From Rhizodiscina lignyota (lineage: Eukaryota > Ascomycota > Dothideomycetes > Aulographales > Rhizodiscinaceae), in NCBI GenBank assembly GCA_010015805.1, contig ML978122.1, positions 3,258,452-3,322,451 on the forward strand: a DNA stretch of 64,000 nucleotides. Reading direction: 5' to 3'. The notes below the pieces were generated by a model. It made no database searches. It saw only the letters and a program-made list of their open reading frames with translations, and was not told where the DNA came from. The position numbers were made by a program, and so were the translations under genes. Of the stretch, positions 1 to 64,000 are shown one piece after another (the stretch's first letter is position 1; each line of letters starts with the position of its first letter).

Positions 1-530
1 ACGATGCAAGCTCGTGCTGCTGTTCAAGAGTCCTGCGGGCGGAGATTAACGTCAGCACAGCTTTGTCGCTCTGAGCGTGCCCATTGTCGAAGCTCCTACT
101 CCTCCTGAACGCGTTGCTCAAGGATCGTTCAATTCAACAAAATCCCTCATCAACTGAAGTAACACGATGCTCGAAATTGATTTGCAAATGAAAGAGGGTC
201 CCTACAAGTCCTGATCTCTGAAGAAGACAACGCTTCTCTGCAAGAACTTCAGTCAATCTACCGAGTAGCCTTTTTTGAATCTGTACGTACTTCCGCCACC
301 AGGAGAGCCAGCTCATCCTTCTGAGCATCTGTCAAACTACCCAATTGAACGCCTTTCAGCTCCGTTCCAATGTATGGCGTAAGCTCTTCAACTGCGGTTG
401 CCTCTGCCAGCAGCGACTTCTTTTCGGGGTCTGCGAAAAAAGCTCGGTCACGAGCAGGAGTGAACTCCTCATGTGGAGGATGAGGAGGTTTGTAAGCCAG
501 CACTGCTGGGGTAACTGAATTGGCCACCAT
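1..530 (-). CDS. TauD/TfdA-family Fe(II)/2-oxoglutarate dioxygenase, N-terminal part (runs off left edge)
   Basis: This is the start of a gene whose 3' part lies outside the window. Exon 1 is 530-291 (80 codons from ATG at 530). The next exons are 237-206 and 32-1, joined by introns 290-238 (donor GTACGT) and 205-33 (donor GTAGGG, acceptor CCGCAG). Joined, the frame reads FFRDQDLTLEQQ, the first conserved block of fungal sulfonate/taurine-type dioxygenases. It follows an N-terminus containing PHPPHEEFTPARDRAFF and LTPYIGTELKGVQL, both typical of that family. Family members hydroxylate small sulfonates, sulfate esters or related substrates using Fe(II) and 2-oxoglutarate. The iron-binding HxD...H residues would lie beyond the edge and cannot be checked. 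The second intron (173 nt) is longer than its neighbours. The gene is divergent from the DUF427 gene. The family call is firm; the substrate is unknown. Confidence 0.85.
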
Positions 531-1139
531 GATGGTAAGTAAGCTCGAAATTAGGATCGATATCGGTGGCGAATATCCTTCGTATTACAAGCTGGAGCTG
601 TAGCTATCTTTTCTACTGCAAAGAGTAAGAAGTGTAAGCAGCTCGCATCAACCGCCCTGATTGTTATATAGATCTGGAACCGCGGCACCTACGACACATA
701 CTAAACAGCTGCACATGTCAGCGCTCATGCTCACTGATTCCAATACAGTGTCGCCGGCGGAAAGTTTCCCGTGCGGGAGCGATTTTGAGTCATTCTGGCC
801 TCTTGATTGATTTCCAATTGCCCATAATGTAATGCAGGGTCTCTCCACCTTTTCCTCTTCCGGGAGTTCCATCCCCGCATATTAGGAAGATCTATCTTTC
901 CTAAGCTTCGCCCTCATAATCGCAATTATCACACTGTACTGCGGAAGCTTCTCGAGTCATAGCAGTATTGAGAGTTGTATAAAATATTTTGTTCACTGCT
1001 CCCAGGAGAACTATAACATTGATCAGTCTGACGTCAATACCTACATAGTCCTCTATCTTCCGGTCCTCTCCGTCATAGTACTTGATCCAGAACCTTTCTT
1101 GGAGAAAAATCAATCCTTTTCGGCCGAAAAGCAATCAAA
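531..1139. other. Divergent intergenic region, dioxygenase / DUF427 genes
   Basis: About 0.6 kb lies between two divergent starts, so it should hold both promoters. I see no convincing open frame, RNA gene or clear repeat here. Confidence 0.5.
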
Positions 1140-2013
1140 ATGTCCACCATAGATAAAGCTGCAATTACCGACCTGCTCACAAATGGCCCTCATCGCTCAG
1201 AAGTAGGCCGCAAGCAATTAACGCTTGCACTTGGAGGGCTTTACATCGCATCCACTACCCTTTCAGAAAAACCGTATTTAGTCTGGGAGAAAGAAAAGGG
1301 CTATCCTCGATACTACATTCCCATTCAGTCGCTGCACCCCGATATTAAGGCACAGCTGGGCGGCGAGACGAATGGTCATCAAGCCTCAGGAACGACAGTC
1401 AAGCTCGAGACAGTTGCGACGGTAAAAGGGAATAACGATTCAGCAGCTGCCATTGAGACGTTGACCGTGGGATCAAAGACGACGACATGGGTGCGATTTA
1501 CCGAAGGCCTTTACAACGGATTCATCAGGTTCGAGCGCAGTGAGATCGACGATTGGTTCCAGAACGGTCAGTTATTTTTTGGCATCAAGAACCCGTTCAA
1601 GCGCATCGATACCGCTCCTGTCTCGAACCACATCGTTGTCAAAGTCGATGGTGAAGTGGTCGCTGAGACGGATGTTGCCGTTTTGCTCAACGAGACCGGA
1701 CTGAAGGAGACGTATTACATCCCTGCGACGAGCGTCAAGAATTGGGGCACGGTAGAGAAGAGCGATCTGAGAACTGCCTGCCCGTATAAGGGCGAGGCTT
1801 GGTGGGTCTCCTCTCATGCCAACGTTGGAGCTAAGGAAGGATTTCAACTGACAAATCTGCAGGTACCTGTCAATCACGGTAAAGGGAAAGAAGTACGATA
1901 ACCTAATTTGGTACTACCCGTATCCCACGCATGAGAGCGCCGGTGTGGAGGGCTTGATCAGCTTCTATAATAAAGAAGGCGTTGATATCCTGGTTGATGG
2001 GGTGAAGATCTGA
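1140..2013 (+). CDS. DUF427-domain protein
   Basis: Two exons, 1140-1801 and 1863-2013, encode 270 aa. The intron 1802-1862 (GTGGGT...CTGCAG, 61 nt, with ctgac near its end) restores CPYKGEAW followed by a GKKYDNLIWYYPYP segment. This is the classic DUF427 signature (CPYKGxAxYW...Y..P.P). Without the splice the frame ends in unrelated sequence. The C-terminal third carries the canonical domain (VKVDGEVVAETDVAVLL...YYIPATSV). The N-terminal half has a second, weaker stretch of similar style (YIASTTLSEKPYLVWEKEKGYPRYYIP), so the protein may be a tandem pair of DUF427 folds, as in many fungal members. No signal peptide or membrane segment is seen. The molecular function of DUF427 is not established. 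The divergent dioxygenase neighbour may share its regulation, but that is inference. Confidence 0.88.
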
Positions 2014-2673
2014 GTCGGGGGCATTCATCGGTACATTATCATTCCCACTTAGCTATAAACGGACGATCAGGATTGTAGTCACTTTAGCTGAATCAAGGGT
2101 TCAAGTTCCAACTCAGACAAACACATTGCACCATCATCGCTTGAACGAACTCAAGCGCGATTTCTTCGCGTGACTAAGCAGGTCCCCACTTTGAACCTCC
2201 TCTGACCCTGGTCAACAACATGCGATCAAGCACCATCCTTCGCCCGTTTCGGAATCCAACACCTGTTCAAAGTCTCCAGTTTCACGAAGTGTACGCTTGT
2301 CGGCGAGTCGTAATGAGCTTCGATAGGACGCGGCGGATATGCTGAAGATGTATCATCAGGTCGTAGCGTTCGATGACTAACGTTCTCCGGTTTCCTGGCT
2401 TCGAACCGCTTCCGGATTGTCACTATAAGGAGGAGCTAAGTCCAAGGACGTAAGTGGATCTATAGAGTAGCAGTGGAACCTCGAGTTTCTTTTGATACAT
2501 TCCATTTCTGTACAAGAATCGTCAGGCGGCTCGGTGTCATTACAGCAACTTTCCAAAGTCAACACGCGTGTTCCAGGACGAGACAAGAGGAAAGGGAGTA
2601 ACAGGCGAACAGCTCAAAACTGACAATAAGATCCGTTGAATCTTAAAGATCTTCACAAATTCTCGCCACGACC
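2014..2673. other. Intergenic, DUF427 to MFS transporter
   Basis: I see no gene here. Short frames on the minus strand at 2226-2586 show no family resemblance. Confidence 0.5.
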
Positions 2674-4478
2674 ATGACAATTGGTCGAGATACCGGCCGG
2701 CTCGAGGGAAAGACTGGAGAGTCTCTGCATCGCCAGGTCTCGAGTTCCCACATGGACGAACAGCATGCCGGGTCGAAGAAAATGGAAGATGCTGGCCCCA
2801 CAGAAGTTCAAAGACCCAGTTTCGACGGTGAATCCCTTGATTCGGTCAAGGGGGTTATTGATATTCAAGCCATTGATCCAGTATTGGCGAAGAAGATGGC
2901 GCTCGTCAATAAAGCGATTGACGATATCGGAATGACCAATTTCCAATGGAAGCTGTTCTTCCTCAATGGATTTGGATATGCAGTCGACTCGGTTAGTTCA
3001 CAAATACCTTCTTTCCTCCAACCGCATCCTTGTGCCGAGCTAATGCGTCATGACAGCTGCTCGTTGTCGCCCATTCTATTGCGAATCCGGCAGTGCAACA
3101 GGAGTATGGATTACCAAGTCCGCATGTCTCTGGAATTCCACTGGCATCGCAAGTCGGTCTTCTCGTCGGCGCTGGGATATGGGGATTCTCAGCCGATATC
3201 ATTGGCAGGAGGATCGCTTTTAACACAAGCTTGTTTTCCTGCGCCATCTTCGTGATCATTGCTGGAGCAATGCCTGGTTACATATCTTTTGCTGCTTTGT
3301 AGGTGCATCCGCCCTTGTTCCTCATCTGCGGCTGAGAAATGTCCCCAGAGTTGCCATCTATTCCGCTGGCGCTGGTGGAAATTACATCCTGGACGCCACC
3401 AGCTACTTGGAATTCCTTCCAACTACACATGCTTGGCTGGTCACCTTCATGGCCTTGTGGTGGGCTATCGGATATACCGTTACTGGGCTGCTCGCTTGGG
3501 CGTTCATGAGTAACTTCAGCTGTGCGCCAGACGCAACACCGCAGACCTGCACACGTGCGGACAACATGGGGTGGCGGTACCTCCACTTCACATGCGGAGC
3601 ACTTGTCTTGTTCATGGCCCTGGCTCGAGTTACCCTCATCAGGATGGTGCAGACACCACGATGGTTGCTAAGTCAGAATCGAGATGCCGAGGTGATCAAG
3701 GTCTTGAACAAAATATCGGCCGAGTCCAAAAACATGCACCATTTGACGCTGGAGCAGCTCCAAGCAGAAGGTGTCGTCCTTCACACCGATAAATCCGTTT
3801 GGTCCTCTTTGCGACTGAAGATGCACTTCAAAGGTCTCTTCCAGACGCGAGCGCTCGGATGGTCAACGGCCATGATATTGTGCAACTGGTTCGTGATTGG
3901 AATGGTCACCCCACTCTATGGCGCCTTTCTGCCATTCTATCTCTACTCGCGAGGTGCAGATGTTGGGGATGATTCGAATTATACGACATGGAGGGATTAC
4001 GCAATCAACCAGGCCGCTGGTCTTGTCGGTCCACTTATTGCTGCCGTCTTGATCGAAAGCAAATTCATTGGACGGCGGGGTACGTTGGCCATTGGTGCGG
4101 CAATAACGACGGCCCTCCAGTTTGGATATACACAAATCAAGACACCTGCACAGAATCTTGGTGTCTCGGCTGCTATATCTGCTGCATCGTGAGTTCATCT
4201 CCGACTCTTGATAAAGATCGCTGACTATGTCTAGCAACATCTACTACGGCACAATCTATGCGTATACTCCAGAAATCTTGCCGTCCGCTCATCGTGCGAC
4301 TGGTTATGGTCTTTGTGTCGTTCTGAATCGGATCGGTGGCATCCTTGGTGTGCTTGTTGGAAGCTACGCGAATGTAGAGACGACAGCGCCGTTGTTCGTT
4401 TGCGCAGCATTGTTTGGCTTGCTCATCGTGCTCAGCCTGTTGTTGCCATTCGAATCAAGGGGCAAGAGAAGCCAATGA
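2674..4478 (+). CDS. Major facilitator superfamily transporter (sugar/SV2-like group)
   Basis: Four exons (2674-2991, 3057-3298, 3349-4188, 4235-4478) give 547 aa. Introns are 2992-3056 (GTTAGT...GACAG), 3299-3348 (GTAGGT...CCCCAG, 50 nt) and 4189-4234 (GTGAGT...TCTAG, 46 nt); each is needed to keep frame. After a roughly 95-residue hydrophilic N-terminus the protein has the run of hydrophobic segments of a 12-helix MFS carrier. Visible family motifs are GIWGFSADIIGRR (the G-x-x-x-D-x-x-G-R-R loop 2-3 signature), GAGGNYILDATSYLEFLP (helix 4 region of this group) and IYAYTPEILPSAHRATGYG (helix 10-11 region). These fit the plasma-membrane SV2/SVOP-like, sugar/organic-acid group. The substrate is unknown. 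The C-terminus is short and hydrophilic (ESRGKRSQ). Confidence 0.88.
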
Positions 4479-5208
4479 TGAGTGAATTCACCGCTTCCCA
4501 GGCTAGTTTCGCTAGCCTCGATTATCCCCAAACAGCTGCAAGCTGCGATTGATAGCTGCAAGAAGGACATCCATCGAATGTGAGGTCTCTGGATAGATAA
4601 GTCTGTGGAGCAAATTAAGCATGTGCAACAAAGGTCGAAAACCGTGCTGTGTCAATGTTATAGTAGCTCATGCGGAGACCCCCGATAGAATTCCAGTACA
4701 CTCTAGCAATGTTTGCACTTTCAAAATCATCCTCATTGCAAACAGCGGAGCTCACGTTTGAGCATCGGCGTTCTGTCGCGCAGATTCTTGTCGTATCCCC
4801 CTTTCCATCAGATTCAGCGAGACTTCCACGTCTCTGACTTGCTAAATCTTAGCTGCTTTCCGGAGTCGTCAGCTTGGACAGTGTACTGACATGGCATCAA
4901 TTAATATAGAGACACAGGCAGAACACCGGAGGAGAAGACGAGAGGTGTTGAACATCCTTGGCCTGGCCCAGCACAAAACGATGTAAACATTACGAGATCA
5001 GCCCTTACCGTATAGGATTAGCGCACATTTTCAGAGGAAGGTGACAGGTCTTGGCAAAAATTTCCAGAAACACCAACTTGCATAGCTCTCTACTTCCCTT
5101 TTCTCCAATCTTTCGCGTGCCCGCGTCAACAGCCCATCAGCACGGCATTTCCTCTGCCACATACCTTTTCTGTTGCTGAAGTCTTCAATTCAAAATTTCA
5201 CTTACACT
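4479..5208. other. Intergenic, MFS transporter to TOM20
   Basis: I see no gene. The pyrimidine-rich stretch around 5090-5200 just before the TOM20 start is the kind of leader seen in fungal 5' UTRs. Confidence 0.5.
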
Positions 5209-5841
5209 ATGTCTACGCAATCAAGCACCGGCCCAATCGTCGCCGCATCCATCGGCGTCTTCGCAACCGGCTTCCTCGCATACGCGCTATATTTTGATCA
5301 CCGGCGACGAACAGACCCCGACTTCCGTAAAGCACTGAAGCGCGAGAGCAAGAGACAAGCCAAGGCAGCGAAGGAGGAGGCTGAAGCGGAGGATGTGCAG
5401 CGCAGGAAGAAGATTCGAGATCTTGTGGCAGAGGCGAACGCTGAGGGATATCCTTCGGACCCAGAGAGGGTGGAGGAGTACTTCATGACAGAGGTGGCTG
5501 AAGGAGAGAAGAAGATTTCAGATGGTAGGTGTTTCCATGGGAGATGTGTTTAGGTATTCACGGATTGTCTAACGGGCGAGTGTAGGGTCTGACCCGGTCG
5601 ATGCAGCTCTGTGCTTCTACAAGGCCTTGAAAGTATACCCGAACCAAGAAGATCTAATCCACATCTTTGACAAGACGGTTCCTAAGGCAAGTGACCTCCC
5701 AGTGGAGGTTTGGCATGGACTAACGCCCTTCAACAGCCAATCCTTGACATCCTCGCTCAAATGATTGCGGCCGACCCGAGCATTCGCATCCGTTCCTCCA
5801 CTGCTGGCTCAGCAGCTTCCGACCGTGGCGTTGATGACTAG
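5209..5841 (+). CDS. TOM20: Mitochondrial import receptor subunit TOM20
   Basis: Three exons (5209-5524, 5586-5686, 5737-5841) encode 173 aa. The start at 5209 ([14 protein letters not shown]) is preferred over the upstream in-frame ATG at 5173 because it puts the membrane anchor ([20 protein letters not shown], about residues 10-29) at the N-terminus, as in fungal Tom20. After the anchor come the hallmark [14 protein letters not shown], a Lys/Glu-rich linker, and the cytosolic receptor domain ([27 protein letters not shown] / [11 protein letters not shown]). Tom20 sits in the outer mitochondrial membrane and binds presequences for the TOM complex. Intron 1 (5525-5585) is GT-AG. Intron 2 (5687-5736) starts with GCAAGT and ends with CAACAG, a GC-AG intron with a perfect GGACTAACG branch site; the only nearby GT donor gives a premature stop. 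The gene is convergent with CLP1. Confidence 0.95.
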
Positions 5842-6297
5842 AGCATAGCTTGCTCACTCGCAGTCCAACATCTCCTCTCTTCGCTCTGGAACCAGCTCTG
5901 CGAGCGAAATCCCAAACTTGGAGCCTTTTTCGCCTTCCTGTCTATATCTCCTGTACAAAATTCCATCGCTTGGAGTCGGGCTTTTGAATGGATGCGTTTG
6001 CAAATTACGATCGTAGACCTGGAACGACGAGGCATGTCAAGGAACAGAGCGGTTCGGAAGCTCTTGCAAAGCAGGTAGCGCTTTTTGCTGCCCTCATTGA
6101 ATTTCTTGCTCTGTATTTATGACCCTTTGAGACTGCGCGGCTCGACCATAAGCGCAGAGAATCACATAATACATTCCTCTCGCCCAACCATGCGTTATCG
6201 TCACAAACGAGCCAAGGCTGCATGGTATATGGTATAGACCTAAAATGAAACGCCGTCGCAATGCAATGCTGATCTGAAGTGTCTCCAAGAATGCGTT
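5842..6297. other. Convergent 3' region, TOM20 / CLP1
   Basis: This is the space between two convergent stop codons. It should hold both 3' UTRs; I see nothing else. Confidence 0.5.
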
Positions 6298-7749
6298 TCA
6301 ACCCATCAAATCCATGATGCCTTCAGGCCAATCTCCCACCACGACCGCATTTCCGGGAACTCTCCCACTCACGGGGCTGAGCAACCTCAGCTTTTTCTTT
6401 GCCTCGTCCACTTCTGCAACATACATGTACCCTAGTACACTCGAGTCGCGGATCGTCTCCTGACTATCGGTTGCAGATGCGGTTGTTATGGCAAGCAGTG
6501 CGTTCTGGAGCATCATGCTTGGCATGACTTTGTCGTAAATGTTGGAGACGCCAAACGACGAGGGGTCGTAGTCGTCATCGTCGTCGTCTGCACCTGGGTT
6601 GAATGAGGATGAGTTACCAGATGTAGACTTGATTTTGTAGATGCTTATCTGGCTGAAGTCCACCATCTGCGTGTAAGGGCTGAGCGGCGCAGAAGGTACA
6701 CCGAAGAAATAGTTCCGCACTTGCGCCTGGCGCAGTTGCCGCATGTACAATTCGTCACGCTCGACACAGCCTTCGGATTTGGCGAGTCGGACCACAGAGA
6801 CGGGTGCGTCGCCCTCGCTGGTGCCGGCGCTGAAGAGTCGGGTCATGTCCTTGTAGAGACGCTCAGAGCCGAGGACGACGATCACATTGACGGAGAACTC
6901 GGACACGATATGTTGGATCATCTCATATGAGCCGCCTTTGCCGGACGAGATGCTGCCAGGAGTGTCGAGGAAGCAACCAGCCTGGCGCACTTCGTCGTCT
7001 TCCTGGAATCTACTCGTCACAGCCAGAGCCAGTCGTGTAATGAGTGCCTTGTATACTGCCTTATTCTCATCTGGCGTGCCGCACGCATAATGATACACCA
7101 ATGGCATCTTGATCGGAACCGCACTCGGGCCAGATATCGGACTGCTGCCCCAACCACCCACCTCTTCAACATCTAGAATGTCGGCAAACGTTGTCGCTGT
7201 GAGCGATCCCGGCACACTCAGCAATCCCTCTCGCGGATTCAAGTTCACGACTGTTGGCTGCCGTCCCATTTTGACCGCATAAGCCGTCAAGATCCTCATC
7301 AGGCTCGTCTTCCCGCAGTCCTCTGGCCCGACCACCAGCACTCTGGGCCCAATCGCATTGCTATTGGTCGCCGTGACCTGCCTCATCTCGTCCAGTGCAA
7401 AGTGCGCATTCGCAGCAACCCCCATCTCCGTCTCCTCGCCGACATAGTCGTTCTCCACCGCCCCGTAAATTTCGAGTTCGCACCCATGGTAGGTGAATAT
7501 CGCGCCTTTGAGCCCGGTGAAGGTGTATTCGCGACCTGGAGCGAGTTCGGAGCCGAAGAGCTCAGCGGTGCCGGTGAGGAGCTTGATGCGGAGGGTGCGC
7601 GCGAAGGGGACTTCGAAACGATATTCGGTGTTGGCAGAAAGGGACTGTGTGCGGATTGAGGGCGCAGATTGGAGGGAGGATTGGGCGGTGGTGTCGACGC
7701 CGGTGGAGTTGAAGGAGAGGCCGGGGAGCTGGAGGCCGGGGATGGACAT
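6298..7749 (-). CDS. CLP1: mRNA cleavage and polyadenylation factor CLP1
   Basis: A single uninterrupted frame of 483 aa, normal length for fungal Clp1. The N-terminal beta domain (YRFEVPFARTLRIKLLTGTAELFG, HGCELEIYG) is followed by a central P-loop GPEDCGKTS at residues 141-149. Downstream are the family blocks PTVVNLNPREGLLSVPGSL, PLVYHYACGTPDENKAVYK, GCFLDTPGSIS and VIVVLGSERLY, then a C-terminal domain ending in GNAVVVGDWPEGIMDLMG. Clp1 is a nuclear subunit of cleavage factor IA, which bridges cleavage and polyadenylation factors. An acidic run (Asp x5) near residues 391-395 is an unremarkable insertion. Upstream on the minus strand a donor GTAAGT at 7945 and an acceptor ending at 7757 could define a 189-nt intron in the 5' UTR; that is inference. 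Confidence 0.96.
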   Translation of the reverse strand: MSIPGLQLPGLSFNSTGVDTTAQSSLQSAPSIRTQSLSANTEYRFEVPFARTLRIKLLTGTAELFGSELAPGREYTFTGLKGAIFTYHGCELEIYGAVENDYVGEETEMGVAANAHFALDEMRQVTATNSNAIGPRVLVVGPEDCGKTSLMRILTAYAVKMGRQPTVVNLNPREGLLSVPGSLTATTFADILDVEEVGGWGSSPISGPSAVPIKMPLVYHYACGTPDENKAVYKALITRLALAVTSRFQEDDEVRQAGCFLDTPGSISSGKGGSYEMIQHIVSEFSVNVIVVLGSERLYKDMTRLFSAGTSEGDAPVSVVRLAKSEGCVERDELYMRQLRQAQVRNYFFGVPSAPLSPYTQMVDFSQISIYKIKSTSGNSSSFNPGADDDDDDYDPSSFGVSNIYDKVMPSMMLQNALLAITTASATDSQETIRDSSVLGYMYVAEVDEAKKKLRLLSPVSGRVPGNAVVVGDWPEGIMDLMG

Positions 7750-8631
7750 TTGGGCGCTGTATTACAGAATAGCCTTCAGCTGCTTTGAACGTATATTCTG
7801 GAGGAGACTGAGCGTTGAAGAATGTGGTACAGCGCCACGCTTGCAAGGATAGCGCTTTCTTTGAATTGGAGCATATTCAGGACTAAGAAGTCTTGGCAAG
7901 ATCGGTGCTAGAGCTTGAACATGAGCAAAATGTGAAAGTACTTACGCAAAGGTAAACTGCTGGGTGGGGTGGAGCTCGAAAATGTGTTGATGTTGGTCGA
8001 TATATGTGCCCCGGGCTTCATACGGGGGCCTCCTTAAGCTTGATCCGAATGCACCCATGCCGCGCTTGCCTAAATGGCTCTAGCTGCGCTCTTTACTTCA
8101 GCCATTATTCCCAGCTCCCTTTGACTCTGGACGTCATCCTTATATCTCAATGGCTTCATGTCCTGACCAATGGTCCTTTCTGGTTCTCGCGACGCCATTT
8201 CCCATCCCTCGATGCCAGACGTATTGCGTTGGTGATCCTGAAGTCGCGAGAACCGCCGAACTCCACCGCGTCGAGCGAGACGTTCATGGTGCTGCACTAG
8301 CCAGCTAGCCTGCCACCAACGCTCCACGTCTCGGCGCATTGCTTCGCGGAAATCGCGGAATCGGAGTTGCAGCATTGAGTCATCGCGATTACGAACCGCG
8401 CCTGTATCGCGCCATTCGCGCCTCGAAACACTTTCGATTCTCCTCGCTGTCAAGCTATTCCGCTCGTCTTACTATACCCATTGAGATGCAGTTTGAGTGT
8501 GCGTCGTTGTCGCCATCAAATTTCGGTGTTGGCATTGCGCTTTTTGTTGTTTTGACATGTCGTGAGAGTCGAGGGAGCTTGGATGCATCGAGAAACGTCT
8601 TAAACGAAACTCCGTACCCTCTTGAGCAAGT
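7750..8631. other. Divergent promoter region, CLP1 / Zn2Cys6 regulator
   Basis: This 0.88-kb divergent region should carry both promoters and the possible CLP1 leader intron (7945-7757, minus). I see no separate gene. Confidence 0.5.
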
Positions 8632-11139
8632 ATGACCTCTCAGGCACCGAAAGACCCTCAATTCCGCCGCAATGGCAAGCCTCAGGCGTGCGAGCCCTGC
8701 AGAAAGCTTAGGATCCGGTGCGACCATGGTCGTCCAATTTGTGGCAGGTGCAGCAGGAAAAGACCCGAAGCTTGTGTCTATCACCCAGCTCCTATGACGA
8801 GAGCACCAACCGCTGTTCGTCAATGGCATGTCAGCACTGTAGATGGAGGCCCTCCAAGATCATCACGTCCTTCCACTTCTGACACTTCCCCTGTGACGCC
8901 GACTACCGCCACGTCCAATAATGCTGTCCGACCCGATGCTGCAGGACTACGCACTCCCCAATCCGTCCCAGGTCCAGGAGGATTGACACCTGGTATCGAA
9001 CCTCCTAAATCCTCCGGAGAACTCCTATCAGGTCCGGCAGCACAGCAAGATTCCTTCTTGGGCTCAACTAGTTATTCCGCTGCTCTCGCCGAGAGCCACC
9101 GTGGAAGTGTTGTAACTCCTGATCCCATGTTTGATCGTCCAGATACTCTCACGTTCACGAGATTCGTGACACCAGCGACGAAGAAGGCCGAGCAAGACCG
9201 GATCAATTATGGCGCTCGCCTGCTGGCTCTGCTTCCTACCCTGCCTCTCGCCGAAGAGCTCATAGATCGGTATATGCGGTTAAGTCAGGTCGTCATTGTA
9301 CCTTCTATGGTTGTCAACTTGTCACTGCAAGCACTCCGGCGCCAAATGGATTCCTTCTCCACTGATGAGAAATGCTACGAGATGTCTCGACGGATCTTCA
9401 TCGAGACGAATAAACCAATCCACTACAATGAAGATCTTCGACCCAACAACTACCACGAATTCTTCACAGGCGAACACTTGCGCTGGGAGATTCTTGGGCT
9501 GATATTCACATTGATGGGACTCTCTTGCATGACCATCGGGGAGGAGACTTCTTTTGCATCGACAATCGTGTCGTGCAAGGTCGACTGGAAGATCTTGATG
9601 GAAGAGATGCTGCTTGCGAGTAACCAATGCATCTCTTTTGCTTACCACTGCCAGACTCTCAACGATATGTTTGTATGGCTGCTGCATTGTAATCTGACGT
9701 TTCTGACTATGCATCGTGGGGAGTCTAGTAACGCCACCATGCCTGGTTTGACCGTTAACATACGCTAATTACGATAGATCACATCGTCTGGCGACGACTG
9801 GGAGACCTTTCTACTGCCGTGTACGAGATGGGCCTGCATCAAGACCCTGGATCAACAGATACGGCGCCATTCTTCCTGAAAGAGCTTCGCAAACGCTGCT
9901 TTGGCACAGCTTACTGTGCAGACAAAGCAATCGCAACCTTTTTGGGCAGGCCACCTCTCATTTCACGGCAGTACTCTTGCAGCACACTTCCAGTCGATCT
10001 CGACACAAGTGCTATCATGAGCTCTTCGCCTGGAGAACTGGCCAATCATCTTGCAGAGCTGGACTCTGATGGTTGGAACGTTGCAAAAGGACATTTTGTT
10101 CGGGCGACATTCCTGAGAGTCAGAATGGCTATCAGCTATATCCGAGAGGATGTGTTATTGTTGTCTCTGGGAACGGAAATCTCTGATTTAGAGGCCCGAG
10201 TCTAGTACGTGTTGCCTCTATCAGAGACAGTGATCAGACGCTGACAGACATTATCCAGCTCCACTCTCCAAAAGGCAGAAACGGCGTGGAACAACTTTCC
10301 TCAGTCTGCCCGTTACTCCGAGGCATGCTGGACCTCCGAGACGGATCCGATTATCTGCTTCATGATGCTACTTCTGTACCTCGACCACCTCCACTCGCTC
10401 TTCTTACTCTATCGTTTGTTGGTCAGGAAACGAGATACTGGAGCTGAGATGTTGGTTGATACGGCTCGGAAGCTACTATCCGCAGTCCTGGTGCTGTGTA
10501 AGGAGAGGAGTAGGCTTATTGCTATCGCCACAGACTTTCCGTGGATTGTAAGTGCATTATAGTCTGCTGAGCATACACCGTCTGACGACACAGATTTTAT
10601 ACTATGGTCTTCCTTCAGCCGCTCTTCTCTCTGCTGAGCTTTATCGTCAGCAGGCACAACAACCGCCACCTTCTTCGCAATCTTTTCTCTCTACAGCAAA
10701 TACCGTTCCGTTACCTCGTTCAGAACTCATCCGTAATCTCTCAGTCTTTGTCTCGGCTATGGAATGGGCCTCCTCGCCATCCGACGGAAACTATTCGCTT
10801 TGCGTCAGAGCCCGAAGGCATTTGTCAAGGGTGCTGGACGAAATCCTCGAGCAGCCCGCGAGCATGTCGCCTCCACCGGCCGCTGCTCCAGGACTGAATA
10901 CGACGCTGGCCAATGGTGGGGAACAGGATGGAACCGATGATGCGTTGAACGAGCAGGCTGCCGCTGGAACACTAGCAGCAATGGCCGGCGTTTCGAAGAT
11001 GGATGGTATGCCACCTCCAAGCTCGCAAGGATTGGGTTCGATGCCAGGTCAGGATGATGACTGGCAGAATATGGAGTTCTTCCTGGATGGACTTGTCGAT
11101 AACAACATTGATATGATGGACTGGAATCTTGGACTCTAG
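8632..11139 (+). CDS. Zn(II)2Cys6 fungal-specific transcription factor
   Basis: Four exons (8632-9727, 9778-10204, 10259-10547, 10594-11139) encode 785 aa; the introns are 50, 54 and 46 nt with GTAACG, GTACGT and GTAAGT donors. Near the N-terminus is the binuclear zinc cluster CEPCRKLRIRCDHGRPICGRC...C (C-x2-C-x6-C-x6-C-x2-C-x7-C), which binds DNA. A Ser/Thr/Pro-rich linker follows. The middle carries the fungal-specific regulatory domain: the first splice yields ESNHIVWRRLGDLSTAVYEMGLHQDP, then LRKRCFGTAYCADKAIATFLGRPPLI, both standard blocks of PF04082. The C-terminus is acidic and Gln/Gly/Pro-rich (DDDWQNMEFFLDGLVDNNIDMMDW), a plausible activation region. Its stop codon lies 59 bp from that of the convergent FAD monooxygenase. 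It could be a pathway regulator for that enzyme or for the peptide cluster at 19-23 kb, but nothing in the sequence shows its targets. Confidence 0.93.
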
Positions 11140-11198
11140 GCTCGGCTGTGACAAATCGCACCGCAGCTTCACGACTCTCTTGACTCGACGAATCGACG

Positions 11199-12530
11199 CT
11201 ACTTTACTTGGGCGGCATTATGATCTTGTTGATAGAATTGGCTCATATCAGATGCTAGCTTGGAATGGCTTCGGAGGTTCTGCTTTGTGTTCGTATCTGC
11301 CTCCCGGAGCGCCCGCAGGAACGGATCCATCTCCCCGACTGTTTCGGGATCTGGCTCATGGAGTCGCCGCTTATTTGCCTGGGACGTGGGATTGACAATG
11401 TCCAAGAATGTCTCCCGCCGCATCTGAGCGTAATGATCGAGGATTGAATCGGTTGCGAGGCCTTGATAGATGGCGATCAGTGCATCTGCCAATGCCGCCG
11501 CATCCAGAAGACCGCCAGTTAGACCCAGCCCACCGAATGGATTACACACTGGCCCCATTAGTAGTTGCTTTGGCTGAGGTCCTGTAGACTTACGATGTGC
11601 GGCATCTCCTGCGAGCATTATGCGACCTTTACGGAATGTCCCTGCACACCGCTGGTTCAAGCGATACGGTGACATTTGATCCAATTTGTAGTTCGGAGGT
11701 TTGAGTCCTGGGAACATCTGTGCATATTTCCATGGCATTCGCTCCTCGATCTGCTGTTGCGTCAAACCGTCCCTCTCGCCATAAGAGACCCGATACAGCC
11801 CCTTCTCATTGATCTTCGCGACCAGCGCCCAATGCTCTGGATCTCTGCAGCACGTAAGATGCCTGATCCAAGTTCCGGGGAGACAATGCACTCACATGAG
11901 GAAATTCGCATCTTCCCAGCCGAATTTATCAAATGGATAGTACACGTTGGTCGAGACGAGCTGCTCCGGATACTGGAAACCATCGAAGGGTATCTCGCAC
12001 AATTTCCGGATGGTGCTGCGCCCACCGTCCGCACCAACCAGATAGTCTCCATCATAGAACTCGACTTCTCCATCAGGTCGTTCGGCCGCAACACGTACCG
12101 CTTCGTCATCGTTACGTTCTACCTTCACGACCCTCGTGTTCCAGCAAACCTTCACTCCTGGAAGTTTTTCGAGATGCTGCAGAATAACAGCGGCAAGCTC
12201 ATGCTGCCCGATTACCAGATTTTCATATGGATGCTCCGGCGTTACGAAACGCTCCATCCTCACGATTACTTCTCCAGTTGAAGTTTTGCGCCAGCATACA
12301 CTCTTGCCGCTTCCCCCTACCGCACGTACATCGGCTAGGATACCAGCGCGGTCGAGCTCTTTAACGGCGATTGGTTGGTATGCCATGGCTCTAGGAGATT
12401 CTTCGACTGCTGGGAGCGCTTCCAAGACTGTGACCTGAATGCCCTCTTTTGCGACACGGAGGGATGTGAGGAGTCCCACTGGCCCGGCGCCAACGACGAG
12501 GACGGATATTTTGGGTTTTGTTTGTGCCAT
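11199..12530 (-). CDS. FAD-dependent monooxygenase (PHBH/UbiH-like)
   Basis: Three exons on the minus strand (12530-11896, 11844-11594, 11548-11199) encode 411 aa. The introns (51 and 45 nt) are both needed: the second joins LAGDAAH to LCNPFGGLGLTGG. Signatures in order are the dinucleotide fold VLVVGAGPVGLLTS (about residues 10-21), the DG motif YLVGADGGRSTIRK (FAD/NADPH contact) and the GD motif RIMLAGDAAHLCNPFGG (FAD ribityl binding). This is the class A flavin monooxygenase family (PF01494), which hydroxylates aromatic or polyketide-type substrates. No signal peptide is visible. The closest types are fungal phenolic/salicylate-like hydroxylases; the substrate is not predictable. Such enzymes are frequent tailoring partners in secondary-metabolite clusters, and the neighbouring regulator is compatible with that. 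Confidence 0.92.
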
Positions 12531-14385
12531 ATGGACGTGGTGTCTGGTGTGGAAGACTCCTGATTATCGGTGGAATTGTGAGATACTGGATATATTGGCG
12601 CTATGCCGAGGTAATGATAATAGTATTTGATTTGCTGCTTCTGGAGGCGCCTCAAAGTCAATCGACGCCAATGTTGCGTATACTCGGAAATCGGAGCGGT
12701 TATTTGAATATAACACGGTTAGAACCATCAACTGCCGATTGATAGTTTTGCCAGGCTGTACCGGGGAAGTTCAATCTACGTATTTAAATATTTCGTAGTA
12801 TTCCCCACACCCCACACTGTTACCCCGCAGGTTGACTGCTTCAGGCTTTGAGTTCGGCTCTTGTCCCCATTACTTGTGGCTTAAGCCTCGCTGTCGCTGT
12901 CATGGAGGTTGACCCTCGCTTACATACATGTGGCTGTATTGAAACTAGGCTTCTGGCAAATCTTGGTGTCTATGCACTTTATCTGCACGGCATTCAGCTT
13001 CGGCCTCATTGTCAACAGGAGGCTGCTCGGATATATTAAAATGTGTTTTACAAAGTTGGCCGCATCTCTCCCCCTCAATGTCGAGTGTCGACTACCTTCA
13101 GATTTGTTTTTGCGGATTTGAGGCACTTTCCTTCCATTTTGCAGAGTATCGTATCTGGTACCAAGTACATCGTTTTATATTTCCGGTTAGCTCTCGACGA
13201 TGGATGCTTTCAACACATTCTTCACTGAGTATACTACATATTGGCTTGCTAAAACCTCTTACGCCAACAGTGTTACAGATAACACTTGTACCGCTCTGTT
13301 TTCACAGGAACGTACAAGAGTGCTATCGGACTACGCATCACAATGTAAAAATCGCTGAATTGGAAACACGGCTTGGTACTAGAGACTAGTGCGAAAATGA
13401 AGACAACCATGTTCTACTCCAGATCGCTTGGGTCCCAATACAAGCGGATGGTTTCCCTTAAGAGACCTTGATCCCCTAATCAATGATATCTCCCCAGACC
13501 GAAACCAACCTTGTGAATCTCTTCAAAATTAAGAGCGCGTTCGAGTATTCCGGTACCTGTGGTCAAATGTTCCATTTGGAGCGCTTCGACCAGGAAACCA
13601 CGTCTTAAACACGCGCCTTTTTGATCCAAGTGAAAGGCATGGCCAATGTTTACCTGGTCCCATGATCCGGCGCTACTATCGTCCACGGAATGTTTTGGGG
13701 AAGATGCGGCGATATTGATATGATGAAGAGTATCGTCGATTGCTTCAAAGGGCGGGCCTGTATTCATGCAATGTTTCTCGCCCAAGCTTGGACAATGCTA
13801 CAAGAATGCAGATTGAGGAAGCTGATGATGCATACCACGCAATATTCAGGGCGCATAGAGCGCCGAACACGCTTCCATTGGTGGAAATTTTGACCCACCG
13901 AGGTTGCAGCAAAGGGAGACATGCACTCACTCTTAACCGAGCTTAGTGGGATGAAGGAGAAGTTGGATTTGCGTCAGCGAGACCCCAATTTGCTCAAACT
14001 GTCCTCGAAGCACCACAGCCTCTTGTGTTCCAGATCAGCGATGGAGAAATAAAGAGCGTGGATCTCATTCCGAGGCTATCGCGACGGGTCATGCTGAGTC
14101 TGTACGCCCTCATGCTGGGACTTCTGAGATGCTCTAGCCGTGTCAACTGCTTAAAAATCGGCTGAAAGTACCTGTGAGGCGAACGAGAGCGCTGAAGACG
14201 CCAAAAGTGCACTGAGGCGACTAAAGATAAGAGTAAAGAAATGTACGAGAAGGTAACTGCAGATACAGACTCCACTGTTACGGAAGTCCAGATCGGAAGT
14301 GCTCCACTGAATAGAGAGCATGTGCTCGGGACTTGGAGACGGAGACTGCGGTAATATGGGTTCGGCATTCTGGTACAATTTTATC
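12531..14385. other. 1.85-kb region without a recognisable gene; coding-like fragments on both strands
   Basis: No model could be built. Between about 13480 and 14110 several short frames have protein-like composition, but they conflict between strands. On minus there is DDTLHHINIAASSP and EIHALYFSIADLEHKRLWCF, broken by stops. On plus there is PLVFQISDGEIKSVDLIPRL in one open stretch. A decayed gene or a multi-exon gene of unknown family is possible. Confidence 0.3.
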
Positions 14386-15292
14386 TCAAGCCTTGTTGAC
14401 TAAAGTTAGCGTCTCGAAATTGCTGTATCTCGAAAGGTACCGCTCATCTCTCCGGTAATAATAAAGGGTCAATCTGTCCCAGTTTCTCGCCGCCTCCGGT
14501 AGCTGTCGATATCCTGGATCGAATACCAGCAGCCTACGCTTCCCATTCTGGTCTCGCTCAATTCCAACAATAGTCAGAGAATGCGAGGGTCTTTGCAGGA
14601 AAATGGGAGAACGATTGGTTCGAATAATCCGGTCTGACCTTTGACTGGTTCCAGAGGTAAAGTGTGCCTCAATGGAGTCGAGAAGCTCTAGCCATGCCTT
14701 TTCACCTGTGAATGCCGCCGCTTTGCAGGGCAAGTTGAGACTTTGGAGTAGAGCTTGGGCCTATTAAGTATGAGTATGAGTAAGTAATACTCTTTTGGCG
14801 AATGACAGACAGACACACTTCCGATGTACCAATGTGTTTTCGAGTTCCTGTGATTCCACCCGTTTCGATGCGGCCATGATCATTGAAACCCATATTCCAG
14901 GCCTTTTCGATCATCTCCTGCAGCTCCAGTATCGAATAGATAGGATGCGGCTCTGGCAACATCATCTGTATGTTGCGATAAGCACAGAAATGGTTTCCCT
15001 CGCCACGAAGCTTGCATATCTGGGTCACGGACTGATCGCAGAGGTACGCGAATTCGACATCTTGATCCTTTTCTAGTAGATCGGCCAACAGGTTGATAAC
15101 ACCAGACACCTTATTTGTTGGTAACTCCTTCTCGACGATCCTCGCGACGCGGTCTGGCATGCGCTCCTCGAAAGCATGACGACCAAGTTCACGTTTCTGA
15201 GATTGGGGTCAGAATAATATTAAATAGTACAGGCAAATAGAAAAGGAGAGTCTTACTCCAAGACGACGGACATCTGGGGCGCTCTCGTCCAT
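14386..15292 (-). CDS. Peptidase family C78 protein (ZUFSP/UfSP-like ubiquitin-type protease)
   Basis: Three exons (15292-15257, 15196-14819, 14760-14386) encode 262 aa. An in-frame stop lies just upstream of the ATG at 15292. The introns 15256-15197 and 14818-14761 are phase 0. The protein carries the C78 catalytic blocks. RGEGNHFCAYRNIQMM holds the nucleophile Cys (about residue 83), and GRIETGGITGTRKHIGTSE precedes the second splice. SPIFLQRPSHSLTIVGIE holds the catalytic His, and LLVFDPGY holds the Asp. Family members cleave ubiquitin (ZUFSP type, Lys63 chains) or UFM1. Unlike animal ZUFSP, no N-terminal zinc fingers are visible; the protein starts almost at the catalytic core. It is probably a nuclear or cytosolic deubiquitinase, and the ubiquitin preference is inference from fungal relatives. 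Confidence 0.9.
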
Positions 15293-15890
15293 TGGACTTC
15301 TCCGCCATCAGCGAGCCAAGACTTCCGCTGGCTTATGACGTCCTAGTGCATGTTCATCGCGCATCAAGTAGATAGAGAAACCGGACTGAAGGCGAAGATA
15401 TGTAATAGTTACAGGAGATGCAACTGCGCCTCGCACGTGTACAAGTAAATTGATCTACTTGGACGCGCCGTTCGGGGTAAGCGGTGAGGCTGATATTACT
15501 CGTGAGGGTGAGAGTTGCGACCAGCATGCGAGTGGCAGCGAGATTGCAGGTGGCTCCACCAGTAAGGGGCGGATGACGTTGATTCAGCTGCGTTCAAGCA
15601 GAGGCCAGCAGCCGCCGCGCCCAGCCTTACGCGGCACTAAACTTGGCGGACGCGACAAGCATTGGACAAGCTTAGCACGGTCAAAACAAGCTTTAAGCGC
15701 GCTAGCCGCATCAAGCCAGTTGCTCATCATGCATAAACAGCTGTCCGCCGCCTGCCAGCATTCCCCCTCTGACACTCGCTCTCAGCTGCTCATCACTCTC
15801 ACTTCCTCCCTTACAAAAAGTCGCTCAAAGCCTTCAAATTTCGATTTCTCGACTTTCCGCGTGCTCGCAAAGCAACACCCTACCACAATC
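15293..15890. other. Divergent intergenic region, C78 peptidase / Cys-rich protein
   Basis: Promoter region for two divergent genes. A CT-rich, C/A-rich leader (about 15760-15890) precedes the downstream ATG. The open frame that runs through 15450-16007 in another phase has no family features and I treat it as chance. Confidence 0.5.
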
Positions 15891-16331
15891 ATGCCTGCTT
15901 CCACCGTCGAGAACCAGCCCCAAGTTGCGCGCGAGCAAATGGTCGCCCAACCCGGCGCACAGAACGATAACGTTGCCAACAACCAGCAGGAGGTACAAGC
16001 ACTCTGATTGGACCCGTTCAAGTCTCTATCGTGCTAATATCATACAGAATGGCGAGCAAGAGCGCCAGCCGCGCCTCAGCATGAGAGGTGGTGGTCTTAT
16101 CCGTAAGTCTTCTCCATCCCCTTCGTGGTCATCAAAGCTGTGAGGAAGGTGAAACTGACTTTAATCGCTCTTTAGTTGATCTGTACGTGCCCTGAAACCC
16201 ACCAATGCACCTTGTGCAACATTCCGCCATTTCCGAACCTATGCTAACAAAGAAAAAGCTGCGCCTGCTTCATCTGTTGCGAGGCTTGCAAGGGATGCTG
16301 TGAGGCCATCGATGACTGCTGCTGCTGCTAA
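15891..16331 (+). CDS. Small cysteine-rich C-tail protein, with a 7-nt microexon
   Basis: Four exons (15891-15992, 16048-16102, 16176-16182, 16259-16331) encode 78 aa. The N-terminal 50 residues are hydrophilic and Gln/Asn-rich (QPQVAREQMVAQPG). The middle is RLSMRGGGLI. The C-terminus is CACFICCEACKGCCEAIDDC followed by CCC and stop: eleven Cys in the last 23 residues. Exon 3 is only TTGATCT, flanked by CTTTAG and GTACGT. Skipping it puts exon 4 in a frame that loses every Cys codon and reads past the TAA. The RGGG plus Cys-cluster plan recurs in small conserved fungal proteins of unknown role; the Cys cluster suggests palmitoylation or metal binding at a membrane face, which is inference. 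There is no signal peptide. Confidence 0.82.
16176..16182 (+). other. 7-nt microexon
   Basis: TTGATCT sits between acceptor tctttag (16169-16175) and donor gtacgt (16183). It supplies the third bases that bring the upstream RGGG frame into the downstream Cys-rich frame. Confidence 0.75.
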
Positions 16332-17744
16332 GCGCTTTCATAACAAATGCTCGACTCCAAGCATATCGGGAGGGATTCGGAATACCGGTGGTTTACGGGG
16401 GCATGTAATGGTTCTTGGGTGAAGGTTCAATCGGTCGGACTCGATGCAACAATTTCATGGTCCTGGTAGCGTGGATACAGCGTAGCTTTATATCCAATTG
16501 AGAAGTACCTTGATCTTTAGCCTTCCGTACGCGTGCGGGCATGCTACTCCTCGTTTTCGAAGTGAGATGGCCCCGTTTCCCCCAGGATTTCGCGAATCTG
16601 CAGGTTTCTTTGTGTGTTTAAGTTGACTCAAGGGAAGCTCTCACCAGCAAGCCTTCCGTCACGGATTCTCATGCTTGAAACACCTTTTCATCCTTCGGTG
16701 GTCGAACGTTTACAACAATCAACGACGCTGGTGTCGGTTGGGATGTCTTCGGCCAATTGGCAACGGGCAATTGGCAGTTTTCGCACTAGAGACATGCATA
16801 GGGAGAGAGGTAATTGATAAAGATGAGAGAAATGAGGATGTCTGTAGGAGGGCGTGCCATTCTTCAGTGCCACGGTCCTCGATATGGATGGAGAATCGGC
16901 TGATATTCGGCCATTCATTCCAAGCAAAGTCCGATTACCTCAGCAGGAGCAGGCTCCAGCCACTTCATCGACCCACGAACAATGGTGACTATCTTTCCAA
17001 GCAATCACCACAGGTGCATTTGAACCGCTTTGATTTGACCGCAATCACTTGGGGGCTTTGGCTAATACTACCCGCAATCGTCTCGACTTCCAGCATCTCG
17101 GTAAATCGAACAGGCTTTCACCAGAACGCGTGCAATCACCACGTGGATATGTCGGAGATTATGCAACAGCCATGATCGTGTATGTGGAGCCCTGGCTTCG
17201 GGGCCTTGGAACATGAAATTGGACTTGTAGCGCTTTCAAAGCCTTCCGATGCACTCTAGAGGCTGATATCGCTTTTCTGCAACAACCACTATGCAAACTT
17301 CAAGTACTATCGCACGAAGAGATTCCAATCCTCTTCACCGGTCCTCTTGCCATTGCCGTTGAGAGTCTGTCCTCGGCTATTGCGCCTGAAGTTCAGTACA
17401 GCAGAAGGATTGTGGTCTCCGGGCAACTGGGAGAAAGCTTACTCCCGATTTCGCCGAATGGAAGGCTGAAAGATTCGCCAAAGCCGACACAGTTGTGCCT
17501 ACAAAATATGGATCCTCAGTAGTTGCTGATTAACGCGTCATGACCCAGGCCTCCAGAAGCGCTCTTTTGTATTGAGAGGCAAGGCTCAGCTCATCTATCC
17601 CGCACTTTTCAGTCCCGAGAGAGCTCATTTCTTTGTTGCTTTGAATGACTTTGAACTAATTACTATTCCGATCAATCTTCGAAAAATTGTAGATTGCATT
17701 ACATCCCCCCTTGTCCTTGGGGTGTGTGCGCTTATACCAATATC
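16332..17744. other. 1.4-kb region with no complete gene
   Basis: I see no full gene. A stop-free frame without an ATG at about 17237-17522 on the plus strand reads like protein (EADIAFLQQPLCKLQV, HEEIPILFTGPLAIAVESL). It could be a fragment of a lost or unmodelled gene, and I do not recognise its family. Confidence 0.3.
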
Positions 17745-18471
17745 ATGTCCAAACTCATCGTTGTTACAGGAGCAACGGGCCGTCAAGGCGGTCAAGTGGT
17801 TCGCGCCTTATTGAATCAGCCATTATTCTCATCCGTTGAATACGCAATCTGTGCAATCACGCGCAATCCAGCATCTCCCGCAGCAAAATCACCTGCCTCG
17901 CTCTCACCGGCCGTTAAGCTCAGCCAAGGTCATCTGTCTAGGCCTTTGAAGCTGGTACAATCTCTTCCGGAAAGGCCATGGGCGATTTATATCATGACGA
18001 GACCCAAGAACACGGAGGTTTAAGATGCGGCACGTCTCATTGATGCTGCTTTGGAAACCGGCGTTCAACATTGTGTTATCTAGCGTGGATCGTGGGCACA
18101 ACTCTACCGAGGGCTTCAATCGATCTTGCAGAGTCCCCGTATGGAACACGAAACATCACATTGAAGCACATCTTCGCCAACGCATTGCAGCAGGAGACGG
18201 CAAGCCCTGCACTTACACCATCATTGGGCCCGTCTTCTCCCTTGACAATTTGGCCCCGAACTTCTTCGGAAGACTCACAGCAACCTGGTGGGACTCATTC
18301 CTCCAAGGAAAGCCTCTCAGGGTAATTGATACTATGGATGTTGGCAACTTTGCTGCTCAAGCACTCCTTGACCCTACCTCTCCCCGCTTTGCAAATGCCG
18401 AAGTCAATCTAGCCGGAGACGTACTCACCTTTGATCAGGCGAATAAGACTTTCTATCAGCGGAGTTGCTGA
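17745..18471 (+). pseudogene. NmrA-like NAD(P)-binding protein, disrupted
   Basis: The first 276 nt encode an intact NmrA-family N-terminus, MSKLIVVTGATGRQGGQVV (Rossmann GxxGxxG) through ITRNPASPAAKS. An in-frame TAA at 18021-18023 then sits where relatives have Gln in NTEVQDAARLIDAALE. Beyond it the same frame continues with DAARLIDAALETGVQH, and near 18079 the homologous reading moves to the next frame (LSSVDRGHNSTEG, VPVWNTKHHIEAHLRQR, YTIIGPVFSLDNLAPNFFGRL). It ends at 18471, earlier than family length. One nonsense change plus one small indel, with no splice sites that could bypass both, points to a pseudogene. Intact relatives are redox-sensing regulators or atypical SDRs. The CAA-to-TAA change is a C-to-T transition, compatible with light RIP or simple drift. 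Confidence 0.8.
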
Positions 18472-18964
18472 GGCGACCACAAGCGTAAGCACAAGTGTTC
18501 GTGTTGTCTCAACTGTCGTTAGCTAATCTGACGATAGCAGTAACCACATTTCAATGGTATGCCATATGCGCAATCGCTGTTGTCACATTCATGTAGATCC
18601 GCACGTCAAAGGCAGGTGCAACATTTATAATACCTGCGAGGTCGTGATAGAAGCGTGACTCCAGAGCGGACTTCGTCCCGTCACATTCATTCAGACAGTG
18701 TAAGACGATCGGGTCGGTCCACACTTCGCTGATTTGTTCAGAAGACAGTTGGCATGGTCAAAGCACCAAAAGTAAAAGTAAAACCCGAATGTCAATTGCA
18801 ATCTAGCGATCGTATCATACACATTGTAAGGAAACAAGGAAACAGTCATATGAGATCGTCAAAGAGTGGCTGCCGGCTCAGTTCTCTTTCCCCCTTCTCT
18901 TAGTCCGCCAGGGACGAGAATTCCATATTCTTCACCTCCTTCGTGGCGACATTGCTGAACAGTT
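18472..18964. other. Intergenic, NmrA pseudogene to precursor gene
   Basis: This should hold the 3' UTR of the precursor gene on the minus strand. I see no gene. Confidence 0.5.
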
Positions 18965-19968
18965 TTACTGCTTGCTAGGAGCAGCGCAGCCGTAGCCGTA
19001 TCCAAGGTTGATGGAGCAGCCGGCATCCTCTTCAAGGTCACCGCGCTTGATCATTTCCCCGAGGTGTCGCTTCATGATCTCGTTCTCAACAACGTCCCGC
19101 TTGCTTGAGGCACAGCCGTAGCTATAGCCGAGGTTGACTGAGCAGCCAGCATCCTCCTCAAGTCCGCTATCTGTCGCACGTCTCTTGATCTCCTCCTCGA
19201 CGGCGGCCCTCTTGGATGGAGCACATCCGTAGCTGTAGCCAAGGGTGACCGAGCAACCGGCATCGGGCTCAGCCGTCGAGCGCCTCTTGATCTCAGCATG
19301 GCGCTTGGCAATGGCGTCCTCAACCACGGAGCGCTTGGAAGAAGCACAGCCGTAGCTGTAGCCAAGGTTAACAGAGCAGCCAGCGTCCTCCTCGAGGTCA
19401 CCACGCTTGGTCATCTCCGCCAAATGACGCTTCGCAATCTCGCCTTCGACAAAAGCGCGCTTGGAAGACGAGGCGCAGCCATAGCTGTAGCCGAGCGTGA
19501 TGGAGCAGCCGGCATCCTCATTGAGGTCGCCATCGGTTGCGCGCTTCTTGATTTCGTTCTCGACAGCGGAGCGCTTGCTCGAGGCGCAGCCATAGCTGTA
19601 ACCAAGGTTGACAGAGCATCCAGCATCCTCCTCAAGATCGCCGCGCTTCACCATCTCGGCCATGTGGCGCTTTGCGATCTCTCCCTCGACGACATCACGC
19701 TTGGAGGAAGCGCAGCCGTAGCTGTAGCCAAGGTTGACGGAGCAACCAGCATCCTCATTGAGGTCTGTATCAGTTGCACGAGGAAGGAGGCCCTTGGACT
19801 TCAGAGTCTCCAAGATTTTGAGACCTGCGTAATGTCAGCGGCTGCGGATAAGACTGGGATAGGAGAAGGTGGCCTACCTTCAGCTGGGGAAGATGCCTGG
19901 ATGGTTGCTGGGGCGCCAGCAACGGCGGTCGCCGTAGCGAGCATAGACACAAGCTGGGAGAAGAGCAT
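18965..19968 (-). CDS. Secreted Kex2-processed repeat precursor, candidate dikaritin-type RiPP precursor
   Basis: Two exons on minus (19968-19878, 19824-18965; intron 53 nt, GTAGGC...ACGCAG) encode 316 aa. Residues 1-19 form a signal peptide (MLFSQLVSMLATATAVAGA). After a short leader come seven repeats spaced 37-43 residues, each with the core DAGC-S-(V/I)-(N/T)-LGY-(S/G)-YGC. The Cys pairs are 58/68, 100/110, 137/147, 180/190, 221/231, 258/268 and 300/310. Each core except the last is followed by Lys-Arg. Spacers (for example DVVEGEIAKR and HMAEMVKR) also end in KR, so Kex2-type processing would release the cores. This is the plan of UstA-like precursors and of other Kex2-processed repeat proteins. 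The UstYa-like gene 2.4 kb away supports the RiPP reading. An alternative is a pheromone-like peptide, but the usual W-C...G-Q...C core is absent. Confidence 0.88.
18986..19753 (-). repeat. Seven tandem core-peptide repeats inside the precursor
   Basis: Core segments (Asp to second Cys) lie at 19712-19753, 19586-19627, 19475-19516, 19346-19387, 19223-19264, 19112-19153 and 18986-19027. Residues at the two Cys, Leu, Gly and both Tyr positions are invariant. Variation is Val/Ile and Asn/Thr, plus Ser to Gly between the tyrosines in the last copy. The last copy ends APSKQ before the stop instead of SSKR. Confidence 0.92.
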
Positions 19969-22323
19969 TTTGATTGAATGAAGTGTTTGTCCAAACGACT
20001 TGACTTGTGCGATTTTGCAAAGCTGCTTGGATGAACGAAGGGGAGCTTGGTGTCTTGCTTGGCTGACGACTCGCTATGGTGCTGAGATCGGAGGCGATGG
20101 TTCTCGTCAAAAGCCGTGAAATCGAGTGCATTTATACCTATCAGGACGACACCATTATCGCCCCTCGCGACTCTATCGTCGCAGCTCTTTCTGCATTTCT
20201 GGAAGGTCTTCGTTATCGTGCTCATCAACATCGTCGCTTTCGACTTTCGAGTCAGTTTCGCGCCCGTCTGTCTCATCAGTTGTACCTCCAGGCCCACAAA
20301 TGCTGAGCTGATTGTTGATCTAAGAGTCCGTAAACGTTGACTGATAGTCCCTGAACGTTGAGTTGAGGAAGGTTTCGTAGTGATCAGGTCGAAAATCTTG
20401 CTCTTCATTGCAATGATATTCGCGTCGTCAGCGCTGAACGGCCCTTCTGAATGTGACTTTGAAATACCGAGTATTGATCAACCCTTGGCTCAGCAAGACT
20501 GTGGAGAAGTCCATGTCGACTAAATCGAAGGTCCTTCCTTTTATTTCAATGATTTTCGAACCCCCAGCGAGTGAGCATTTGTAAACTCCCTAGTCTCGCG
20601 CGGAGACTCGAGCCGGTTTATCTTTGATCAACGAACGATGACCGTGAGCAGTCAAGTTGGCCTCGCAAGGAGTATACGCAGGGGCTACGACCGCTGATGG
20701 AATTCCGAGAGTTGTACCGTGTACGAGTTCAGGCGATTCTGTCAATCATCAGCCGCGACAGTCACGAGATAATAGACGAGAGAGAATCATCACTCAAGAT
20801 AGAAATCGGTAACGAGGTTTGAGGAGAAGGTGTTTCTCGTTCTCGGATTAACACACCCCCTTTACCTTCTCCTTCGGTATGTACACAGAGCAGCACTAGC
20901 GCGCTAGGGGCGACAACCACGACTGAAGTTGATCATAACTTGGGAGAGAAATAGTAGTAGAACTAACGAGAGGAGGGGACATAGTACTGCCGCGAAGGAG
21001 ATCGACAGTGCGCTCTCTAGTTGCAGCAAATTACGAGCAGAACGGAACAACGAAAAGCCCTCCTCTTCATGAAAGTGGCAAGAAAAAGACAAATAGAAAG
21101 ACGACACACTGTGGCTACACATTACTAGAGATATCAGAAATGATTCCCTGACTCGCGCAACCACACCAAGCCTTCAGCTTATGGAATGTAAAGTCAGATT
21201 GTAAGAACGAAGGAGAGAGATGTCGTTGGATTAAAGTGCGTTGATCGTGCTCCATCAGGACAGCTTGCAGGGACCTTGGGACGAGAAATATGGAGCCAAT
21301 ACCGACGCACAGTAACCCCATGAGATGGCACAGTAATACGCTCTCAAAATACAGCCAGAAGCGGCAACCTACGATTTCCCCAGCAATGAAGGCATGGTGA
21401 CTTACGGATCCACATGGGGTATTTTGGCCCCAAAGAGGCATTTCTACTGCTATCATAGGCTAGCCTCGCATTCGCATTACGCTCTAACCTCGTAATCGTA
21501 TTAATCCGACTAATTAAATACTTTCCCGTGCCCGCGATTTTAGCGATGTGACAGGCTAAGACAATTCCATTGGATGGGAATGCTCACCTTTTGGCACCAG
21601 CCTGTTTATTCCCGGCAAAATAAGATTTTAACCTTAACACTACTCCTGTACGCCTCGGTGCGAACCGATCTACTGTGGGGTTGAGGGGTTGCAACATCTG
21701 CATAAGTACAATGCTCTCAAATTATCACAGGTCGTATTTTCGTAGCCTTCACGCTAAGAACGGGTACATATCTCGTCAGAAGAATATTTGGGAACCAATT
21801 CGCGGAAGGTATCTGGACCTTTGGCCCCAAGATCAACGGGCCTGATAAAACGTTCAGTTACACGTGCAGCCTCATTTCAGCTCAAGTGGCCTCAAGCCAC
21901 GGCAAATTCGAGAGCATGTCGCATCCTCCTGCCACATTCAGCCTTGAATCTGATACAAACGAGCAATTCAAGGGCTAGTTTACCGCTGGTATCCGTCACA
22001 CGAGCCCCACGCTGTCTCGTCCACGACTTGGCAGACTTGCATTCAACCTGAAAGTCGTCCGCATTATCCGAACGATGTCGGAGGCGTGAGAATATGGTCC
22101 GCACGCTCTTCGCAACGCAAAAGATAGCCTCTGACATGAAAGGGGCGGAAGGACAATCACAACCATCCTGAGTGATAGTTGAGCTAAACATTTGCATATC
22201 ACTTTCCCTCCCATTTTGAAGATCTTTCACCTTGGAGCCTTGAAAGAGTCTTGTGGTCTGCTATAGACATGGCTTTGCTTCGCTCCGCTCTGTCTTGTAC
22301 ATTCCATTCAAACTTCTCACAAA
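19969..22323. other. 2.36-kb divergent region, precursor / UstYa-like gene
   Basis: This is the long shared upstream region of the two peptide-cluster genes. I find no gene I can support. Minus frames around 21115-21456 and 21892-22230 are open for about 110 codons, but the composition is unconvincing. At 21407-21440 minus, a NTPCGS codon run is followed directly by a GTAAGT donor, which could be a short exon of an unrecognised gene. A divergent layout over such a distance would allow shared cluster regulation. Confidence 0.4.
20131..20136 (-). promoter_or_regulatory. TATA-like element upstream of the precursor gene
   Basis: On the minus strand TATAAA lies in the context GGTATAAATG, about 163 bp upstream of the precursor ATG at 19968. 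Position and sequence suit a fungal TATA box; no transcript data support it. Confidence 0.35.
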
Positions 22324-23292
22324 ATGGAATTGGATGAAAAATATCACGACGAGGACATTGCCCTGCGCTCTTCAGGCGAAGAGGAGTCCAAGAGTGACCC
22401 TCATGAAGCCTTTCTACCATCCGGTAACAAGAGAAGATATGTCCAGATCCAAGTCTCAATTCATAGGTGGATGCTGCATGTTCTGCTCCTGAGTATCAAC
22501 CTTCTGGCACTCATCTATCTTGTCTTGTCTTTGCGGGAGAGTAAGGTGGAACGTCTGGTTTATTGTAAGCGTTATCTTTTCAGTCTCCTTCTGCTCATAA
22601 GCTTACATTTTATAGCACCTCTCAACGATATTATCACACCCACCAGGGAGTATCGAAACATCACGCTCGGCGATCGGACGCCGTTCACAGATGCTCCAGG
22701 TCCTGCTGTCGATGCGCTGTGGAATAGCATCTCTGTTCCTCCCGGAGATGTCGGCGTCGTTATCCTGAATCAGCAAGAGAAAGACAAGTGGGGTGTTACG
22801 ACTGTGAAATTGGCAGATGGTTCAGGATATGCAGCCACAATCGACGTGTTCCATCAACTTCACTGTCTGGATCAGCTGAGGCAATTCATTTTCAATGACA
22901 CGTACAAGATCTCACCTACAGAGCATCCGCTGTGGGAAGATCATATCGGTAAGTTGCTTACCAATGTCATGTCCTGTTGCTGACTCTTACTCAAAGCACA
23001 TTGCATTGACTCAATTCGCCTCTCTCTACAGTGCAGTGCAGACGTGAGTTTGATGCCATGGAATTGGATTCGTGGTTATGCGCTGCCCTGGCCTGATTTT
23101 CGGGCCAAGCATGAGTGTCGTAACTGGGACGACATTGTCGCATGGGCATTGGACCGGAAGCTGGATACGGAGAAGCCAGGCATTTGGGTCCATCCAGAAC
23201 TGGGAAATAAAGACCTTTTGGATGAGAGCTTCACGCAAAATCCTTTGGAGGATGGGAAGGAAATTGAATATTTGGAGGATAATCTCTACTAG
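22324..23292 (+). CDS. UstYa-like (DUF3328) oxidase
   Basis: Three exons (22324-22564, 22616-22948, 22997-23292) encode 289 aa; introns of 51 and 48 nt have GTAAGC and GTAAGT donors. A cytosolic N-terminus of about 48 residues is followed by one membrane helix (WMLHVLLLSINLLALIYLVLSL, residues 49-70), then a lumenal domain. The two DUF3328 signatures are both present: HQLHC at residues 160-164 and, created by the second splice, HIAHC at 190-194. Family members (UstYa/Yb in ustiloxin, and those of phomopsin, asperipin and cyclochlorotine pathways) act in oxidative cyclisation or chlorination of peptides and probably bind metal through the HxxHC pairs. The precursor gene lies divergently 2.4 kb away, so this is the likely core-modifying enzyme. 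Only one UstYa-type gene is in the window; many clusters have two or more. Confidence 0.93.
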
Positions 23293-24027
23293 CTAGAGAG
23301 TGACTTCTTCTCTTCAGCTAAAATGATTGTTTTCGACTTTCATGTATTCGTATCGTTGGAGTCTGCAGGTTTCTGGCTCCGCGGTTGTCATTTACGATGT
23401 CGTCGGCTCAGTGTAAGAACAGTCTGATGTAGTACATTCGCTTCCGTCATTACCAGCTTGGTCGTTTCATTCCATCTCGGGGCACTCACAGCAATACCAG
23501 GTCGCAAACTGCCAACCCTTAAGTGACGTAGTCTTCGGTGATTGAAATGACGTGCAAACAACATGTACCTGTTACCTGTTGTTGTTTTCAATGAAGCTAC
23601 AGCAAACAGGACTCTGAGCGAGAGTATGGCGCAGACGAAAGATTTATGTGGAGCGGTATGGTCTCATTGTTCATACTGGAGATTATTTCCTCATCCGAAA
23701 CCCCTCTGCCCCTTCCAAGAAATGCGCAGAATGGCTCTACATGTTGAGTAACACAAGTCTCGCCGCCTTGCACAACCACTCACAGCAGATCAGAAAAGAT
23801 TTCGCATCGTATATTTGTTTGACAAATTACATGACAAATCTCTCAGGCTAGTGCATCCGCCTCGTTCTCTGCGCATTCATATCTATCGATAACCGTTATC
23901 AAATTCTTGAAACAATGCACTCGATATTTGACGAACTTGTGTCAGGCGCGCAAAAGAGATAACCCTCTGCATGATATATGGCGGTGCACAGCGGATACGG
24001 AATATATTTGTTGAGGAGCTACGTGCA
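23293..24027. other. Convergent intergenic region, UstYa-like / alpha/beta hydrolase
   Basis: Space between convergent stops. I see no gene or clear repeat. Confidence 0.5.
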
Positions 24028-24864
24028 CTATTTCAAGCTCTGTAAGAATTCTTGATATAGCCGCAAGCAATTTTTAGACGCTTCGGGCTCCAAATAAATC
24101 TCATGGCCATTTGCCTTGATCAGCTCCTGCTTCGAGCCTTTGACAGCTTCATGCAGATCCTTCTGCTCGTCCAAATTGACGAGCTTGCTGTTGGACGGCG
24201 TCAACATCAGCATCGGAACCTTGATATTATTCATAATCCTTCGAGCGTCGAAGTCACTCGAGCACAATAGCTCGGCGTGATCTCCAAGGCCTTTGCCATC
24301 CATGTCACCAACCTCCTTCAGCCACCATTTCACAAACGCTGGATCGGCATCTTTGCTCGTGTTCAGGACATTGAGAATTTCTTCTCCCCACCCACGCGCA
24401 CCGAGGTCACGGAGGGCATCCGCCCAGCTCTTGTGCCCGAATGCCAGCATTTCCTGCGCTGCTTTCGGCATGTAGAGTGGCGAGGAGCATATCGCGAGCG
24501 AATGCAAGCGCTCCGGATACTTCGCCGCAAAGAACTCGCCCCATATACCACCGGTAGATTCTCCGATATAGTGGACTTTTTCCAAGCCGAGCTGGTCAAG
24601 CGTATCCTTGATTTCGTCGAGGATCGTGTCCATGTCGTACGTGTACTCTGGTTTGGTTGGAGCGCTGGACTTTCCATGTCCACGAGCATCTCGACGTATC
24701 ACTCTGTAGTTCTGAGCAAGGACTGGGACCCATTTGTACCAAAAGATGGCAGAACGAGCAAATCCGTGCTGGATCAGGATCGTGTCGTGCGGCTTCCAGG
24801 GATCAACAAAGTCGTCCTCATAGTAGAAGGTCTTCTGCCCATTGGGGTGAGTGATGTACGGCAT
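24028..24864 (-). CDS. Alpha/beta-hydrolase fold protein
   Basis: Single exon, 278 aa. It shows the oxyanion block ILIQHGFARSAIFWYKW, the RDARGHGKS loop and the nucleophile elbow GESTGG (Ser103). A C-terminal NGHEIYLEP supplies His254. The segment after strand 7 (MLTPSNSKLVNLDEQ) lacks the usual Asp at its standard place, so the acid is uncertain; that is common in this fungal subgroup. The size and absence of a signal peptide fit a cytosolic esterase, lactonase or C-C hydrolase of the 3-oxoadipate enol-lactonase-like group. It is convergent with the UstYa-like gene and could serve the peptide cluster, but hydrolases of this kind are also common alone. Confidence 0.9.
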   Translation of the reverse strand: MPYITHPNGQKTFYYEDDFVDPWKPHDTILIQHGFARSAIFWYKWVPVLAQNYRVIRRDARGHGKSSAPTKPEYTYDMDTILDEIKDTLDQLGLEKVHYIGESTGGIWGEFFAAKYPERLHSLAICSSPLYMPKAAQEMLAFGHKSWADALRDLGARGWGEEILNVLNTSKDADPAFVKWWLKEVGDMDGKGLGDHAELLCSSDFDARRIMNNIKVPMLMLTPSNSKLVNLDEQKDLHEAVKGSKQELIKANGHEIYLEPEASKNCLRLYQEFLQSLK

Positions 24865-26529
24865 GATTATCTCCTTTGAATGTGAAATCTTTGCCTAAAT
24901 TCAAACGCAAACTGCGACTTTGACGTAGTTATTCGATACCGCTGATGCGGGGGAGCTCAATTCAAATCTCGTCCGAGGCAGTTCCGCGTGCAAACCGTCC
25001 GGCCCACCTCGATCCACGTCCAATAGCATCTTCTCTCGGGAAAAATAGCAGGCGTGCTTTTTAGACACGATGAAGCGACGTGGTGAATGTACAGATGAGA
25101 ATTGAGAGGAGGATCCATCAAGACAAGGAAAGGGGCTTAGGGCAAGGGGCATGTCGACGACTGCTGCGGCAAGTGGAGCCGACGCTTGGCGGTGCTGCTC
25201 AACTACAACGTCGCATCTCAGCTCTGTCGGTTCTGTTGTAATTCTCCCTCAAAGCTCTCAAGCTCGTGCACGATGATAGTTCTTCTGAAATTCATTGGTC
25301 CATTAATCGCTTCGTATCTTCTACCGCTATGCTACCGAATATCTGATCGAACTGCCTGTCGCCGAGCTGATTGCATGGACCTACCCTCGAGATGAGCCAG
25401 ATGCTCGATTCGATACGTACGATCGCAGCCTCTCACCATGATTCCTTGAAACGTACCAAACGGAAATTCATATGTCGGACATGCTCATGGGCGCAGGGCT
25501 GAGATGGGTCCATACCGTTGGTAGACTGGCAATGGTGCCTGGAGTGGGAGACAAAAGTTTGGAAGCTCTGTTCGACTGTCATGGAATGCCGTCCATGTGC
25601 AGTCGAAACCGAATTGCAAGGTGCAAATACTCCTCAATTCGAAGGTAATGCATCGTCTCCCATTTTTCATTGACTGCAGTGGCGTCGTCGGTTTTCTACT
25701 TTGCTTTCCCTTAGCTTCTCCTACTCCATCAGGTCTCAACAATCGTGCTTCGCCATGTCTTTTATCCTCTCTCCTAAATCTTCGAGCCCTTTGCCTCCGC
25801 ATTGCCTCCTTATCATCTCTATCACCTCCAGTTGCTCCGTCTCCGTCACCTTGACCGTAATGCGCCTGTACTCATCTTCAGAAGTGTCAAACCGTGTCAT
25901 CACCATCATACAGGCTGCCGTAGACGTTGACCTTGTGGCCATTCGCAAGTTCAGGCCTGCCGGTGGACACCATCCAAGGATGCTGCAATATCCATCTCAA
26001 ACGGTCCATCACGAAGGGCAAACCATATTTCTCCCTCCATGCTGTGGCCACCCAGAGCATGTAGCCGTCTGGTATCAGAGGAAAGCCGTGGATGTGCGAT
26101 CGTTTTGGCGAGCTACTCTGATCAACCAGACCGCTCTTTTCGCCTACGACTGTGCAGTAATAGTTAGTGGTCCGCCCAAAGAATCGGATACCCCAATGAC
26201 TCACGAGTTTTTGAACTCTGTCGTGGTATTGGTGCTGTTCCCGCATCATGGCGCGATTTCTCTGCCGGTGGAGCTTGGGAAGTTTCTTGCCTGATCTTGC
26301 CATTTTCTCAATCCAAGTCAGGCACCAATGACGTCCAGTTTTGAAGTCGGCATTGCGTGCTGCATAGCAGTGAAAGGCGAGATTGGACGCGTCTTCAATA
26401 TTGATGACGCCACAATGCACGCGGGCTTGGCAAACGCGCCAATGTTGACTTCTCCCCCTGTCGCTTAACACTAACAACCTCTTCACTCTGTACTTGTCAA
26501 CAAACAACAAACTTACTTACTCACCACCA
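24865..26529. other. 1.66-kb region with possible unmodelled minus-strand gene
   Basis: I could not build a firm model. On the minus strand, 26303 down to about 25736 contains coding-like pieces. One is MARSGKKLPKLHRQRNRAMM, starting at 26303 and followed by a GTGAGT donor and an ACTAACTATTACTGCACAG branch/acceptor. The other is DEYRRITVKVTETEQLEVIE, ending at 25736. The frames do not join cleanly with the splice sites I can see. A small Lys/Arg-rich protein is possible. Confidence 0.3.
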
Positions 26530-27597
26530 ATGTCTTCTACTTCTGGAGGCGGTAGACGACCGCCCACTGGTCCCAGAAAGGGCAATACTTTCCATGGCAA
26601 GCGCAACTCCTCGAAACCAGTACGACGGGTCCCACCATGTGGCAGATGTCGTCGCGTGGTCGGAAAGGACTTCGGAGAGTGCAGGACGCCTGGCTTCACG
26701 GTATGCACGTCGACCTGCGGCTATTGCGGTTCTCAAACTGCGCATCTGGGCGCACCTTGTCATCTGATCACAGGACGTCCTAGCACTACTCGAACTGCTC
26801 CTGTTGCTCTTCAGCGGTCAACGTCAGCTGTTGTGCAGGATAACGTCCACGCCTCAAGCATGCCTAGTGCGTTCAACTCCGCCACAGTGTTCAACTCGCC
26901 AGGTGCGTTCACCTCGCCAGATACATTCAACTCTCACGGTGCGTCTGGCGCATCCAGTCGCAGAAAGGATCGGGAAGGCACGGGGCTGGATGGCATCGTC
27001 GAGAGCGAGAGCAAGAGCTGGTCGCGCTGGGAACTGGCTAAGGTGATAGCGGCGGGTCTAAACCCACCCCAAGGCAATCCTGCTCCACCAACACGACCGA
27101 ATTCAAACAGGGTTTCCTCCCATTCTAGCAGAATTGCAGCACCGAGGACGGCACGACCGGGCACGCCTGCGCTTGCAGCGGGATCTGGCGTGGATACGAA
27201 GTCAAAGGAGGTTCGCAAGCGGGACGTTTTGAAGCGACAGAGTCCGGACAAAGTCAAGAAGGTCTGGTCCACGCCTGAACGTAAGAGGTTGGCAGGCAAT
27301 GAGTTAGGTGTCATTGAGAAGGTGAAGCCTGTCCAGGTGCAGTTGGAGGAATACGCGAAGCAGGCTCTGGAGCCCCGCGAAGACGTGAAGAACGACGGTA
27401 GTCTAGTGAAGGGTGTCTCTAAGGAGGAAATGGCGCAACGCGTGATGGGAGACGAGGCCCTCATTCCCAAAGAAGACCGCAAGATGGAGGAAGCCAAGAT
27501 TGAGGAAGCCAAGATGGAGGAGGCAAAGATGGAGGAGGACCCGATGGAGGAGGATGCGATTGAGTACTATGATGGCATGCAACTCGATGGCGCATAG
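26530..27597 (+). CDS. Hypothetical Ser/Pro-rich protein with an N-terminal Cys cluster
   Basis: Single exon, 355 aa, starting at ATG 26530 (MSSTSGGGRRPPTGPRKGN); no upstream in-frame ATG exists nearby. Residues about 35-85 hold a possible zinc-binding cluster (PPCGRCRR, GECRTPGF, CTSTCGYCGSQ, GAPCH). Next comes a low-complexity stretch with a loose six-residue repeat around FNSP/FTSP (about 26869-26940), then a basic Ser/Arg/Pro-rich middle. The C-terminus is acidic with a short repeat of (K)MEEAKIEEAK (27482-27560). No signal peptide or membrane segment is seen. The composition suggests a disordered, perhaps nuclear protein. I do not recognise a family. Confidence 0.7.
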   Translation: MSSTSGGGRRPPTGPRKGNTFHGKRNSSKPVRRVPPCGRCRRVVGKDFGECRTPGFTVCTSTCGYCGSQTAHLGAPCHLITGRPSTTRTAPVALQRSTSAVVQDNVHASSMPSAFNSATVFNSPGAFTSPDTFNSHGASGASSRRKDREGTGLDGIVESESKSWSRWELAKVIAAGLNPPQGNPAPPTRPNSNRVSSHSSRIAAPRTARPGTPALAAGSGVDTKSKEVRKRDVLKRQSPDKVKKVWSTPERKRLAGNELGVIEKVKPVQVQLEEYAKQALEPREDVKNDGSLVKGVSKEEMAQRVMGDEALIPKEDRKMEEAKIEEAKMEEAKMEEDPMEEDAIEYYDGMQLDGA

Positions 27598-28359
27598 AGG
27601 ACTGGACAGTATGGAAATATATGTCCACTCTTGTCATTTCAGCCTTCGCAGGGTAAATGGGAGGATGGATTCTCCTTTCAGGCTCGCTATTGGACTGTTG
27701 TACGATACCACAGAGAAATAGAACGCCTCTACCGAGGCGATCCCGTGTATACCTGAATATTCTTTGTCAATTATTAAACGCGTGAACTGTATGACCATAG
27801 ACCTCTTCGGATGTAAAGCAGACACCCAATCCCTCGGTCTTTTTCACCACGAGAGCGAAGCCGCGCAAGAGGGTGACAAAAAAGTTGGCCGCAGCTTTTA
27901 ACACACTGAGCAGTACTACTGTAGAGCCTCTAAAGATAACGTAGTATACAAATTTCTTCAGTAGCTTGCTATTGTTTAACACACTCTAGAGAATATATAA
28001 GTGGCCTTTCGGAGATGGTCTCGATTACTGTGAGGTGGAAGATATATCGCCCCTTAAGCCTTATAGCTCAGCTGGCGGCCAGCAAATATGTCGCTCGCGT
28101 GGTCACGTTGTTAGACAATACAACCAGGACTCAGGGATTAGATGTCTACTATTAACGTGTTTGTAACAGATCTGCATTGATCTTCATTAACATGTACAGC
28201 AAATCTTCTAAGGCAGACTCGATAAGCGACTGCCCAACGACCTCAAATACAACTTTATGAATTCAAGGAAGCTGAAGGACCGGGCCATATTTCAATAAGG
28301 AGGCTCCGCAGGCTGTTCACTCGCTGGAAACTGCCTCCATTGTATCGCCGAGAAGCTGG
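27598..28359. other. Convergent intergenic region
   Basis: This region is AT-rich between 27880 and 28010. A tagctcagctggc string at 28072-28084 looks like a tRNA A box, but no B box follows. I see nothing else. Confidence 0.45.
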
Positions 28360-29530
28360 TCATGATCTTTTGCCCGACGGCACAAGCAAATGCAGACCAG
28401 CGTTGATGAGAGCAGCTGAAATATCTCCGAACCAAAGAATATAATGAAAGTCCCATCGCTCGCTTGCTGCCATTAGCCCAAAACATCGCGCCGGATTCAG
28501 AGCTGGTCGAACATTAGCTTTTGCAGTTTTTAGCAATTCCCGGCTTTGAGCTTACAAACTCCAGAATATCCAGGTTTAACAGGCCAGCTGATGAAACTCA
28601 CAAGGCCAAAGGACAATGCGACTAAGACAACGGAGTACGCTGGACCATAACAGTGCTTCTGGTGCGGGTCAATGCCGATACCGAAAAGCAGATAGAGCAA
28701 TGCAACTGATCCCATTGTCTCAAATACGTAGGCTTGCGCACCAGTCACTTGCGATGGGTCGATGTAGCAGCCACCGAAGACCTTTTGCGGCGATTCAGTC
28801 AAATCTGCACATTGAACGTAACCGCAAGACATACCTTGTCTGGGAGTGTGTCACCATAGCTTGCGCGAATCAAGAACGCTCCGATGGTTGCTCCGATAAC
28901 CTGAAAGATGATGTAGAGAAGTGCTCGTGCGAATGTCGACAGTTGTGTCAAGAATGTGGCCAGCGATATCATCGGATTCAGGTGTCCACCGGACTGGGGT
29001 GCCGTCGCATACACCAGTAGCGCAATGCTGAGGACAAGCTCGCCTTCACCGATAAGGTTGACGACAAGATTCTCAAGTGGGGTTCCGCTACAATAACCCT
29101 CAGAGATATTGCTCGTCATTGTTCAGGATGCAAACAGATCGGGCGCGTACTTGGTAATGGTTCCATTCATGATCTCGACCCACCCATTCAAATAAACGAA
29201 TACGCAAGTAGCTAGATTATCAGTACATGAATGCCCGACGCCTTGTTCAATGTGCATACCGTAGCACTCCACTAAAGCCTGCTTCCATAATTCCACTTCC
29301 AAAAAAAGGTTGAGATCGAAGCTCTCCCGCCATGTAAGATATGGAGCCGCATCTGGAATGCGTTCGAGTATCGCCTGTTTCTCAAGGGTATCCGGTCGAA
29401 GAGCGAACTGTTGATTACCACCTATTCGTCCGGCGTACGGACGAGAGATGACTCTGAAGTCATGTCGCTCTCCTGACGTCTCCGGGAGGGCTGTGGTGTT
29501 TATGTCTGCCTTCTCGGAGATGGTGGCCAT
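28360..29530 (-). CDS. Major intrinsic protein (aquaporin/aquaglyceroporin-like)
   Basis: Five exons on minus (29530-29260, 29211-29151, 29087-28835, 28781-28556, 28502-28360) encode 317 aa; the introns are 48, 63, 53 and 53 nt. The ATG at 29530 gives MATISEKADINTTALPE. After a roughly 80-residue cytosolic N-terminus come the MIP helices. The first half-helix motif is GGHLNPMISLATF (NPM instead of NPA). The second, made by the last splice, is GVSLNPARCFGL (canonical NPA). Other MIP landmarks are the helix before loop B (LVLSIALLVYATAPQSGGH) and the GSVALLYLLFGIGIDP segment. Such channels pass water, glycerol or small solutes. The NPM variant suggests the fungal 'other aquaporin' class. The boundary of the third exon (acceptor TTGTAG at 29088) is the least certain splice. 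Confidence 0.85.
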
Positions 29531-30431
29531 TCCTGCAGATGCGCAACCTCCGTCGGACAAGGTAAAAAAGACTTCAGCTCATTATGTGACCTTATCAAAG
29601 AACGTCTGCGATTTTGCACGTAGGCGATGTTTTCGCGTTTACTAAGCAGGACGAAGGCGAATGTTAAAGAGCTTTCGCACGAGAACCTCGGCACCAGCTG
29701 CAAATTCGTCGAACAGCGAAAGCGGAAAATACATACAAAGAGGAGACATTGACTGGAAATGGAATGGAAGATATAGAGCTCCGAGTCTCTGCAATTATGT
29801 TCATGTGCGTTAGCCACGAATCGTCCAGGATTGGTTGAAATTGTTGAGTGCTTGCTGCGCTGCCAGGCTGCGCGGCATTGCACGCCAGCTTAATCAGTTT
29901 CGAAGCCGAAGAAGGACGTGTCCGGGTCTAAATACGATGCGCCTCAGTAAGCGTTGTCTGGCGGGTTGCGTAAATACGTGCAAGATTCCAAGTTAGCGCA
30001 ATGTATAGCGATGGAAATAATGTGGACGGCGTAGAGATTTTAAGGCCTCAAGTACCCCTCTAGTAGTTGAATCCATCAGATAAGATGTTCTAGCTATAGT
30101 AATATTACCAAGCTTGTCAAGGTCAGCTAATTATATAGTTATAAGTAGACAGAGTATCCTCTTCCTAAACAAGCTTAGCACATGGTGGGTCTCCAATGTT
30201 CCATTCTCGACTCTCCATCGATATATCCATCACTGCCAGTGTCCTGAGTAGAAGAGATGAGGCTTTGTGGAGTGGTTTTCCCGGAAAGAAGGGATACCCA
30301 TATTGATTTCAAATGGTCCCGCCGGCGGGTCGTTCCCCGCTTCGGCTTTAGGACCGCATACAAACTTCAATCTTTCATCTTTGAAACGGTGAAGAAAAGA
30401 GCGTGTAAAGATTCAGTAACGAAGACAAATT
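29531..30431. other. Divergent intergenic region, MIP / SDR
   Basis: Promoter region for two divergent genes. Positions 30055-30175 are clearly AT-rich compared with the flanks. No gene is supported. Confidence 0.45.
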
Positions 30432-31285
30432 ATGCCGGATCGCACAATTGTCGTGCTTGGTTCTGGGCCAAAGATCGGTTCCCATGTCGCTGCTCACTTC
30501 GCCTTGCGCGGCTTCAACCGCATAGCTTTACTTTCTCGCAGTGAGGAGAAGCTCAAGACTGATCAGTCTTTCGTATTTGATACGGCAACGAAGTCTGGCG
30601 CAAAGAACATTACCATCAAGATATACCCTGTTGATCTCTCGGGTACTGATTACGGTGCTCTGAGATCTGTTTTGGAGAAGGTTGAAAAAGACCTCGGAAA
30701 GCCCGAAGTCGTTTTGTACAATGCGAGCAAGCTAGAGCCGAGCGACATGTTTGAGTACTCTGAGGCTCAAATGGAAGAAAGTTACCGGGTGAGTGAAATA
30801 GTGGAGTAGTACTGAAGGAGGTTTACTCTTATCCCACGAGGTGCCATCAGAAGTACAATCACTGACAAAAGACATCTCAGGTTTCAGTCACGTCCATGTA
30901 CGCAACAGCGTCATGGGCCATCCCGCATATGATCGAACTCGCCAAACAGCCAGATACCAAGCCGCTCTTCATCGTGACGAGCGGCGGGTTGTCGTTCAAT
31001 CCAAGGCCCAACCGTTTTGCGCTTGCCGCGTCAAAGGCGGCACAGCTCAATCTTACTCTTGCATTAGGGGCACAGTGGGCATCTCATGGTGTGCATTCTG
31101 TCGGAATCGTCGTGGCAGGTATTGTAGGCCCAGGAAATGGTGTTTTCGACCCAGCAAATATTGCGGAAGTGTACTGGGCGCAGTATGAGAGGGGCGTCAA
31201 GGAAGGAGATGGGAAGGATGAGAGAACGGTGTGGATCAAGGATCCCAATGATGCGGATGGAACGGCGTATCAAAGAGGATTGTGA
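30432..31285 (+). CDS. Short-chain dehydrogenase/reductase-like protein, atypical active site
   Basis: Two exons (30432-30788, 30881-31285; intron 92 nt, GTGAGT...TCTCAG) encode 253 aa. The Rossmann glycine motif is VVLGSGPKIGSHVA and the alanine/asparagine block is VVLYNASK. The third signature is altered: where SDRs have Y-x-x-x-K, this protein has LAASK within RFALAASKAAQLNLT, so the catalytic Tyr is Leu. A SGG Ser is present (FIVTSGGLSF). The length and fold are normal. It probably still binds NAD(P)H; catalysis by the standard Tyr-Lys route would be lost, so it may be a divergent reductase or a regulator. It stands about 0.9 kb from the divergent MIP gene. Confidence 0.87.
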
Positions 31286-31656
31286 CGTAGAAATGTGAAG
31301 TATCCAACATCTGTTGCAGAACCACATCGTATGACATACTCAGTTCAACGTTCAGAGTCAACCATCTTTGCCTTAAGGAACAAAAGCACAACTGACATTT
31401 AATACTGTTGTGTCTTGATGTCGTCAATGGGGCGTTAAAGCCCCTCAAAATTCTTGTCTATCATGAGAAGACGGAGGAGACGGAGGAGTGGCTACAACGA
31501 GGTAAACTTGTTCATCGTGGAATGAGAAGGTATTCGATGTGTGAGCGGATTCCAGAACCCCATGCTTCGATACTTCAATATTGGCACACTTGCGTTTACC
31601 AGAGAAGCAGATAGATTTTTGATAAGAACCGCAGCGTTTCGACGCGCTCAAACTCT
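31286..31656. other. Region before the transporter remnant
   Basis: No gene is supported. It may contain further, unrecognisable remains of the transporter fragment that follows. Confidence 0.35.
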
Positions 31657-31974
31657 TTGCGACTTGGGAGAGTGCTCATGTCACTGGCTAGCAACCAACA
31701 GGAAGAAGACAATGACGCGATGCGTGTCAAAGTTATCAAATTGCTCCAAATCATGAGCAGGGGTCTTGCCTTCATTGGCAACTTTTGTAATCCGATCGGT
31801 CTGGAGAACCTTGGATGGAGACATATTTTGCTCTACTGGACTATGCTGATCGTCCAGACTATCACTATTTTCTTCTTCTACCCTGAAACGAAAGGTTTAA
31901 CGCTCCAGGAGATTAAGATGGTATTCGAAGGTGAAAGTTCTGAGATGAAGGCCGTAATCCGTGGAGCTGGATAA
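31657..31974 (+). pseudogene. C-terminal remnant of an MFS sugar transporter
   Basis: About 100 codons match the last part of fungal hexose transporters: NFCNPIGLENLGWRHILLYW, then a hydrophobic helix, then YPETKGLTLQEIKMVFEG, the diagnostic P-E-T-K-G motif after helix 12. The upstream 370 bp contain no recognisable transporter helices in any frame, so the first eleven helices are missing. A stand-alone product would not be a transporter. I call it a truncated pseudogene. Confidence 0.75.
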
Positions 31975-32633
31975 GGATAACGTGGAACATGTGGAAATCG
32001 TGGAAGACTCCCAAACGAAGAGAGCTGATTGAATAGTAGTATCCGGGATTAGGCCATCAGTTCTTGAATCATTAGCGAATGGCTTTCGCTTCCCATGAAA
32101 GCAGTTAAAGAAGATTCATACGACATTGCACAATCTCAGAATCGAGCGCCTTTACGCCTTTCGGCTCAGCCATTTCTCCTCGCCGGCACGTCAATCCATG
32201 CCAAGTACTTGAATGGATAGCCAGACCAACATGCCATTCGTTCCGCTGACAGTGATCGATGCCGTTCTTCAGCGATGACCTCCAAACTGACATTGCATTT
32301 GAGGTGTCTGCCGGCGTACAAAACGCGTGACGCCATACGATTTCGCGCGTATTAGCGCGATTTAGTGGGGTGAGAGATTCGCCTGACCCCTGGAAGTGAC
32401 TCGCATAATACTCCGAAAGTCCATCACCAGTTTCTGTGAGCTTTCGTCTTTCTTTCCGAGTGTCATTTCATTTCATGCCAATCCTTTAATTTCATTAGCC
32501 ACTCGTTAAATCCTCCACTTCACTTCCACCCCTTTGCCAATTCGCGACCCAAATTGATATCCGTAAAGCACTTTTCATTTTCACTACACGTTATAATGCA
32601 AATCATCGAAGGATTCCAGGTCGAGCCGAAGAC
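31975..32633. other. Intergenic, transporter remnant to DUF6604 pseudogene
   Basis: I see no gene. A C/T-rich leader-like stretch at about 32430-32600 precedes the pseudogene ATG. Confidence 0.45.
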
Positions 32634-35416
32634 ATGCCTCTACCGAATCTTCTGTCAGGAAGCTACAAACAGTACAAAGACGACACAAACGTATTTACAA
32701 CGTGGCTCCACCAAGCGGCCACAGCATGTGGCTACAAATCCTCGAGCCCGATCCAGCCAGCGTCAGTGCCAGACAAAACAGTGGCCTCGCCTTCTCCTGC
32801 TGCTATCACTGCTCCATCCAAGCGATTGAAAGGCAAGGAACGAAAATTAGCGAAGCAAACCGCCAGCATCTCGGCGACGTCGAAATCAGCGCCCCAACCA
32901 GTGAAGCCTCCAGCAGAGCCGGTCAAATACAAAGTCTCAACGCAGGAGATTCTCACACAAGCAAGGGCAATTGCGACGTCAGGATTCAAGGGATTGGTTC
33001 TTCCGAGTGGGATTCGAAAGGTGCTTGACCGAGCAATTTCCGCGCGAGAACGCTGTGCGGAGCCCTATACCAATGCTGGCGTGCAAGACGTTCGCTCCGA
33101 TGAGGGCCACCGACACTTCATTGAAATTCTTCAGCACGCAAAAGTGCTTCTGGATCCACAAGTTCCAACGGAGGAAAGACACATGCCTAACACACGTGCA
33201 CGCAGTGGTACGACCAAGGGTCGGGAGCTTGAATCACAAAAGCAGCTAGCCAACATGTTCAAGGCATTGGAATTGGAGAACGTTGATGAAGAGTTCCGTC
33301 TGACACCTGTTGATGTGGCCCTTGCTGCAAGGACCGAGAAACGCAATTGCAAGACGTCTGTGAGATTTACGAGCTTGACGACAGCAGACACCTGGACGTG
33401 GCCTTTGAATTGTTTTGCTTCTTTGAAGATCTCCACGAAATCGAAGGCCAGATCAAGTCCACCTGAAAAAGGTTCGTAGCCGGCGAAGTCAGCCTGATTA
33501 CCGCAACTGTGACAACACAAGCTGCGATCGACATGGTAAAACGTATGGAAAAGGAGACTCAGCTCTCTATCCGCGCCAAGGAAAGCGCATCTCGACACCC
33601 TTATGTAACCCTGTCTATACGCATCTTCGCAGAAGCAATGGCGAGTCTACGCATTGTTGGCTTCAACCTGGATACTCGAGCATCAGCCATTCCACGATTT
33701 CATCTACCTCCCAACGGCACGAATTCTCATGAAGTTTGCGAGTGTAGGGGCTTTTTGTCGGGATAAGGACTGGCCCATACCTGTACCCTCAATGAAATTT
33801 GGCTACCTATCTCGACCCCATCTGCTGGAACGGCCCGTGTACAAGAAACTGGATGCGAACGATCGTATTCTGACAGAGTTGCTCCTTGACATTGCATTGG
33901 CTGATAAACTCCAGAATTCACATTTCGCCATCAAGACTGGAGTGGCAGCGGAGCTTCGAAAGGATAATTCCAACGTCGACCTTGGCGATGAGTTTGCGAA
34001 AAGTCTCCACGAAATTTGGGAATCGGGCAAGGTGTCGACGTACACTGTCTTTGCTGGGCAGCTGATACTCGATATACTGGATATTTGCGGCGGTCGACCG
34101 CTTTTTCACGAGAAAATGCTCGAAGCTGGCCGAAAAGCAGACGGAACTTTCGGTTGGAAGATAACAAACGGTGTGATGGATTTTCCTGAGGCGCGCTGGA
34201 TGGACAATAGCACGCCTCTGGTACGGGACGCCTGGATGCTGATCACACATCATATACCGCTGCCGTTTTCCTCTTATGTGAAGCAAAAGAAATTGGAACC
34301 AGTTCCATCGCGACCGACTTTCTTTCTGAACTCGGATGAGGCGCCTCCTGAAGTGCGGGCGATAATGGACGAGTACAATGCGGCAAAAGGAATAAGCCGC
34401 CGGGACAAGGAGGCGGTGGCTATGATGAAGCGCCTTGACATGAGAGAGATAAAACCAAACCAAGAACAAACCTTTCTTTTCACGCACAATCCACTATTTT
34501 GCGGTAGGGCGACGTTAAAGCTGGCCGTGTTGCAGGAGCAGGCAGGAATTGCCCTTGCGAATCACCATATGTCCATATTCACAACAGCATATCTGTACAA
34601 CGCACTCCAGCAACTTCGACTCACTGAAGTACGTTGGCCAGAAATCGAGCGTATTATTGAACTGCATAAAGGGCCCATATTCGCAGACAGGATCCTGACG
34701 ACAGCGAGCGAGATGTTCCACTGAATGTCGTATCGAACTGGCGTACGTGCGCAAATGAGAGGAGAGGCGCAGATGAAGCGCTTCGACGAAAAGAGGACGT
34801 ATCTCATGTCGACCAATGCGGCATCAGACGCGCTGAGAGAGATGCTTGACAGTAAAGGGTCATTGGAAAGGGCGCTCATCCAGCTTGAGGATCAAGTCCA
34901 TAAGCATGAATCTATGCTGAATGGTAAGTTCTCCGACGGTACATTGTGGCGTTATTCGGAAATGGTGCTGGTGGGGAAGAAGCTAACTCCAGGAGTCAGA
35001 ACTTCCGAAGAAGTCGGCGTTCCGCCGTCGATGCCATCTAACGCCAGTCGAATTGCTTTGCGGACTCGAATCGTATCTCAACACAGCTCTCAACGACATT
35101 GAAATCGACTATATTACGCTCACCAAGACCTGCAATCGACTGATGAAGTCCATGCGCGTAGTTTTCGAGAACAAATACGGCCAAAGCTACCAGTCCACCC
35201 AGGAATATGGACAGTCGGTTGACCATTCTTGATTCACCAGTGCTGAAACTCCTCGAAGACCATGATCCCAATCACAACTGTCCGGAATGTGCTCGGGAAA
35301 GGCGAAGATTCAACGCGCCCGTTCGTCAGGACTCGGGAGGCGAACAGCTTCGAACTGCCAGAGATCTCTTTGAAGAGTTTTTCAATGCTAATATCAGACC
35401 GGCCATCGAGGGTTGA
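32634..35416 (+). pseudogene. DUF6604-domain protein, multiply disrupted
   Basis: The start (LPNLLSGSYKQYKDDTNVFT) is the DUF6604 N-terminus. Homology then wanders between frames. Frame 1 runs to about 33310-33345. The next frame (DVCEIYELDDSRHLDVAFEL, FFEDLHEIEGQIKST) has a TGA at 33464-33466 where relatives have Trp, then GEVSLITATVTTQAAIDM. Near 33670 it shifts back (PFHDFIYLPTARILMKFASV) and stays open to a TGA at 34722-34724. After that, MSYRTGVRAQM continues in frame. A normal-looking intron (34924-34992, GTAAGT...CTCCAG) follows, and near 35220 another shift leads to LTILDSPVLKLLEDHD and the end. Two stops and three shifts without fitting introns indicate an inactive gene, unless the assembly is faulty. 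Intact relatives are large fungal proteins of unknown function. Confidence 0.75.
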
Positions 35417-35581
35417 ACATGCCGATGCGAGGAAACTGAGGCATGCTCAGCATTTGACAGCTGAGCAGTGCAAATGTGTAAATACCACTGCTGTATATTG
35501 TATATTTGTCGAATTACCATTTACATGAAGGTCAGCATAAGATTCCACACAACATTAACATCACCAACTCCAATCACAACT

Positions 35582-36517
35582 TTACAAGTAAGCGAGGGCA
35601 GCACCGAGAGGAGCCATTGCGAGACCGGCTGCCCATGCATCGAAGTGAAATGTAACCTGCGCCGCTGCACCCGTTGACGTCGATCCTGCTGCTAATGCCG
35701 GCTTCGTGACGGTCTTTGTCGCAGCGCCGGTTGTCGAAGAAGAGAAAGCGGCCTGCTTCTTGTTGCATCCGCTCTGGCATCTGCGCTTCGTCAGCAATCC
35801 TCGATCTTGGTATATAAAACAGCAGGAATTCTGGGTAACCCACCCTTTACCACAATGCAGAGACGTGCCTCCACAGAAACTGTTTTCTTCACGTTAGCCG
35901 CATTCATTTTCTTCGGAGGCTCGACGTGTAGACCCACCCTGCGGAGCTGCAGCAAGGACCGTAGTTGTACACTCCGTATGAGACAAGCGCATTTGGACCC
36001 AATTCAGCATTGCATACCGCACCGCCGAAGTTTGCACCACATTGGCCGTCGCATCGAGGAGAGTCGCCAATGCCTGACCAACTGCAGGCTGGATTTCCAA
36101 GGGTCATGTTAGGCTTGTGGCAAAGACCATATTTCGGATTGCAATCGGCGCCGCAGTACTGATCCGTGTTTCCGCAAAATCTGAGATGCAAAATTAAACG
36201 AGTCATTCCAGACTTTATCAGATGTCAGCCTTACCCAGAGGAACTGTATCTTTGTCAGTATATAACTCTACGTTGATGGAAGGATTTGCGCACCTGCAGC
36301 ATGGGTTTATTCCGTCGACAAAGCACATGGTGCCTTTTGGACCTCCGCAAGATTCATCGGTGGTTATCGGGCCTTTCGCACTATGTGTAGCAGAAGGCTT
36401 GGAGTGCAGATGTGAGGCAAGACTTGTTGAGTTTGTGGATGCGTGTGTGGTTTCATTCTTTGCTGCGTGGACGTGTAGCGCGAGGAGCAGAAGCTCCAAC
36501 CAGACCAAGATGAACAT
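35582..36517 (-). CDS. Secreted chitin-binding (CBM18-like) protein, likely GPI-anchored
   Basis: Four exons on minus (36517-36294, 36243-36235, 36180-35938, 35879-35582) encode 257 aa. A signal peptide (MFILVWLELLLLALHVHA) is followed by a Ser/Thr/His linker and two hevein-type modules. Module 1 reads CGGPKGTMC...CCSSSGFCGNTDQYCGADC; module 2 reads CDGQCGANF...CCSSAGFCGGTSLHCG. The SSSG of module 1 is supplied by a 9-nt microexon, and module 2 needs the intron 35937-35880. A Ser/Thr/Ala-rich tail ends in a hydrophobic segment (AAGLAMAPLGAALAYL), typical of GPI attachment. Both modules keep the CCSxxGFCG chitin-contact core. Proteins of this kind sit at the cell surface or protect hyphal chitin. 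No catalytic domain is present. Confidence 0.88.
36235..36243 (-). other. 9-nt microexon
   Basis: TTCCTCTGG (minus) lies between acceptor gatacag (ends 36244) and donor gtaagg (36234). With its neighbours it encodes the Ser-Ser-Ser-Gly of CCSSSGFCG. Without it the conserved module is broken. Confidence 0.8.
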
Positions 36518-37637
36518 TTTAGGCTAGTTTGCGACACTCGAACCGTGGGGAGAAATACTTTAGTTAATGGCGAAGAAGAAGAGAAAAGAGCGACTGTAAA
36601 CGAGTGACTGCGCTGATGGTATGAAAGATCAAGAGAATGACAGCAGTGAAACGAAGTCACTGAAACGAAGGCAGGAAGACGCACGACAAAATGTCATCGC
36701 AGTCGCGACAAGGTCGAGGCAGATCGACCTAATCAATGCTCTGCAGCGATAGCATCGTCAGCCACAATAATGAGCCATATCAGGTGCGCTGCTCGGCTTG
36801 CACTCCGTACGCTCGCGCCCAACTGAAGAAGGGAAAAAGGTACTGTAGCACCTACGAAGCGGCGGGCATTGGGGCCATCTGACGGGCACGGGCGCCTCGC
36901 TAACTGCGGCACTTGCTGCCCCTGCGTCCCGTATAGCAGGTACCCGTCCTTCGGGAGCACGCCGCCGAAAAACCAATCTGCAGTGGCCAGCCCAACGAGG
37001 GGATAGCTTCACAATTTGCCAGCGCTCATGCCCATCGTATTCCTATTCAGATGATTCATGCCGTGCTCGCTAGACACGGGGAGGCAGCTCTTCAGAGCCA
37101 ATTGACGAACGGCTCTTCACGATGTCGCGAGCGGCGAATTCTCGCGTTGACGCCTGAGACGTGGAGAACTGCAGTCTGGTGTATGAAGCGCATTGCTGAC
37201 TTTAGCACTCTATTTTCCGCCCCAAACGTTAAATTGCACGGGACTCCTATCAGTCTACTAAGCAGCTTCACTTCCCTGGCGTGCATAGACCATGCGCTGC
37301 CGAGGGCGAGGGCTCACTTTGGAGCGTTTGCGCGCTATCAGCCATCCCCATTTCACTGCGTCGCGTACATAGGCAGGCTAGCCTTGTTTCCTCCCTGAGC
37401 GTTCGTATTGGCCATTTTGCTATACAGCACTGTCTCACTTCTCCTTTCGTTTCGTCTAAACAATTCTGCGTACAATCAGCAAAAGCCAGCAGTGCCGCAT
37501 GGAAGCTCCTCGTCGGCCCTTGCTCTCCACAATTTGAAAACGCCATCTCAATCTTCAAGCCTGACTACTTCTTTTCATGTCAACTGCGATCGACCGCCCA
37601 CATCGGAGACTGAAGAGAACCGCAACCTTCCTTCTCG
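36518..37637. other. Divergent intergenic region, 1.1 kb
   Basis: Promoter region of two divergent cell-surface genes. I see no gene or strong repeat. Confidence 0.5.
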
Positions 37638-38534
37638 ATGCGGTCGTTGCTGTTTATCCTCCCAGCGCTGGTTGCTGGCAGCACCAACATTGCGACGTTC
37701 TCAGACTCGAACTGTCAACAATCATTTCAGAACCTCCAAGGCCCGAACGGCTATCCTAATGGAACATGTACCGCCCTCAACACCCAAGGGTCGTATGGGA
37801 GCTTTCAGGTGGTCGATGAGGACCCGGGCTGTACAGGTAGAGACTGCTCAAACGGTCGCGCCTGAAGATTCTACTAACGACAGTTTGCAGTCACAATATA
37901 CGGCAAAGATGCGACTCCAGACAGTTGTTCTTCGACCTCTCTACAATTCGCCGAGATAGCGATGTGCTATAATGCTTCTTGGGTATACTACAGCATCGAT
38001 GCTTGCCTTCGGCCAGGCACAGCAGCCTACTCATCCGCTCTTTCCGCCTCCTCCGCTGCATCCACATCATCGGCAGCAGCAGCAACATCATCATCTTCGT
38101 CTTCCACATCTCATTCATCACACTCGTCACCCATTGGTCCGATAGTTGGAGGCGTTGTTGGAGGAGTTCTTGTTGGCATGCTCGTACTGGGCGGCGGTTT
38201 CTTTTTGTTAAGAAGGCGGAGGACTCAAAAGCAACAAGAGCGGTCGTCAAGAGATTACCACGAGATGCCAGGAAGCCAGGGGTGGATACCACATCGCGAT
38301 GCGAAGGTAAAGGACACGGCACAAGCACAGGAGCTTCCAGCAAACCAAGTTGGAGAGCTGCCTGGTGACATGGGGTTCAGCCCTCGTTCAGAATTGGAGA
38401 CACCGACTACAGGAATGGAGAGAGACTTTGACAAGAGTCAACACCAGTTTGAGAGTCAGACACAGTACGAGCCAGTTGAGCTGGATGGACATTCGCAAAT
38501 AGAGATGCAGCCATTGGACCGGGACCGAAAGTAA
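37638..38534 (+). CDS. Single-pass cell-surface protein with Ser-rich stalk
   Basis: Two exons (37638-37836, 37891-38534; intron 54 nt, GTAGAG...TTGCAG) encode 280 aa. A signal peptide (MRSLLFILPALVAG) precedes a small ectodomain with several Cys (DSNCQQSFQ, GTCTALN, DPGC, DSCSS, MCYN, DACLRPG) and N-glycosylation sequons. Then comes a Ser/Ala-rich stalk, one membrane helix (IGPIVGGVVGGVLVGMLVL), an RRRR stop-transfer and a hydrophilic cytosolic tail of about 110 residues. The layout resembles Wsc/Mid2-type wall sensors, but the ectodomain is not a WSC domain I recognise. Function unknown. Confidence 0.82.
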
Positions 38535-39812
38535 TTCTGTATTATTGTACATGTCAAACCACCGACGAATCTCATTTACGATATGCATATTGAACACCAC
38601 TTTCTGCTCGTGCTAAATCTGTTCGTACTAAACGAACCTCAGCTTTCCTTCTCGGGATCGGTTCAGACTCGATCTCCATTATCTGCAGCCGAAATGAGAC
38701 GGTTTTGTACTGGTATGACAGCGGCACTGGGGGCGGGCGTAATGCGTTGGACGGCGTTGGACGGCATTTCCGCCCTCAGGCCATGATTCTCACTACTTCG
38801 GCACGCCGCACGACTGCCATCTCCCTTGCCAGATTTGGAAAAAGGTGTTGAGCAAAACGATAAACGCCAGCGTTCCACAGCCTGATAGACGCTATATGTT
38901 CCACATATGAGCGAGGACTATGAAACAAAAATAGCGTTCGCAATTCTCGTGGAAGTGGTTAAGCCTGTCCCGCAGGCCAAGAAGTGCGAGCAGCGAATTT
39001 CACGATTGGTGAGGAGGTGTCGATCAACGGTCGCCTCGAACAGCTATACCCATGCTATATCCTGAAATCCGGCGGGCATTGAGAGGAGCAGTGCTCAGGG
39101 CAGGCTGGAGATTGGTTGGGACGACGCCCTCACACAAGCCACGCTAATGCAAGGTACAACGGCTCCTCCCTTCTCCTCGCCGACTTCATCAGTTCTCGAA
39201 CGCGAAGCTTCAGCGCCGAGCCAATTCTAATTTCGCAGTCCAGCTCAATTCATTTTCACCAAGCTCGTATGCCGGCCTGCACACGAAGGAAAGCCATGCG
39301 CTGCACAGCGACACGCGGCTGTCATGACTTGTCACTGGATGCACGCTTGCGGATCTGAATCATGGCTACGCCCGTCAGCATATTGGCTAATGTGCGCCGT
39401 TGAGAAGCGAAATTCAGAGCCTCCTGAGCATGCGCCGTGATTCCATCATCCTTGACAAAGCTTTGCGCCAGCGCCGCATGGCCACAGGGCTGGAGATTCC
39501 ACTCAATTTGGAAGCCTAAGGCGCGGTCAATGCCCTCATGGCCCAGCTAATTTATATATGGACGCTTGCCCGTGAACCGCAAATCGTTAGTTGCACATTC
39601 CAAGTTGGGACAGATCTTCACTCTTTTATAAGTCGGAGTCTGCTGAGTTGCTTTTGACTACCAGTCAAGAAGCGTTCGCGTCAGTTTTGTATAATCTCTT
39701 CATGTGCTGATTCGCTGACGAAATCATAGCTCCATTCCACTCTTTTGGATCATCATCGACCGAAACACTCGTTCATTAATCACGGTCGCTAATCTATCTT
39801 GACCTCATCACC
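38535..39812. other. Intergenic, 1.28 kb
   Basis: No gene is supported. A TATAA string at 39627-39631 lies about 180 bp upstream of the next start and may be its TATA box. Confidence 0.45.
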
Positions 39813-40434
39813 ATGGGCAAACTCAGTCTTCTTGTTGCTGCTGGCGCTTTCGCGCTCCAGGCCACCGCTTGCAACCTGATCTACAGCGCCTCGCATACCT
39901 TTTACGGCTGGCCAGACAATGACCCAGCTTCAGCCCAAACAGCCTATGACTGTGGCCGCAACTACACGGCTGGCGGTTCCGGCACATTCGATGACCCACT
40001 CACGTTCGCATCTGCACCTGGAGAGTTTGATCCTTGCGAGGTCATCTACTCTCCGTACGTGATGAAGTACCTGCGCATGGAGGACACTTGCGCTCAATGC
40101 ACAACCGACTGGAATGGCGGCAACGGCGGCTTCCCTCACATTGATGTCTGGGTTGGCAACAGCTATGGTGGCGGTGGAGACGACCAAGTCAGCTGCGAGG
40201 TTGAATTGACGCCCCAGGCGCAAAGCCAGGGTCTTGTGCGTTACCCATGGGATGGACACACTGTTAACAGTAAGCTCTTGCCCCGCGATAATCGAAATTT
40301 TCCGTCTGGTGGTAGCGTAGAACGATGATGCTGACATGTTGGCAGGCGGCGAACTCTATGACCTAGACTCCGTTACTTGCTACCCAGGCAACTTGAACAC
40401 GGGCTACAGCATCGACGATTATGCCAACTGCTAG
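39813..40434 (+). CDS. Small secreted cysteine-containing protein (fungal family of unknown function)
   Basis: Two exons (39813-40269, 40346-40434; intron 76 nt, GTAAGC...TTGGCAG) encode 181 aa. The signal peptide is MGKLSLLVAAGAFALQATA. The mature part carries the conserved string TFYGWPDNDPASAQTAYDCG, then TFDDPLTFASAPGEFDPCEV, LRMEDTCAQCTTDW and HIDVWVGNSYGGG, ending DSVTCYPGNLNTGY. I know this pattern from a widespread family of small fungal secreted proteins; the fold and role are not established, though a barwin/expansin-like barrel has been suggested for similar sequences. About eight Cys suit disulfide stabilisation. It could be an effector-type or housekeeping secreted protein. Confidence 0.85.
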
Positions 40435-42133
40435 AGCAGGAGCGTGAAGTTGCGTGAAGTTGCGTGCTCGCGTGGGGTGGAGTTCGTTCGGGGACGTGGG
40501 AGGAGCGAAGAGGGACGGCCTGGGGTTCATATGAGCATACTCGCTGCGCTCATCTGGGGTTAATCTTCACATCATACATCAAAGGCGCAGCCGCTGAACC
40601 AGCACAATGATGCGGCTATCGCTATTTTGTCGTCTTAATATTCAATGTGCATAGTTATCTCGCGGCAATACAATCCATGTTCAAGAGGGACTTGATCCAT
40701 GCGCAGTTACTCTTCAATCGCCTTGGACCTCCGTATATTGAACCTACCGTATTTTTTGCGTGATTTCCTGGAATTTGGAAGAGCCTCCGTATGTTGATTA
40801 GTATCTATTTTCATCTTGACTTCCTGGCATCTGGAGCTCAGCATGAGCCGCCAAAAGATGAGAGGAGGCTCGGAGGTTTTAACCGTATTAGGAATAGCTT
40901 TGCCGCACAAACTTGTGCCACGTTTGAGCAGAGCTTTACCCACCGACTCTCTTCTCCTTCTCAGCAAAGGGACAGCATGTTGTAATACAGGACAGAGAAT
41001 CTCGCCGTCTATTCATTTAGCAATGAACCCTTGACCTTCTTGGCATGGTGCTGTCGCCGCGAATCAGTTGCCAGCGATTGAGTTGACGACTGGAGTCATC
41101 GCAGCCTGGACTGTCTTGAATCCAGTCTCATCCATTCCCTTCTTGCTCAATGTTTTTGCATAGCTTTAAATCTAGGCTGAATATTTCTGCTTATACCAAG
41201 CCATCGTAGAAGACTGTACTGTGTTTTTCTCACGTTCTGTTCTCTGACTGGGAATTAATGGGGCATCGATGCCCCAAGCAATTGCTTTCTTTTCTCTTCC
41301 TGGCGCTTCCATATGTCTTTTTATCTGCATCTGGTGTATTCCCAAGTTGAATTGTGCACATATACCGGAAAACTAACAGTACTAAGACACAAACGATATC
41401 TTTCAACCTCATCCCTTGGGCCAGAGAATGCAGTCCGAACACGATAATACGACTCATGGCTTGGTCACCGATCATACCCCACGATGCAGACGCATAGTGT
41501 TTGTTCATGCTGCATCGGCGACTTCTCTGCGGCAAAGCTATGGCAGATGCCAAAATCATCCGAATATGGCACAGTTTTGGGGCAATTTCAAGTCCAAGAC
41601 AATCCAGACGGAACATACGTGCTTTGGCCACTTTAATGGCGCAAAAGAACAACAGAGTCATGCATATATGTGGCAATTGAGACATCCCAAAACACCATCA
41701 CAAGATACTTCGGCAATTGTTCATCCGCGGCAATGGCTACTGTCATCCCTCTAGCGCGTACGACTCGGTTGAATACGAACAACCAGTCCTTTTGAGGCTT
41801 TGGCACACCACCATGGCATGCGCAATTCTTGTGTCAGTAACCCGGAAAACTCGGCAACGTATCGTCTGATCCATAGCTATCCCAGAGATGCGACATACCT
41901 TTGAAACCACTCTTGGGCGAGGCGAAAATAATGGCACAGCGCAATCTGTATCAGTACACCTTGACTACTGATACATGTGACATTGATGAGTATCGTAGCG
42001 ATGGCACAGCAACGATGGAGAGGATAAATACTGCACTAAGTGTCCGCTGCCAGATACACAACTCAATGTTCTGGCAGTCGTCTCCACTACTACATTTTTC
42101 ACCGATTCACACTGTCCTCACCTCACTTGAAAG
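40435..42133. other. Intergenic, 1.7 kb
   Basis: No gene is supported. A short direct repeat (GCGTGAAGTT twice) occurs at 40441-40462. Frames on both strands at 41230-41754 look like chance. Confidence 0.45.
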
Positions 42134-45100
42134 ATGTTGTTCACGACTCTGGTCTTTTCTCAGTGGATCTGTCCACTCTTTCTCTTTAGCCTTTTGATTA
42201 CAGCTGCACCCCAAGTCAAGTACGTAACCTCCCTCTTGCTGCTTCAGCGTCTGACGATTCACGTCCAGGAAATCAAGTAACACTACAATATCTGGGTCCG
42301 ATATACGCATTGCTAATACTAGCGGGCTTTCAAAGTCTGTTTTTCCTGGAACCGGCGTCGTGGGCGCAGTTGAGACTGCTGAGAGTATCCTCAAGTCAAA
42401 GAGTGTGACTTCAAAATCTAGTCGTGGTCCTGATGCTGGGGAACATCCACCTGGGAGTAGCAAGAAGGCACTTTCGCACGGCTCTGCAACAGACTCCCGT
42501 TCGTCTTCGAACGCGAGCACAAGGGAGAGGACGTCACGCAGGCTTGAGACTGGCAGCAGCAATGAGAGAAAAACCACCACCAAGAGCTCTCCATTTGTAT
42601 CAGCCCGGAAGAGTACCATCAAGTCTGACAAGCCCAACGAAAGAATCTCCAAGACAAAGGGCCTCTCAGTCGAACCAACTCTGACGAACAGCAAAAATAC
42701 TACCTCCTCGGGTGGGCTTGTTGGTGTGATGGTGGTTCATTCCACAGTAGTGACGTCCGTTAAGGGAAAGACCAGGACTGAGACTAAAGATTTCATCAGT
42801 GCCAGCGGCACCTTGATTCCTCTGTTAGTCACAACTCAGATCAACCCAACTGGTTCGATTGCACGGTCTAGTGCTAAAGACATCCAATCGCAACTCTCGG
42901 GCCTTCCTCCACTGATTGGGGCATGGGTCAAGAAACCCAGCACGACGCTGACTCCAAAAGTTGAAAAGAGTATCGAAGAGGCCAAAAATAAGCTGGTCAG
43001 ACTGTTTGGAGAGGTCGGCGGAAGCAATCACCCACCCGAGACAAAGTGCAGTGGCGGAAACCTGCTCACGTCTCTGCTTAAGGCAACATCATGCGCGATC
43101 CAACAACTACAAATCCTCGGAGGCAATGTCAAGAACAACTTAACCAACAGGGTCAAATTGGGACTTCCAGTGCTTCAAGGCCTGACAGGAAACCCACCGG
43201 GAAAGCCCAGCAATCCAAAACCGTCTCGGCATCCGAAACATCCATCATCAAACGGTAATCGACCAAGTTCGGAACATCCTTCGAAAACTTCTGAAAGATC
43301 TTCCCATACTTTAAAACGGTCGTCTTCCGTATCTGAAGCATCATCGTCAAGGCCGACTTCGAGCTGTTTAGAGACAGAGACAGCAACACAATGCCGTGTC
43401 ATCTGCGATGCCACCATTATTGGTTCTTCAAGGGTCCCAATGACTTTAGGGGCTAAGAGTGCTTCAACGGCGGCATCATGTTCGACTACGTGCTTCCATA
43501 CTGTCACTGGCTGCAATGTTGTTGGTACAACAACTACGACGAGCGCAGTGGAAGCCTGTACGCCGAATACTTATATACCTCTTGCGAAATTTGGTCCGCC
43601 ACCACGGAATGGTATTGCCACTGGTGATGGGGACGACGAATATATGCCCGATCCGGATTTCTATCCCTCTGGGTGGAATACAACAATACCAGGTTCAGAC
43701 AAGTTGAGGCTACTTGCACTGCCGAGTAAGACGACTATTAGCCACCCTCACAGCACACCCAGTTCTTCAGAGAAGAAGGCATCAAGCACCACGCGCGAGA
43801 ACCTGAGCTCTTCGGCCAAAAAAACATCCCGTTTCACATCTAAGCGGCCAGCGAAGAGTTCATCTGAGCTACCATCGAAGACTTCTTCTAAGACAACACC
43901 CAGTTCTTCAGAGAAAATGGTATCAGGCACCCCACGCGAGAGTCTGAGGCCCTCGGCCAAGAAGACATCCCGTTTTACATCCAAGCACCCCCCAAAGAGC
44001 TCATCTAAGCTACCATCGAAGGTCTCTTCCAAGACAATATCCAATTCTTCAGAGAAGGCATCAAGCACCCCACGCGAAAGCTCCCCAGCCATGAAGACAT
44101 CCCGTTCTATCTCTGAGCAGCCACGGAAGAGCTCATCTAAGCTACCATCGAAGGTCTCTTCCAAGACAATATCCAGTTCTTCGGAGAAGGCATCAAGCAC
44201 CCCACGCGAAAGCTCCCCAGCCATGAAGACATCCCGTTCTATCTCTGAGCAGCCACGGAAGAGCTCATATATGCCACAATCGAAGATTTCTCCCAAGACA
44301 TCCACAACTTCCCCGAAGGAAACTGGAACTCGGATTGAGACATCCAGTGCCTTAATCCGAAAAACATCAAGTTCTCCGGGGAGAGAAACGTCTAATCCCC
44401 AACATAGTATGCTCTTCCCTCCAATTTCTTTTTCGCTGCAGACTAAGCTAACGCTACTCTACAGCTCATTCAAAGTCAATACCTATTGCACTCAGCGATG
44501 CTACCCCGACTTTGACATCCTTCAATCCGACAGTATCAAACAATCAAGTCACGTCAGTTGGATGTGAAGTCAGGCTTGGGAAATTTGATGTCAATGGAAG
44601 ACCCGTTGCACAGACCCCCAGCAACTTCATTACACTCTCCGGAAAAGATCTCTCTTTGGTCTCGAGTAAGGCTAGCGCATTTTGCGCTCCTACGGTGCTC
44701 ATATCTTCGTCGGCATTTCCAACACTCTCACAACCTGGAGAAGCATTCTCTTTTATATTCAGCAAGTACGAGCCAGTGTGGGACGAGAGTTGGACAGAGG
44801 ACTGGAGCCTCAACTTGTTCTGGGGATGGAATCCAGATCCTTGGTGTAAGAATTACCCAGCTTATCGACCTTCACAGCCAGTGGAAGCCCCTCCGAACAC
44901 TAGAATCACAGGAGGCAACGGGGTAGATTTCTTTTGCTGGAGTGCATTCAATGAAATCTTCCAAACATGCAACTCCCGGGATGGCAGCAGCTCTGGTGGG
45001 TCTTTCTTCCAAGGATGCACAACCTTTGGATGGGAAGCCTTCAACGGATTGGTAAAGCGTGGCACTGGAAACTCCAGTGCTGAAGACCATGGGACACTAC

Positions 45101-46144
45101 ACCAGGATGAGCAAAGACGACGCGCTTTGATCCAAGCTCGTGCACCTCCGAAGCCACGTCAGAAGTATTTGTGGCAACCAAATAATGATGACCTCTGGAC
45201 CGAAATGGTGTCTCGTGGTAGAACTCTTTGGGACAGGCTCAACAGCGCGTTGAACAGCAATGGTCCAGATAGAGCCATCATGGACCCTGCTCCTGCTTAT
45301 AGGTCACCGGTGGAGCGGATTAAGGGTGCCACGGCTGGTAAACCCCTCCTTTTTGAGTATGCTATGAACACTATGCTGTTTACCCACCGAGGCTATTTGG
45401 GGATAGATTATGAAGAACCCGACTTTAATGTGGTCAAGCTCGAATGGCCACGCACAGGAGACCAGAAGGCATGGTTTTATAATCAAGTCAGTTTTAGGAC
45501 CGGCACCATCATTGTAAATTCAATTCAGCGCTACGACAGTGAGCATGGTCCCATTCAGGAATGGAACAAGGACCACACAGAAAAAATGCAACAAGCAGTG
45601 GCCTACAATCAGTACATCAAGCAAACTTATACCGCACCGCACTACTGGGCAGACGTGGCATGGTATTCGTGGTACACTGAAGCGACAGATGGTTGCGGCG
45701 GAGACTCGGAACAGGAGAAAGCGTTCCTGTCAAGTCGATTGCGTAGCCTGAGACAGGTCATCCAGCAACAGGTCACGAACAAGCTCACCAGGATGGCAAT
45801 CCAGTATGTCTGGGCTCAACTCGGTATCGGTCCAGAGAATGTTCAACAGTATACATGGGTCACGCCAGAAAATGGCGATCTATTCTTTGGCCTTCTTGGC
45901 TCCCCCAACGGACTTGGGGTTGCCCATCTAGTGAGCAAACCTACCGGCTTTGCAAGTATAATTTGGTAACACTGATATATGTCAGCTTAGGCAACATCAT
46001 AATGAGCTGGGCAAGAAGACGATATCCCACATCTCAATTACCACTGTCGACAACACCGGGGAAGTGACTCTGACCGATTCCCCAGAACAGCAACAAGAAG
46101 ACGCTTGGCCTTTCTACCTGATTTTTAACCTTGTTGATGTGTGA
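42134..46144 (+). CDS. Large secreted Ser/Thr/Lys-rich protein with tandem repeats and a conserved C-terminal domain
   Basis: Four exons (42134-42219, 42269-44406, 44465-45930, 45986-46144) encode 1282 aa. Exon 1 supplies a signal peptide (MLFTTLVFSQWICPLFLFSL...TAAP). Residues about 50-750 are low-complexity Ser/Thr/Lys/Pro. Within them is a Cys-bearing island (CLETETATQCRVICDATI, STTCFHTVTGCNVVGTTTTT), then four 44-47-residue repeats. The C-terminal 530 residues are folded-looking (WNPDPWCKNYPAYRPSQP, VDFFCWSAFNEIFQTCNS, PDFNVVKLEWPRTGDQKAWF). They end, after the last splice, with LLRQHHNELGKKTISHIS. That ending resembles the closing segment (QHKxxLGxKTI) seen at the C-terminus of other fungal secreted proteins of unknown function. 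Extracellular or wall association is inferred from the signal peptide and composition. Intron 3 has other possible acceptors. Confidence 0.8.
43761..44306 (+). repeat. Four tandem in-frame repeats (141, 141, 132, 132 nt)
   Basis: Copies begin at 43761, 43902, 44043 and 44175 with (A/G)TTCTTC(A/G)GAGAA. Each encodes S-S-E-K...TPRES...KTSR...S-K-L-P-S-K-x-S-S-K-T. Copies 3 and 4 are almost identical over their first 100 nt, so the last duplication is recent. Confidence 0.9.
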
Positions 46145-46936
46145 AGCCCCAGTAGAACATGCATTTTGGATATTGGTGAATTTGCCCCTTGTTTGTTCTT
46201 TTTGGACCCGAGCAGTGGCCTCTAATATAGCTTGGCTAGCTTATCGTAGTTTGTACTATTTACGATTGTTTACATGTTTGCATTCGTGGTTTCTGGGTGT
46301 CAGTGTTGTGAGATGCATTGACACCCGGATAGTTTGTTGATGCTTGTTTGTTTCTATTAGTTTGATGCTAGTCTATAAACGTTGTTGTGAGCTTATTGCT
46401 GCCTTCCGACTGGCTCGTTTCACCCTAAATTCGAAGCTTGACATTCATTACATAAATGCACGAAATTCTTTTTTGTGTGCGAATTCTGCCACATTGCTTG
46501 GTCCTCGGAAACTGGCTGCAACACACAACGCCCAAATGGTATTCCTGTATTGATGTAATTTCTCTGCTCAACTGCTGTTTGTCTCTAGAGCAATACGGTT
46601 AAATGAGAATTAGAATGTTGCTTGGATGACAAGTGGTAATCATAACCGATCCGTTTTCCTGCCCTCTGCGTGCTCCGTTCGATGCGAAAGTTATATAGTA
46701 GTATAGTAGATGAAAATGCCTAAAAATATGCTAATAGGCAATTCTTTTCTCGGTAACTCGGCATGCCCTTACCGTCAGACCATCATGTAGTGGGGCGAAG
46801 GGCGTGGCGCATGCTCAAAAGCCGATATGCGGCACAGCACGACTGCAACGTGGCATAGATTTTGAAAGCCTTATCGCCACATGAATTATACAATGATAAG
46901 ATCATGCCAACACAGCGACGGTGAAAAATAGCAATT
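46145..46936. other. Intergenic, 0.8 kb
   Basis: AT- and T-rich sequence; no gene is supported. Confidence 0.5.
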
Positions 46937-47914
46937 ATGCTCCCTCCTCCTATGATCCATTCAAATAATGCTGCCGTCGCGGGCCATTTTCCACCTGAAC
47001 CAAGTCGATGGGCAGCTACACCTGCGGCTAGCAGAGAGGCTTGCTACCCGCTAGGACTCGAAAGGCTTGAATTCAATGATGAGACAAGCTACATCCACTT
47101 TGAAGGAGATCACTACACATTCAGGTTGGCGCGCTTTTATTACGTGCCACTCTACGCAGGGGACGTTACGGAGCTGGACTTGAACAGCACTCTATACCTT
47201 TGCAGACGAGACTGCCTGATGTATCTTGACCACGACCTGTGCAAGAGTGAAAAACAACTGTTCAAGGCAATTTGGATCAACTGGTTCCCATTCCGTGGCA
47301 CAGACATCCATGGAAGGGGCGCCTCCTTTTTCTGCCACTTCATCCCTACGTATCCGCCGCCAACGACATTCCAGCTCTGCCAATTTCATGAAACTCTCCG
47401 CTCAGCCATGGAGTCGCATATCTTGGATCCGGCCAACGAGCGCCAATTTGCAAGGTTCCGAGATGATGGCGAGTCTCCAATGCTATCTCTAAAGGATATT
47501 TTTATCAAAGTGGATAAGGAATGGCAAGATAAAGGCGTAAGCCTCGTATGCCGTACAAATAACAGCGATGATGTGCTCAAGTTCCTTGAAGCGACGGAAC
47601 ATGGAAAACATGATCACACTACCACATTGGATCGGACAGACTGCTACTGCATTCTTCGGGTTGAGCTACCATTGGCGATGATGGCGATTATGTTCCGCGA
47701 TCCAAGGCGCATGGACGCGCATGGTCTTGATTCGAGCGCGTATCGGCTGGTGTGTTCTTACTATGAGAGGCTGTTTGGAGTTGATGACCCATACGGGCCA
47801 CTGAAGGTGTTTGGCAAGTCGCCACTGGATGAGGACATTGACGACCTCACGAGAGAATTTGTGGGCAGGGCAATGACGAAAAGGTCATCACGATGGAACT
47901 GGCTAAACACATGA
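46937..47914 (+). CDS. Hypothetical protein, family not recognised
   Basis: Single exon, 325 aa, from ATG 46937 (MLPPPMIHSNNAAVAGHF). The frame is long, uses varied residues and has no shadow of similar quality on the other strand, so it is probably real. It is rich in aromatic residues and Cys (ARFYYVPLYAGDVTEL, YLCRRDCLMYLDHDLC, GASFFCHFIPTYPPP). There is no signal peptide, clear membrane helix or known motif. Lineage-specific fungal gene is the best description. Confidence 0.65.
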   Translation: MLPPPMIHSNNAAVAGHFPPEPSRWAATPAASREACYPLGLERLEFNDETSYIHFEGDHYTFRLARFYYVPLYAGDVTELDLNSTLYLCRRDCLMYLDHDLCKSEKQLFKAIWINWFPFRGTDIHGRGASFFCHFIPTYPPPTTFQLCQFHETLRSAMESHILDPANERQFARFRDDGESPMLSLKDIFIKVDKEWQDKGVSLVCRTNNSDDVLKFLEATEHGKHDHTTTLDRTDCYCILRVELPLAMMAIMFRDPRRMDAHGLDSSAYRLVCSYYERLFGVDDPYGPLKVFGKSPLDEDIDDLTREFVGRAMTKRSSRWNWLNT

Positions 47915-48195
47915 AATGAACATCTGCTATTGTTAGCTTAACTTGAATACCACGGCACGTTCTCATGATATCTAGAGTTCGGTTGCTGTTAATTAACCGA
48001 TGTCCGCATTCTCTGGTCTAGTCCGAGACTACGGTGCCCTGCCTTGGCTGAATTTACTAAGACGCAACCACATATGTTTAGTGAGTATAGATTTAAATAT
48101 CCGAGTTTCGATGGCGCGCCGAGCCGGGACCAAAGTCTGGTGCTGCGGAAGAGTGGCATTGGTATTTGAATTTGAAAGTGAATGGTACACTTGCT

Positions 48196-49245
48196 TCATG
48201 CTTTAGCCCAGTTTGTCGATGACAGTCCGCATAACTTAAAATCAAGTCCTCTTTTGAATATACACAATTCATCATCTTCCGGTAGCATTGGTGAGAGATA
48301 CGACTCTTTAGACGCACCAACGCCGTCGGTCTCTTCCCACACAGCGGCCCAAACGTCCATTGTCCTCAGTGCCTCGTCATCCCCATCATTCTCGGGACCA
48401 ACAACTTGGGCGACCAGTAGCTCCAACGCCTCTTCCGCTGATAGCCATACCGCTTCCTCCTTCGTTAAAGGCTCGTGTTTCCTCATCTTGCTCAGCCTCT
48501 CCCGAGCATCTGCCAATACCATCCGCACCTCCCACATTCCGTCTTGCACTTCTTCATCTGGTGTAATCGCCTCAACGGAACGAATCTCCCACCCAGCAGT
48601 CCTCGCAATTCTTTCAATAAGGCATCGACTCATTGGCATCCGGATATTCTCGTCGCTCGTCTCGTCGCGCGACTCTTTGAACCCGCGCACCATTGCAGCC
48701 ATGACGTGCGGTAGTGCAGCAGGATTTTGTGCGCTGAGATTATACTCCGCTGTGCAAATCCTGCTCACACGCCCCTTGAGCGAGTGCAATATGTCTTCAA
48801 GTACCGTGTGAGATCTCAGATACCACATTGACAGGCACATGACTGCTACATCCCACGTCTTCTCCTTCCATTCTCTTTCATTCAGGAATTCGATCGGGTC
48901 CCTACGGCGAAACGTGATGCGCCCGCCGATTTTGCTTCTGCGCAAAAACCTCCAGCTGTCTGCTAGTGTTATTGGTTCGCCATAGTCCAACGGGGCAATA
49001 TCCAGTGCGTCGACGTGGCCGTCTGGTCCTACCGCTTCTGCAAGAATGGCAGTGCATGGGCCCTGACCGCATCCAATTTCCAACTCACGCATGCCGGGTT
49101 TGATTGCGCGCTGCCACGAATTGAGGATCTGAATGCGGAAGCGCGTCTGAATCGTTTCGGTATCTGGGTCATCGGCGTAGAGAGGAGAGGCGTAGCTAGC
49201 GATTCTTCTTGCGGCGGATATAGGGAGAGTGTCGCCGCGTGCCAT
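48196..49245 (-). CDS. SAM-dependent methyltransferase-like protein
   Basis: I start at ATG 49245 (MARGDTLPISAARRIASYAS), giving 349 aa. The frame is open to an upstream ATG at 49446, but those 67 residues are low-quality. Motif I is MRELEIGCGQGPCTAILAEAVG (ExGxGxG), followed by GHVDALDIAPLDYG (motif II acidic residue). Later are WDVAVMCLSMWYL (motif IV-like) and the LKGRVSRICTAEYNL strand. The N-terminal SYASPLYADDPDTETIQTRF is typical of a fungal group of uncharacterised class I methyltransferases. The substrate is unknown. The C-terminal 45 residues are less conserved-looking, and an intron there cannot be excluded. Confidence 0.85.
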   Translation of the reverse strand: MARGDTLPISAARRIASYASPLYADDPDTETIQTRFRIQILNSWQRAIKPGMRELEIGCGQGPCTAILAEAVGPDGHVDALDIAPLDYGEPITLADSWRFLRRSKIGGRITFRRRDPIEFLNEREWKEKTWDVAVMCLSMWYLRSHTVLEDILHSLKGRVSRICTAEYNLSAQNPAALPHVMAAMVRGFKESRDETSDENIRMPMSRCLIERIARTAGWEIRSVEAITPDEEVQDGMWEVRMVLADARERLSKMRKHEPLTKEEAVWLSAEEALELLVAQVVGPENDGDDEALRTMDVWAAVWEETDGVGASKESYLSPMLPEDDELCIFKRGLDFKLCGLSSTNWAKA

Positions 49246-49728
49246 TAGTAATGAGACCACCGATGAGGAGTGCTGGAAGCTAGTTGTGTTTCGCAAAGAC
49301 GGTTTTAAGAAAGTATCGCCAGAACAAAGTGATATATGGTGAGCGAAGGCTGGAATATGCGCCAGCAAACGATGGTGTCTACCGCTTTCCATATTGAACA
49401 ACCAAGCGAGAAGACAACAAACAGGCAAACATGACGGTACTTTCATGATGGAGACGCCAACAAGATAGACTCAGTTGTGCAAAACCAAAGGAAATCAGAT
49501 TGAACAAAGAGAGTCTGCGCCCAGTTCTGAACCGCGCTTTCGACTGTTGGTACAGAAGCGATTGACTCAAATTCTGTCGATGACGAATATCTTCCAAGGA
49601 AAGCAGTACTATGTAGTTCGTCCATTATCCCAGCTTTGAAGTGTATGAGTCATGCTTTGAATGCCGCAGACTGCGCGAGTGGAATGTTCCACTCTTTGAT
49701 AACCATACTGATAAAGAGAAGAGCACAT
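49246..49728. other. Intergenic, upstream of methyltransferase
   Basis: This includes the in-frame extension of the methyltransferase frame up to 49446. Otherwise I see nothing. Confidence 0.4.
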
Positions 49729-50211
49729 TCAAACGATATCGGTGAGTATGTGGAAGACCGTACGTATCAATACAATTGCGAACAACCAGTTTGATATCAA
49801 ATCAGCTCTGGTTGGACACGAGCTGCTTTGGGTTGGAGGATATGGAGATGTGCTTCCGAGGCGACAACTGTTGTCTCTCCACTGTTTCGTATCCAATCCG
49901 GGATCGGGTGACGAGGAACAAGCGTCTAGATACTTGTCCGCCATGCATTCTGGTACTGTTCCAGGATCTACCTCTCTGACGCTTGAGCAAACGCATTCAA
50001 ACCATTGCTCAAGCTCAAACCAGCAGTCGTCTTCGTCGGATGGCCCTCCTGGGGCGCATGCCAGCGGTGTCGTAGAGACATTACAGAGGCAGTTTGTTGT
50101 AAGCATTGTCTTTGTGCAAGCGAGCCTGGACGGACTGAGAAGGCCGGAGTTGACGCAGCTGGGTTTTGCGGAAGACGGCAATTTTGAGTGATACGATCGG
50201 AGAATTGGCAT
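49729..50211 (-). CDS. Possible cysteine-rich secreted/GPI-type protein (model incomplete)
   Basis: The minus frame from about 50211 to 49729 contains regularly spaced Cys: KPSCVNSG, RLACTKTM, NCLCNVSTTPLAC, DDCWFELEQWFECVC, PECMADKYLDAC. It ends in a hydrophobic tail (LISNWLFAIVLIRTVFHIL) that would suit a GPI signal. No signal peptide is visible at the available ATG, so an upstream exon may be missing. The spacing recalls CFEM-like domains. The opposite strand is also open here; strand choice rests on the Cys pattern and tail. Confidence 0.4.
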   Translation of the reverse strand: MPILRSYHSKLPSSAKPSCVNSGLLSPSRLACTKTMLTTNCLCNVSTTPLACAPGGPSDEDDCWFELEQWFECVCSSVREVDPGTVPECMADKYLDACSSSPDPGLDTKQWRDNSCRLGSTSPYPPTQSSSCPTRADLISNWLFAIVLIRTVFHILTDIV

Positions 50212-50261
50212 ATGTGGACGTGGAATTGTTGTCTGTTGGGTCTGCAGATGGTTAGGCTGCC

Positions 50262-51126
50262 ATGGAGATACTGATGCGGTCCATACGGGAAAATGGGAAC
50301 GCCATGGCGATGCTTGAGATTCCCACGCTGATACTGTCTGCCAAGCAGAAGACTGCCCTCGCACCGCTACAATGTGCAGATCAAAGTTGCGGCAGCGCTT
50401 CAAACTGGACGTCTCTGGAAGATTGGTTTCTAGATATCTGTCCCAATTCGCCTGCCGTTGGCTTTCAGTCGCTACGGTTGTGCGGTCGACGCTGTATTCG
50501 GAGTTTTCTGGTCGAGCAAGCCTGTCCTCCAGCCCATTCCGACGAATCAGGAGATGACCAGTTCAATCGTAACTGTGTCTGTCGTTTTGAAGGTCCCATC
50601 ATGAACCAGATGAAATGCCTTCCCACGAATCAATGCGCATCGAGCACCGCGCAAACTGGGACAATTCTGAAAAGCTTTGATCGGTCGAACTGCGTCTATG
50701 ATCCCAGTGCTGATGAAGGGTTCAACCCGCAGCCCACTGCAGATGCCATCATTTATAGCTCGCCAAATTTCTCAAAGGTCAGTAAGGCGCAAACTTATGT
50801 GGGCATTGGAGTTGGCGTTTTGAGAGCATTGGGAGCCTCTGGGTATTTACCTCTTGTGCCGGAGTGGTGAGTCTGGCCAGCCCTGGGAGTTGTCGGAGTT
50901 TGCTGACAGCTGGCACGATACAGCATCGACACATTGGAAATCATGGAAGACTGCCAAGTCCTCTGTTGGATCCTCCGCCCCCATATTCGAAATGAAATTG
51001 GCGATGAGACAGCGGGAGAGGCTCCGGGAGGAATGGAGCGCTCTGACGGGAACGGAAAGACTTGCGATGAGGAAGGAATGGGAGGGCGCAAGCCGTTCTA
51101 CGCTAATCTCAGAGTGGTATACATGA
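50262..51126 (+). CDS. Possible cysteine-rich (CFEM-like) membrane protein (model uncertain)
   Basis: Exon 1 is 50262-50866, followed by a GTGAGT donor. The acceptor is probably 50908 (TGACAG), leading into a basic helical tail (MKLAMRQRERLREEWSAL) that stops at 51126. The Cys-bearing part includes LQCADQSCGSASNWTSLEDW, LRLCGRRCIRSFLVEQACPP and NRNCVCRFEGP with MKCLPTNQC, similar to C-x3-C...C...C-x-C CFEM spacing. A Gly/Val-rich segment (TYVGIGVGVL) could be a membrane helix. No signal peptide is seen at the first ATG, and a second acceptor at 50923 gives another tail. Low-to-moderate confidence that a gene is here. Confidence 0.45.
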
Positions 51127-51908
51127 AGTACAAAGCGCCAAATGATGCCATCGAGTTGTGCTCAGTAGATGCGAGTGGATTAATAAGACGAAGTTGGAGA
51201 GACGCGTCAAATTATTCGTTCGCGTCAAGGCGTCGTAAAACGCCAACCCAACCGGGAAAAGCTTCCAACGGGGATTTCAGCGAACCAGGAAAACGACTCT
51301 CAGCTCTTTCAGCTTCTCAATCTCCAAAACATCTCCCGAACTCATTACTGTATATGTCGAGTTATGCCTCTGTCATTTGGCCGACCAAGCTACCTCCCAG
51401 GCGCATATTTGTCCCGTCTTACTCTTTCTTCCTGGTCTTCCGTCCACGGAGCGGTGAACCTCTTAACGAAGAGCCATGTGCCGTGCTTTATGAAAGCTAG
51501 TCGCATGTCCAAGTGAAGAACGTCTGCATGTTTAGCTCAGTGTAGCCTTCGTAAATGGATTGGGCGAGGCGCACATCTATTGCGTTATACAGCGTGCGGC
51601 ATGGTGCCTACTTCGCCCCGCAAGCCTCGTCAGGCCTTATGGCTGTAACCCAATCCCACGAGAATGAGGTCCCTGCAACACAAAGCGACAACAATTGATG
51701 GCGTCCGGACTAGCCTCGCGCTCCTTGCCAAAATTCTATGCGTATGCGAGTTCCTAGCAGCGGCTTGTGCTTTTAGAAGCGGCGCGAAGTAGAAAAGGGC
51801 TCGACGGACGCTGAACATTAGATTTCATCACACCTCACCCTGAATTTCAGCCTTTTTTTTCCTTGGCTTCGCGTGGTCATTACTTGTCAATCTGAAAAGC
51901 CCACTAAC
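51127..51908. other. Intergenic, 0.78 kb
   Basis: Presumed promoter of the following secreted hydrolase. No gene is supported, apart from alternative 3' exons of the preceding model. Confidence 0.45.
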
Positions 51909-53803
51909 ATGTTCAGCCGCGTCTGCATCGCTGCTTCGTTATGGAGCCTTCTCACGAGCGCTCAGACTGGCCAGGTCTGCCCTCTTCTTGGACCTATATA
52001 TCCTCCTCCAGCTCATCCATCGACGTCCAAAGAGTTTGGATTAGCTCAGCAGAATACTCAGACAGTTTTGAACGATGCTTTGCTCACAGGGAGTACGAAA
52101 TTCGGGCCGCTTGACAACACTACGATATCATTTTCGATCCAAGGATTTTCGCTCGAGAACGATTCTCCAATCTTTGATTACAACTTTGCAGCTCCCGGCC
52201 TCAATGGTTCTTTGACGTCTGGAACCCTCGATAGCAGCACAACCTACCGCATTGGCAGTATGTCGAAGCTCCTCACAGTTTACACTCTTCTCAGAAGCTC
52301 TGGATTCTCCGACTTTTCGCAGTCCATCACAAAGTTTGTTCCGGAGCTGGCAAAGCAGAGTTGCAGTAAGGAGGATGACCTCGACAAGGTTTGCTGGGGA
52401 GATGTCACAGTCGGTGCTCTGGCAAGCCATATGGCCGGGATCTTACGAGAATGTAAGTTTCCATTAGTGGATTGCATTCCTTCATTGACAGAATATCGAC
52501 AGACGCACTCTCCGACTTGGCCGTGGCGGACGGTAGCCTTACGCAATATGGATTTCCTGTCCTCAATCCTTCTGCTGTACCCAGCTGTGGATACCCGAAT
52601 CCGAAGCCATGCTCACGCCAAGGTACATTGCACCAATGATGTAGTATGCCATGTGCTGAGTATATACGCAGAATTCTTCAACGGCCTTGCCGCTTTCCAT
52701 CCTGTATTTCCGCCCTTTACAACGCCCGTGTACTCTAACGTTGCGTTCCAGCTCCTCGGGTATGCGATTGAGAGCGTCACCGGGCGGAGTTTCAATGACG
52801 TACTGACCACTGAGGTATTGAAACCACTGGGCGCTTCTTCGACTTCCTTGGCACTGCCTCGGAATTACACAAATGCCATCATTCCTTTCAATGCTACTGT
52901 GAGTGGATGGGATGCTGATGCCGCAGACGAAGGACCGTAAGTCACACCCATTTGGTTGTCGCAATCCTGAATCTAATTAGTTATAGTGCTGGCGGAATGT
53001 ACTCAACAACTTCAGACTTTTCGAAAATCGGCCGCTCCATTCTCAACTTCACACTCCTCGGAGCGTCTATGACACGGGCGTGGATGAAACCTCTTACTCA
53101 CACTTCAAGCCTGACTTTCTCTGTCGGCGCACCTTGGGAGATTATCCGCGTTTCACTTCCATTGCAACGCAACTCCACGTCTACGCGCATTGTCGATCTG
53201 TACACCAAGTCAGGAAATATCGGCTTGTATTCTGCTATTGTCGTTCTCTCCCCTGATCATAACTTTGGCTTCACGATTCTCTCGACCGGCGTAAACTCCG
53301 AGCAGCAAGTCCTCATCCTGTCAAACTTGCTCACAGATATATGGCTTCCTGCATTTGAAGCGGCAGCAATGGAAGAAGCGAATGCGAGATTCGTTGGGAC
53401 TTATGCGGACCCCGCTTCTCAGAATGACACTTTCATCACCGTCTCTTTTGACCGTAATGTACCCGGCCTCGGGATATCTGAGTGGAAGAGTAGAGGCGTC
53501 GACATCAAAGCCGCATATCTTTTACTGCAAAATGCCCCTTCAAACTCCACACTAAGTATCAGCCTATATCCAACAGGGCTTGGCGACAGTCTTGACGTTG
53601 GGTTCCGCGCTACACTTGACGTTCTTCCTGAGACCGATACTATTGGAGCGTTTTCGACTAAGTGCACCGATTGGGCAGCTGTTGATGGAGCGGCATACGG
53701 GAAGGTGGGAATTGATGAGTTTGTATTTGGTCTTGACAAGTGTGATGGAAAGGCAGCAAGTCTGAGTCCCAGGGTTTTGAGGCAGAAGCTTGTCAGAGTG
53801 TAA
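51909..53803 (+). CDS. Secreted beta-lactamase-like serine hydrolase
   Basis: Four exons (51909-52452, 52503-52622, 52672-52936, 52987-53803; introns 49-50 nt) encode 581 aa. The ATG at 51909 gives a signal peptide (MFSRVCIAASLWSLLTSAQTG). The beta-lactamase/penicillin-binding-protein fold (PF00144) shows the S-x-x-K nucleophile motif in YRIGSMSKLL (Ser117, Lys120). The YxN motif is in PVYSNVAFQLLGYA, and the GG(M)Y segment (AGGMYSTTSDFSK) is formed by the last splice. WGDVTVGALASHMAGI is also typical. The C-terminal 250 residues include NFGFTILSTG and a beta-rich extension common in fungal LACTB-like or EstB-like secreted enzymes. Likely activities are esterase or D-amino-acid amidase/peptidase outside the cell; resistance to beta-lactams is not implied. 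Several N-glycosylation sequons fit secretion. Confidence 0.93.
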
Positions 53804-54084
53804 GGGAATAGTACGAGGCAGCGCATATGTCGCTCCCTGTTCACCCATACCATCGCTCCAATCCTGAACTCTATGCAAGCGCGCAGTATTGACAACGCTT
53901 TAAAGTGGATGACGTAAGTGGCAACATCAGGGAGACACCCATGATCTCATCGGCTTCAAATTCCTTTCATTTTAACAATTGTGCTACTGTTGGCTAGTTC
54001 AAGCTCAATATTCATCTCATTATGCTTCATCTCCCAGTCTTGTGCGCGCTTCTCAAGATCATGCAGTACTTCATGAGACGTGCT
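53804..54084. other. Convergent 3' region
   Basis: Short space between convergent stops; nothing seen. Confidence 0.5.
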
Positions 54085-55987
54085 TCAATGTCTGCAAGAA
54101 GCTGTGTTCATGCCAAGCAAATACTCGACTAGATCAAGAAACCTCTCCTTGTTGATTGCTACAGCATTGGCCCGCTCAAGCTCGATTTTCGCAACGTCGC
54201 GCTTTGCCTCACAATCCTTCGCGTGCTGCTCGGCAGCATCCAGGATCTCCTTCTGTTCCGGCGAGGGGATCTTTGAAGCTTCTTCTTGCTTCCTGCGTAC
54301 TCTCTCCTCTATTTCTTTGACCTTCTTCTCCTTCGCCTCGTTTGCACTCCTTTGCTCTGCTAACCGCGCATTCGCCATGATCAGTTCCCGTTTGTGGTTC
54401 TCAAAGAATGGCGAATAATCTGCTGCGAAGTTTACAAAGGCATTCCACTTCTCTGCGGGGATCTTGTCTGCAGAAAAGTTGCTTCGGCCTGCTGGGTAAT
54501 GACTGAAGCCTGCGCCGGTCTTCGTGTAGCCGTGAGCTGCACGCGTGAAGATGATTTCTGCTGGCGCAGCCTGGTCAGCACCGAAAACCAGGTATACGGC
54601 CAAGAATTTGAGGTCGTATTGCTCGTCGAACAGGAACATCGCTATGGCCTCTGCGGCATTCATGATGAAATTGGAAGAGCGGTGTTGGTAATGATCGTGC
54701 GCTCGTTTATCGCCATTCTTGGAGTAGCCAACGTAGACGAATGGTACTGTCATCGGTAGATCCATTTCATCATCCGGTATTTGGCTAACAAGATTTTCTA
54801 TCCGCTCCGCAAGATAGATCAATTCATTGGCGCGCTTTTCGCAGAACCGCCAGCGTCCTTCTCGCTTCGTCTCGAGGTATTTCCTTCGGCCTTTCTCGTT
54901 ATATTCCCAAGACCAAGCCCGTGGACCTGGTTTCTGCGCGTCGATGGATTGGGCATGTGCATTGAATTCTGGGTCATTGCTTCCTGCAGCATAGCGCTTC
55001 ATATATCTCGCTAGTCTCGTTGCCTGCTTTCCGGAGAGTGCCCTTCCCCACTTGTCCGTGAGCGGCATGATGTAGACAACTGGTTGCTTATCCGATCGCG
55101 CGTCGATTGCGTCAATAGCTGCCGTCGTTGCGGGATCATCGCAATATGCCTCGGCAATATTTCCTGTTAACAGCGGCAACAGTATAGAGGAAGGTGTCGA
55201 CGCAACAATTTCGTACGCGGATTTCTCCAATTGTGATACCAAGGCGCCGTTTAGTGTGTTGGCTTCCTGTATCTCGGGTTCCAAGATCTTGCGGATGAAC
55301 GCCATTATGCCTTGCTCTTGCAGACATTGGAGCAGTTCTTGCTGATATTCTTCAAGATCCGTTTTTTGGTGTTGACTCTGCACAAGGACTTCGGTCGTCA
55401 ATGGCCGCAGCAGCGCATCTGCCTTTTCTGCTCCGGCAGGCTGCTCATCATCGTCATCGTCCGGCTCGGAGTCGTTTGCGAATAAGGGCTCGTCAAAAAC
55501 ATCTGTTGAGCGCCCATATTCTTCTTTCGCAAGGTCTTGTAGAGCGTCGTTCTCGAAGAGCAGGGAGAGTGGCACTGTATGCTGTCAGTGCATGAAGAAA
55601 AACAGCAATGGAAGCGGCGCGAGATCAATCAAGATCAAGTTGCTGCGCGCAAGAACGAAGTGAAACGGCAGGAAGCTCACCTTTGCCATGATCCTCCAGC
55701 TCTTGTCTTGTTTGAGTGGACGCAGGATCATTATGAATCGATTCAACGATTGCCGCCGCTTGACTGGACATTTCCTCTTGTTGCTGGGACTGTTGTGTCA
55801 CTGGTCCATCCCTTGGCGCCCGCTCCAGCCGAATCTGTGATCCTCTCGGCCAGCCATGACGTGCAGATTCCCCTTGCTGTGAATCCGGCACCAGTACTGT
55901 GGGGATCGTGCCACTGTTGTTTTGCTGCGCGTCGGGAGGAGAGGTTGCAAACGCCGAGCTACTGATGTCGCTGTTCTGCGTAGCCAT
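54085..55987 (-). CDS. Hypothetical protein with C-terminal coiled coil
   Basis: Two exons on minus (55987-55681, 55574-54085; intron 106 nt, GTGAGC...ATACAG) encode 598 aa. The N-terminus is disordered and Gln/Ser-rich, with an acidic patch around residues 138-147 (EPDDDDDEQP). The middle is globular (QPVVYIMPLTDKWGRALSGK; VPFVYVGYSKNGDKRAHDHY; FLAVYLVFGADQAAPAEIIF). The last 120 residues are a charged heptad-like coiled coil (EAKEKKVKEIEERVRRKQEE). No signal peptide is seen. The VYVGYS...R...H string loosely recalls GIY-YIG-type nucleases, but the match is too weak to name. It is divergent from another unrecognised nuclear-looking gene, 0.73 kb apart. Confidence 0.75.
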
Positions 55988-56715
55988 GATGCTGTTGCTC
56001 TTTTCGTGTCGCAAGAAGGCTGGTTTCGATCTTGCTGTTGCGAATTTGGTGAAGTTTCAGTGGATGAGCAGCAGACGCTTCAAGCGATGGGTTGCGCATA
56101 CATCTCTGCGCCACCCACAAAAGCTCGCGGCAATTGCAGATTTGGTTGAGAGGTTGAAGCAAAGACGGAAGAGAATTGGGCGAAGAGATGAAGATAAGAA
56201 GGTTTTTGTAGATGAAAGTGCGATACCAATGCGGCAGCCGCGCTTGAGCAGCATCCGGGTGCTGTCAGGTGACCTGGGGGGTGGCTGTGCAGCCACGTGA
56301 GCACGTGTTCCTCTTTAATCAGTTCGCGTCAAGGCTCATTCAAGCCGGCTAAAGGCTGCTCAATCCAACAATATCAGCTTAATTCACACATCTCTGGCAA
56401 TTCTGAGCGTAAGTAAGCCATTTTGCATCATATTTTGCAGTTGTTTCACGTGTCCCACCCCATCAGCGGCGTTTAAGCTTCCTTGAAGCTGAATTTCCTG
56501 GCGTTCACGCTCAAACTTTCCTCAACTCCAACTTCTTTGCATCTCATCACTCGCGCGTGCAGAGCAGCCTTATGCAAAACCTGCAATAACTTTTGCTATA
56601 TAGATCCTTCCAAGCCTCTTCAACTCTTTCAACTTCTTCAATCTCTTCAACTCCTCCAACCGCTTCAACTCCTCGAACCTCTCGCTAATCTTTCCCCACA
56701 CACAAGACATTTACA
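55988..56715. other. Divergent promoter region
   Basis: This 0.73-kb region lies between two divergent hypothetical genes. It contains a CT-rich minisatellite close to the plus-strand ATG (listed separately). The minus frames inside 55959-56304 appear to be chance. Confidence 0.5.
56617..56682 (+). repeat. Imperfect 9-15-nt CT-rich repeat (CTTCAACTC units) in a 5' leader
   Basis: C(T)TCAACTC(T/C)T units recur about six times, ending some 35 bp before the ATG at 56716. It is a pyrimidine-rich leader of the kind found in fungal 5' UTRs. Confidence 0.65.
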
Positions 56716-58159
56716 ATGGTACGATCTGTTGCCGGAAGTAAGCACAACAGGAAGGACTCGACATCCCCCGGTCGACCGGACAAGAAGCGCCCAAAAGGCA
56801 AGAACAATGGCGGCAATCCTGACAGCGGCTCAGAAGATGAGCCCAACCCTAAAATTAAGAAAGAAAAGCTCACCGTAACATCTCCATGTCCCACATCGCA
56901 AGAAGGATCATGCTAATGTTTCGATTCACTACAGGAATTCGGAGATCTTTATTACTTTACCTACTCCCACGAAAATGACGAATGGCCCCACCAATTACGA
57001 ATTGCTGTCGTCCCGCAACAAGACAAGGCAGGGAACAAACAGTGGCGGCTCTTTTTCAGAAGAGAGCGTATCTACAAGCATCAAGATGCCAGGGATGTTC
57101 CTGCCGGCGAAGATGTCTATCTGTGGCATGAGTTAAAGGACAAGAAAGAAGCAGGTCAGAGTCAAGGCACCGCTGTTTCGGCCTTCTATTTCGGCACCTT
57201 GACCAAGATCCTTATCAACGTTCATGATCCCAAAAGGAACAAGATCGCCGATGGTGTTGTCGACTCCTACTTTCCTCTCGGCAAAAACAAGAATGATGAC
57301 AAGTACGATAATGCAGCAGACATTTTGAGTGCCGAATACTTGCGCAAGACGTTCTTTCCAGATGCTCCCGTCAGAGCGTTGAACGCGACGCGGCAGCTCT
57401 GGCTGCTCCATTTTTACGATTCATTCATCACTACGATGAAGGATGCGAAAGATCCTGCGGACTTCGCATCATCCTTTTGTGTTCCAGGCATGTTCCCCGA
57501 TATTCCAGATGAGTGTGCTGAAAAGGCCTCTTCCGGCAAGAAAAAATCACAAGCTTCGCAAGATGGTGACGCGCAATCTCCCACGAAGCGCGATGGCAAG
57601 AAGAAAGATGCCGCCGCACTATCTTCGACTCGCAAGAAGCGCGATGACGTGGGAGACGAAGAAGAACTTCCAGGACCGGATCATTCCAATCACTTGGGCA
57701 GCCGGTCACTTCCTCGAGCTGTTCCGATCGCTACCATGAAAAACTCGCCTGTTGTTGGGACAGTAAGTTCCACTGTCTTCATATTACTTCGAATAACGCA
57801 GCACACTGACGGTTGAACAGATCACTGGCGGCTGGATTCGGAGGTTCAAGACGCAGTTGAACGTTCCACTGACCAAACAGGAGTATCGCAAGATCTCCAA
57901 AGCCATGCAAGAGACCTGGAAACTCGCATATCCTGTTCCGGTCAGCGTGTTGCGATCAGCGAGGGAACATGCTATTGCGTTGGGAGGATGCCTCCCGGTC
58001 ATGTTGTCACGACCGATGCGAGAATTTCTCTCAGTAACCGAGATCTCCGTAAGCATCAACCCCTACATTGTTGAGGATCCGCGGCTTCGAACAGTATCAT
58101 TGTGGAAACTGTGGATCCACGACTGGGATGATGATGCGTATGCTCGCTTCAATATTTGA
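56716..58159 (+). CDS. Hypothetical protein with basic linkers, probably nuclear
   Basis: Three exons (56716-56874, 56935-57762, 57821-58159; introns 60 and 58 nt, GTAACA...CTACAG and GTAAGT...GAACAG) encode 441 aa. The N-terminus is basic and disordered (PDKKRPKGKNNGGNPDSG, then NPKIKKEK). A globular block follows (EFGDLYYFTYSHENDEWPHQ, VYLWHELKDKKEAGQSQG, DSYFPLGKNKNDDKYDNAA). A Lys-rich linker (KKKSQASQDGDAQSPTKRDG) leads to a C-terminal block (GGWIRRFKTQLNVPLTKQEY). An in-frame GTAAGC at 58050 could open a further intron, so the last 35 residues are uncertain. Several clusters resemble nuclear localisation signals. No family recognised. Confidence 0.7.
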
Positions 58160-58832
58160 CGCACAGGCTGCTCTTACGCAACATTCGATCCCCGCAAGTT
58201 CGCCAGCTGTTACTGCCATCTTACAGGATTGTGGCGCCGGTGAAAGGAATCTAACAGATGCTGCGAAGCTGCATAATGGTTGGCAACATGAAGTTGACGA
58301 CATGCGACATGCGACATCCGCAAGCCCGATGTTGCGAGCAACATTTTTGACGACATTTTCTTTACGGCGTTACATTCAGATTCATACATGGTGTTTCTCT
58401 TGGGCTGGGATGATGATTGGCTTTCTGGGACTTTTATACTTTGAATCTTCTCGATCTCTGAGGTTGCTTACTCCCTTTGAGCGGGTTATTTGGCAGGAAC
58501 AGATGCTTTCTTCATATCAAACTTGGTAGAATCAAATGGAATATTCAATCCTGCTCGAAGGCTCATTCCCATGTGTGAAGAAAAAAGATCAATCTGATTC
58601 ATCCCATACAATCGGCATCATTGCCGCATCTGCTGAAATCCTCGCCTGTTCGCTTGCCGTCTGACACATCAATGGCTATCTTCTGGCCCACCTCAGTTAA
58701 CAACTGCTTCTGATAGCTCATCACCTGAAGCCTCGTCACCATCTTTCGAGCCCTTATGACCTGAACCTCTCCCGCCATGGTCTTCTTCTTCTCCCTTCGT
58801 GTTGGGCGCCGCCGTATCGGTAGGCAACAAAA
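58160..58832. other. Convergent intergenic region
   Basis: No gene is certain. A plus frame to 58529 could be an alternative last exon of the preceding gene (after an acceptor GACGCACAG at 58167), but its composition is weak. Confidence 0.4.
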
Positions 58833-59363
58833 TCAACCCATGATTCCCGTCTTGATCTCCGGTTCCTTGACCGCCGTCCCGTTGCGCATCATGGTCACCA
58901 CGAGCGCATGAGCCTTGAAAGCTCTGAAGACACGAGCCAAATGGGAGGCAATTAGCAGTCTTCTGACGCCTCTCATTCTTGCGAAGTAATGCACCCGACA
59001 GAATCCAGAATTTTCTTTCGGACAGTGTGCAACGAGTGCCAGCTTCTCCGCGATGCTTTCGTAAGGACCGGTTTGGATATCGTCGTCCCAAGACGCATTG
59101 CCGGAACCATGGATCGCGATGGTGCTGTTGTCGGCGACGGCGAGACCTTCTACATGTTCCAGGATTCGTGCTGTGACAACATGAAGATCGTAGACCTTCC
59201 CTCCGTCATCAAGAAGCTCCGCGTCGGTCGGATCCACCGCAGCTTCCATCATTTCCAAACTGATGGCCTTCTCATGAATATGTTCATTCAAAAGGTTGTA
59301 GATTTCCGACGCCGGGAGCTTCTTCTCATTTTGTCCATAAAATCCGTGCTCCAAGAGATTCAT
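58833..59363 (-). CDS. Hypothetical protein, 176 aa
   Basis: Single frame on minus from ATG 59363 (MNLLEHGFYGQNEKKLPASE) to 58833. It has balanced composition with helical character (IYNLLNEHIHEKAISLEMME; VYDLHVVTARILEHVEG). The plus strand is also open over most of this interval but with less natural composition. There is no signal peptide or known motif. It is the last gene before the RIP-affected repeat. Confidence 0.5.
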   Translation of the reverse strand: MNLLEHGFYGQNEKKLPASEIYNLLNEHIHEKAISLEMMEAAVDPTDAELLDDGGKVYDLHVVTARILEHVEGLAVADNSTIAIHGSGNASWDDDIQTGPYESIAEKLALVAHCPKENSGFCRVHYFARMRGVRRLLIASHLARVFRAFKAHALVVTMMRNGTAVKEPEIKTGIMG

Positions 59364-59419
59364 GTAAGTTGTGCTAGGTAAATGCGTCTTTTGCAGTCCC
59401 TACTCAAGCATTCTACTCC

Positions 59420-59491
59420 GGAACGCGTCGCCTTCCCGCAACTTGCCCCATTTCACCCCCTTGTTGACACCTAGGAACGCGTCGCCTTCCC
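59420..59491. repeat. Direct repeat of an 18-mer near the repeat boundary
   Basis: GGAACGCGTCGCCTTCCC occurs at 59420-59437 and again, unchanged, at 59474-59491. Degenerate GGA(A/T)C(G/C)CGTCGCGA relatives follow at 59526-59570. Spacing is about 54 nt, so this looks like a short minisatellite. Confidence 0.75.
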
Positions 59492-59689
59492 AATTTCACC
59501 CGCCTGCCCCCTATGTTACGCGCACGGATCGCGTCGCGATTTACTGCCCTCTGGGAACCCGTCGCGAATCCCTCTCCCCCTAAATCTGGGCTTATATGGC
59601 CTGTGCGCTGCGCGCCCGTCCGCACTTGATAATAACTACTTTAACTACTATCATACTATTAATCTAATCGTACTAATCTCTTTTTTAAT

Positions 59690-59715
59690 CTCTCTCGCGC
59701 TCGCTCGCTCGCTCG

Positions 59716-59757
<42 letters not shown>
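59690..59757. repeat. GCTC / TC microsatellite
   Basis: A run of CGCTCGCT units passes into a (TC)n tract interrupted once (ctttctc) and ends at a HindIII-like aagctt. Confidence 0.95.
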
Positions 59758-59758
<1 letters not shown>

Positions 59759-59867
59759 AGCTTATTATCTCTTAAGAATAATATTTCAAGCCCTCGTTGA
59801 TAAAACTAAGCTATCCGGCCGCTAGGACTCTCTTATAAGCGTAGACTAAGACCGGAGGCTTACTATA

Positions 59868-62800
59868 TTAGGGCTGTATCTGGACCGAACTAAGCGCGTC
59901 GTTATCTACATAGAGTGTAAGTACGCGCTCAAGCCGTCCGCCGAGGCCGTGTCTAAGCACCTTTGGGAGAAGCACCAAGTGCCTACCGAAGCCCGCCGCG
60001 GCCTTAATACCTTTATCAACTCGCTAAACCTACTATATCCTAATAAGCTTAGTCTCCGGCCTAACGGCTCTATACTATACCTACACCTTACCGTCTAATC
60101 TAGCGCGGCTTGTAAGTACTACTAGTACTAGTCTACTAGCCTCGACCTCGTACGGCGCTACCTAGCGAAAGGGCACGGTTGAAAGGGCAGCCGTAAGACC
60201 TAGCTTCGCGATGACCTCCGTACTAGTCTGAGCCTATAGAGCTAGAGTTAGAACGGCGCGTAAGGATACTAGATAGTAGCAGCGGCGGCGGCGGCGGCGG
60301 CAGATAGTTAACACGCTCCTACGCTAGAGGTAGTAAGCGGCTCGCCGCGCCGCGAGAGAAGGGTTCTACTACTATACAAGGAAGAGGAGTATCGGGCTAT
60401 AGAAAAGATGTAGGACTGCTCGGCGGTAATAGATACTAGTATAGACGACCTGGCCTTTACGAGTACCTAGATGCGCAGAACTAGCTAGGCTAACACGTTT
60501 ACTAGTACTAATCGCTACTTACTCTGGCGCCTTACTAACCCTCCTACTCCGCACGGCTATAGCCTACTACTTAGCCGCCCCAGCACGGACGAGATTTGTA
60601 GTAGCGCTAAGGACGAGCAGGCCCTTACCGTAATTAGTCGTACTATCGACTACTTCTTCGATTAGTATAAGGATACTACGCAGAATACAAGCTACTCGGC
60701 CCGCTACTAGCTTCGAAGCTAGGTCTCTAAAAGGCCGTATAAGGCGCTATTTAAGCTACCGGCACGGGAGAGTACTAGAAGAAGGTACTAAAGGCTGTAG
60801 AAGAGGCTTATATACTTCTTAGCCTGCCTATATCGCCTTAATAGCGGAGTACGCGGAGAGCTACTTAGCGTACAGCTTTTAGACGGCTAGTAAAGGGCTA
60901 TAGAGCTAGTATAGGTAGCTGCCTCGCGACTTGAGCTAGACGGCCTAGCGGGTTAGCTACTATAGACGATAATAGGAGGTTAAGGCCTATACTTTCTATC
61001 GCTACGCTATAACCTAGAAACCCTTGCTGCCTCTAATAGTAAGAGCTCCGGTCGCTTAGGGCTAATTATCTACCGTCGTTAGAGCTATTTAAGGCTATTA
61101 AAGGGTAGTTCCGCCGCTACCACCGCCGCCGCTACAGTAGTAGCAGTAGTAGTAGCGGCAGCAGCGCTATCCCTAGACAGAGAGGGTAATAAGCTAGAGA
61201 GCCCGCTAGAACTATCCGACGAGACTAGCTCGAACGCTAGCGGCGATAAGACTATAGCTACTAGTACTAGCGAGCGTAATTTAGAGAAAGCTTACTTAAG
61301 TAGCGATAGTAGCAGTAGCGGCGGTAGCGGCAGCGGCGGCGATAATAGTAGCGACGACAATAACTATAACAAGACTAACGATGATATTAACAGAGAGGGG
61401 GATGCTATTAGACTTACCTAGCGCAATCGAAAACAAAAGTAGAGTAAGTCTATTTACTTAATTACTCTATATAAATATAAGTACCTACTCTATCCTATCG
61501 TATATATATAAGGCTAATATAAACCCCTTATCTATATAGAACTATCTTACCCTAGCCTAACTCCTATAGTAGAGAGGCTTGCAGATCTGATTATAGGGCT
61601 CTTAATATTTCTATATATAAAAGAGTTCGCTAACGGCTATACGGACTCTACTATATTAATTTACTTTAGTAGGGTACTAGGGTTTTCAGACTCGGGATCG
61701 ACCTTAGAGAGGCTACGTACCTTTACCTTAAAGCTCTTTACGCTAATCTACTACGCCTAGCTCTACCTACTTAAGACAACCCTTCCCTAGTTCGCGTACC
61801 TAGCTATTAGCTTAGGGGCTAGACCGCGTATAGGCGGTCTAAGGCGGCTTAATAAGATTTATAAGCGCTACTTCTACTATAGTTACAGGGGACTAATAGG
61901 CGAACTCCTAAGCCTACGTACTTATAGCCGCGCCCTCTCCCGTATAGACGGGCCTAGCTTCTAGGTATAGTAGAGTAAGGACTTAGAGACTATGTCCTAG
62001 GACGGAGGCGAGCTTCGGATAGATTAGCTACGCTACCTTAGATACTACGCCCTTTAGCTAGCTACGGACTCGATAACTTAGCTAATATATAGGCTAATAC
62101 CTAAGCTATAGCTTAAAGATATATACGACAAGTTCTCGAATAATACGCAAGGCTACTCCTTTGTCTAGGACCTAGTAAATAAGCTCGCTACCGCCTACCT
62201 TAAGCTATCCTCCCGCGCATGCCTAGATCCGATTAATAGGCTAATATCGAGCGAAAGGTAGGATATAAGCGCCGTCCGCTACTACCTTAAAGCAGAGGCA
62301 GACCTTCTTACCTACCTTATACTAGTTATATACCTCTGTAGCGGGCAGGCTACGCGGGCAAGTAAGCTCTTTAGTATTAAGTACTATAACAGACTAAGTA
62401 CCTCGCGTAGTATATATATGTATAAAGGCTCTATCGTCCTCGTCGTACGGCATTAGAAAGCTCGGCACTCTACTAACTACGAGTTTTAGGTAGCGTAGTA
62501 TCTCCTTATATAGGACTTAAAGCTAATTGCTACCTATCTTATTTACGTGCGCCTGTTTGTCGATATGTTGTATCGGTCGTACTATAGCCATAACTAGGAG
62601 CGCCGTCTCCTATTCGCTTCGCTAAACAACTTATACTAGCTATAGAAGGCGGATATACTAACGAAGGCGCTAAAGAAGCTTATATAGGATGTCTATAGAG
62701 TGTCTTTTAGCGTTTAGGTCTACTAGTAGCTGTCGATTGCAGTTACGGAAAAGTATATAAAGTAGATTAGCAAGCCTTTTAACCGCTACGACGACCGGAC

Positions 62801-63610
62801 CGCGAGCGCCGACATCGAGGTAGCCTTCTCTTAGTAGAGTAGTTATAGGCTATTATAGCGTAGAGCTTCGTATAGTATCGACGCGGCCTTCCTAGACTCG
62901 CTACAGCCGGCGTTGCTAAGAGTCTACTACTAGGCGTCTAGAGAATAGCACGACTTCCTAGTAGTTAATAGCTACAAGCCGCTACCGTAGCCTATTATAG
63001 TAGAGTCGGCGGAATAGCCTATACAGATAACCGTGCTAAGTAGGCAGAGCGGACAGGGTATTAAGCGGTAGCGCGTAGTATTAGAGCTGCTAGAAAACGA
63101 CCGTAGCCTTAAATAGCAAAGGAGTTCCCGTAGTCTATTACCGTCTAATAGCCTAATAGCGGCTACTATTTTAAGGTCCTTATTAGGGTCCTAGTCAGAT
63201 TTTAGAAGTCGACTAGGCTAAAGTAATAGAGGTATAGGCACGAGCGACCGTCTAGTAAGCGTCGATAGTAATATCGATATTAAGAGTAGTAGTAATAGCA
63301 ATAGTAGTATAAGCTACAACTAGGCTAAGGGCGTACTACTAAATAGTAGCGAAGAGATAGTAAGGTTTAAGGGTAAGGGTAAGAGTAAGAGTAAGGGTAA
63401 GGGCGAGGGTAAGGGTAAGGGTAAGGGTAAGAATAAGGGCGAGGATAAGGGTAAGGATAAGGGCGAGGATAAGGATAATTATACTATAAGGCAGGTAATA
63501 GAGAGGGCTTTTAGGTTAATAGAGAGGTAGATTAATAAAGAGCAGGCGGTAAGGGAGGAGGAGAAGGAGGAGGAGGAGAGGGAGGTAGAAAGGGCGAAGG
63601 CAAGGGTCTA
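59868..63610 (+). pseudogene. Decayed DUF3505/RecQ-associated (helicase-linked) gene
   Basis: Reading through the stops, plus-strand frames still show family strings. Near 59868-60060 is LGLYLDRTKRVVIYIECKYA, then VSKHLWEKHQVPTEARRGLN; near 60130-60185 is STSLDLVRRYLAKGHG. Near 62390-62480 is YMYKGSIVLVVRH*KARHST and near 62715-62830 is LSIAVTEKYIK*ISKPFNRY. These match my memory of the zinc-finger-like DUF3505 start and the middle region of fungal proteins linked to RecQ-type (telomere-linked) helicases. Codon changes fit RIP: zinc-ligand TGC to TAC, CAC to TAC, and CAG or TGG to TAG. No helicase domain is recognisable before the window ends. Confidence 0.6.
63361..63480 (+). repeat. GGGTAA-like low-complexity tract (Lys/Gly codons)
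   Basis: Units of aagggt/aagagt/gagggt run for about 115 nt; in the decayed frame they read Lys-Gly/Lys-Ser/Glu-Gly. The unit is TAAGGG, not the telomeric TTAGGG, so it is a degenerate coding repeat and not telomere. Confidence 0.8.
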
Positions 63611-63905
63611 AGCTAATATAAGTAGGCACGCGCTATAAAGGTAGGTAAGGAGGATAGGATAGGCGAGCCGCGAGCAAGTTAGCTAACCTATACTAAAAGG
63701 CAGGATAAAAACACGAGTACGATAGAGTCTTTTCTAAGACTACTACCTTTACTACAGCTTATATAGTAGTATAAGGTACTTATATACGCAGAGCATAGCA
63801 GCTACTATACTCTCTTAACACTCGACCGGCATCTAAGAGACCTTTATTATATCCTAAAGAAGGATAGAGATCACCTTACTAAGTACCTTAGAGCCTAAGG
63901 TCTAG

Positions 63906-64000
63906 CTAACTCGTGCCACACGACCGGTTCGAGTCGAACCGATTTGAACCTGCTAACAAATTTAGCGCCGGCAGGATAAGGAGGGGGTCGGACCGATTTA
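63906..64000. other. Right flank of the RIP-affected region
   Basis: Normal dinucleotide usage resumes. It contains an inverted repeat, GGTTCG-agt-CGAACC (63926-63940), but no complete tRNA or gene. Confidence 0.5.

Follow-up and report, generated by a model that had tools for sequence, protein, structure and literature searches.

A probable new addition to a known class of fungal cyclic peptides, from a repeat precursor gene divergent from a UstYa/DUF3328 oxidase gene in Rhizodiscina lignyota

Genes coding for DUF3328 (UstYa) proteins accumulate beside those for KEPs, which have been defined as proteins with an ER signal peptide by SignalP and at least three tandem repeats, each of at least 8 aa and none above 100 aa, lying between KR, KK, RK or RR pairs. 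In that survey, published in 2020, 1758 of 7878 KEPs have DUF3328 neighbours, and tyrosine is commoner in the cores of these (65.6% versus 38.2%) (PMC7329392). The arrangement of precursor and DUF3328 gene is already known, many such pairs having been published. A DUF3328 protein with two HxxHC motifs is class-defining for dikaritin RiPPs in the wide sense (PMC12048977). The closest known system to the one presented here is that of asperipin-2a from Aspergillus flavus, with the genes aprA, aprY, aprT and aprR (PMC6514808). Copper dependence was reported in 2025 for the DUF3328 enzyme CctR and, as told there, for the peptide cyclase AprY, and DUF3328 proteins are also described as hydroxylating and halogenating (PMC12435403).

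We present a divergent pair of genes from Rhizodiscina lignyota, located in a stretch of 64,000 nucleotides (the window), which we read, with a probability of roughly 0.7, as a ribosomal peptide pathway of two or perhaps slightly more genes. A preliminary description of this DNA had claimed a DUF3328/UstYa protein with both HxxHC motifs and proposed a profile search of 22324-23292 against DUF3328 (PF11807); both points are borne out. The gene (22324..23292, plus strand) has two introns (splice-model exons 22324-22564, 22616-22948 and 22997-23292) and codes for a protein of 289 aa with 100% identity over 100% of its length to the NCBI R. lignyota protein P0001. PF11807 matches both halves at 63.8 and 62.5 bits (curated cut-off 25), and at 128.7 bits over 22462-23154 when read through the introns. 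Translation and alignment place the first motif, HQLHC, at residues 160-164 (22852..22866, plus strand) and the second, HIAHC, at residues 190-194 (22942..23004, plus strand), where it is split by the intron 22949-22996. The protein has exactly four cysteines, two in the motifs (164 and 194) and two beyond them (204 and 232), none of which varies across 21 aligned sequences (the query and 20 of its 38 other matches), and a 19-residue hydrophobic stretch starts at residue 50. CctR and AprY are alike by description, sharing both motifs, an N-terminal hydrophobic stretch and two extra invariant cysteines, and the CctR dimer is linked by two further cysteines (PMC12435403), of which Cys 204 and Cys 232 may be the equivalents. 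The relatives of the oxidase include proteins from Trematosphaeria pertusa, Bimuria novae-zelandiae and Endocarpon pusillum (62%, 55% and 46% identity over 72, 74 and 95% of the query). Searched by sequence against the PDB, the protein alone gave one row at E 0.34, which we took as chance, and the alignment gave none.

The precursor gene (18965..19968, minus strand, by splicing and translation) codes for 316 aa in exon 1 (19878-19968) and exon 2 (18965-19824), separated in the splice model by a single GT...AG intron of 53 bp (19825-19877); its start codon is at 19968 and its stop codon ends at 18965. Translation on the minus strand yields seven cores, of which cores 1, 2, 4 and 6 read GCSVNLGYSYGC (19712..19747, 19586..19621, 19346..19381 and 19112..19147), while core 3 reads GCSITLGYSYGC (19475..19510), core 5 GCSVTLGYSYGC (19223..19258) and core 7 GCSINLGYGYGC (18986..19021). 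The letters quoted for the core in the preliminary description match cores 2 and 4 exactly. Its count of seven stands, but the claim that all are bounded by Lys-Arg holds in part: dibasic sites flank cores 2-6 on both sides (five of seven), core 1 has one behind only and core 7 in front only, since the precursor ends in SKQ. The signal peptide that it claimed is likewise retained as putative (approximately residues 1-20; 19909..19968, minus strand), the N terminus LVSMLATATAVA being hydrophobic on the Kyte-Doolittle scale, with an A-x-A type cleavage site judged by eye. Cores 2-7 sit in fragments of 24-28 aa, which places the precursor within the repeat definition of the KEPs. For GDLEEDAGCSVNLGYSYGCASS the computed [M+H]+ is 2196.870 when linear, 2194.854 with a disulfide, and 2192.838 and 2190.823 with one and two further oxidative rings; for the trimmed AGCSVNLGYSYGCASS the same four states give 1538.625, 1536.609, 1534.594 and 1532.578.

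The core is under constraint, with pN/pS of 0.088 in the 12-mer as against 0.369 in the six preceding residues and 0.396 in the spacers. A 153-aa query recovered a single relative among 279 candidates, the three-core protein P0040 (E 7.7e-27), whose start MILETL corresponds to the start of exon 2, LKILETL. Precursor and P0040 share the core pattern GCS[VI][NT]LGYxYGC, with nine of 12 positions invariant across 10 copies, and their mean identity is 87% in the cores as against 45% in the first spacers. Two cysteines and two tyrosines are among the invariant residues, an unusual combination, which suggests that the core closes into a disulfide loop and that the oxidase may add cross-links to it. 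The cysteine pair is the most distinctive trait, and the preliminary description had left it unstressed. The full-length precursor, searched against 5.8 billion proteins, gave no match at E <= 1 among 5987 candidates, a miss owed at least in part to a limit on query length, given that the shorter query recovered P0040; and as the precursor was absent from the results of both protein searches, it seems to be unannotated in its present form. No relatives were found in prokaryote and viral contigs, no paralogues beyond chance in the R. lignyota genome (the third row, at E 0.56, was set aside), and no Pfam or NCBIfam family above curated cut-off. The claim that the core is unlike those of known products agrees with P0040 being the only relative found and with our not meeting the core letters in open full texts, although the gene may yet figure among the 7878 published KEPs; of four core strings, one had a single match, in a psychology paper without relation to the subject, which we put down to chance. 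P0040 lies on a contig of 55143 bases, and no contig of this length is listed for any of the 39 UstYa matches, a point that we weighed against a joint pathway.

The two start codons are divergent and 2356 bp apart, in agreement with the roughly 2.4 kb first described. The intervening region (19969..22323, no strand assigned) is a possible shared control region; a Pfam scan of its ten longer open frames gave nothing at E <= 0.01, and its repeats are weak two-copy matches only. At 2.36 kb the gap would be large if the two genes shared a promoter, which we counted against the pair acting together. The Pfam scan of the window covered 55 distinct open stretches out of 347 frames of at least 70 aa. 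Convergent to the precursor gene lies an NmrA-like reductase gene (17745..18471, plus strand), which a frame shift and a stop codon within the frame have broken (three-frame translation; PF05368 matches two different frames), and beside the oxidase gene an alpha/beta hydrolase gene (24031..24870, minus strand; PF00561, 93.3 bits); the cluster membership of both is uncertain. Further off are a sugar-transporter type frame (3224-4189), a C78 peptidase (14389-15208) and, 25 kb from the pair, a weak methyltransferase match (48199-49470, 27.2 bits against a cut-off of 27). The profile search found one UstYa locus in the window. The genome has 12 tyrosinase matches (12 of 12 candidates scored), and none of these, nor any of the four S41 peptidase candidates (all scored), lies on the contig of the pair. 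No P450 gene was found in the window among the 91 of 228 candidates scored, the nearest (C2:3233696-3234835) being outside it. No transporter was recognised near the pair among the 55 stretches scanned by Pfam, the MFS search, with just 9 of 663 candidates scored, being uninformative.

Isoflavone reductases such as aprR fall within the wider NmrA-like family. Like the asperipin-2a system as its source describes it, the present locus has a repeat precursor with several core tyrosines, a single DUF3328 gene and no tyrosinase, and an NmrA-like gene adjoins the precursor, though this gene is broken and only possibly akin to aprR; unlike that system, it has no recognised transporter nearby, and its core of about 22 residues with two cysteines differs from the cysteine-free hexapeptide of asperipin-2a (PMC6514808). 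The ustiloxin and phomopsin systems (PMC6514808, PMC12048977) also combine a Kex2 repeat precursor with a DUF3328 oxidase, but their core is different and they include a tyrosinase and at least two DUF3328 proteins; the window holds a single DUF3328 locus and neither a tyrosinase nor an S41 peptidase. By gene content the locus is a candidate member of the dikaritins in the wide sense, in which a repeat precursor adjoins a DUF3328 protein carrying two HxxHC motifs and the product is an oxidatively cyclised peptide (PMC12048977). It falls outside the narrow sense, which implies a tyrosinase and several DUF3328 proteins, clusters of that kind also having a methyltransferase, transporter or peptidase. 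With the published KEPs that have DUF3328 neighbours it shares dibasic-bounded repeats, a hydrophobic N terminus, proximity to a DUF3328 gene and core tyrosines, and differs in a core that we did not meet in the open texts searched (PMC7329392). The earlier statement that such a pairing defines ustiloxin/phomopsin/asperipin-type pathways thus stands as to a repeat precursor with an intact UstYa-family oxidase, but is overstated in the absence of a tyrosinase and with one UstYa locus in the window; the gene set is at most asperipin-like. Dikaritin cores are not known to reach the approximately 22 residues found here between dibasic sites, which counts against the assignment.

The pairing recurs in the R. 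lignyota genome: 12 KEP-like repeat genes, the present precursor included, occur within 3.3 kb at 11 of the 27 UstYa loci examined (of 36), a non-random sample since the last seven were hand-picked, mostly with several UstYa matches, and nine clusters were left out. They lie 0.9-3.2 kb from the nearest UstYa match, and only one of the twelve pairs is further apart than the present one, which was counted against it. Of the filter rows for loci L013-L039, 20 passed and 8 were dropped, seven as other frames or the opposite strand of the same DNA and one as a low-complexity frame (L026 6405-8024). With ascomycete genomes reported to average 5.25 KEPs, about 0.04 would be expected in the 256 kb that these loci span, the filter used here being looser than the published one. 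Our filter passed no other open reading frame in the window and none among 377 ORFs more than 5 kb from the pair; none passed in 1.28 Mb of block-shuffled sequence either, a weak control because shuffling destroys repeats by construction.

Of the alternatives, the least improbable, though still unlikely, is that the precursor gives rise to a peptide secreted for signalling or defence and modified by a disulfide bond only, with the UstYa gene serving something else. The invariant cysteine pair in every core can account for the conserved core ends, no further tailoring gene is recognisable nearby, and 6120 of the 7878 published KEPs are listed without a DUF3328 neighbour (PMC7329392); but two more of the invariant residues are tyrosines, the ten frames scanned between the two genes bear no domain, and repeat genes occur at 11 of 27 UstYa loci against about 0.04 KEPs expected there, albeit under our looser filter. 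That the precursor is an uncleaved repetitive wall or surface protein with incidental KR pairs is very improbable: the partial conservation of the spacers (45% between precursor and P0040) would accord with it, whereas the dibasic site at the same place behind six of seven cores, the much stronger selection on cores than on spacers, and the lack of any Pfam or NCBIfam family above cut-off speak against it.

Least probable of all, we consider it hardly credible that the precursor is one of an alpha-type sexual pheromone. Its Kex2 sites and the anatomy of a secreted repeat precursor would fit, two cysteines are reported for some alpha-pheromones of Dothideomycetes (PMC6339444), and, by eye, one XA dipeptide starts each of three spacer fragments (SAVENEIK, HAEIK and AAVEEEIK). 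Against this, of the fragments that carry a core and follow a dibasic site, six in all, none starts with XA or XP, the Ste13 signature being absent from them, none of 17 fragments starts with two such dipeptides, and 98.6% of 216 putative fungal pheromones are given as lacking a DUF3328 neighbour (PMC7329392). A repeat gene at C4:732627-732878 (L026), with XP runs and a two-cysteine core, is a better candidate; it is itself 3.2 kb from a UstYa match. The pheromone pattern W-C-x3-G-Q-x-C has one match in the genome, outside any repeat gene.

We therefore favour a peptide pathway on the strength of the intact copper-site motifs, the repeat and dibasic anatomy, the selection on the core, its conservation in P0040 and the recurrent pairing, and posit that the pair probably yields a cyclic peptide that is new but belongs to a known fungal class. 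The signal peptide would take the precursor into the secretory pathway, where the two cysteines of each core would form a disulfide in the oxidising lumen, closing the loop C-S-[VI]-[NT]-L-G-Y-x-Y-G-C. By analogy with the biochemistry of its family, the UstYa protein would be a membrane-anchored, lumen-facing, dimeric copper enzyme that oxidises the core, most likely by linking a residue nearby to one or both of the invariant tyrosines; as DUF3328 proteins also hydroxylate and halogenate, such cross-linking is not assured. Kex2 would cut after KR or RR and other peptidases would trim, so that each precursor might release as many as seven peptides of a single family, with the spacers cut away; the proposal fixes no order for disulfide formation, oxidation and cleavage. 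More tentatively, and on balance doubtful, the product may be polycyclic, with a Cys-Cys disulfide and one or two copper-oxidase cross-links from the tyrosines (or a bond between Cys sulfur and Tyr) in one 12-residue core, a combination for which we met no description among UstYa-type peptides in the passages and listings searched.

For the question of which substrates DUF3328 proteins accept, the pair offers a small testable system: one precursor, one oxidase, a core that recurs in a second protein, and a substrate bearing both cysteines and tyrosines. Moreover, with its 12 repeat precursors at 11 of 27 UstYa loci, the R. lignyota genome may serve for comparing the partnerships between cores and oxidases.

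The precursor gene lies on the minus strand in two exons (19968-19878 and 19824-18965) flanking a 53-bp intron, and its splicing and translation yield a protein of 316 aa. Hydrophobicity computation indicates a hydrophobic N terminus, after which come seven copies of a 12-residue core, GCS[VI][NT]LGY[SG]YGC. A DVVEGEIAKR-type spacer comes after each of cores 1-6; at cores 1, 3, 4 and 6 an additional, HMAEMVKR-type spacer comes next. Across the seven core 12-mers, 55.5% of synonymous but merely 4.9% of nonsynonymous sites differ; given this ratio of 0.088, the DNA of the copies has diverged yet the core peptide has been kept, and the repeats are constrained as peptides. Constraint is looser in the 8-residue spacers (ratio 0.396) and in the six residues preceding the core (0.369). 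Protein searches recovered a sole relative, P0040, a predicted 150-aa protein that carries three cores along with both kinds of spacer and is encoded on a 55-kb contig; it was the one match among 279 candidates when a shortened precursor of 153 aa served as query (E 7.7e-27), aligning over 78% of that query at 52% identity. The ten cores of the two proteins share nine invariant positions of 12 (G, C, S, L, G, Y, Y, G, C), with a mean identity between the proteins of 87% in the cores versus 45% in the first spacers. P0040 thereby shows the precursor, though not necessarily its UstYa neighbor, to be kept in a second source.

The divergent plus-strand gene has its start codon 2356 bp from that of the precursor. 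The preliminary description had assigned a UstYa-like oxidase to 22324-23292; that extent stands, with the amendment that two introns interrupt it (exons 22324-22564, 22616-22948 and 22997-23292), and the proposed family is borne out by a match to the DUF3328 profile (PF11807) well above cut-off. The spliced product of 289 aa is identical to NA57DRAFT_72581, an NCBI protein from Rhizodiscina lignyota (Dothideomycetes, Aulographales). It retains both HxxHC motifs, a hydrophobic stretch starting at residue 50, and exactly two cysteines beyond the motifs (204 and 232), which are invariant in 21 aligned sequences. The DUF3328 enzyme CctR is described as a dimer associated with the membrane, with a proposed orientation toward the organelle lumen; its HxxHC(x)nHxxHC motif is proposed, with support from metal counting and spectroscopy, to hold two copper ions, and its activity is abolished when alanine replaces the motif histidines and cysteines (PMC12435403). 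Since both motifs, the hydrophobic stretch and the two further cysteines are kept, the UstYa protein is likely to be catalytically active as an oxidase within the lumen of the secretory pathway, on the same route as the precursor. The two invariant tyrosines of the core are its most plausible targets, on the model of asperipin-2a, whose rings are proposed to be closed one after another by a lone DUF3328 enzyme (PMC6514808). The two cysteines framing the core would be expected to pair as a disulfide in the secretory lumen too; either this or tyrosine oxidation may come first, and the acidic residues GDLEED may or may not stay in the product.

Profile searches of the genome found 76 UstYa matches, a count in which a single gene may figure more than once; joining at 6 kb groups them into 36 clusters. 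Of these clusters, 27 were read, as 8-10 kb stretches totaling 256 kb, with a filter for at least three similar fragments between dibasic sites which, unlike the published definition of Kex2-processed repeat proteins (KEPs), does not require a SignalP signal. Eight filter rows were dropped, seven as other frames or the opposite strand of the same DNA and one as a low-complexity frame (6405-8024 of locus L026). At least one repeat gene was present at 11 of the 27 loci, giving twelve genes with the window's precursor counted; their distances to the nearest UstYa match range from 0.9 to 3.2 kb, the window's precursor, at 2.6 kb, being the second most distant. Applied to 377 window ORFs away from the pair and to 1.28 Mb of sequence after block shuffling (the latter a weak control), the same filter returned no repeat gene. 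Ascomycete genomes have a published mean of 5.25 KEPs each, based on the stricter definition with SignalP, a density that predicts 0.04 in 256 kb. In the published survey, 1647 of 5372 ascomycete KEPs have a DUF3328 neighbor (PMC7329392); set against this, the repeat genes at 11 of 27 UstYa loci make the genome look rich in such pairs. The eleven further precursors, with differing cores, occupy ten loci (L015, L016, L018, L020, L022, L023, L025, L026, L028 and L039), and the total of twelve, by the looser filter, exceeds the published mean. One of them (L016:7364-7876; C1:2896529-2897041) has tyrosine-rich repeats with XA/XP dipeptides in front and, judged by eye from the open frame, apparently an intron after each repeat; another (L015:2381-3064) contains a masked or unassembled stretch (a run of X) within its repeats.

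Alpha-pheromone precursors are likewise Kex2 repeat proteins, in which two cysteines are possible in Dothideomycetes (PMC6339444), and three spacer fragments of the precursor start with a single XA. Nevertheless, none starts with two XA dipeptides, neither XA nor XP opens any of the six fragments that bear a core and follow a dibasic site, and a DUF3328 neighbor is rare at putative pheromone genes in the survey (3 of 216; PMC7329392). A likelier pheromone gene is found at C4:732627-732878 (L026:8518-8769), a candidate with runs of XP dipeptides whose core contains a tryptophan and two cysteines, and which itself lies 3.2 kb from a UstYa match. Hence, we consider it very improbable that the window's precursor encodes an alpha-pheromone.

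The precursor and its oxidase form the single UstYa locus of the window, whose end, about 41 kb past the UstYa gene, is that of contig C2 of the 33.4-Mb assembly; two tandem TTAGGG units do not occur in the window. Adjoining the precursor is an NmrA-like gene (17745-18471) whose reading frame is disrupted by a stop codon and a frame shift; it is reminiscent of the isoflavone reductase encoded in the asperipin cluster, a possible relative. An alpha/beta hydrolase with a Pfam match also neighbors the pair; farther out lie a C78 peptidase, an FAD monooxygenase and a Zn2Cys6 regulator on one side, and an aquaporin-type frame and a short-chain dehydrogenase match below its cut-off on the other. A frame of the DUF6604 family (129.6 bits) occupies 32499-33476. 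Genome-wide profile searches placed neither a tyrosinase nor an S41 peptidase in the window, and the 91 P450 candidates scored, of 228, include none there. Tyrosinase matches do lie near two other UstYa clusters of the genome, at C11:161667-162317 and at L023 (C3:503696-513695), the latter with a repeat gene, so that gene sets like those of narrow-sense dikaritins seem to occur outside the window. L023 combines its own gene of QKYDIDPDKR units with several UstYa matches and the tyrosinase, the narrow-sense dikaritin gene set.

A KEP gene beside a DUF3328 gene is a known and numerous kind of system. The core did not turn up in the open full texts searched; the supplementary tables of the KEP surveys may already list the gene. 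The conjunction of invariant cysteines and invariant tyrosines in the core is the trait that could lift this pair above the ordinary members of that kind.
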